Shown: positions 1-39,342 of the stretch, one piece after another
Layout: every line of letters begins with the position of its first letter
Position numbering within the stretch: the stretch's first letter is position 1
Assembly (NCBI GenBank): GCA_002782905.1
Contig: PFJA01000285.1
Span: 1-39,342, forward strand
DNA from: Lysobacterales bacterium CG_4_10_14_3_um_filter_64_11
GTDB taxonomy: Bacteria; Pseudomonadota; Gammaproteobacteria; Xanthomonadales; Xanthomonadaceae
DNA: 39,342 nt
Reading direction: 5' to 3'
Notes under the pieces: generated by a model
Databases searched by the model: none
What the model was told of the DNA's origin: nothing
Seen by the model: the letters and a program-made list of their open reading frames with translations, nothing else
Position numbers and translations under genes: made by a program

Positions 1-39
1 CTGCCGGCTGATGTTCACTCCGGCATCCTGCCTCCACAG

Positions 40-76
40 TCAAGACCGGTGCTTTGAACCGCTCGGCCATCTCGCC
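40..76 (-). other. tRNA-Ser-like 5' half (possible tRNA remnant, or tRNA interrupted near the window edge)
   Basis: Minus strand reads GGCGAGATGGCCGAGCGGTTCAAAGCACCGGTCTTGA, like the acceptor/D-arm/anticodon 5' half of tRNA-Ser(UGA). The following CTGTGGAGG does not complete the expected CCGG anticodon stem, and no GGTTCRA T-loop is seen before the window edge. Confidence 0.5.
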
Positions 77-150
77 GTTGTCCAGCACTCGGCGCTGCGC
101 GCTGTATGACACCTCCTGATGAGGGATACGCCACTATGACGCCGCCCGGA

Positions 151-218
151 TGTCGGTCGGCTCAACCGACATGGCACTACCGAGAAACCACTGTCGGCTC
201 CGCTGGGCTTGAGCCGAC
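151..218. repeat. Palindromic intergenic repeat pair (GTCGGCTC...GAGCCGAC type)
   Basis: TGTCGGTCGGCTCAACCGACA (151-171) and GTCGGCTC-N10-GAGCCGAC (193-218) are adjacent dyads in noncoding DNA. Confidence 0.7.
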
Positions 219-286
219 CTACGACCGCGCTGACCGTTCGGCGGGGTGAATTGTCCCAGACTCGTGCGCGCTTGTCTTGCATCTGG

Positions 287-1249
287 CTACTTCGGCGCGG
301 TTTTACCGCGTTGCGGGGGTGCTTCACCCGCGCAACTCAAGCGGCTGGCTGCAAGCTGCGCCGGCAGGTATTCGGCGAGGTAGTCGATGAACACGCGCAC
401 CGCCGGCAACAGGCCGCGCCGCGAGGGAAACACGGCGTGACACAGGCCCTGCGGCAGGCACCATTGCGGCAGCACCACTTGCAGCGCATTGGCGCGCACC
501 GCGTCGGCGCAGATGGTTTCCGGCAACAGGGCAATACCCATGCCGGCCACCGCCAATTCCTTGAGCAACGGAAAATCATGGCCGCTCAGGCGCGGCTGCA
601 ATTCCACCCGTTCCACGTGCCCCTGCGCATCGTGCAAGTCCCAGCGTTGGCGGCTGTCGTCCTCGATCATGCTCAGCGTGGTGTGGGCACTGAGCTCGGC
701 CGGTGTTTGTGGCCGGCCGCAACGGTGCAGGTAGTCCGGGCTGGCGACCAGCAACTCCTGGATCTGGCCAAAACTGCGCAACACCAGGCTGCCATCGTCG
801 TTGAGTTGCGAGCGCACCCGCAAGGCGATATCGAAGCCTTCGTTGATGATATCGACGCGACGGTTGCTGACGTGCAACTGCACGCGCACTTGCGGATACT
901 TGCGCAGAAAGTCCGGTAGCAATTGCGCCAATTGGTGCTGCGCGATGGCGACCGGCGTGCTGAGCTTGATCACCCCGCGCGGCTCGGCACTGAGGTGGTC
1001 CACCACCTCGCGCGCGGCCTGCGCTTCGGACAACATCGCCTGCGCGTGGCGATACACGCTCTGGCCAATGTCGGTCACCGCGAAGCGACGGGTGGAACGT
1101 TGCAGCAGGCGCACGTCGAAGTCGGCTTCAAGCTGCGCGATACGTCGGCTCAGGCGCGATTTGGGAATGCCCAGGGCGCGCTCGGCCGCTGCGAAGCCGC
1201 CGTGCTCAACCACCATCGCGAAGTAATACAGGTCATTGAGGTCGTGCAT
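287..1249 (-). CDS. LysR family transcriptional regulator
   Basis: Starts MHDLNDLYYFAMVVEHGGFAAAERALGIPKSRLSRRIAQLE, a typical LysR HTH, followed by a LysR substrate-binding domain. Start trimmed from 1270. Confidence 0.93.
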   Translation of the reverse strand: MHDLNDLYYFAMVVEHGGFAAAERALGIPKSRLSRRIAQLEADFDVRLLQRSTRRFAVTDIGQSVYRHAQAMLSEAQAAREVVDHLSAEPRGVIKLSTPVAIAQHQLAQLLPDFLRKYPQVRVQLHVSNRRVDIINEGFDIALRVRSQLNDDGSLVLRSFGQIQELLVASPDYLHRCGRPQTPAELSAHTTLSMIEDDSRQRWDLHDAQGHVERVELQPRLSGHDFPLLKELAVAGMGIALLPETICADAVRANALQVVLPQWCLPQGLCHAVFPSRRGLLPAVRVFIDYLAEYLPAQLAASRLSCAGEAPPQRGKTAPK

Positions 1250-1327
1250 GGGGCGTGAGCGCCTCGCCAACTACAGAGCGCCATCTTCGGCGGTTGCGAG
1301 CGGGCCGGCAAGGCATCGCCGCCACGG

Positions 1328-2614
<1,287 letters not shown>

Positions 2615-2757
2615 CTAATCCAGCGTTTGGCAAAACCGACATTATCCGCGCCGCTGGCACTGGCGACAATGCGGGGCTCGGGAATGGCGCACCAAGCGCA
2701 GACGAAAAGCGCCAGCAACCTCAAAATTCGGGATGTTGGCCTCTCCGGTGCGATGCG

Positions 2758-2794
2758 CCCCGGATTTAAGCCTGCGGCCGCAACCCGGGGTTAC
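2758..2794 (-). repeat. AACCCGGG palindromic intergenic repeat, copy 1 (divergent)
   Basis: Reverse complement AGTAACCCCGGGTTGCGGCCGCAGGCTTAAATCCGGGG matches the consensus GTAGCCCGGGTT-GGCCGCAGGCC-GAAACCCGGGGC built from the other copies. Confidence 0.7.
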
Positions 2795-3468
2795 TCCATC
2801 CGCGCTTGCCACGATTCGACGCAGCCGCTGTGCAGGCGCGCAGCGAACAAGCGCTGCCACGCTGCCGGCAGCGGCAAGGCCAACACCTCGCGCAGCGCCA
2901 ACGGATCGCACGTGCGGTCACGAATCAATGCCAGCAGACGCGCGATCGTCCATTGCGCGAACGGGCGGTGCTGCACCACGATGGCGTCGCCGGCACGGAT
3001 GTGCCCGGCGGCGATCACCCGCAGGTACCAGCCAGCGCGCAGTGAATCCTGCACCCGCCGTGCCATGTCCGGCACCGCGAAGCGGTCGTTGAGCTTCCAG
3101 CACGGTTGCCGGCCCTGGCTCACTTCCACCATCGTGGTGCCAATCCGGCAGCGATCGCCGATGCAGACGCTGTGCTCGTCGAGACCCTCGACACTGAGGT
3201 TTTCACCGAAAGCACCGGCCTGCGCCAACCGCGCATGGCCGGGCAACTCCTGCAACCAGGTCTGATAATGCGACCACGAATAACAGTGGATCGCCTTGTC
3301 CGGCCCACCGTGTACGCGCGGATCGCCGTGCTGATCGCCTGCCAGACCCTCGCTGTCCACCGCGACCGCACCAGCCACCGCGCTTTTGCCGATGGCACTG
3401 CTGCTGCCGGGCCGGGTGTAAGGCACAGCCGAACCGATCAGCACCTCACGCACACAGGCGATCGCCAT
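2791..3468 (-). CDS. MOSC domain-containing protein (YiiM-like)
   Basis: GLAGDQHGDPRVHGGPDKAIHCYSWSHY...AFGENLSVEGLDE...GRQPCWKLNDRF motif set. Start taken at MAIACVREVLIG. Confidence 0.88.
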   Translation of the reverse strand: MAIACVREVLIGSAVPYTRPGSSSAIGKSAVAGAVAVDSEGLAGDQHGDPRVHGGPDKAIHCYSWSHYQTWLQELPGHARLAQAGAFGENLSVEGLDEHSVCIGDRCRIGTTMVEVSQGRQPCWKLNDRFAVPDMARRVQDSLRAGWYLRVIAAGHIRAGDAIVVQHRPFAQWTIARLLALIRDRTCDPLALREVLALPLPAAWQRLFAARLHSGCVESWQARME

Positions 3469-3569
3469 CGTCAGCCCGCCGCCACGCGCCGCTGCGCCAA
3501 TCCGCGCACCGGCAGCGACCGGTAACCGTGGCACGATGGCACGGCGCGGCAATTCATCATCACTGCCCG

Positions 3570-4046
3570 TCAATCGCGCAACGTGCTGAACACATAGCCC
3601 TGCGCCTGCTGCGGCGCGTGGCAGGCAAAGCACGCCGTGGCCGCATTGCTGCCCACCGCGCGCGTGCTCGGGGCGCCGCCAGCAAAGCCTTCAAAGCCCC
3701 AACCACCCGTCGTGGGATACGCCTTGGCATCCTTGTGCATCACCCCTACCACCTTGCGCGCTCCTTCGGTAATCGCATTGTCGGCCGCATGGGCTTCCAG
3801 CAGATCGAACACGATCACCGCACCGTCCGGGAAACTGCCGGAACGATAGCCCTGCACCGCCTTGGCATTGGCATATAGGTGATGGATGCCACCAAACGCC
3901 GCGAACAACGGATGTCCGTCTTCGATCACCATGCTCTTGACGTGATGCCAAGCGCGATAACCTTCAGGATAGGGCACTTCCGGGTCGGCGGCGAGGCTGG
4001 AGTGAGCAAAGCTGATGAGCAACAGCACGGCAAAAAGACGCGTCAT
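3570..4046 (-). CDS. Cytochrome P460 family protein, secreted c-type haem protein
   Basis: Signal peptide MTRLFAVLLLISFAHSSLAA; P460-like core (YRAWHHVKSMVI...GGIHHLYANAKAVQGYRSGSFPDGAVIVFDLLEA); C-terminal CFACH haem-binding motif. Confidence 0.88.
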   Translation of the reverse strand: MTRLFAVLLLISFAHSSLAADPEVPYPEGYRAWHHVKSMVIEDGHPLFAAFGGIHHLYANAKAVQGYRSGSFPDGAVIVFDLLEAHAADNAITEGARKVVGVMHKDAKAYPTTGGWGFEGFAGGAPSTRAVGSNAATACFACHAPQQAQGYVFSTLRD

Positions 4047-4064
4047 GACATTCTCCCGGATTCT

Positions 4065-4087
4065 TTATGCATCGAGTCGATGCATAA
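4065..4087. promoter_or_regulatory. Perfect 23-bp dyad, putative MarR operator at the P460 promoter
   Basis: TTATGCATCGA-G-TCGATGCATAA, perfect inverted repeat with a 1-nt centre, just downstream of a candidate TTGACA-N17-TAGGCT promoter reading toward P460. Confidence 0.8.
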
Positions 4088-4120
4088 CTAGCCTAGGATG
4101 CGTACGCTCGGTTGTCAAGC

Positions 4121-4141
4121 AATGCATCGACACGATACATT
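4121..4141. promoter_or_regulatory. Second related dyad, putative autoregulatory operator before the MarR ORF
   Basis: AATGCATCGA-C-ACGATACATT; 8 of 10 arm positions complementary; shares the ATGCATCGA half-site with 4065-4087; ends 6 nt before the MarR ATG. Confidence 0.65.
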
Positions 4142-4147
4142 GCAGCC

Positions 4148-4705
4148 ATGAACACCGTCCCCCTGCTCATCGAACGTCTGGGTGCCCTGATCCAGCAATC
4201 CGTGCGCGAGGACGCAGCACGCCACGGCCTGCTGCCGATCCACGTACAGATGCTGCAGTATCTGGCGCAAGCCAATCGCTACAGCGATTTGCCGATTGCC
4301 ATCGCCGAGTACCTTGGCATCAGCCGTGGCACGGTATCGCAAAGTCTTGCCGTTCTCGCAAGCCGGGGGTTGCTCACCAAGCAACCCGATGCGCGCCACC
4401 GCAAGCGCCTCCACCTGCGCCTGACCGCCGCTGGCGACGCGGTATTGCAGACCAGCTGGGCCGAACAGGTTGGGCAAGCGCTGCAAGCACTGCCCGGCGA
4501 TGGCCGGGTTCAGCAAGCGGCGTTGCGCAACCTGCTGCGAGCACTGCAACGGGTCAACGGCCAGCGTGCATTTGGTGTTTGCCGGCACTGCGCCCACTTT
4601 TGCCACGATGAAAGCGGTGCGCGCTGCGGCTTGACCCAGGAGCCGTTGGCGCAGGAACAAATCACGCGGATCTGCCGCGAATGGAGCGAACCGGCGGCGG
4701 CATGA
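4148..4705 (+). CDS. MarR family regulator with Cys-rich C-terminal extension
   Basis: MarR wHTH (LPIAIAEYLGISRGTVSQSLAVLASRGLLTKQPDARHRKRLHLRLTAAG), then CRHCAHFCHDESGARCGLTQEPLAQEQITRICREW. Confidence 0.9.
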   Translation: MNTVPLLIERLGALIQQSVREDAARHGLLPIHVQMLQYLAQANRYSDLPIAIAEYLGISRGTVSQSLAVLASRGLLTKQPDARHRKRLHLRLTAAGDAVLQTSWAEQVGQALQALPGDGRVQQAALRNLLRALQRVNGQRAFGVCRHCAHFCHDESGARCGLTQEPLAQEQITRICREWSEPAAA

Positions 4706-4769
4706 CTACCGCGTTGCCGGCGCGCAGGCGTGCGGCACACTCACGGTATACAGGGTTTTGCTGCGGTGT

Positions 4770-4861
4770 CCCGGGTTTCGGCGGCCTTCGGCCCCGGGTT
4801 TCGGCCTGCGGCCTCAACCCGGGCTACCACACGCAACCCGCAGGGATGAAACGGAAAAGTG
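4770..4861 (-). repeat. AACCCGGG palindromic repeat, copy 2, with associated GGGATGAAACGGAAAAGTG tag
   Basis: CCGGGTTTCGGCGGCCTTCGGCCCCGGGTTTCGGCCTGCGGCCTCAACCCGGGCTACCA, then 4843-4861 GGGATGAAACGGAAAAGTG, which recurs at 29884-29902. Confidence 0.75.
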
Positions 4862-4970
4862 GTCTCGCCAGCAGCAGGCTAGAAACCTGCTGGCCAACCG
4901 AGCCACCGAGGTGCGTAACGCTATGCGTTTGCCATGACGACAGGCTTGCGGCAAGCGATGAACGCTTTGC

Positions 4971-6275
4971 TCAAGCCCGCAACCCAAACCCAACGCCGCG
5001 CGCAAGTTCGTCAAAACCGGGAAACGAAGTTGCCACATTGGCACAATCGGCGATACGCACCACGCCGCTGGCACATTGCGCTGCCACTACCAGTGCCATC
5101 GCAATGCGATGATCGCCATGCGCATGGGTGTCGCCGCCACGCAGGGTGCCGCCGTGGATCACCGCGCCATCCGGGCTTTCTTCGATGCGCGCACCGAGCG
5201 CGCGCAGGCCGCCCGCCATGGTGGCGATGCGGTCGGATTCCTTCACTCGCAATTCGGCGGCACCGGTGACCACGGTGCTGCCCTCGGCCAGCGCGGCAGC
5301 GGCGAACAACGCCGGAAACTCGTCGATCATGTCCGCCACGCACGCTGCGGGCACCACGATGCCGCGCAAGCGCGCATGGCGCACACGCAGGTCAGCCACC
5401 GGTTCGCCACCCTGCTCGCCGCACGGCTGTACGGTGATGTCGGCACCCATCGCGCGCAACACGGTGAGCAGGCCGGTGCGGCGCGGGTTCATGCCCACGG
5501 CGCGCAGCAGCAGGTCCGAGCCTGGCACCAGGCTGGCGGCAACGATGAAAAACGCGGCCGAAGAAAAATCCGCTGGCACGTGCACCGGCGTCGGCCGCAG
5601 GCGATGGCCGCCGCTCAGCCGCGCCCAGCCCGGGCCGAACGCGATCGGCCAACCAAACGCGTGCAGCATGCGCTCGCTGTAATCGCGGGTCGGGTGCGGT
5701 TCGTCAATCCGGGTTTCGCCATGCGCGTACAAACCCGCGAGCAACACCGCCGATTTCACCTGCGCACTGGCCACCGGCAAGCTGTAGTCGATGCCGCGCA
5801 GTACGCGCCCACCGCGAATACGCAACGGTGGCAGGCCGCCGGACTCGGATTCGATCAGGCCGCCCATACGCGTAATCGGGTCGATCACCCGCGCCATCGG
5901 CCGCTTGCTCAGCGAGGCATCGCCGATCAGCACGCTATCGAAGCGTTGCCCGGCCAGCAGCCCGGCGAGCAGGCGCATGCCGGTGCCGGCATTGCCGCAG
6001 TCGAGCGCTTCGGCGCAGCCGTGCAGGCCGTCGATACCGACACCGTGCACGACGCGGCTGCCAGCGCCGTCGGCATCGATGCGGACCCCCAATTTGGCGA
6101 ATATCGCGGCGGTGGCGCGGGTGTCTTCGCCTTCGAGAAAGCCGTGTACCGGCGATTCACCATCGGCAAGGCTGGCGAACAAGATGGCGCGATGTGACAC
6201 CGACTTGTCGCCAGGAACCGCAATTTCGCCGCGCACGGCGCTGCCAGTACCGGCCAGCCAATCGAGCGTACTCAC
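4971..6275 (-). CDS. aroA: 3-phosphoshikimate 1-carboxyvinyltransferase (EPSP synthase)
   Basis: 434 aa; GEIAVPGDKSVSHRAILFASLADG, DCGNAGTGMRLLAGLLAG, ELRVKESDRIATMAGGLRALG. GTG start overlaps the hisC stop (GTGA). Confidence 0.97.
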   Translation of the reverse strand: MSTLDWLAGTGSAVRGEIAVPGDKSVSHRAILFASLADGESPVHGFLEGEDTRATAAIFAKLGVRIDADGAGSRVVHGVGIDGLHGCAEALDCGNAGTGMRLLAGLLAGQRFDSVLIGDASLSKRPMARVIDPITRMGGLIESESGGLPPLRIRGGRVLRGIDYSLPVASAQVKSAVLLAGLYAHGETRIDEPHPTRDYSERMLHAFGWPIAFGPGWARLSGGHRLRPTPVHVPADFSSAAFFIVAASLVPGSDLLLRAVGMNPRRTGLLTVLRAMGADITVQPCGEQGGEPVADLRVRHARLRGIVVPAACVADMIDEFPALFAAAALAEGSTVVTGAAELRVKESDRIATMAGGLRALGARIEESPDGAVIHGGTLRGGDTHAHGDHRIAMALVVAAQCASGVVRIADCANVATSFPGFDELARGVGFGLRA

Positions 6276-7405
6276 CGGCCGCCCTGTTGCGCCAGGACCG
6301 CATCGAGCACCGCCACAAGGCGTGCATGGTCGTCAGCACTGCCAAGGCTGATGCGCAGGCAGCGGGGCAAGCCATAGCCCGCCATCGGCCGCAGCACGAT
6401 GCCGCGCGCGAGCAACCCCGCTTCGATCTGCGCGGCGTGCGGACCGAACTCCACCAGCACGAAGTTGGTTTGGCTCGGATACACGAACAACCCGCGTGCG
6501 CGCAGTTGATCGGTGAGCCATTGCCGTTGCCCGGCATTGCGCGCGCGCACCTGCGCGATGTGCGCGGGCGCGGCAAGCGATGCCTCGGCGGCGGCAAGCC
6601 CCAATGCGTTGACGTTGAACGACTCGCGCGCACGCTCCAGCACCGCAATCAGGCCCGGCGCGGCCAGCGCATAGCCCACGCGCAAGCCGGCCAAGGCATG
6701 CGCCTTGGAAAAGGTGCCGGTGACGATCACGCGCGGGTCGCGACCCAGCCATGTGCTTGCGGAAACATACTCCGGCGCGGTGACGTACTCACGATAGGCC
6801 TCGTCCACCACCACCAGCACATCGGCCGGCAGCGCCGCCAGAAACTGCGCGAAGGCATCACCCGAATACCAGGTGCCGGTCGGATTGTTGGGATTGCACA
6901 GATAGACAAGGCGAATGCCGGCATCGACGCCAGTAGCCATTGCTTGCAGGTCGTGGCCATGCGCCATTGCCTGCTCGCGCAAGAGCGCCGGTGTCTGCCG
7001 CAGCGGCGCGTTCGCGGCCTTCGCCGCCAGTGCATACACCGCAAACCCGAACTGCGCGGCCAGCACGCCGGCATCGCGGCCCGCGAATACCTGTGCCAGC
7101 AGCATCAGCAGTTCGTGCGAGCCGTTACCGAGAATGATTTGCTCGCTGGCAACGCCGTGCTCGCGCGCAAGTGCGGCTTTCAATGCGCCACCACGCGGAT
7201 CGGGGTAACGATGAATCTCGGGCAATGTCGCGGTGATGGCGTCCAGCACCCCCGGCGCGATGCCCAATGGGCTTTCGTTGGAACCCAATTCGATCAGCTT
7301 GCCCGCATGCGCGGCACGCAGCGCCACCAGATCATGGCCAGGATCGTAAGCGCACAGACTGCGGATACCCGGCTGCGCCAGGCACAGGTAATCCATGCCG
7401 CTCAC
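6272..7405 (-). CDS. hisC: Histidinol-phosphate aminotransferase
   Basis: LIELGSNESPLGIAPGVLDAI, YLCNPNNPTGTW, VDEAYREY, TGTFSKAHALAGLRVGYA. GTG at 7405 overlaps the pheA stop; alternative ATG at 7396. Confidence 0.94.
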   Translation of the reverse strand: MSGMDYLCLAQPGIRSLCAYDPGHDLVALRAAHAGKLIELGSNESPLGIAPGVLDAITATLPEIHRYPDPRGGALKAALAREHGVASEQIILGNGSHELLMLLAQVFAGRDAGVLAAQFGFAVYALAAKAANAPLRQTPALLREQAMAHGHDLQAMATGVDAGIRLVYLCNPNNPTGTWYSGDAFAQFLAALPADVLVVVDEAYREYVTAPEYVSASTWLGRDPRVIVTGTFSKAHALAGLRVGYALAAPGLIAVLERARESFNVNALGLAAAEASLAAPAHIAQVRARNAGQRQWLTDQLRARGLFVYPSQTNFVLVEFGPHAAQIEAGLLARGIVLRPMAGYGLPRCLRISLGSADDHARLVAVLDAVLAQQGGR

Positions 7406-8586
7406 AGGATGGCGACCGGGTAGCTGCCCAACACGCGTACCTGGGCGGCAAAGCTGCCGAGCCCGTGCAACGCGTTCGCCACCGCCGCGTCCTCGACGTG
7501 ACCGCTGACATCGATAAAAAACGCATACTGCCAGCGCCCCTGATGCGAGGGCCGCGATTCGATGCGGTTCATGCTGACGCCATTGTCGGCCAACGGCTTG
7601 AGCAGATTGAACAGCGCGCCGGGCTGGTCGCGCACAAACACCAGCAGCGAGGTGCGATCATGCCCCGACGGCGGCAGCAGGTCGCGGCCGATCACCAGAA
7701 AGCGCGTGGTGTTGTCGGGACGATCCTCGATCGGGCCGGCGACCACCTTCAGCCCGTATACGTGCGCCGCCGATTCACCGGCAATGGCTGCCGCGTCATC
7801 GGCGTTGCGCGAGCGGCGCGCCGCTTCGGCATTGCTGTTGGCCGCAAAACGCTCGGTCTTGTTGCAATGCTGGCGCAACCAGTTTTTGCATTGCGCCAGC
7901 GACTGCGGATGCGCGTAGATGCGCTCAACATCTTCCAAGCGGCCGGTGCGCGAAAGCAGAAACTGATGCACCTGCAATTCGACTTCGCCGCAGATTTTGA
8001 GCTTGGAGGTGAGAAACATGTCGAGTGTGGACTGGATCGTGCCCTGCCCCGAGTTCTCCACCGGAACCACGCCAAAATCGGCGTTGCCCGATTCGACTTC
8101 CTGAAACACTTCTTCGATCGTAGCCAGCGGCAATCCGTGCGCGCTGTGGCCGAAATGCTTGTGTACCGCCTGCTGCGAGAAGGTACCCTCGGGCCCGAGA
8201 AAGCCGACCTTCAACGGCTCCTGCTGCGCCAGACACGCCGACATGACTTCGCGGAACAGCCGCACCAACACCTCATCGCTGAGCGGGCCGTCATTGCGAT
8301 CCACCACCTTGCGCAACACCTGCGCTTCGCGCTCCGGGCGATAGTAATCGATGGCCGCTTTGAGCGGGCCCTTGGCCTTGCCCACCTGCCGCGCCCATTG
8401 CGCCCGCTCGGCGATCAGTTCCTGGATGTGTTGATCGATGCTGTCGATCCGCTCGCGCGCCTGGCCAAGGGCTGGCGCCGAGGCAGCATCCGCGACCGCG
8501 TGGCTCTTTTTCGGCTTGCGGCTGGCGGTGCGTGATTCGGCAGTCGCCGGCTTGGTCGACGGTGATTTCTTGCGCGGTGGTGACAT
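7402..8586 (-). CDS. pheA: Chorismate mutase / prephenate dehydratase (P-protein)
   Basis: Chorismate mutase domain (ARERIDSIDQHIQELIAERAQWARQVGKAKG), prephenate dehydratase (KVGFLGPEGTFSQQAVHKHFG, VVPVENSGQGTIQSTLD) and ACT domain (TSLLVFVRDQPGALFNLLKPLADNGVSMNRIESRPS). Confidence 0.97.
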   Translation of the reverse strand: MSPPRKKSPSTKPATAESRTASRKPKKSHAVADAASAPALGQARERIDSIDQHIQELIAERAQWARQVGKAKGPLKAAIDYYRPEREAQVLRKVVDRNDGPLSDEVLVRLFREVMSACLAQQEPLKVGFLGPEGTFSQQAVHKHFGHSAHGLPLATIEEVFQEVESGNADFGVVPVENSGQGTIQSTLDMFLTSKLKICGEVELQVHQFLLSRTGRLEDVERIYAHPQSLAQCKNWLRQHCNKTERFAANSNAEAARRSRNADDAAAIAGESAAHVYGLKVVAGPIEDRPDNTTRFLVIGRDLLPPSGHDRTSLLVFVRDQPGALFNLLKPLADNGVSMNRIESRPSHQGRWQYAFFIDVSGHVEDAAVANALHGLGSFAAQVRVLGSYPVAIL

Positions 8587-8591
8587 GGGGC

Positions 8592-9677
8592 TCAGGCCTT
8601 GCGCTGGGCGAAGTCAATCATGAACTGCGCCAGCGCTTCGACGCTGGCCTCGGTCACCGCGTTGTACAGCGAGGCGCGAATGCCGCCGACCACCCGATGG
8701 CCTTTCAAACCGATCAGACCATTGCTGGCGGCTTGCTTGAGAAAGTCGGTTTCGAGCACGTCGTTGGCGAGAAAAAACGGCACATTCATGCGCGAGCGGC
8801 AGGCCGGAACGACGCGATTGCGGTAGAAGCCTGCGCTGTCGTCGATTACCGAATACAACCGTTGTGCCTTGCGCCGGTTGATCGCTTCGATCGCGGCCAC
8901 ACCACCGCGTTGTTTGAGATGCTTGAAGACCAACCCGGCCAGATACCAGGCGAACGTCGGCGGGGTGTTGAGCATCGAATCGTGCTTGAGGTGGGCGCCG
9001 ATATTCAAGATCGGTGCCCGCGCCTGCCCAGCGCGCGCCAACAGTTGCGGATGAATGATCGCGACAGCAATACCGGACGGGCCGATGTTTTTCTGCGCAC
9101 CCGCGTAGATCATGGCGTAGCGCGATACATCAATGCGGCGCGACAGAATGCTGGACGACATGTCGGCAATCAGCGCCACGTTGTCCAGCACCGGCGTATC
9201 CGCAAACTCGACGCCGTGGATGGTCTCGTTGTCGGTGATGTGCAGGTAGGCGGCATCATCGCTGAGCCGCCATTGCGAAAGCGCCGGGATCTCGCTGTAG
9301 CCACTGCCCTTGGCGCTGGCGGCAATGCGAACGTCGCAATACGGCTGCGCCTGTTCCACGGCCTTTTCGCCCCAGTGGCCGGTGAGCAGGTAATCGACGG
9401 CCTGGCCCGGCGCCGCAAAGTTGAGCGGCAACAGCGCCTGGATCAGGGTGGCGCCGCCCTGCATGAACACCACCGCGTAGTCATCGGGAACCGCCAGCAA
9501 TGCGCGCAGGTCGCGTTCGGCTTCGGCGGCGATGTCGATGAACGCCTTGCCGCGATGGCTGAGCTCCATCACCGAGGCACCCTGGCCATGCCAATCCAGC
9601 AGTTCTTCCTGCGCCTGACGCAATACGGCTTCGGGCAGGGCCGCAGGACCGGCGCTGAAGTTGTGCAGGCGCGACAT
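8592..9677 (-). CDS. serC: Phosphoserine aminotransferase
   Basis: MSRLHNFSAGPAALPEAVLRQAQEELLDWHGQGASVMELSHRGKAF; ALIADMSSSILSRRIDVSRYAMIYAGAQKNIGPSG. Confidence 0.97.
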   Translation of the reverse strand: MSRLHNFSAGPAALPEAVLRQAQEELLDWHGQGASVMELSHRGKAFIDIAAEAERDLRALLAVPDDYAVVFMQGGATLIQALLPLNFAAPGQAVDYLLTGHWGEKAVEQAQPYCDVRIAASAKGSGYSEIPALSQWRLSDDAAYLHITDNETIHGVEFADTPVLDNVALIADMSSSILSRRIDVSRYAMIYAGAQKNIGPSGIAVAIIHPQLLARAGQARAPILNIGAHLKHDSMLNTPPTFAWYLAGLVFKHLKQRGGVAAIEAINRRKAQRLYSVIDDSAGFYRNRVVPACRSRMNVPFFLANDVLETDFLKQAASNGLIGLKGHRVVGGIRASLYNAVTEASVEALAQFMIDFAQRKA

Positions 9678-9776
9678 GGTGACTCCGTGACGACGGCGAG
9701 ATGCTCAGGCTAGCATGCGGCAACGCAGCAAAAAAGACCCGCGAACACCCGCGAACACCCTGGGTGCCGATTCGAT

Positions 9777-10289
9777 TCAGGCGGCGGGCATCTCGACCGG
9801 GTGCAGCGCCTCGTCGATCAGCAACTCGATCATGGTCAAATCGGGGATCAGCGCGGCGTCGTCGTTCAACAACACCCTGGCCTTCACGCCGAGCGGCACG
9901 GCGCCGTCGCCTTCGCTGATCACCAAGCGGTCGCGCGACACATTGATCAAACGGGGAAATCCCTGGGTCAGGACGGCAAAAAACGACAGTCGCTGATTAC
10001 CGCCCAGCGCCTTGATGACTACCACCTTGGAGCCCAGTTGGCTGCGCTCCTCGGCGATGCCCGCCAAGCGGGCAAAGGCGATGACCGGCACCCGCCAGCC
10101 GCGCCAGCGCAAGCGGCCCAATAACCATGCCGGCGCGTTGGCAACGACTTCGGGATCCGAAAAGCTGATGATTTCGGCCATCGAAGCATTGGGCAGCAGC
10201 AATCGCCCGCCGGCGATGGTGATCAGCACGCCTCGCAGATCGTTGTCGACCTGCCCTGCCGCTGGAGTTTGTCTGTTCATTGTTGCCAA
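9777..10289 (-). CDS. CheW-domain protein, ChpC-like, of the Pil-Chp cluster
   Basis: 170 aa CheW-like scaffold (GRLLLPNASMAEIISF...WLLGRLRWRGWRVPVIAFARLAG); overlaps the chpB 3' end. Confidence 0.8.
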   Translation of the reverse strand: MATMNRQTPAAGQVDNDLRGVLITIAGGRLLLPNASMAEIISFSDPEVVANAPAWLLGRLRWRGWRVPVIAFARLAGIAEERSQLGSKVVVIKALGGNQRLSFFAVLTQGFPRLINVSRDRLVISEGDGAVPLGVKARVLLNDDAALIPDLTMIELLIDEALHPVEMPAA

Positions 10290-12118
10290 CGCTCCACCGC
10301 TCTCGCGGTCAATTCAGCCATCGCACCCACTTGACCACCGGCCGCCTTGGCACTGGCGCATGCGGTCGCGTCGAAACAACTCGCGGGGTCCTGCGCAATC
10401 ACCGTGGCACCAGCCGCAACGCACCCTGGCAAGGCGTCGGCCAACGACGCCGGAGCACCACTGGCAAGCGCCACCAGCAAGTCGCGCCCGAGCGACGCAA
10501 GCGCTGCGAGCTGCGCTTCGGCCGGCTGCACATCGGCGACAAACGACAAGTTGCCGTGACGGCCCATCGTCAAGCTCAACGCGTCCGGCATTACGAACAC
10601 GCGACCGGCATCCACGCTTTTGCCTGCTTCCGCCAACACCACCGGCAAGGCGCTGACCTTGGCCAATTGCGGCACCAGTCGGTCGTGATTGGCGCCCTCA
10701 AGATGCTGCATCAACACCACCGGCACGGGCAGATCGCCGGGCAGACTGGCAAGTACCTGACGCACGGCGTCGGGGCCGCCAGCACCGGAAAAGATGACCA
10801 CTGCACCATGCCGGGTGGCAACCGTACTGGCGTCATCATCGGCCAGCGACAGCCCGGCAATCAGGGCATCAAAGTCGATCTCCGCCGGCACCACCGATTC
10901 TTGCCGGTGCATGGCCATGCCATCCGCGGAATCCTCGTCGTCGACGACCAGTTCCAGATTCTCGAACGCGCTGCTCTTGTTGCGACTTTGCTTTGCGTCA
11001 TGCGCCGCGGCAAGCGCGGCGGCGGGTGCATCGCTGCCTGCGAATGGCTGCCTGTCATCGTCCTCATCGACGGGACTGCGGCGAGCGAAATCCGGCTCGA
11101 CGACGCTTTGCGCCAGCTCATCGTCGGCGCTATTGGCATCCAATTCGGCGGCCAGCGCCAACAACTCAGGATCGAGTGCGATCGCATCGTGGTCGGTTTC
11201 GCCAAACTCGGAAAAGCGCGATGCCGGCGCGTTGGCTATGTCGGCGGGTGAGGTTTCAATGACAAACGAAAAATCGGCATCCAGGTAACTGTCATCCAAT
11301 TCAATCGCCACCGGCTCACCGTCATCGCTCGCCGGCGCCGGCGCAGCGATCGGGTCGATGTCCGTTGCCATTGCCGCATCGTCTGCCGCCGTTTCGAGGA
11401 ACGCGGCAAGGTCGATTTCCTCCGACCACGCGGTGCTGTCGCGCTCGCGTGGCGCGGCGGCGGGTGCGTCTGCGGGTGCATCGGCCGTGCTGTCGCCGTC
11501 GCCAGTGAGCGCGCGCATTATCTCGTCATCATCCAGTTGCAGCGCGTCCTCGGCCGTACGCTCCGCCTCACGCACATAGGCCGGTGCATAGGCCACGCGT
11601 GCGCCGCCCCCTGGCACTTCGAGCGATGGCACCTGGCGCGCCAGGTCAGGGGTATCGCCGGTGTATTGCGACAGCGTTGCGTCGTGCATCTGCTGATCCG
11701 GCCGCAGCGGCGCGCCCGGCTGTGGCCGCATATCGAACGACGGCAGACGCCGCGCATCGGCCGGCGCCGCCGGCAGCGTTGTTGCTGCATCGCCTGACAA
11801 TTTGCTGGCGAGATGCCGTGCCCAACGCGCGAGCTCCCAACCACCCAGCTTGCGCGTCACCGCCGCCTCGTCAAAAATCACACTGACGCCAGGCTCGTCG
11901 AACACTGGCTGAAATGCGTCCAACGCCGCTTCAATGCTGTCATCCAGACTTACCACGATAATCGTGGAGCCGGTGGCACTGAGTGCTGCCGGTTCGACGG
12001 CGCGCGGATCGGCCTCGATACTGATCTGGGCACCGTAATCGAGTATCACCTGTCGCAAGTGTGCACGCGCATCGCCTTCCGCACCCAGCAGCGCCACCCG
12101 TGCGGGCGCACTAGTCAT
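10277..12118 (-). CDS. chpB: ChpB: degenerate CheB-type methylesterase-like protein
   Basis: C-terminus aligns with the CheB methylesterase domain (VVIFSGAGGPDAVRQVLASLPGDLPVPVVLMQH...GATVIAQDPASC); long acidic low-complexity middle; overlaps the chpA 3' end. Start trimmed to MTSAPARVALLG. Confidence 0.8.
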   Translation of the reverse strand: MTSAPARVALLGAEGDARAHLRQVILDYGAQISIEADPRAVEPAALSATGSTIIVVSLDDSIEAALDAFQPVFDEPGVSVIFDEAAVTRKLGGWELARWARHLASKLSGDAATTLPAAPADARRLPSFDMRPQPGAPLRPDQQMHDATLSQYTGDTPDLARQVPSLEVPGGGARVAYAPAYVREAERTAEDALQLDDDEIMRALTGDGDSTADAPADAPAAAPRERDSTAWSEEIDLAAFLETAADDAAMATDIDPIAAPAPASDDGEPVAIELDDSYLDADFSFVIETSPADIANAPASRFSEFGETDHDAIALDPELLALAAELDANSADDELAQSVVEPDFARRSPVDEDDDRQPFAGSDAPAAALAAAHDAKQSRNKSSAFENLELVVDDEDSADGMAMHRQESVVPAEIDFDALIAGLSLADDDASTVATRHGAVVIFSGAGGPDAVRQVLASLPGDLPVPVVLMQHLEGANHDRLVPQLAKVSALPVVLAEAGKSVDAGRVFVMPDALSLTMGRHGNLSFVADVQPAEAQLAALASLGRDLLVALASGAPASLADALPGCVAAGATVIAQDPASCFDATACASAKAAGGQVGAMAELTARAVERWQQ

Positions 12119-15100
12119 GGCTATCTCCACCACTCAGCAATTCACCGACATTGCGCAGCAACTCGGCTTCCTGGTATGGCTTGCCCAGATAGCGGTTCAC
12201 GCCGATCTCGAAGGCGCGCTGACGATGCTTTTCGCCGGTGCGCGAGGTGATCATGATGATCGGAATGTGGCGCAACCGCGCATCGTTGCGCATGTGGGTG
12301 GCGAGCTCGTAGCCGTCCATGCGTGGCATTTCGATATCCAGCAGCATCACATCGGGCACGCGCTCTGCGAGCTTTTCCAGTGCGTCGATACCGTCCTTTG
12401 CCGTCAGCACTTCATAGTTCTGGCGCTCAAGCACACGGCTGGAAACCTTGCGCATGGTGATCGAATCATCGACCACCATCACCAGTGGCACGCGGGCAAC
12501 CGGGCGCACCACCGCGTGCGGCTGGATCTGCGTTTCGCTGCTGTCGGCCTGGCTGAGGTGGCGGCGGACCAGCGGCAGCACGTCGAGGATGACCACCACG
12601 CTGCCATCGCCCATGACCGTAGCGCCGAAAATGCCCGGCAGCGAACTGACCTGCGGGCCAACCGGCTTGACCACGATTTCACGGCTACCCATCACCTGAT
12701 CCACCGCGATGGCGGCGCGCAATTCGCCAGAACGCGCCAACAGCAACGGCATCTGCAAACTTTCGGCTGCCTTGGCCGGCGCGTGCCCGATCAGCATGCC
12801 AAGGTCGTGCACCGGATAGGATTCACCGGCATAGGTGTAGACCGCGTCGCCACGGATCTGGCCCAGTTCCAGCTCATCGCGGTCGATGCGGTCCACGCCG
12901 GCAACCGATGCGATCGGCACGGCAAAACTGGTTTCACCAATCTTGACGAATACCGCCTGCGTCACCGCGAGGGTAAAGGGCAGACGGATCAGGAACTCGG
13001 TGCCCTTGCCGGCGCGTGAACGGATGCCCAGCGTGCCGCCCAACTGGCGTATCTCGCTGTGCACTACGTCCATGCCCACCCCGCGACCGGCCAGCTTGCT
13101 GATCGACTCGGCGGTGGAGAACCCGGTTTGCAGAATGAAGCCGAACAGCTCGCCGTCGGGCACCTGCGCGTCGGCGGCCAGCAACCCACGCTCGATCGCC
13201 TTGGCGCGGATTGCCGCGGCGTCCAGACCGCGGCCATCATCGGATACGGTGATCACCACTTCCGAGCCTTCGCGCGCGACTGCGATACGTACCAGCCCGT
13301 CTTCGGGTTTGCCGGCTTTGCGACGATCCGCTGGCGACTCCACACCGTGTGCCACCGAATTGCGCAACATGTGTTCCAGCGGTGCAGTGATGTGTTCGAG
13401 CACACTGCGGTCCATTTCGCCCTGTGCGCCATCAACCTTGAGCAGCACCGACTTGCCGGTTTCCGAGCCAGCCTGACGCAGAATGCGCCGCAGGCGCGGC
13501 ACCAGCGAATCGAACGGCACCATGCGCGTGCGCATGAGTCCTTCCTGCAGGTCGGAGCTTACCCGCGACTGCTGCAACAGCAGGGTTTCATGCTGGCGGG
13601 TGAGGTCTTCAAGCACCTGCTCAAGGTTGGTCAAATCGGCAGCCGACTCGGACAGTGCGCGGGTGAGCTGCTGCAGGGTAGAGAAGCGATCGAGTTCGAG
13701 CGGATCAAAGGTTTCGTCGGCGCTGTCCGGTTCGCGCTGGAAACGGGCAATGATCTGGGTCTCGGTTTCGATTTCGAGCTTGCGCAACTGATCGCGCAGT
13801 CGCGATGTGGTCTGGTCGAGCTCGCCCAGATTGGTGCGAAAACTCGACATCTGCTGTTCGAGGCGCGCGCGATAGATTGCAACTTCGCCGGCGTAATTGA
13901 CCAGCCGATCGAGCAAATCCGCGCGGATGCGCACCTGCTCCTGCGGCGCTCGCACCTGCATGTCGTCGGCATCGTCGAACGCCGTCTCGATGGGTGGCGA
14001 CAGGCGACCACCCGGGTGCGATTTTTTCACTTGCGCAACGACCGGCTTGTTCGTCGCTGGCGCGGTCTGCGGCGCAACCGGCGCTGTCTCTTGCGCCGCA
14101 ACGGTTGCCACTTCAGCCGCCACGATGGCGTCGAAATTACCGGTAGAGGCCTGCTCGAAGCGAGCGATCAGGTTGGCCGGCATGGCAATCGCCTGGCGCG
14201 CAGTGATCCGCGACAGCATCCCGTGCAGGCGATCAAAACCCTGTTCGAGCAATACCAGCCCGGGCAACCCGATCTCGAATCGACCCTCGGCCACCGACTC
14301 CAGCAACGATTCCATGACGTGCCCAAGATCGCCCATCTCGGCAATGCCGGACATCCGCGCACCCCCTTTCAGGGTATGCAGGTCGCGTTGCAAACCCACC
14401 ACCGGCTCGCGCTCGGAGAGGTTGTCGCGCAATTGCGTCAACAGCATGTCGGAATGATCGAGCAGGTCGGTCGACTCCTCGATGAAAATATCGAGCAATT
14501 CCTCATCGAGGTCACTCAGGTCGAGTGGCAACTCTGGATCAGCCGCGTCGTGCACCGGCGCCATCCGTGCTGGCGTTGCCGCGCTGGCGAGGTCGGTGAA
14601 GACAGCGGCTTGCGCAGCTTCGGCTTGCGCAGCTTCGGCTTCGGCGGCGACAGCTTCAGCAGCCTCAGCAGCAGCGGCTTGCGCAGCAGCGGCTTGCGCA
14701 GCAGCGGCTTCGGCGGCAGCGGCTTCAGCGGCAGCGGCTTGCGCAGCAGCGGCTTCAGCGGCAGCGGCTTGCGCAGCTTCGGCTTGCGCAGCAGCGGCTT
14801 CAGCGATGGCGCTGCTCTGCCCCGCGTCAAACTCTGCGAACGACGGCAGCGCACTGGTGTCGGGCGCATCGAGCTTGACGGCAACCAGCGATGCTGTGCT
14901 GTCGAACTCGTCATCGAGCCCAAACCCATGCGATTCCACCGTGGGCGAGGTCGGCTCGGGCAGTGTGTCGCGCTCGGCCCGCACCTGCTCGGCAAGTTGC
15001 GAACAATCCGGAACCCCGTTTTCCGGCGTCTCCAGTGCCAGCATCACCGCGCGTATCGCCGCCACACTTTGTGCGATCAGCGCAGTGCCCTGAGCACTGG

Positions 15101-17891
15101 CGATACGTTTGTGCGCCAGCAGACGCTTGATGTACGACTCCATTGGCCCGGTTACTTCGGTGATCGCCGGGACTTCTGTCATCGCAAACGCACCACTGAT
15201 CGTGTGCATCGCGCGCAGCAACGGATCGGTGGCGGCAAAACCGCGGCCACCGGCCGCTGTCAGCCACTCTTCAATGGTAGCGACGTGACCAGCGACTTCG
15301 GTCTTGAGTATCTCGAACAACACCGCATCGATCGGTTGCGCCGCCACCCGTGCCGCCCCGTCGACGGCATCGGCAGCCGCCGTGATGTCAGCCGCATGTG
15401 CCACCGCCGCAGACGCGTCGATATCTGCCTGCACACCCGCCGCGTACGGCAAGTCGTCCGCTGTCGTGGCTACCACGCTGGCATCGGTTGCCACCACCGA
15501 GTCGCCGGCCGGCGCTTGCAGCCAAGCCTCCTCACCAGCGGCAATGCGATCGGCCACCGCTTTGATCGCCTCGATATCGACGGCCACTGCAGACGAACCG
15601 GTGCGCAGCGCCTCATGCATGTGCGGCAATGCGTGGCACGCGGCATCAAGCAATGCCATCACTGCCGGCGACGCCTCGCGCGAGCCTTCCAGCACGCGGT
15701 TCAGCATATTCTCGACACGCCAGGCGAACTCACCGAGCGACAGCGCGCCCACCAGGCGGCCACTGCCCTTGAGCGTATGGAACACCCGTCGAATCGAGCG
15801 CAATACATCCAGCGCTTCGGGATTGGCACGCCATGCCGGCAAGGTCTGCTCGAGGTTCTGGACTTCCTCCTGAAACTCTTCGAGGAACACCTCGCGAATC
15901 TCGTCGTCGATATCATCGGTTGCCGTTTCGAAGCCCGCCAGCGTGCTTGCGCCCGTTGTTGCCGCAACAACCTGTGCTACCGGCACCGTTGGCCGATCGG
16001 AAACCGGCTCGTGGGTTTGCTCGGCAATCGCGGCATTGGCCAGCGCGTCATCGACCGCTGGCGTTGCATCCAGCGCAGTCGATGGCGGTGGCGCAGCAAC
16101 GGCTTGATCGTCGACATCCACCGCAGCCGGGAGATCGGCCCGTTGCTCGGGGGCGGCGGCTTCTGGTAGTTGGCCCGGCACCTGTGCCGGCAGCGGCCAG
16201 TAGCCCAGCCGCTCCATGCCTTGCCGCGCGTGCTCAAGAATGGCATCGCGCCCCGGCCGATGATCGCGCAGGGCTTCAAGAAAGTATTCAAGCGCCGCAA
16301 CCGCATCGGCAAACGTATCGATCTGCGTGGCATCAGGGACGCGCCGCAATGCAATCAACTCGCACTGGGTAAATCGACCAACCGCGGTCATCAACTGCGC
16401 GACATCGCTCAACTCGAGGATGCGCAAGGCGCCGGCCACCTCATCGAGCAGGCGCGGTACATCGCCCAGTTGTGCACTGTCCCAATTGGTTTCAATGAAC
16501 GCCACAAACGACTGTCGGGCTTGCGCGAAGTTGGCAATCGCCTCCTTGACCACGGCATCCAGCAGCAGCTTGGCTTCGTTGCCCGGCAGCGGACGATCGT
16601 TGCCGGCGCCCACGTCCACCGACACCTGGCCCAGGCGCGAAACCTGATCGTCGAGCGATGCTTCGACGTACAGCAGGGCGCCGGCGATATCGAGCAGGGT
16701 AGCTTCGTCGGCCGGGCGATTGCCGCCAACCACTTCGGCGATGGCCTGACTTTGCTCCTGTACCACACGTCGCGGCACGCCCAGACCCAGCATGCCCAGG
16801 GTGTCGGCAACACGATCAAGCACGTCCGCCTGCGCGTTCAACGCCGATACCGGGTTACCGGGCGAGCGCATGTGCAGGTCAAGCATGTCCTTGACGCGCA
16901 ACAAATCCTCTTTGATCGCGCCACATACGGTATCGAGCAATGCCCGGTTGTGACCGGTCATGCTGCCCTTGGCGTGGGCAATTTCCGCTTCGGTCGGCAG
17001 GTCGGCCTGAAGCCCAAACACATCGCGCATCTCACGAATGCGGCCATAGTCGGTGGGCGCATGCGCGACGAAGTAGAGCAACTGGCGGGTCAGTTCCAGT
17101 GGCGGGTCTTTGGAAAACGCCGCATCACCGGCATCGGCAAGCCGCTTGATCTCACGCTCGACGCGCGCCAGCGAGCGTTTGAGCGGCTTGGACGCCTCAA
17201 ACGCACCCGCCTGCAGTGCCTCCAGCGTGCCACCGGCAACCCAGAATAGGCGACGCGCATGTTCTGATCGCGTCATCGCCACCAGGGAATCGCAGACTTG
17301 CGTCAATGCGGCGATCAGTTGCGGGTTGCCTTCGTCGCGGAGCCAACGCAGCAATGAGGCCTGAAAACGCGACCGCAACGTTTCGGCGCGCGCGCGCACC
17401 TGCTCCTGCGGCAGTTCGGTGGCGGGGCCCGCGACCGCAGCCGGCAGTGGCCGGGAAAGATCCGGCGAGAACAACACCGCCTCGGACAGACCACGTTCGC
17501 CACGCGCGGCACGCAATTCGTTGAGCAACGGCAACAGCACCACCGGGATATCCTTCAGCCCCGATTGCAGGCGCTCAAGGTAATCGGGCAGTTGCACGAT
17601 ACCGCGCATCAGCACGGTAAATGCCTCGTCGCGCTCGTCGACCTTGCTCTCCAGCAGCGACAGCGCCAATTGCTCCATCTCTTCGGCGACCATCGCGGCA
17701 CCGTACAGCTCCACCATCCGCAAAGTGCCATGCACCTGATGCAGGTAGGCGGCGCAAGCGCGCATCTGGCTGGCGTCGCTGGAGTCGTCGACGAAGGCCT
17801 CGATCGCGTATCGTGCCTGGCGCAACGTCTCATCCAGCTCGGGCTTGACCCAGTTGAGCGTGGTGAAATTGATGTCTTCTTGCAGCCTCAT
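12111..17891 (-). CDS. chpA: ChpA/PilL: multi-Hpt hybrid CheA kinase with C-terminal receiver
   Basis: 1926 aa; FimL-like N-terminus; Hpt-like motifs (FHTLKGSGRLVG, MHTISGAFAM, LHTLKGGARMSG); HATPase (HMLRNSVAHGVE, SDDGRGLD, GRGVGMDVV); CheW domain; receiver (VMVVDDSITMRKV...VMLLDIEMPRMDGYEL). Confidence 0.96.
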   Translation of the reverse strand: MRLQEDINFTTLNWVKPELDETLRQARYAIEAFVDDSSDASQMRACAAYLHQVHGTLRMVELYGAAMVAEEMEQLALSLLESKVDERDEAFTVLMRGIVQLPDYLERLQSGLKDIPVVLLPLLNELRAARGERGLSEAVLFSPDLSRPLPAAVAGPATELPQEQVRARAETLRSRFQASLLRWLRDEGNPQLIAALTQVCDSLVAMTRSEHARRLFWVAGGTLEALQAGAFEASKPLKRSLARVEREIKRLADAGDAAFSKDPPLELTRQLLYFVAHAPTDYGRIREMRDVFGLQADLPTEAEIAHAKGSMTGHNRALLDTVCGAIKEDLLRVKDMLDLHMRSPGNPVSALNAQADVLDRVADTLGMLGLGVPRRVVQEQSQAIAEVVGGNRPADEATLLDIAGALLYVEASLDDQVSRLGQVSVDVGAGNDRPLPGNEAKLLLDAVVKEAIANFAQARQSFVAFIETNWDSAQLGDVPRLLDEVAGALRILELSDVAQLMTAVGRFTQCELIALRRVPDATQIDTFADAVAALEYFLEALRDHRPGRDAILEHARQGMERLGYWPLPAQVPGQLPEAAAPEQRADLPAAVDVDDQAVAAPPPSTALDATPAVDDALANAAIAEQTHEPVSDRPTVPVAQVVAATTGASTLAGFETATDDIDDEIREVFLEEFQEEVQNLEQTLPAWRANPEALDVLRSIRRVFHTLKGSGRLVGALSLGEFAWRVENMLNRVLEGSREASPAVMALLDAACHALPHMHEALRTGSSAVAVDIEAIKAVADRIAAGEEAWLQAPAGDSVVATDASVVATTADDLPYAAGVQADIDASAAVAHAADITAAADAVDGAARVAAQPIDAVLFEILKTEVAGHVATIEEWLTAAGGRGFAATDPLLRAMHTISGAFAMTEVPAITEVTGPMESYIKRLLAHKRIASAQGTALIAQSVAAIRAVMLALETPENGVPDCSQLAEQVRAERDTLPEPTSPTVESHGFGLDDEFDSTASLVAVKLDAPDTSALPSFAEFDAGQSSAIAEAAAAQAEAAQAAAAEAAAAQAAAAEAAAAEAAAAQAAAAQAAAAEAAEAVAAEAEAAQAEAAQAAVFTDLASAATPARMAPVHDAADPELPLDLSDLDEELLDIFIEESTDLLDHSDMLLTQLRDNLSEREPVVGLQRDLHTLKGGARMSGIAEMGDLGHVMESLLESVAEGRFEIGLPGLVLLEQGFDRLHGMLSRITARQAIAMPANLIARFEQASTGNFDAIVAAEVATVAAQETAPVAPQTAPATNKPVVAQVKKSHPGGRLSPPIETAFDDADDMQVRAPQEQVRIRADLLDRLVNYAGEVAIYRARLEQQMSSFRTNLGELDQTTSRLRDQLRKLEIETETQIIARFQREPDSADETFDPLELDRFSTLQQLTRALSESAADLTNLEQVLEDLTRQHETLLLQQSRVSSDLQEGLMRTRMVPFDSLVPRLRRILRQAGSETGKSVLLKVDGAQGEMDRSVLEHITAPLEHMLRNSVAHGVESPADRRKAGKPEDGLVRIAVAREGSEVVITVSDDGRGLDAAAIRAKAIERGLLAADAQVPDGELFGFILQTGFSTAESISKLAGRGVGMDVVHSEIRQLGGTLGIRSRAGKGTEFLIRLPFTLAVTQAVFVKIGETSFAVPIASVAGVDRIDRDELELGQIRGDAVYTYAGESYPVHDLGMLIGHAPAKAAESLQMPLLLARSGELRAAIAVDQVMGSREIVVKPVGPQVSSLPGIFGATVMGDGSVVVILDVLPLVRRHLSQADSSETQIQPHAVVRPVARVPLVMVVDDSITMRKVSSRVLERQNYEVLTAKDGIDALEKLAERVPDVMLLDIEMPRMDGYELATHMRNDARLRHIPIIMITSRTGEKHRQRAFEIGVNRYLGKPYQEAELLRNVGELLSGGDSHD
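14603..14805 (-). repeat. In-frame 15-bp-periodic repeat in chpA encoding an Ala-Glu/Gln linker
   Basis: Tandem variants of cagcggcttgcgcag / cagcggcttcagcgg encode (A[E/Q]AAA)n: AEAAAAQAEAAQAAAAEAAAAQAAAAEAAAAEAAAAQAAAAQAAAAEAAEAVAAEAEAAQAEAAQAA. Confidence 0.9.
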
Positions 17892-18025
17892 GCCCGGGTC
17901 TCGCCCTTGAAAGGAGAGTGTGTCGCGTGCTGCAAGCCGGCTATCAATCGCCGTGCATCATCGCCACGACACCCTCGTGCAACCTGATCTGCGCGCCATC
18001 GCCTTGCCATTCCCGGTCAACCTGC

Positions 18026-20062
18026 TCAACCGGGCAACTTGAAGTCAGCCACCGAACGACGCAAATCGGCCGCCAGTTGCGCCAGGTTGCCAATCGATTC
18101 CGCCGTTTGACTTGCGCCGTGCGACGTTTGCGAGGTGATCTCCTGAATCACGCTCATCGTCGAGGTGATGTTGGTCGCTGCAGCCGACTGCTGGCTCGCG
18201 GCTGATGAGATGCTGTTGATCAAATCCGCCAAGTCGGTGGAGACCTTTTCAATCTCGCCCAGCGCCAGGCCGGCATCCTCGGCCAAACGGGCGCCGGCGA
18301 CCACTTCGGCGGTGGTCTGTTCCATCGAACTGACCGCCTCGTTGGTATCGGACTGAATTGTCTGCACCAGTGTTTCGATGCGCTTGGTCGCGTTGGAGGC
18401 GCGTTCCGCGAGCCGCTGCACTTCATCGGCCACCACCGCGAAGCCTCGGCCCGCCTCACCGGCTGAGGCCGCCTGAATCGCGGCATTGAGCGCCAGAATG
18501 TTGGTCTGCTCGGAAATGTCGTTGATCAGTTCAACGATCGAGCCGATTTCCTGCGAGCTTTCACCCAGCCGCTTGATGCGCTTGGACGTCTCCTGAATCT
18601 GGTCACGAATCGAGTCCATGCCCTGAATCGTCTGGCGCACCACATCCGCGCCCTTGGCGGCAATCTGCACCGAGCGCTGCGCCACGTCGGCCGACTCGGC
18701 GGAGTTGCGCGACACCTCGTCGATCGATACCGCGATTTCCTGAATCTTCGACGATGCCGAGCTGATTTGCTGCGCTTGATGTTCCGCCGCTTCGGCCAGA
18801 TGCATCGCCGTTGCCTGCGTCTCCTGCGCCGCAGCAGCCACCTGCACGGCGGTCTCGTTGATCGTTTGCACCAGGCTGCGCAGCGCCTCGACCGCGAAAT
18901 TGATCGAGTCGGCGATGGCACCGGTGATTTCCTCGGTAACCGTCGCCTTGACCGTCAGATCGCCTTCCGCGAGCGAGCCCATTTCATCGAGCAGGCGCAA
19001 GATCGACTCTTGGTTGCGCTGGTTGTGTTCCTGTTGATCGCGCAGGCGGTTGTTCTGCTCACGCCAGAGGGCAAACAACAGGCCGGCCAGACCGATCGCA
19101 GCCGCGATGCCCGCGATCACGCCCACCAGCAAGCCCGGGAACAAGCGCGTGTTGGGCAGGGTGTTGAACGCGGTGTTCAGATTTCGTGCGGCATCGAGCA
19201 TCAACGCGGAATCCTGGAAGATCTGCCCGGATGCCTCCTTGACCTCAAACAGATCGGTAGACGATTCCAGAATACTGTCGACATCCTTCTGCACGTCGGT
19301 GTACAGCGCCGACAATTCGGACAATGCCCGCTGCGCGGCGCCACTTTCCAGCCGACGCAGGCCCAATTCGGCATTGCCCCGCTCCAGACCTGCCATGACC
19401 TGCGCAAAGCCCTGCGCGTCGCGCGAGAACGCGTCGGCAGCGGACACCGCGCCGGCGCCGCCCTGCAAGATCACGGTAACGCGGCGCAACATGCGATCGG
19501 CCAGCAGCAATTGCCGCATGGCGATGTAGACCTGCGAGCTGGATGATCCGGTGTCCATCATCTGGCGCACCACTTCATCCATCTTGGCCTGCAATTGCGG
19601 CACCCGGCTGGAGAACTCGGCGGCCGTGTCGGCCAGGCCAAGCACCAATTCCTCGCGCTCGGAAATGCGCTGCGCGCTACTGTTTACCGGCGCCCAGGTA
19701 TCGACCAGTTTTTGCAACGCATCGCCGACACCCGGTTGCCCCTGATAGGCAGGGACGTTGTCGTCGGCGTTACCGGTTTGCAGGTTGCGCACCAGGGTTT
19801 CGATGCGTCCACGCGTCGATTTGAGCTCGGCAAACGCCTCGAAACCGCCGGAAACGGCTTCTGCCGAGAACTTCGCAATCTGCTGCGAGAGCACCTGGAT
19901 TTCGGCGATGTATTCGCGCGCCTTGTTCTCTTCGGCATTTCGTTGGTTGCCGAAGTAGAAGTTGAGGAAGAAGGCGGCGATCGCCAACACGAGCACAAAA
20001 CTGAATAAATTGGTCAGCGCGCCGCGCCCCTTGCCCGCCTGTGCGCCTGATGCAGTGCTCAT
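18026..20062 (-). CDS. pilJ: PilJ: type IV pilus methyl-accepting chemotaxis protein
   Basis: 678 aa; two TM segments ([45 protein letters not shown]); MCP signalling hairpin [43 protein letters not shown]. Confidence 0.95.
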
Positions 20063-20102
20063 GATTGAACCTCATTGCGTTGTTGATTCATGGTACAGAC
20101 CC

Positions 20103-20651
20103 TCACGCGGCAGCCTGACGGAATTCGGGAGTGCGGGTAAGCAAGGCCATGTCGAACACCCCCCAGACCAGCTCATTGACACAGTAGCTTTGCTTGATGA
20201 ACCCTTCGAAGCGGCTGGCCTCGACGTCATCGCTTGCGATGGCGTCATCATCGTTGAATGTGCGTTGACCATACATCTCGTCGATCAACACAGCCACGTT
20301 GCCACCGGCCTGACGCACCACCAGAACCCGTGTCGACTCGTGCAGCGCAGTGCGCTCACCTTCCATGAACTGCTTCAAATCGACGATCGGCAACAACGTG
20401 CCACGCACATTGGCGACACCCAACATCCATGGCGCGGCGCCCGGCACCGGGGTTGCGGGGGGCAACGGAATGATCTCAACGACCTCGTCGAAACCGACCA
20501 CAAGACGGCGCTGCCCAAGCCGGAACCCGACCCCGCGCCAATGCCCTGCCGCATCGACCTGTTCCGGGCGACCAGGCTCATGCGCGAGGCTGCGCTGCTC
20601 ATAATCGAGCAGCACGGCAAACGGGTCTACCGAGGTTTGCGTGGTTTGCAT
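20103..20651 (-). CDS. pilI: PilI: CheW-like adaptor
   Basis: GVGFRLGQRRLVVGFDEVVEIIPLPPATPVPGAAPWMLGVANVRGTLLPIVDLKQF, a CheW fold between pilJ and pilH. Confidence 0.92.
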   Translation of the reverse strand: MQTTQTSVDPFAVLLDYEQRSLAHEPGRPEQVDAAGHWRGVGFRLGQRRLVVGFDEVVEIIPLPPATPVPGAAPWMLGVANVRGTLLPIVDLKQFMEGERTALHESTRVLVVRQAGGNVAVLIDEMYGQRTFNDDDAIASDDVEASRFEGFIKQSYCVNELVWGVFDMALLTRTPEFRQAAA

Positions 20652-20658
20652 AAGTGCG

Positions 20659-21027
20659 TCAGCCAGCCCCCAGCAGGGTTGCGATACGATCGATCAGGTC
20701 GCGTTCGTTGGGTGGCTTGACGATGTAATCGCGTGCGCCCTGGCGCAGCCCCCAGACGCGATCCGTCTCCATCCCCTTGGTGCTGACAATGATGATCGGA
20801 ATGTTCGCGGTCTCGGGGTCGCGCGTCAACGCGCGCGTCGCCTGAAAACCATTCATCCCGGGCAAAATGACATCCATCAGCACCAGGTCGGGTTTGTCCT
20901 TCCGGGCGGCTGCGATACCATCTTCGGCACTGCCCGCAGCGATCACCTGATGCCCGTTCTTTTCGAGCAGCGTGGTGAATACCCGGGTATCGGTCGGTGA
21001 ATCCTCAATGATCAGAATACGAGCCAT
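20659..21027 (-). CDS. pilH: PilH: response regulator
   Basis: 121 aa receiver MARILIIEDSPTDTRVFTTLLEKNGHQV...DLVLMDVILPGMNGFQATRALTRDPETANIPIIIVSTKGMETDRVWGLRQGARDYIVKP. Confidence 0.93.
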   Translation of the reverse strand: MARILIIEDSPTDTRVFTTLLEKNGHQVIAAGSAEDGIAAARKDKPDLVLMDVILPGMNGFQATRALTRDPETANIPIIIVSTKGMETDRVWGLRQGARDYIVKPPNERDLIDRIATLLGAG

Positions 21028-21074
21028 CTAACCCCCCTTGGCAATCTGGCGTGTGGCAACAAGCGTGTACCGGC

Positions 21075-21476
21075 TCATGTGCCCGGTATGAATCGGCGGA
21101 TGGCGCCAAGCAACTCATCGCGGGTAAACGGCTTGGTCAGGTATTGCTCGGAGCCGACGATACGGCCACGCGCCTTGTCGAACAAGCCATCCTTGGACGA
21201 CAACATGATCACCGGTGTGCCGCGAAACATCTGATTGTTCTTGATCAGGGCGCAGGTTTGATAGCCATCGAGGCGCGGCATCATGATGTCAACGAAGATA
21301 ACTTGAGGCTGCTGGTCGGCAATCTTCGCCAACGCCTCGAAGCCATCGTTCGCAGTCACCACCTCGCATCCCTCCTTTTTCAGCAGGGTCTCGGCGGTGC
21401 GGCGAATGGTCTTGGAGTCATCGATCACCATGACCCGAAGCCCAGCGAAGCTACCGGACTGTGTTGCATCGTTCAT
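21075..21476 (-). CDS. pilG: PilG: response regulator
   Basis: LRVMVIDDSKTIRRTAETLLKKEGCEVVTANDGFEALAKIADQQPQVIFVDIMMPRLDGYQTCALIKNNQMFRGTPVIMLSSKDGLFDKARGRIVGSEQYLTKPF. Start trimmed to MNDATQSG. Confidence 0.94.
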   Translation of the reverse strand: MNDATQSGSFAGLRVMVIDDSKTIRRTAETLLKKEGCEVVTANDGFEALAKIADQQPQVIFVDIMMPRLDGYQTCALIKNNQMFRGTPVIMLSSKDGLFDKARGRIVGSEQYLTKPFTRDELLGAIRRFIPGT

Positions 21477-21769
21477 CGAATTCCCCGCATGGAACACACC
21501 CATCTGGACTCGGCAGCGCGCCAAGCGCGCACTTACGCCTAGCTTATATCGCAATCGCACCCGCGTCTGTCAAGCACTGCGTGCCACGGCAGCGGTGCAG
21601 GCACTGCGCCTGTTACGATACGCGCTTTGCCGGCTTGGTGCAGTGCGTCTTGCTTGGCAGCACCTTGAGCAGTCGCCTGGCCCGGCACAGGCACGTCGCC
21701 TATCGACCACTACCGCGATGCCTGCAACCGCAAGCCCGGCAGCACAACCGCCTGAACCTGGAGACCGCC

Positions 21770-22723
21770 ATGCCATGTGATGTTGCTGTCGTTATGGACC
21801 CGATTGCAGCCATCAAGATCGGCAAGGACTCCACCTTTGCCATGATGCTGGAAGCGCAGCGCCGCGGCCACCGTCTGTTTTATGTCAGCCCAGGGGGGCT
21901 CTCGGTCAGCCAGGGCGTCGCCATGGCCAAGCTGGCTGCGGTGACGGTGCGCGAGGATGCCAGCCACTACTACGATCTGGGGCCCTGGCAGCAGCGCGCG
22001 CTCGCTGAAGTACCGGTGATTCTGATGCGCAAGGACCCGCCGGTCGATGGCAACTTCATTCACGACACTCAGATCCTCTCGCTGGCCCAGGCGCAAGGGT
22101 CGCTGGTGGTCAACGAGCCGTCCGGGCTGCGTGATCTGAACGAAAAGCTGGCGGCACTGCTGTTCCCCGATCTGTGTCCGCCAACACGGGTGAGCCGTGA
22201 CCGCGAACAACTGCGGGCTTTCATCCACAGCCACCGTGATTGCGTGCTCAAGCCGCTCGATGGCATGGGTGGGCAATCGATCTTTCGTGTCCGCGCCGAT
22301 GAGGACAACCTCAATGTGATCCTTGAGGCACTGACCGGACACGGCCAATTGGCGATGGCGCAGGCCTACCTGCCCGCCATTCGCGACGGCGACAAGCGCG
22401 TACTGCTGATCGATGGCGAGCCGGTACCGTATTGCCTCGCCCGCATCCCGCAAGGCCACGAGTTTCGCGGCAACCTTGCTGCCGGCGGCCGCGGCGAAGG
22501 GCGGCCGCTAAGTGCTGACGACCGCCGGATAGCGGCCATCGTCGGCCCGGAAATGCGCCGCCGCGGCATGATCTTCGTGGGCCTCGACATCATCGGCGAC
22601 CGCCTGACCGAGATCAACGTCACCAGCCCGACCTGTATCCGCGAACTGGACGCCCAATTTGACTTGAACATTGCCGGACAGTTGTTTGATGCCATCCACG
22701 CCCGCCTCCAAGCCCGCCATTGA
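21770..22723 (+). CDS. gshB: Glutathione synthase
   Basis: VVMDPIAAIKIGKDSTFAMMLEAQRRGH; VLKPLDGMGGQSIFRV; NVTSPTCIRELD. Start trimmed to MPCDVAVVMD. Confidence 0.95.
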   Translation: MPCDVAVVMDPIAAIKIGKDSTFAMMLEAQRRGHRLFYVSPGGLSVSQGVAMAKLAAVTVREDASHYYDLGPWQQRALAEVPVILMRKDPPVDGNFIHDTQILSLAQAQGSLVVNEPSGLRDLNEKLAALLFPDLCPPTRVSRDREQLRAFIHSHRDCVLKPLDGMGGQSIFRVRADEDNLNVILEALTGHGQLAMAQAYLPAIRDGDKRVLLIDGEPVPYCLARIPQGHEFRGNLAAGGRGEGRPLSADDRRIAAIVGPEMRRRGMIFVGLDIIGDRLTEINVTSPTCIRELDAQFDLNIAGQLFDAIHARLQARH

Positions 22724-23591
22724 CACCCTGATCCACAGGCAAGCAGGGCCTGGTGATCGCCTGAGCGCGACCCTGGCGCTGTCGCTGGTCGCGCATGGCG
22801 TGATCTTGCTTGGCATCGGCTTTGCGCGTGACGACCCGGCGGGCGTGCAACCCACCCTGGATGTGATGCTGACCGAGACCCGCAGCGAGCAGGCGCCGGA
22901 GCGTGCCGACTTCCTGGCGCAGGCCAGTCAGCGCGGCGGTGGTGACGCCGAGCAGGCCGAACGACCGCGTGAGCCACAGCTCGGCAGCGTGGTCCGCGAA
23001 CAGCCCGGCGTTGCACGCCAGCCGTTGCAGGCGCAAGCGCCGGCACCGCAACCACCGCCCAGCAATCGGGTGCTGAGCACCACACACGGCGAGCGCAGTG
23101 TGGCCAGCCCGGAAGACACCCCGCCCGAACGCAACCCGCTACTGGCACTGGGGCCGGAGTGGATCGAGCGTCAGGTCGAAATGGCGCGGCTGGCCGCAGA
23201 AGTGGAGCAGCAGACCGTAGCCTACGCACGCCGCCCCAACGAAAAACGGATCACCGCCAGTACCCGCGAATACGCCTGGGCACCGTACATGCGCGTCTGG
23301 GTCAATCGCGTGCAACGGATCGGCAACCTGAACTACCCGGAACAGGCCAGGCAACGCCGCCTGCACGGCCGCCTGGTGCTGACGGTGTCGGTGCGCCGCG
23401 ACGGCACCGTGCAGGCCATTACGGTGGTGGAATCGAGCGGCATTGCCCTGCTCGATCAATCAGCGGTGCGCATCGTACGCCTGGCGGAGCCGTTTCCGCC
23501 GCTGCCGGAAACGCGCGACCACATCGAGTTGCTGCATATCACCCGCACTTGGCAATTCGAGGCGGGCAGCTTCCGTGGGCTAACGCAATGA
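22689..23591 (+). CDS. Energy transducer TonB family protein
   Basis: N-terminal TM, Pro-rich middle, C-terminal TonB fold (YPEQARQRRLHGRLVLTVSVRRDGTVQAITVVESSGIALLDQSAVRIVRLAEPFPPLP). Start overlaps the gshB 3' end. Confidence 0.9.
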   Translation: MPSTPASKPAIDTLIHRQAGPGDRLSATLALSLVAHGVILLGIGFARDDPAGVQPTLDVMLTETRSEQAPERADFLAQASQRGGGDAEQAERPREPQLGSVVREQPGVARQPLQAQAPAPQPPPSNRVLSTTHGERSVASPEDTPPERNPLLALGPEWIERQVEMARLAAEVEQQTVAYARRPNEKRITASTREYAWAPYMRVWVNRVQRIGNLNYPEQARQRRLHGRLVLTVSVRRDGTVQAITVVESSGIALLDQSAVRIVRLAEPFPPLPETRDHIELLHITRTWQFEAGSFRGLTQ

Positions 23592-23662
23592 GCGGGGATA
23601 TCTCGGCAACCTAACGCTCGCCGTAGTTGCCGCACGATGGGTAGAGCGCAACTGGGGACTGC

Positions 23663-23693
23663 GGAAAAGCAACTGCTCCGCAACAGACGCAAA
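23663..23693. repeat. 9-bp-unit dispersed element, left arm, copy A
   Basis: GGAAAAGCAACTG-CTCCGCAAC-AGACGCAAA, followed by AGGTGCGAA; similar to 27616-27655. Confidence 0.65.
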
Positions 23694-23990
23694 AGGTGCG
23701 AATAACAGCGCTGGGTGGGCGGCTATGGGTTTCGTCGCGCGATGGGCAGGGATGTCCGAGTGCCGCGCAGCACATGGCGACGGCATGGGCAGATATTTTT
23801 TTCCATGCAAAATCCGCATTCCCCACGTCCGTGTGGATCATGCCGAAGGTACGACTCCATGGATGGAGGAGGCAGAGCCATGCAGGAGCAATTGCCGAGA
23901 GCACCAAAAGGAGGCGCTTTAGGCGACGCAGGAGCAGTTGCCGGATGGGCGAGAACGGCTACTACCCATCCTTCTACTGGCCCGTCGTGC

Positions 23991-24026
23991 TTTCCTTTGC
24001 GCAATTGGCGTCCTTGGCGGACCCAA
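23991..24026. repeat. 9-bp-unit dispersed element, inverted right arm, copy A
   Basis: TTTCC-TTTGCGCAA-TTGGCGTCC-TTGGCGGAC-CCAAT; reverse complement GTCCGCCAA-GGACGCCAA-TTGCGCAAA matches the left arm. Confidence 0.65.
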
Positions 24027-24031
24027 TGCTC

Positions 24032-24982
24032 TTATTGTTCAAGCAACTCCGATAACACCGCCATGCGCACGGCAACGCCGTTCGCCACCTGGTGCAATAT
24101 CCGCGATTGCGGGCCATCGGCCACCGCAGGATCGATCTCGATGCCGCGGTTGATCGGCCCCGGATGCAGCACCACCGCGTCTGGCGCCGCCCGGCGCAGA
24201 CGTTCCGGGCTCAGCCCGAACGCGCGAAAATAGCCATCCAGCGAGGGCACCAGCCCCTCGTGCATGCGTTCGCGTTGCAGGCGCAGCATAATCACCGCAT
24301 CGACATCGGCGATTGCCGTATCGAAGTTGTCATGGACCCGGCAACCGGCCAGCACGTCTGCGTCGGGCAACAGGTTTGCCGGGCCACAGACGCGGATCTC
24401 GCCCGCGCCCAGTGCCCGTAACGCGTGGATGTCCGAGCGCGCCACCCGCGAGTGCCGAACGTCGCCGCAAATCACGATGCGCAATCGGGAAAAGTCATCG
24501 CCTTTCGCCTGGCGCACGGTCAGCATGTCAAGCAAGCCCTGGCTGGGGTGCGCGTTGCGGCCATCGCCAGCATTGATCAGCACCGTTCCCGCGGTAGCGG
24601 CGGCGGCCAGTTCCGCAACCGCACCATCACGGCTGTGGCGCACCGCAAATGCGTCGACCCCCATCGCCTGCAACGTCGCCAGCGTGTCGCGATCCGATTC
24701 ACCCTTGCCGACCGACGAGGTGGCGACATCGAAATTGAGCACGTCCATGCCCAGGCGGGTGGCGGCCAATTGGAAGCTGGACCGGGTTCGCGTCGACGGC
24801 TCGAAAAACAGCGAGCACAAGGTTGCACCCGACAGCCGCTCACGCAACGCCAGGCCGCCGTGGGCGTGTGCAAGCATCGCCTGCGCGCTGTTGAGCAGAC
24901 GCTGCAGCATCGCAACCGGCATGCCATCGAGCGTGATCAGGTGGCGCAAACGGCCATCGCCGCGCAGCCAGGGGTAACTCAT
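24032..24982 (-). CDS. pyrB: Aspartate carbamoyltransferase catalytic subunit
   Basis: LCSLFFEPSTRTRSSFQLAATRLG; LINAGDGRNAHPSQGLLDMLT; VVLHPGPINRGIEIDPAVADGPQSRILHQVANGVAVRMAVL. ATGA overlap with ruvX. Confidence 0.96.
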   Translation of the reverse strand: MSYPWLRGDGRLRHLITLDGMPVAMLQRLLNSAQAMLAHAHGGLALRERLSGATLCSLFFEPSTRTRSSFQLAATRLGMDVLNFDVATSSVGKGESDRDTLATLQAMGVDAFAVRHSRDGAVAELAAAATAGTVLINAGDGRNAHPSQGLLDMLTVRQAKGDDFSRLRIVICGDVRHSRVARSDIHALRALGAGEIRVCGPANLLPDADVLAGCRVHDNFDTAIADVDAVIMLRLQRERMHEGLVPSLDGYFRAFGLSPERLRRAAPDAVVLHPGPINRGIEIDPAVADGPQSRILHQVANGVAVRMAVLSELLEQ

Positions 24983-25461
24983 GGCAACTCCACAGCCTGT
25001 GCTTGTTCGGGATTGTCCAGCCAGCGCTCGATGATGATCACTGCCGCCATCGCATCGAGCATGGCCGCATCACGGCGGCGACGCGCACCGGCGGCACGCG
25101 CATGGGCGAAGCGGGCGGCAGCTTCCAGCGAACTGCGGCGCTCATCGACCAGGTGCACCGGCAGCGCAAAGCGTCGCAACGCTTCCTCGGCAAAGCGCAG
25201 CGCCGCCTGACGTGCCGGTTGATCGCCGCCATCCAGCGTGCGCGGGTCGCCAACCAGCAATTGCGCCGGTTGCCATTCCCGCAGCAACTGCGCAACGCGG
25301 GCCCAGTCCACCACGCCTTGCCGCACATCGACCACCGCCAATTCGCGTGCGCCGGCGGTCAATGCACTGCCCACCGCCACCCCGATGCGCCGGCTGCCGA
25401 CATCAAAACCCAGCACGCACGCCGATTGCATCACCGCCGACGGCCGTGTGCCCGACGCCAT
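24979..25461 (-). CDS. ruvX: Putative Holliday junction resolvase RuvX/YqgF
   Basis: VLGFDVGSRRIGVAVGSALTAGARELAVVD; LLVGDPRTLDGGDQPARQAALRFAEEL-type core; VHLVDERRSSLEA. Confidence 0.93.
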   Translation of the reverse strand: MASGTRPSAVMQSACVLGFDVGSRRIGVAVGSALTAGARELAVVDVRQGVVDWARVAQLLREWQPAQLLVGDPRTLDGGDQPARQAALRFAEEALRRFALPVHLVDERRSSLEAAARFAHARAAGARRRRDAAMLDAMAAVIIIERWLDNPEQAQAVELP

Positions 25462-26039
25462 CAGGCGTGCCCGGCATAACCGGCCAATTGTCCCGGATCG
25501 ACGCCAAGCCGGGTATTGGCGGTGTGCCAGCGCATATCCAGCGGCACGTCAAACAACAGTTCATCATCGGCCGGCACGGTGAGCCAGGCGTTGTCGGCCA
25601 ACTCCGATTCCAACTGGCCAGGCCCCCAACCCGCGAACCCCAGCATCAGCAGAAACCGCTCAGGGCCCTGGCCGGAGGCAATGGTATCCAGGACATCGCG
25701 TGAGGTACTCACCGCCAGCGACGGCGTGATACGCAGCGTCGAATCCCAATCGCGGGTACCGGCATGCAACACAAAGCCGCGGTCGGTCTGCACCGGGCCA
25801 CCCGCCAGTACCACCCGATCCGCAACGCCCGCGGAAATCCCGCTGATCTGCATCTGCGCAAATATTTCACTCAGCCGATACTCCGACAATCGATTGACCA
25901 CCAGCCCCATTGCACCGTCGTCGTTGTGCTGGCACAGCAGCACGACGGCGCGCGCGAAGCGCGGGTCGTCCATGGCTGGCATGGCGACCAAAAGCTGGCC
26001 GAGCAGCGAGCCCGACACTTCGGGAGCAGAGGTATTCAC
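25461..26039 (-). CDS. yqgE: YqgE/AlgH family protein
   Basis: GSLLGQLLVAMPAMDDPRFARAVVLLCQHNDDGAMGLVVNRLSEYRLSEIF; VLAGGPVQTDRGFVLHAG. GTG start at 26039. Confidence 0.93.
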   Translation of the reverse strand: MNTSAPEVSGSLLGQLLVAMPAMDDPRFARAVVLLCQHNDDGAMGLVVNRLSEYRLSEIFAQMQISGISAGVADRVVLAGGPVQTDRGFVLHAGTRDWDSTLRITPSLAVSTSRDVLDTIASGQGPERFLLMLGFAGWGPGQLESELADNAWLTVPADDELLFDVPLDMRWHTANTRLGVDPGQLAGYAGHA

Positions 26040-26244
26040 CGGCCTATTGTATCGCGGCCACCACGGCCGCTGCCGAAAAACCGCCGCCCCGGCCATGGCC
26101 GCTTGCAAACGCGGTGCGAGGCACAGCGTTGTGACACCGCGGGTCGCCTGATCGCCTAGCAGCCTGTCGGCACATTCAGCGGCCGTCTGGCGGCCAGATG
26201 CACGGCGCGCGAGCACTGGCAGGTTTGCTCCCTGATGAGCGAGC

Positions 26245-26314
26245 GCAACACCGCAGATGGCCAGCCCTAAGGCCGCCCGCAGGGAGCATGCCGCAAGCGC
26301 CATGCCGGTGTTGC
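26245..26314. repeat. Imperfect 70-bp inverted repeat downstream of pilU
   Basis: GCAACACCG-cag-ATGGC ... GCCAT-gc-CGGTGTTGC. Confidence 0.65.
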
Positions 26315-26406
26315 TGCGCTTGCCAAGGGCTTGCGGTACTACGCTGAAAGTGCCGCCAAGTACGAAGCACTGCACCAGCCCGGCTACGCCCGCAATGCCG
26401 CGGGAA

Positions 26407-27537
26407 TTACTTCGACTCCACCAGATCCACGCCATCCATGCCCTGCGACAGCGAGTGCGCATCGCCACCCTGACTGAGCTTGATCTTCAGACGCACCTCG
26501 TTGGTGCTGTCGGCGTAGCGCAGCGCGTCCTCGTAGGAAATTTCACCGGCCATGTACAGTTCAAACAACGCTTGGTCGAAGGTCTTCATGCCGAGGTTGG
26601 TCGATTCCTTCATCACCTCCTTGAGCTTGTGGATCTCGCCGTCGCGGATGTAGTCCTGCACCAACGGCGTACCCAGCAAAATCTCCATCGCCACCCGCCG
26701 CGCCTTGCCGTCGGGGGTCGGCACCAGTTGCTGCGCGACCACGCCCTTGAGGTTCAACGACAGATCCATCAACAACTGGTTGCGGCGATCTTCGGTAAAG
26801 AAGTTGATGATGCGATCCATCGCCTGGTTGGCATTGTTGGCGTGCAGGGTGGCCAGCACCAGGTGACCGGTCTCGGCGAATGCCACCGCGTGATCCATGC
26901 CCTCGCGGGTGCGGATTTCACCGATCATGATCACGTCCGGCGCCTGCCGCAGGGTGTTTTTCAGCGCCGCTTCCCAACTGTCGGTATCGATACCGACTTC
27001 GCGCTGGGTGATGATGCAGCCCTCGTGCTTGTGCACGAACTCGATCGGATCCTCGATCGTGATGATATGGCCCGATGAGTTCTGGTTGCGGTAACCGATC
27101 AGCGCCGCCAGCGAGGTCGATTTGCCGGTGCCGGTAGCGCCGACGAACAACACGATGCCGCGCTTGGTCATCGCCAGCGTCTTGAGTACCGGCGGCAGGT
27201 TGAGCTCATCGATGGTGGGGATGCGCGACTCGATCCGGCGCAACACCATACCGACCTGGTTGCGCTGATAGAAGCAACTGACGCGGAAACGGCCGACACC
27301 CGAGACGCCGATGGCAAAGTTGCACTCGTGGGTTTTCTCAAACTCCTCACGCTGCGCCGGGGTCATCACGTTCAGCACCAGATCGCGGCTCTGCTGCGGC
27401 GTCAAAGGGTTCTGCGTGATCGGCGCGATCTTGCCGTTGACCTTCATCGACGGCGGCACACCGGCGGTAACGAACAGATCGGACGCCTTTTTGTGCGCCA
27501 TCAATTTCAGATAAGAGGTGAAGTCGATGCTGCTCAT
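26407..27537 (-). CDS. pilU: PilU: PilT-paralogous twitching ATPase
   Basis: SYLKLMAHKKASDLFVTAGVPPSMKVNGKIAPI; VGATGTGKSTSLAALIGYRN; ITIEDPIEFVHKHEGCIITQREVG; GEIRTREGMDHAVAFAETGHLVLATLHANNANQAMDRIINFF. Confidence 0.95.
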   Translation of the reverse strand: MSSIDFTSYLKLMAHKKASDLFVTAGVPPSMKVNGKIAPITQNPLTPQQSRDLVLNVMTPAQREEFEKTHECNFAIGVSGVGRFRVSCFYQRNQVGMVLRRIESRIPTIDELNLPPVLKTLAMTKRGIVLFVGATGTGKSTSLAALIGYRNQNSSGHIITIEDPIEFVHKHEGCIITQREVGIDTDSWEAALKNTLRQAPDVIMIGEIRTREGMDHAVAFAETGHLVLATLHANNANQAMDRIINFFTEDRRNQLLMDLSLNLKGVVAQQLVPTPDGKARRVAMEILLGTPLVQDYIRDGEIHKLKEVMKESTNLGMKTFDQALFELYMAGEISYEDALRYADSTNEVRLKIKLSQGGDAHSLSQGMDGVDLVESK

Positions 27538-27570
27538 GGCGTTATCTCCATAAAGCCGGGACCCGGGACC

Positions 27571-27601
27571 GATGGGTTTCGCTGTGCTCTACTCATCCTA
27601 C
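27571..27601 (-). repeat. Intergenic repeat GTAGGATGAGTAGAGCACAGCGAAACCCATC
   Basis: Reverse complement resembles the GTAGGATGGGTAGAGCGCAGCGAAACCCATC-type dispersed bacterial repeat (recognised from memory); a related CGATGGGTAGAGCGCA occurs at 23,635-23,650. Confidence 0.55.
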
Positions 27602-27614
27602 GGACTCTGGGCTT

Positions 27615-27727
27615 GGGAAAAGCAAATGGTCCGCGAAACACGCAAAGTGCGCAAAGGAAAGTCCTTACCCGTGTTTGTGTTCTTTGTGTTCTTTGTGTTC
27701 TTTGCGTACTTCGCGTCTTTTGCGGAC
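27615..27727. repeat. 9-bp-unit inverted array, copy B, between pilT and pilU
   Basis: Left: GTCCGCGAA-ACACGCAAA-GTGCGCAAA (27629-27655). Right: (TTTGTGTTC)x3-TTTGCGTAC-TTCGCGTCT-TTTGCGGAC (27674-27727), whose reverse complement begins GTCCGCAAAAGACGCGAAGTACGCAAA. Confidence 0.85.
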
Positions 27728-27783
27728 ATCCGCTCTTTGCTTCTGTGTTGTTACGCTGGCTTTTCCGAGCCCCAGCCCCGGCA

Positions 27784-28821
27784 TCAATCGAACAACCGCT
27801 TGTCCTTGGCGTACTCGCGCGCCGACTGGCGTGTGATCAGGCCGCGTTTGACGATGTCCTGCAAACACTGGTCAAGGGTCTGCATGCCATATTGCTGCCC
27901 AGTCTGGATCGCGGAATACATCTGCGCCACCTTGTCTTCACGGATCAGGTTGCGGATCGCCGGCACGCCGACCATGATCTCGTGCGCCGCGACGCGGCCG
28001 CCGCCGACTTTCTTCAGCAGCGACTGCGACACCACCGCGCGCAGCGACTCGGACAACATCGAGCGCACCATCGGCTTTTCGCCGGCCGGGAACACGTCGA
28101 TGATGCGATCGATGGTCTTGGCTGCGGAGCTGGTATGCAAAGTGCCGAACACCAGATGCCCGGTTTCGGCGGCGGTCAGTGCCAGCCGGATGGTTTCCAG
28201 ATCGCGCAACTCACCGACCAGAATGTAATCGGGATCTTCGCGCAAGGCCGAGCGCAGCGCTTCATTGAAGCCGTGGGTGTCGCGGTGTACCTCGCGTTGG
28301 TTGATCAGGCACTTTTGCGAGGTGTGCACGAACTCGATCGGGTCCTCAACCGTCAGGATATGGCCGAACTCCTTTTTGTTGATGTGATCGACCATCGCCG
28401 CCAGCGTGGTCGACTTGCCCGAACCGGTCGGCCCGGTCACCAGAATCAGGCCCTGTGGCTGTTCGATCAACTCGCGGAACACCTTGGGCGCGGCCAGATC
28501 ATCGAGCGACAACACCTCGGATGGAATGGTACGGAACACCGCGCCAGCGCCACGATTTTGGTTGAAAGCGTTGACGCGAAAGCGCGCCAGGCCCGGTATT
28601 TCGAACGAGAAATCGACTTCCAGAAACTCTTCGTAGTCGCGCCGCGCCTTGTCCGACATGATGTCGTAGACCAGCGCGTGCACCTGCTTGTGATCAAGCG
28701 CGGGAATGTTGATCCGGCGAACGTCACCATCGACGCGGATCATCGGCGGCAACCCGGCCGACAAATGCAGGTCGGAGGCCTTGTTCTTTACTGAAAATGC
28801 CAGCAGCTCGGCAATATCCAC
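27784..28821 (-). CDS. pilT: PilT: twitching motility / retraction ATPase
   Basis: MDIAELLAFSVKNKASDLHLSAGLPPMIRVDGDVRRIN; VTGPTGSGKSTTLAAMVDHIN; VGELRDLETIRLALTAAETGHLVFGTLHTSSAAKTIDRIIDVFPAGEK. Confidence 0.97.
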   Translation of the reverse strand: MDIAELLAFSVKNKASDLHLSAGLPPMIRVDGDVRRINIPALDHKQVHALVYDIMSDKARRDYEEFLEVDFSFEIPGLARFRVNAFNQNRGAGAVFRTIPSEVLSLDDLAAPKVFRELIEQPQGLILVTGPTGSGKSTTLAAMVDHINKKEFGHILTVEDPIEFVHTSQKCLINQREVHRDTHGFNEALRSALREDPDYILVGELRDLETIRLALTAAETGHLVFGTLHTSSAAKTIDRIIDVFPAGEKPMVRSMLSESLRAVVSQSLLKKVGGGRVAAHEIMVGVPAIRNLIREDKVAQMYSAIQTGQQYGMQTLDQCLQDIVKRGLITRQSAREYAKDKRLFD

Positions 28822-28902
28822 GTACGATCTCCCTCGCCTCTATCATGGGGTGCCTCATTCGTTGCAGTATAGCCGCAATCAGCACAGGTCAAATCCGCCC
28901 CA

Positions 28903-29583
28903 ATGTCTAGCCCGGAACAGCGATTGAACAGCGTATTGCAGCGTATCGCAACGGCAACGCAAAACGCCGGATGCCGCGATCGTGTCCGCCTGCTGGCGGT
29001 GTCCAAAACCCAAAGTGATACTGCGATCCGCGCCCTTGCCGCCGCCGGGCAACGTGCGTTTGGTGAAAACTATGTGCAGGAAGCCAGCGCCAAGCACGAT
29101 GCGTTGCGCGACCTGGCGCTGGAGTGGCATTTGATCGGCCACTTGCAGAGCAACAAGGCACGCGAAGCGGCAACGCGCTTTGACTGGGTGCAAAGCGTCG
29201 ATCGCGACAGCGTCATCGCCGCCCTCGCCCGCCATCGCAGTGACACGCAGGCGCCGCTGAACGTGCTGATTCAGGTCAATATCGACGGCGAACGCAGCAA
29301 ATCGGGGTGCCTGCCGGAGCAGATCGCAGCGCTGGCGGCACGTATTGCGTGTCAAAGCCGCCTGTGCCTGCGCGGGCTGATGGCCATACCCGACCCCGAA
29401 CACGATGCTCAACAGCGCGCGATCAGCTTTTCCCGCATGCAGCAGGCGTATTGCCAACTCCGTGACAGCTACCCGCGCGTGGACACCTTGTCGATGGGCA
29501 TGAGCGGCGATTTCGAACAGGCTATTGCCCACGGTGCCAACCTGGTGCGTATCGGCACGGCTTTGTTCGGGCCGCGCGAATAG
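28903..29583 (+). CDS. yggS: YggS family PLP homeostasis protein
   Basis: VRLLAVSKTQSDTAIRALAAAGQRAFGENYVQEASAKHDAL; WHLIGHLQSNK; LSMGMSGDFEQAIAHGANLVRIGTALFGPR. Confidence 0.95.
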   Translation: MSSPEQRLNSVLQRIATATQNAGCRDRVRLLAVSKTQSDTAIRALAAAGQRAFGENYVQEASAKHDALRDLALEWHLIGHLQSNKAREAATRFDWVQSVDRDSVIAALARHRSDTQAPLNVLIQVNIDGERSKSGCLPEQIAALAARIACQSRLCLRGLMAIPDPEHDAQQRAISFSRMQQAYCQLRDSYPRVDTLSMGMSGDFEQAIAHGANLVRIGTALFGPRE

Positions 29584-29668
29584 CGCGCAACGCGGAATTG
29601 ATGGCTTTCGGTCGTCGGCGACGCGATACGCCACGGGTTTCGCCGTGATCGCAGTGAACCGGTTGAGG

Positions 29669-29704
29669 GCCCCGGGTTTCGGCCTTTCCTCAACCCGGGC
29701 TACC
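29669..29704 (-). repeat. AACCCGGG palindromic repeat, copy 3
   Basis: GCCCCGGGTTTCGGCCTTTCCTCAACCCGGGCTACC. Confidence 0.8.
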
Positions 29705-29748
29705 GGGGGGTTTTTGCCGTGCCGCGATGCCGGTTTGCGCGTGTTGTG

Positions 29749-29783
29749 GTAGCCCGGGTTAGGCCGCAGGCCGTAACCCGGGA
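29749..29783 (+). repeat. AACCCGGG palindromic repeat, copy 4 (opposite orientation)
   Basis: GTAGCCCGGGTTAGGCCGCAGGCCGTAACCCGGGA. Confidence 0.8.
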
Positions 29784-29814
29784 TTTTGCGCGCGGCCGTG
29801 GTGAACGGGTGCGG

Positions 29815-29902
29815 GGCCCCGGATTTCGGCTTCGCCTCAACCCGTGCTACCAGAGCCACCACGGCACGATGATATGGCGCGCTGGGATGAACCGGAAAAG
29901 CG
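29815..29902 (-). repeat. AACCCGGG palindromic repeat, copy 5, with GGGATGAACCGGAAAAGCG tag
   Basis: GGCCCCGGATTTCGGCTTCGCCTCAACCCGTGCTACC, then 29884-29902 GGGATGAACCGGAAAAGCG; same tag as near copy 2. Confidence 0.75.
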
Positions 29903-30016
29903 ATGCATTGCCGGGTAACACCCAACCACTGGACTGCTTCGTGCTGAACGGCAAGCGCTGCGCTGGCTATCGTGCGAATATCGCACTTTGCACCACGCAA
30001 CCGCCAAGAGCCGTCC

Positions 30017-30868
30017 ATGACCAAACGCGAAACCACCCCACTCCACCACGACCCCATCATCGCCTTCATTGGCGGCGGCAACATGGCACGCAGCCTGATC
30101 GGTGGCCTGCTGGCGCGCGGCACCACCGCCGCATCCATCCGCGCCGCCGACCCCAATGCTGAATCTCGATCCAGCCTGTCGCATGACTTTGGCATTCAGG
30201 CCGATGCCGACAACACAGCGGCAGCCGATGGCGCCGCAATCTGGGTTCTGGCGGTAAAGCCACAGGTCATGGCAACCGTCTGCGCCAGCCTGCGTGCGCT
30301 GGCGCAGGCGCAGCGCCCGACCATCGTTTCGATTGCGGCCGGCATCACCAGCACGCAAATCGATGGCTGGCTCGGTGGCGAGCAGGCGATCGTGCGCTGC
30401 ATGCCCAATACGCCGGCACTGCTCGGGGCCGGAGCCACCGGCGTGTGCGCCAACGCCAGAGTCGGCGATGCCGCGCGTGCCCAGGTGATGGCGTTGCTGG
30501 CCGCGGTCGGTATCAGCGTCGCGATCGAAGATGAAGCGCTGATGGATGCGGTGACGGCGGTATCCGGCAGCGGCCCGGCGTATGTGTTTTTGCTCGCCGA
30601 GGCGTGGCAGGCCGCGGCACAGGCGCAAGGCCTGACAGCGGATGCGGCGCGTGCGCTGGTCAATCAAACCATTCTCGGCGCCGCGCGGATGTTGCTGGAA
30701 TCCGATGCGCCGGCAACCACCCTGCGCCAGCGCGTGACGTCGCCCGGCGGCACCACCCACGCCGCGATCACGCAGATGCAGGGTGATGGTTTCGCCGCGC
30801 TGATCGCACGCGCCATCGACGCCGCCACCCGACGCGGTGCTGAACTTGCCGCAGCGGCGTCAGTCTGA
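30017..30868 (+). CDS. proC: Pyrroline-5-carboxylate reductase
   Basis: IIAFIGGGNMARSLIGGLLARG; VLAVKPQVM; RCMPNTPALLGAGATGV; TAVSGSGPAYVFLLAEAW; VTSPGGTTHAAI. Start trimmed to MTKRETT. Confidence 0.96.
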   Translation: MTKRETTPLHHDPIIAFIGGGNMARSLIGGLLARGTTAASIRAADPNAESRSSLSHDFGIQADADNTAAADGAAIWVLAVKPQVMATVCASLRALAQAQRPTIVSIAAGITSTQIDGWLGGEQAIVRCMPNTPALLGAGATGVCANARVGDAARAQVMALLAAVGISVAIEDEALMDAVTAVSGSGPAYVFLLAEAWQAAAQAQGLTADAARALVNQTILGAARMLLESDAPATTLRQRVTSPGGTTHAAITQMQGDGFAALIARAIDAATRRGAELAAAASV

Positions 30869-30962
30869 ACAAACGCAAACCCAACAGGTGACAGCAGCAC
30901 ATCGCCAGCGCGATGATGCCAACGCTGCCGTCCAAACACCTTTCGCCAGGAGGATCCCAACC

Positions 30963-31424
30963 ATGCAACCGAGCCACCATTTCGTTCGCATCGCCGCGCT
31001 GTCGTTGCTCGCCTTCGCCGCAATGCCCAGCGCCAACGCGCAGCACCAGAGCATGGTCCAGACGGGCGATATCACCGTGCACTACAACGCATTGCCGACC
31101 ACCAACATCACCGCTGACGTGGCGCACCAGTACGGCATTACCCGTTCGGCCAGCCGTGCGCTGCTCAATGTCGCGGTGCGCAAAGGCGTGCCGGGTGAAG
31201 ACAAGGCTGTGCCTGCGGTGGTGACTGCGGCGGCCACCAACCTCAACGGCCAGCGCCAGGAACTGCGCATGCGCGAAGTGCGCGAGGGCGAAGCGGTTTA
31301 TTATCTCGGGGAAACCCGGATTGCCGACAAGGAAACCCTCACCTTTGAAATCACCATCACTGCCGAAGGTGCCAACAGCCCACTGCGTGCCAGCTTTCAG
31401 CAGCAGTTCTTCGTGTCGCGCTGA
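30963..31424 (+). CDS. DUF4426 domain-containing secreted protein
   Basis: Signal peptide MQPSHHFVRIAALSLLAFAAMPSANA, then GDITVHYNALPTTNITADVAHQYGITRSASRALLNVAVRK; immediately downstream of proC. Confidence 0.82.
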   Translation: MQPSHHFVRIAALSLLAFAAMPSANAQHQSMVQTGDITVHYNALPTTNITADVAHQYGITRSASRALLNVAVRKGVPGEDKAVPAVVTAAATNLNGQRQELRMREVREGEAVYYLGETRIADKETLTFEITITAEGANSPLRASFQQQFFVSR

Positions 31425-31436
31425 GCCACACACGCC

Positions 31437-32129
31437 ATGACATTGCTGGCGGTTCGCCATGGACAGGCGTCGTTCGGCAGTGCCGATTACGACCAGCTTT
31501 CCGGCAACGGGCATGCGCAAGCGCAGCGCCTGGGGGCGTGGTTGGCGCGCCATGACATGCGCTTCGTCACGGTCGTTTGCGGCGGCATGCGCCGGCACCG
31601 CGAAACCTGTGATGGCCTGGCGGAAGCGTTTGCCCTCGGCGGCAGCCGCTTGCCAACAGCACGGATCGACCCCGACCTGAACGAGTTCGACCATCGCGCG
31701 ATCATCACGGCGTTCATCGACCAACAGCCCGATCACCCCAGCATCCACGCCACGGCTGGCGGCAACAGCGGTACACCGCGCGAGGTATTCGCGTTGTTGC
31801 AAGCGGCACTGCGGGCATGGGTTGCCGGAACACTCGACGCGCACACGGAAACCTGGGCGGCATTCCGGCAACGCACGCAGCGTGCCTTTGCCACGCTGAG
31901 CGAACAGGCCGCCTTTCAGGAAGTGCTGGTGATCTCATCGGGCGGGGTGATCTCGCAGTTGGCGCAACAAGCATTGGGCGCCGCCGATGAACGCGCCATC
32001 GAACTGAACCTGTCGTTGCGCAACAGCGCGCTGTGCGAGTTTCATGCGCTGCCCGATGGGCTGCGCATGGGCAGCTGGAATGCGCTGCCGCATCTGGCCG
32101 ATGCGCGCGAGTTGTGGACCTATTTTTGA
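31437..32129 (+). CDS. Histidine phosphatase family protein
   Basis: LLAVRHGQASFGSADYDQLSGNGHAQAQRLGAWL (RHG motif) and later VISSGGVISQL; phosphoglycerate-mutase-like. Confidence 0.88.
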   Translation: MTLLAVRHGQASFGSADYDQLSGNGHAQAQRLGAWLARHDMRFVTVVCGGMRRHRETCDGLAEAFALGGSRLPTARIDPDLNEFDHRAIITAFIDQQPDHPSIHATAGGNSGTPREVFALLQAALRAWVAGTLDAHTETWAAFRQRTQRAFATLSEQAAFQEVLVISSGGVISQLAQQALGAADERAIELNLSLRNSALCEFHALPDGLRMGSWNALPHLADARELWTYF

Positions 32130-32144
32130 CTTCGGGAGCCTGTC

Positions 32145-33338
32145 ATGAGCGGTGAAAGCGAACGCGCACAAAACCTGCTGACGCAGGTCGATGCCTTCAT
32201 GCAGGAGTACGTGTATCCGGCCGAAGCCGCGATCGAGGCCTGGGATGCCGATCAAGACAAACGCTGGCAGGTGTGCCCGCTGATCGAAGAGCTCAAGACC
32301 AAGGCGCGTGCGGCCGGCCTGTGGAACCTGTTCCTGCCCGACCCTGAGCATGGCGCTGGCCTGAGCAACCGCGGTTACGCGCCGCTGGCAGAGCGGATGG
32401 GTCGCTCGCTGATCGCACCGGAATTGTTCAACTGCAACGCACCCGATACCGGCAACATGGAAGTGCTGCATCAGTTCGCCAGCGCCGAACAGAAATCGCG
32501 CTGGCTGGCGCCGTTGCTGGCCGGTGAAATCCGCTCCGGTTTCGCGATGACCGAACCGGACGTGGCGTCATCGGATGCCACCAACATCGCGCTGAGCATC
32601 CGTCGTGACGGCGATGCGCTGGTGCTTGACGGCCGCAAATGGTGGACCACCGGGGCTGGCGATCCGCGCTGCGCGATCCTGATCGTGATGGGCGTCAGCA
32701 ACCCCGATAACGAGCGCCACAGCCGCCATTCGATGGTACTGGTGCCGATGGATACGCCGGGCGTGCGGGTGGTGAGGCCGCTTACCGTGTTTGGCTACGA
32801 CGACGCGCCCTATGGCCATGTCGAGCTGGCATTCGAGCAGGTGCGGGTACCGGCCAGCAATCTGATCGGCACACCCGGCTCGGGCTTTGCCATCGCTCAG
32901 GCGCGGCTCGGCCCCGGCCGCATCCACCACTGCATGCGGCTGATCGGTCTGGCACAGCGCGCGCTGGAGCTGATGCTCGCACGCGCCCGCAGCCGTACCG
33001 CCTTCGGCCGACCGCTGGGCGGTCATGGGATGGCGCAGGAAGCGATCGCACTGTCGCGTTGCGAAATCGAGCAGGCGCGCCTGCTCACCCTGCACGCCGC
33101 AGCGGAACTGGACCGGGTCGGCAACCGTGGCGCCAAGGATCTGATTGGCATGATCAAGATCGTCGCCCCGCGCATGGCCTGCACCGTCATCGATCGTGCG
33201 ATCCAGATGCACGGTGGCGCGGGACTGGCGCAGGATCGCTTTCTGGCGCGCGCCTACGCTGGTGCGCGCTCGCTGCGCATCGCCGACGGCCCCGATGAAG
33301 TGCACCTGACCGCGCTGGCGCGCTCGATGCTCGCCTGA
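32145..33338 (+). CDS. Acyl-CoA dehydrogenase family protein
   Basis: [85 protein letters not shown]. Confidence 0.94.
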
Positions 33339-33387
33339 GGAAATCTGTTCAAGTCAGAGTTTTGCCAGACCATGGATGGCCTGCACG

Positions 33388-33467
33388 CGGATCAATTACG
33401 CAAGTGATTGATCCGGCGGAGCCGAGTCCGGCGATGCCGCGCTCGGCGAGCCTGAAAAGCCCAGGCT
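33388..33467. other. Three consecutive hairpins in a convergent intergenic region
   Basis: CGGATCAATTAC-GCAA-GTGATTGATCCG (33388-33415); GCCGAG-TC-CGGC-GAT-GCCG-CG-CTCGGC (33421-33447); AGCCTG-AAAAGCC-CAGGCT (33449-33467). Confidence 0.75.
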
Positions 33468-33542
33468 GGACGTGTTACTCACCCGAACGCAAGTAAGGCG
33501 ACAACACCGAGGCCAGGAGCGGTTTGCCGGTCAAGATCATCC

Positions 33543-33851
33543 CTAAAACCGGATCCGCCCGATCAACATGTCCTTGAACATCACCCAGTCGCCCAGCAGC
33601 GACCACAGCGGGTAGGTAAACGTGGCCGGGCGGTTTTTTTCGAACACGAAGTGCCCCACCCAGGCGAAGCCATAACCGATCAGCGGGATGCTCAACAACC
33701 CGATCGGCGCCAGCCGCCCCATGATGACCGCGGCAAGCACACCCAGCACCAGCGCGCTGCCGGTGTAATGCAGGCGGCGACACGTGCGATTGTTGTGCTC
33801 GGACAGGTAGTACGGGTAGAACTCGCTGAAGCTCTTGAACTTCTCGGACAT
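33543..33851 (-). CDS. DUF962 / Mpo1-like membrane protein
   Basis: SFSEFYPYYLSEHNNRTCRRLHYTGSALVLG...GYGFAWVGHFVFEKNRPATFTYPLWSLLGDWVMFKDMLIG. Confidence 0.92.
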   Translation of the reverse strand: MSEKFKSFSEFYPYYLSEHNNRTCRRLHYTGSALVLGVLAAVIMGRLAPIGLLSIPLIGYGFAWVGHFVFEKNRPATFTYPLWSLLGDWVMFKDMLIGRIRF

Positions 33852-33913
33852 GGCGCACCTCCTAGTGTAGTGTTTCGCTCACCGTTACTTTCAGAGCGGT
33901 GCCGCAAACGCTG

Positions 33914-34822
33914 CTATGCCGCGTCATCGGGCTCGAAGAAGCTCCAGCGTACCTGCACAAACTGCGCACGCAGATCACGTTCCAGCGTGTTTATCGCGGC
34001 GATCAGGTCGGGTACCGACGGCACCGCTGCCATCTTCGCCTTGATCGACACCAGCACGTCATCGCCCAATTGCAGGGTAATCACGTTGTACACCTCGTCA
34101 AGCTCGGCGCGGCCAGCGAGAAATGTGTGGATTTGTGCCTTCAGCGCCGGATCGACACCCTGACCAATCAGCAGCCCCTTGACCTCGACCGCCACGAATA
34201 TCGCGATCACGATCAGCAGCACGCCGATCATCATGGTGCCAATCGCATCGAACAGCGGATTGCCGGTTGCCATGGTCAGCAGCACAGCCACCAGCGCAAA
34301 CGCCAGGCCCAGCAACGCCGCCAGGTCTTCACCAAACACCACCACCAATTCCGCCTGCCGGCTCTCGCGGAACCAGTGCCACAAGCTGTTGCTGCCGCGC
34401 ACCTTGTTCACTTCGTGCAACGCGGCACGCAGCGATGCCGACTCGGCGATGATGGCAAAGACCAGCACTCCGACCGCGATCCACGGGTGATTCAGGGGTT
34501 CCGGCGCGCTGAGCTTGTGCAGGCCCTCGTACAGCGAAAACATGCCGCCGACGCTGAACAGCAGCACGGCCACCAGAAACGACCAGAAATAGATTTCCTT
34601 GCCGAAGCCGAGCGGATAATCCGGCGACGGGGGCCGCTTGGCGCGGTGCATGCCAAGCAACAACAAGCCCTGATTGCCGGTGTCGGCGAGCGAATGCACC
34701 GCCTCGGCCAGCATCGCGCCCGAACCGGAAAGCAGCGCCGCGATGCCCTTGGCGAGAAAAATGGCGAAATTGGCGCCCAAAGCGAAGAAAATCGTGCGGG
34801 TCGAATCGGCTTTTGCGGCCAT
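33914..34822 (-). CDS. Cation diffusion facilitator family transporter (SLC30A9-like)
   Basis: ALGANFAIFLAKGIAALLSGSGAMLAEAVHSLADTGNQGLLLLGM; YPLGFGKEIYFWSFLVAVLLFSVGGMFSLYEGLHKL; FGEDLAALLGL in the second metal-site helix. Start trimmed to MAAKADS. Confidence 0.92.
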   Translation of the reverse strand: MAAKADSTRTIFFALGANFAIFLAKGIAALLSGSGAMLAEAVHSLADTGNQGLLLLGMHRAKRPPSPDYPLGFGKEIYFWSFLVAVLLFSVGGMFSLYEGLHKLSAPEPLNHPWIAVGVLVFAIIAESASLRAALHEVNKVRGSNSLWHWFRESRQAELVVVFGEDLAALLGLAFALVAVLLTMATGNPLFDAIGTMMIGVLLIVIAIFVAVEVKGLLIGQGVDPALKAQIHTFLAGRAELDEVYNVITLQLGDDVLVSIKAKMAAVPSVPDLIAAINTLERDLRAQFVQVRWSFFEPDDAA

Positions 34823-34882
34823 GCAAGTTGTGCTCGGGGCAGGGGCGCAAATTGTAGACCATGCGGCAAGCCTGCCGTCACA

Positions 34883-34904
34883 TGAACACATTAGAGTGTG
34901 TTCA
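34883..34904. promoter_or_regulatory. Perfect 8-bp dyad with 6-nt spacer upstream of the GNAT gene
   Basis: TGAACACA-TTAGAG-TGTGTTCA, between the divergent CDF and GNAT genes. Confidence 0.6.
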
Positions 34905-34922
34905 CCAAACCCGCGTGGCAGC

Positions 34923-35498
34923 ATGAGCCCCATGTTCAAGCCCAAACACAAATATCGCTTGGCGCGCAACGCGATGCCCGGAGCGTGGTGCGAGCGTGTG
35001 CAGCTACCCGATCAGCGCCAATTGTGGATCCGCCCGATCACCGCTGCCGACGCCGAACCAATCCGCGCCGGCTTTGCCTTGTTGCACCCGGACGAAATCC
35101 GTAAACGCTACGGTTACGCGATGAAGGAGATGTCGGCCGACTATGCCCAGCGGCTGTGTCACCCGCAGCCGGGACGAGATTTTGTGCTGGTCGCCAGCGA
35201 GCCGTTGCCGCCTGGCGTAGCGCTGGTCGGAGCGGTGGCGCGACTGGTGGTGGTTGACGATGTCAAGGGTGCCGAGTTCGCCATTTTGGTGTCGCACTTT
35301 CTCGCCGGTCAGGGGCTGGGCCGGCACCTGCTGTGCCGTCTGATCCAATGGGGTCGGCGCAAGCGACTGCGCGAGATTCATGGCGATGTGTTGAGCGACA
35401 ATCATCCGATGCTGGAACTGGCGCAAGAGCTGGGCTTCGTGCGCGACAGCCATGACCCATCCGACGACATGGTGCATATCCGCCTGCGCCTGCGCTGA
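34923..35498 (+). CDS. GNAT family N-acetyltransferase
   Basis: RQLWIRPITAADAEPIRAGFALLHPDEIRKRYGYAMKEMS...EFAILVSHFLAGQGLGRHLLCRLIQWGRRKRLREIHGDVLSDNHPMLELAQELGF. Confidence 0.88.
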   Translation: MSPMFKPKHKYRLARNAMPGAWCERVQLPDQRQLWIRPITAADAEPIRAGFALLHPDEIRKRYGYAMKEMSADYAQRLCHPQPGRDFVLVASEPLPPGVALVGAVARLVVVDDVKGAEFAILVSHFLAGQGLGRHLLCRLIQWGRRKRLREIHGDVLSDNHPMLELAQELGFVRDSHDPSDDMVHIRLRLR

Positions 35499-35577
35499 CG
35501 CCAGGATCACGCGCCAGCCAGCAACGATGCTGCGGTCACCCACAGGGTGTGGCCTACAGGAGACGGTCACCGCTGTC

Positions 35578-35639
35578 GTGGGAGCGCGCCTGCGCGCGAA
35601 GGTTCTCGCGGCATTGTTCGCCGGCAGGCCGGCTCCCAC
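35578..35639. repeat. REP-like inverted doublet (GTGGGAGC...GCTCCCAC)
   Basis: GTGGGAGCGCGCCTGCGCGCGAAGG...TTCGCCGGCAGGCCGGCTCCCAC; a further GTGGGAGC at 35716-35723. Confidence 0.8.
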
Positions 35640-35759
35640 AGCAGCATTGCCTTGGCACGGAGTGTCTACAGGGAAATCTCGGAGCGCACCCTGTGCGCCA
35701 GGCAGCGCCGCTCTTGTGGGAGCCAACCACCTGCGCCTCGCGGTACACTGCGCGCCCTC

Positions 35760-38700
35760 ATGACGACATCATCCCTGCTCTTGCCACCGCTACCGCGTGC
35801 TGGCCAACAACGTGCGCGCTGGCAACAGCCGGCCAGCATCAGCGCCCAAGCGCTGGCCCTGATCGGCGCCGCCCAGCAACACAAGGGGCTGCTGCTGGCG
35901 GTGGTTCGCGATACCCACGGCGCGCACACCCTGGAACAGGATTTGCGGGTTTTCGCAGGCGATCTGCCGGTGCTGCATTTCCCGGACTGGGAAACCCTGC
36001 CCTACGATCAGTTCAGCCCGCATCCGGACATCATCTCGCAACGGATTGCCGCACTGTACCGTCTGCCCGGCATTCAGCGCGGCGTGCTGGTGGTGCCGGT
36101 CAGCACGCTGATGCAGCGGCTACCGCCGACCCGCTTCATCGGCGGCAACGCGCTGCTGGTGCGCAAGGGCCAACGCCTGGACATGGATGCCGAAAAGCGC
36201 CGTTTGGAAGCCGCTGGCTACCGCAATGTCGGGCAAGTGCTCGATCCGGGCGATTTCGCGGTGCGCGGTGCGCTGCTCGATGTCTACGCCATGGGTGCCG
36301 AGGAGCCGTATCGCATCGAGTTGTTCGATGACGAGGTCGAATCGATCCGCAGCTTCGACCCGGAGAGCCAGCGCTCGCTGCATCCGATCGATGAAATCAG
36401 CCTGCTGCCCGCGCGCGAGTTTCCGCTCGACGACGCGGCGTGCAGCGCCGTGCGCAGCCGCCTGCGCGAGCGCTTCGCCATCGACCCGCGGCGCTGCCCG
36501 CTGTACCAGGATCTGAAACAGGGCGGCACACCCGCCGGCATCGAGTATTACCTGCCGCTGTTTTTCGCTGAGGGCAGCACCCAGTCGCTGTTCGACTATC
36601 TCGGCGACAACACCCTGGCCGTGCTTGCCAGTGACGCGTTGGACGCGGCGGAAAGTTTCTGGGCGCAAACCGCCGAGCGTTACGAACAGCGCCGGCACGA
36701 TCTGGAGCGGCCGGTATTGCCGCCCGACGAACTGTTCCTCGCCGCGCAGGCCTTGCGCACGCGACTCAATGCGATGCCTCGCATCGAGTGGTGCCCGCCA
36801 ACGCACCCGCACTACGGCGAAGCACATCGTCTGGGCGTGCAGCCGGCACCGAGCCTGCCCCTGGCGCAGAAGGGCGAACCAGCGGCCGCGCTGAAAAGCT
36901 TCCTCGGCAACTACCCGGGGCGCGTGCTGCTGGCAAGCGATTCCGCCGGCCGCCGCGAAGCGCTGCTGGAGTTGCTTGCCGGCGATGGCATCAAGCCGCA
37001 AACCGTGGCCGACTGGCATGCGTTCGCGGCGCAAACCGACAGTCGTTGGGCCATTACCGTGGCGGCGATCGATGACGGCTTTGCGCTCAGCGAGCCGCCG
37101 CTTACCGTGCTCACCGAGCGCCAGTTCTACCCCGAACGCGCGGCGCAGCCGCGCCGCCGCAAACGCGCCGGTCGCGACCCGGACAGCATCATCCGTGACC
37201 TGACGCAGATCGCCATCGGTGCACCGATCGTGCATGAAGATCATGGTGTCGGTCGTTATCAGGGCCTGACCACACTCGATGCCGGCGGTCAGCTCGCCGA
37301 GTTTCTGGAAATCCAGTACGCCAAGGGCGACAAGCTGTACGTGCCGGTGGCGCAGTTGCATCTGGTCAGCCGCTACAGCGGCGCCGCGCCTGAGCTGGCG
37401 CCGTTGCACGCACTGGGTGGTGAAGTCTGGGAAAAGGCCAAGCGTCGGGCCGCTGAAAAAGTGCGCGATGTGGCCGCCGAACTGCTGGAAATCCAGGCCC
37501 GCCGGCAGGCCCGCAAGGGCCTCGCGTTGCCGCTCGACCGCGCCTTGTACGAGCCGTTCGCGGCCGGATTCGCGTTCGAGGAAACCGCGGACCAGATGGC
37601 GGCCATCGAAGCGGTGATTGCCGAACTTGGCCGCCCGACGCCGATGGATCGCGTGGTCTGCGGCGATGTCGGCTTCGGCAAGACCGAAGTCGCGCTGCGC
37701 GCTGCCTTCGTCGCCGCCAACGCCGGCAAGCAGGTGGCGGTACTGGTACCAACGACCCTGCTCGCTGAGCAGCATTACCGCAACTTCCGCGACCGTTTCG
37801 CCGATTGGCCGATCCGGGTCGAGGTGTTGTCGCGGTTCAAATCGCCGAAGGAAACCCGCGCTGCGCTGGAGCAACTCGCCAGTGGCGGCATCGATGTCGT
37901 GGTTGGCACCCACAAACTGTTGCAGAACGACGTCACGTTTCACGACCTCGGGCTGGTGATCGTCGATGAGGAGCAGCGTTTTGGCGTGCGCCAGAAAGAG
38001 CGCCTGAAGGCACTGCGCGCCGAGGTGCATCTGCTCACGCTCACTGCCACCCCGATCCCGCGCACCCTGAACATGGCGATGAGCGGCCTGCGCGAACTGA
38101 GCCTGATCGCCACCGCGCCCGCGCACCGGCTGGCAGTGAAAACCTTTATTGCCCCCTGGGATGCCGCCGTACTGCGCGAAGCCTTCGCGCGTGAACTGGC
38201 GCGCGGCGGCCAGGTGTATTTTCTGCACAACGAAGTCAGCAGCATCGAGCGCATGGCGCGCGAACTCGGTGAACTGGTACCCGACGCGCGCATCCGCGTT
38301 GCCCACGGCCAGATGCCTGAACGCGAGCTGGAAGCCGCCATGCTCGACTTCCACCGCCAGCGCTTCAATGTGCTGGTGTGTACCACCATCATCGAATCGG
38401 GCATCGACATCCCGAGCGCCAACACCATCATCATCAACCGCGCCGACCGCTTTGGCCTGGCGCAATTGCACCAGTTGCGCGGCCGGGTTGGGCGTAGCCA
38501 CCACCGCGCCTATGCCTATCTGATCGTGCCCGATCGCAAGGCGATGACCGGCGATGCCGAAAAACGCCTGGAAGCGCTGGCCAACCTCGACGAACTCGGT
38601 GCCGGCTTCACCCTCGCCACCCATGATCTGGAAATCCGCGGCGCCGGCGAGCTGCTGGGCGAGGAACAAAGCGGGCAGATCGCCGAGATCGGGTTCTCGC

Positions 38701-39221
38701 TGTATTCCGAACTGCTGGAGCGTGCGGTGCGTTCGCTCAAGCTCGGCCAGATCCCCGACCTCGACGCCAGCCATTCGCATGGTGCGCAGATCGAACTGCA
38801 TGTCCCGGCGTTGATTCCAGATGACTACCTGCCCGATGTACACACCCGATTGACCTTGTACAAACGCATCGCCAGTGCGCGCGACGCCGAGGCGTTGCGT
38901 GAACTGCAAGTCGAGATGATCGATCGCTTCGGTTTGTTGCCCGAGCCGGCGAAAAATCTGTTCGCGATCGCCGAACTCAAGCTCGGCGCCAGCGCACTGG
39001 GCATCCGCAAACTCGACCTGGGCGATCGCGGTGGCCGTATCGAGTTCAACAGCCAGCCCAACGTCGACCCGATGAGCGTGATCCGGCTGCTCCAATCGCA
39101 GCCGCGTCACTACCGCATGGATGGGCCGGACAAGTTGCGCATCAGCCTGGATCTGCCCGCCGCCAGCGAACGCCTGCGCAGTTGTCGCGGCTTGCTGCTG
39201 GCGCTGCAAAAAGCCGATTGA
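35760..39221 (+). CDS. mfd: Transcription-repair coupling factor
   Basis: 1153 aa from MTTSSLLLPPLPR; FPDWETLPYDQFSPHPDIISQRIAALYRL; HEDHGVGRYQGL; CGDVGFGKTEVALRAAF; VDEEQRFGVRQKE; TATPIPRTLNMAMSGLRE. Confidence 0.98.
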   Translation: MTTSSLLLPPLPRAGQQRARWQQPASISAQALALIGAAQQHKGLLLAVVRDTHGAHTLEQDLRVFAGDLPVLHFPDWETLPYDQFSPHPDIISQRIAALYRLPGIQRGVLVVPVSTLMQRLPPTRFIGGNALLVRKGQRLDMDAEKRRLEAAGYRNVGQVLDPGDFAVRGALLDVYAMGAEEPYRIELFDDEVESIRSFDPESQRSLHPIDEISLLPAREFPLDDAACSAVRSRLRERFAIDPRRCPLYQDLKQGGTPAGIEYYLPLFFAEGSTQSLFDYLGDNTLAVLASDALDAAESFWAQTAERYEQRRHDLERPVLPPDELFLAAQALRTRLNAMPRIEWCPPTHPHYGEAHRLGVQPAPSLPLAQKGEPAAALKSFLGNYPGRVLLASDSAGRREALLELLAGDGIKPQTVADWHAFAAQTDSRWAITVAAIDDGFALSEPPLTVLTERQFYPERAAQPRRRKRAGRDPDSIIRDLTQIAIGAPIVHEDHGVGRYQGLTTLDAGGQLAEFLEIQYAKGDKLYVPVAQLHLVSRYSGAAPELAPLHALGGEVWEKAKRRAAEKVRDVAAELLEIQARRQARKGLALPLDRALYEPFAAGFAFEETADQMAAIEAVIAELGRPTPMDRVVCGDVGFGKTEVALRAAFVAANAGKQVAVLVPTTLLAEQHYRNFRDRFADWPIRVEVLSRFKSPKETRAALEQLASGGIDVVVGTHKLLQNDVTFHDLGLVIVDEEQRFGVRQKERLKALRAEVHLLTLTATPIPRTLNMAMSGLRELSLIATAPAHRLAVKTFIAPWDAAVLREAFARELARGGQVYFLHNEVSSIERMARELGELVPDARIRVAHGQMPERELEAAMLDFHRQRFNVLVCTTIIESGIDIPSANTIIINRADRFGLAQLHQLRGRVGRSHHRAYAYLIVPDRKAMTGDAEKRLEALANLDELGAGFTLATHDLEIRGAGELLGEEQSGQIAEIGFSLYSELLERAVRSLKLGQIPDLDASHSHGAQIELHVPALIPDDYLPDVHTRLTLYKRIASARDAEALRELQVEMIDRFGLLPEPAKNLFAIAELKLGASALGIRKLDLGDRGGRIEFNSQPNVDPMSVIRLLQSQPRHYRMDGPDKLRISLDLPAASERLRSCRGLLLALQKAD

Positions 39222-39238
39222 GCCGATCCATACCCCAA

Positions 39239-39281
39239 GTAGCCCGGGTTATAGCCGCGAAGCGGCGCAACCCGGGGCACG
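39239..39281 (+). repeat. AACCCGGG palindromic repeat, copy 6
   Basis: GTAGCCCGGGTTATAGCCGCGAAGCGGCGCAACCCGGGGCACG. Confidence 0.75.
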
Positions 39282-39330
39282 CAGTGCCGGCGCAACCCGG
39301 GGCACGCAGTGCCGGCGCAACCCGGGGCAC
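39264..39330. repeat. 25-bp tandem repeat, about 2.7 copies
   Basis: (GGCGCAACCCGGGGCACGCAGTGCC)x2 + GGCGCAACCCGGGGCAC, exact copies. Confidence 0.95.
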
Positions 39331-39342
39331 CGCGAAGTTGTA

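Follow-up and report, generated by a model that had tools for sequence, protein, structure and literature searches.

In outline, NsrR is a nitric oxide (NO) sensor of the Rrf2 family, which carries an iron-sulfur centre held by cysteines and represses NO-defence genes from a palindromic operator in their promoters. The switch proposed here was found in a 39,342-nt stretch of bacterial DNA (hereafter the window, meaning the whole stretch that was analysed), in which a MarR-family regulator is encoded next to a cytochrome gene. It would resemble NsrR, in so far as the latter is outlined above, by the repression of NO-defence genes, a cysteine-held iron-sulfur centre and a palindromic operator at the promoter, but the two proteins belong to different DNA-binding families and the window regulator has its four cysteines in an added C-terminal domain. 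Searches of Pfam and NCBIfam with the window regulator gave MarR-type matches only and no Rrf2-type domain.

Other repressors resemble parts of this switch. ArnR of Corynebacteria is a winged helix-turn-helix (wHTH) protein with a [4Fe-4S] cluster, which represses hmp and nar and whose DNA binding is abolished by NO (PMC12343034). Its MarR/ArsR-like wHTH followed by C-terminal cysteines recalls the window regulator, but ArnR has three cysteines (179, 193 and 223) with an x13/x29 spacing (PMC12343034), whereas the window regulator displays C-x2-C-x11-C-x15-C. SufR/Rv1460 is also a wHTH repressor with C-terminal iron-sulfur cysteines, although it has three essential ones (203, 216 and 244) and controls suf genes (PMC6034842); the cysteine spacing of neither ArnR nor SufR is found in the window regulator. 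Finally, CioR of Chromobacterium violaceum is a MarR-family autorepressor of an NO-resistance oxidase operon, but it has a single cysteine, lacks a Cys4 tail and is not encoded divergently from a c'-type cytochrome (PMC11837568).

Concerning the cytochrome, CytS, the cytochrome c'-beta of Methylococcus capsulatus (6hih), shares with the window protein the P460 fold, a CxxCH motif, a phenylalanine cap, a hydrophobic distal pocket and a glycine in place of the carboxylate. No regulator of M. capsulatus CytS is described in the CytS literature searched. More generally, cytochrome c'-beta is a presumed NO-handling protein without established physiology, whose control in bacteria appears undescribed. 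A literature search for MarR proteins associated with P460, c'-beta or hydroxylamine oxidoreductase (HAO), in which subscription journals are thinly covered, returned no prior description of a Cys4-tailed MarR branch, its operator or its regulon. While MarR repressors and c'-beta are already known as parts, the Cys4-tailed branch with its operator and regulon is apparently new. Judged from sequence, predicted structure and published data on relatives, the Cys-tailed MarR protein, its putative operators and, often, a c'-beta gene seem to form an apparently undescribed stress-control switch that recurs across distant bacteria and probably deals with reactive nitrogen.

Results

The cytochrome gene (minus strand) and the MarR gene (plus strand) lie back to back, separated by an intergenic gap of 101 bp (4047-4147) (Table 1). 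An earlier note on this DNA had proposed that the two genes form a divergent module under common control, with two operators in this gap. The gap has the coordinates given there, both dyads agree with the sequence base for base, and the minus-strand promoter that the note had placed on the cytochrome side (TTGACA-N17-TAGGCT) has the expected hexamers and 17-bp spacer. Two refinements can be made: the MarR gene starts at ATG 4148, and the gene named P460 belongs, within the P460 fold, to the c'-beta branch.

Table 1. Features of the divergent module in the window (positions from the first letter of the window).
Feature	Position	Strand	Evidence
MOSC-domain (YiiM-like) gene, 101 bp downstream of c'-beta	2791..3468	-	Pfam MOSC 130 bits and YiiM_3-alpha
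Cytochrome c'-beta gene (158-aa product with haem motif CFACH and a likely signal peptide)	3570..4046	-	Pfam PF16694 111 bits
Dyad 1 (distal operator, putative), covers predicted +1 of c'-beta promoter	4065..4087	.	Exact palindrome; conserved
-10 TAGGCT of c'-beta promoter	4090..4095	-	Sequence
-35 TTGTCA of MarR promoter, overlaps opposite -35	4112..4117	+	Inferred from position
-35 TTGACA of c'-beta promoter	4113..4118	-	Sequence; same-genus genomes
Dyad 2 (proximal operator, putative), covers spacer and -10 of MarR promoter	4121..4141	.	Conserved position
-10 TACATT of MarR promoter, six bases before ATG	4136..4141	+	Sequence; relatives
MarR-family regulator with C-terminal Cys4 domain, 185 aa	4148..4705	+	Pfam MarR_2 47 bits
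Cys4 tail domain: CxxC, beta-hairpin, short helix	4571..4702	+	Cys invariance, AlphaFold2
Tail cysteines	C145 (4580), C148 (4589), C160 (4625), C176 (4673)	+	Invariant in 79 sequences

Dyad 1 is an exact palindrome with 11-bp arms (TTATGCATCGA-G-TCGATGCATAA) and the sole odd palindrome with arms of at least 9 bp in the whole 39 kb; in random sequence that matches the window in dinucleotide composition, 0.03 odd palindromes with 11-bp arms are expected. Dyad 2 (AATGCATCGACACGATACATT) is paired at 7/9 arm positions, and its 19-bp core starts 26 bp before the ATG, as in relatives. The window contains three exact copies of ATGCATCGA, all of them inside the 101-bp gap. Besides these two dyads, the 2.9-Mb host genome contains no match closer than 3 mismatches, and none of the candidates for extra operators elsewhere in it was convincing.

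The promoter on the cytochrome side is present as TTGACA-N17-TATGCT in both same-genus genomes. As dyad 1 begins 3 bp past its -10 hexamer in the window, it covers the expected start point of c'-beta transcription. On the other strand, the predicted MarR promoter reads TTGTCA-N18-TACATT, with dyad 2 filling the spacer and the -10, and transcription is expected to begin at the A of the ATG. The heptamer TTGTCAA was found in 39/60 relatives versus 0.9 in shuffled sequences. Since a -10-like hexamer stands exactly 6 bases before the ATG in 20 of the 31 relatives examined and a Shine-Dalgarno-like motif in only 4, the MarR mRNA is probably leaderless. The placement of the dyads on both promoters argues for repression of both genes.

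The putative operators are conserved well beyond the window. Two same-genus genomes have the same gene pair, with dyad 1 kept in both and dyad 2 in one. The other (L003, genome G085) has lost dyad 2 and the first MarR codons through a small in-frame deletion, and the MarR frame continues there from a TTG located in the promoter. At a larger scale, 60 dereplicated relatives were examined: the 9-bp operator core TCGANTCGA (TCGA-N-TCGA) lies upstream of the MarR gene in 35 of them, against a mean of 0.25 and a maximum of 2 in shuffled sequences. Its density is 135-fold higher in the upstream DNA (36 sites in 12 kb) than in the rest of these loci (10 in 449 kb; p = 3e-48). Relative to MarR start codons assigned by rule, distant relatives have a proximal site near -26 and a second, distal one mostly between -69 and -90, with TTGTCAA in between. 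The sites read ATGYATCGA-N-TCGATRCAT in the deep clade of the window protein (31 sequences from Gamma- and Betaproteobacteria, 100% support) and are close to TAGTATCGA-N-TCGATACTA in other clades, with TCGANTCGA as the common core. The random-sequence control and this phylogenetic footprint rule out a chance palindrome. Spacings of 43-64 bp between the two dyads gave no convincing helical phasing.

The earlier note had named absence of the dyads from orthologous MarR-P460 pairs as the observation that would count against its proposal; they are kept, and the persistence of the same architecture in dozens of distant pairs supports joint control of the divergent genes through two operators. One adjacent MarR/c'-beta pair (G258, L066/L051) lacks the dyads, and the residues of its c'-beta are atypical. 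On the whole, two conserved dyads as putative operators in a divergent promoter region that includes the regulator's own promoter are what is expected of a MarR protein, and the operator architecture is well supported.

The N-terminal 140 residues of the regulator form an ordinary MarR fold with its winged helix-turn-helix (PF12802; best Foldseek matches to MepR and other MarR proteins, E about 1e-6). The remaining 45 residues hold the C-x2-C-x11-C-x15-C motif, whose four cysteines are invariant in 79/79 aligned sequences from this and other genomes (about 32-74% identity to the window protein). This alignment contains 12 invariant positions, 7 of them in the tail (Phe142, the four cysteines, Leu162 and Leu167) and 5 elsewhere. 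A cysteine-rich end of the type CRHCAHFC...C...C had been pointed out before and is indeed present; of its five cysteines, however, only four are conserved, C152 being replaced by leucine in same-genus orthologues. The residue after the last cysteine is histidine in most relatives (CREH) and tryptophan in the clade of the window protein (CREW), which leaves the four cysteines as the conserved set of candidate ligands.

An AlphaFold2 monomer model built on the 79 sequences (mean pLDDT 91.5, pTM 0.86) superseded one from 21 sequences with a poor tail (block pLDDT 38-73). It predicts a compact tail (pLDDT 88-92) in the order CxxC, beta-hairpin, Cys, short helix, Cys. No Pfam model matched the tail significantly (YcgJ appeared below threshold), and fold searches of the PDB and of viral structures matched the MarR part only, without a solved relative of the tail. 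Over 349 genomes of the phylum, a profile of the tail alone retrieved exclusively MarR-sized proteins. Neither Pfam nor NCBIfam has a name for the Cys4 tail, a candidate for a new sensor domain.

The cytochrome is named Cytochrome_P460 in Pfam and has the corresponding fold with a CxxCH haem motif, here CFACH. Nevertheless, its best solved relative is M. capsulatus c'-beta (6hih, 7e-54 over the mature length), true P460s coming some 44 orders of magnitude behind (5e-10). Three positions discriminate c'-beta from P460 (PMC11928373, Table 2). With M. capsulatus numbering, the window protein has phenylalanine rather than lysine at the haem cross-link position (Phe61), phenylalanine as a hydrophobic cap (Phe32) and glycine at the distal carboxylate position (Gly82), where active P460s have glutamate or aspartate. 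Nearly all c'-beta relatives collected share these Phe, Gly and Phe-cap residues. As phenylalanine and glycine replace the cross-linking lysine and the catalytic carboxylate of a P460 hydroxylamine oxidase, the window c'-beta should bind NO and should not oxidise hydroxylamine. The earlier note's reading of the protein as a P460 acting on hydroxylamine is rejected on account of these residues.

Among 321 genomes of the class, c'-beta is present in 20, this MarR protein in 19 and both in 15 (p = 2.6e-18). The two genes are adjacent in 13 of the 15 genomes that have both, and a fourteenth case shows both dyads at a contig end, with the MarR gene cut off. A wider scan of 84,980 species genomes yielded 394 relatives of the MarR protein, and neighbourhoods were taken from the best 80. 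A c'-beta gene lies in the flank of 24 of these best 80 loci (21 times on the opposite strand), including loci of Planctomycetota and Nitrospinota. Many genomes with this MarR protein have no c'-beta. Further neighbours among the best 80 are thioredoxin-like proteins (16), redoxins (14), DUF2024 proteins (11), cd1-type cytochromes related to NirN and NirS (5, in Methylomonas and kin) and HAO (2, one with 565 bits to the N. europaea enzyme). None of these genes was found in the flank of 26 of the best 80 loci, whose targets may lie elsewhere. At one betaproteobacterial locus (L089), the MarR, c'-beta and redoxin genes stand together with an HAO-like gene.

The MOSC gene next to c'-beta in the window scored 156 bits against the NCBIfam equivalog for the YiiM 6-hydroxyaminopurine reductase (PRK11536), below its cut-off of 294. 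A MOSC gene directly follows alphaproteobacterial Cys4-MarR genes, which makes the window MOSC gene a plausible third member of the module; in the same-genus genomes, a redoxin gene, not a MOSC gene, is found beside c'-beta. MOSC proteins such as YiiM are described, in outline, as reducing N-hydroxylated compounds. The host also encodes the cd1 nitrite reductase NirS (L179, contig C201:6383-7561; 689 bits to the P. aeruginosa enzyme) and should for this reason make NO. The nitrite reductase NirK is absent from the host genome.

Discussion

We infer that the regulator binds DNA, that it represses rather than activates, and which type of cofactor and signal it uses, along the following lines. 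A MarR dimer would bind dyad 1 and cover the c'-beta start point, while another at dyad 2 would cover the -10 of its own leaderless promoter and cause autorepression; the two predicted promoters share overlapping -35 elements between the dyads. The four tail cysteines would hold a metal or iron-sulfur centre, whose disruption by a reactive-nitrogen signal, most likely NO, would weaken DNA binding. This would derepress c'-beta (as an NO-binding periplasmic cytochrome), the MarR gene itself and perhaps the MOSC gene. Such an autorepressor, which blocks both promoters until a reactive-nitrogen signal acts on the metal or iron-sulfur centre of the Cys4 tail, is the reading that we favour and hold to be somewhat more probable than not. 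A reactive-nitrogen signal gains in likelihood from the HAO, cd1-cytochrome and MOSC neighbours and from NirS in the host. In M. capsulatus, moreover, ammonia induces c'-beta and HAO 28 to 40-fold but not P460 (PMC6427953), and these induction data together with the nitrogen-oxide theme of the neighbours favour release by reactive nitrogen. That a wHTH repressor with C-terminal iron-sulfur cysteines can work by NO release is illustrated by ArnR (PMC12343034).

More tentatively, we consider it possible that the regulator represents a widespread, undescribed MarR branch with a dedicated C-terminal iron-sulfur (Cys4) domain as NO sensor, which would do with a MarR fold what NsrR does with its own. 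Its TCGA-N-TCGA regulon would comprise c'-beta, HAO, a cd1-type cytochrome, a MOSC reductase and thiol-redox proteins in denitrifiers, methanotrophs and nitrite oxidisers. The neighbours tie c'-beta to HAO, cd1-type cytochromes and MOSC reductases in these three groups of organisms, which govern NO and N2O emission. The regulator and its conserved operator offer a direct handle, as the signal of the former would tell the purpose of c'-beta.

A serious but less likely rival keeps the same repressor and operators and takes the four cysteines for a redox switch of the zinc-thiolate type. The zinc would be released, and the repressor inactivated, by oxidants, electrophiles, persulfides or S-nitrosothiols, the regulon would serve thiol-redox defence, and c'-beta would act partly as a peroxidase. 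The thioredoxin-like, redoxin and DUF2024 neighbours of many members without c'-beta suit a thiol or redox signal as well, and it is the thiol-redox neighbours that keep this rival serious. Moreover, the predicted tail fold resembles a small zinc-binding knuckle, as judged by topology only, and the c'-beta of N. europaea has peroxidase-like activity (PMC11928373). Nitrogen oxides, however, account better for HAO, cd1-type cytochromes and MOSC proteins as neighbours and for the NO-binding pocket of c'-beta. A tail zinc of merely structural use in a classical MarR protein, with a small-molecule ligand between the wHTH and the dimerisation helices, agrees with the ordinary MarR fold of the core, but the strict invariance of the tail positions against five in the remaining protein makes it improbable. 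Lastly, a P460 that oxidises hydroxylamine, paired with a regulator that senses this substrate, is hardly credible: the Pfam name and HAO beside two other family members speak for it, but against it stand the phenylalanine and glycine at the cross-link and carboxylate positions, the lack of hydroxylamine oxidation in structurally characterised proteins with the same residues (PMC11928373, Table 2) and the far lower scores of true P460s.

Apart from these readings, several loci deserve mention. In Methylomonas sp. LW13 (L168), c'-beta is encoded 3.2 Mb from the MarR gene and is preceded by TTTCGATTCGAAA / TATAGTTTCGATTCGAAATTATA (about 2000-2030); as TATAGTTTCGATTCGAAATTATA lies in a long hairpin, which could be an operator in trans or a terminator, it is only suggestive. 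The closest c'-beta relatives in the class outside the genus (L033 and L034 in G443 and G273, about 69% identity) are found near a different, distant MarR protein with a similar Cys4 tail, whose ATG is directly preceded by a TTAGGNNNCCTAA-like dyad. At L115, L092, L100 and other loci of Accumulibacter, Thauera and Burkholderiales, a thioredoxin-like GCPVC protein is the divergent partner instead of c'-beta, and the operator is kept. Finally, a periplasmic-looking family without a Pfam model and with the motif AG..P....G...ADVYxYVWPT is encoded near Cys4-MarR genes of Alphaproteobacteria and others (L151, L156, L189, L191, L192, L199 and L200).
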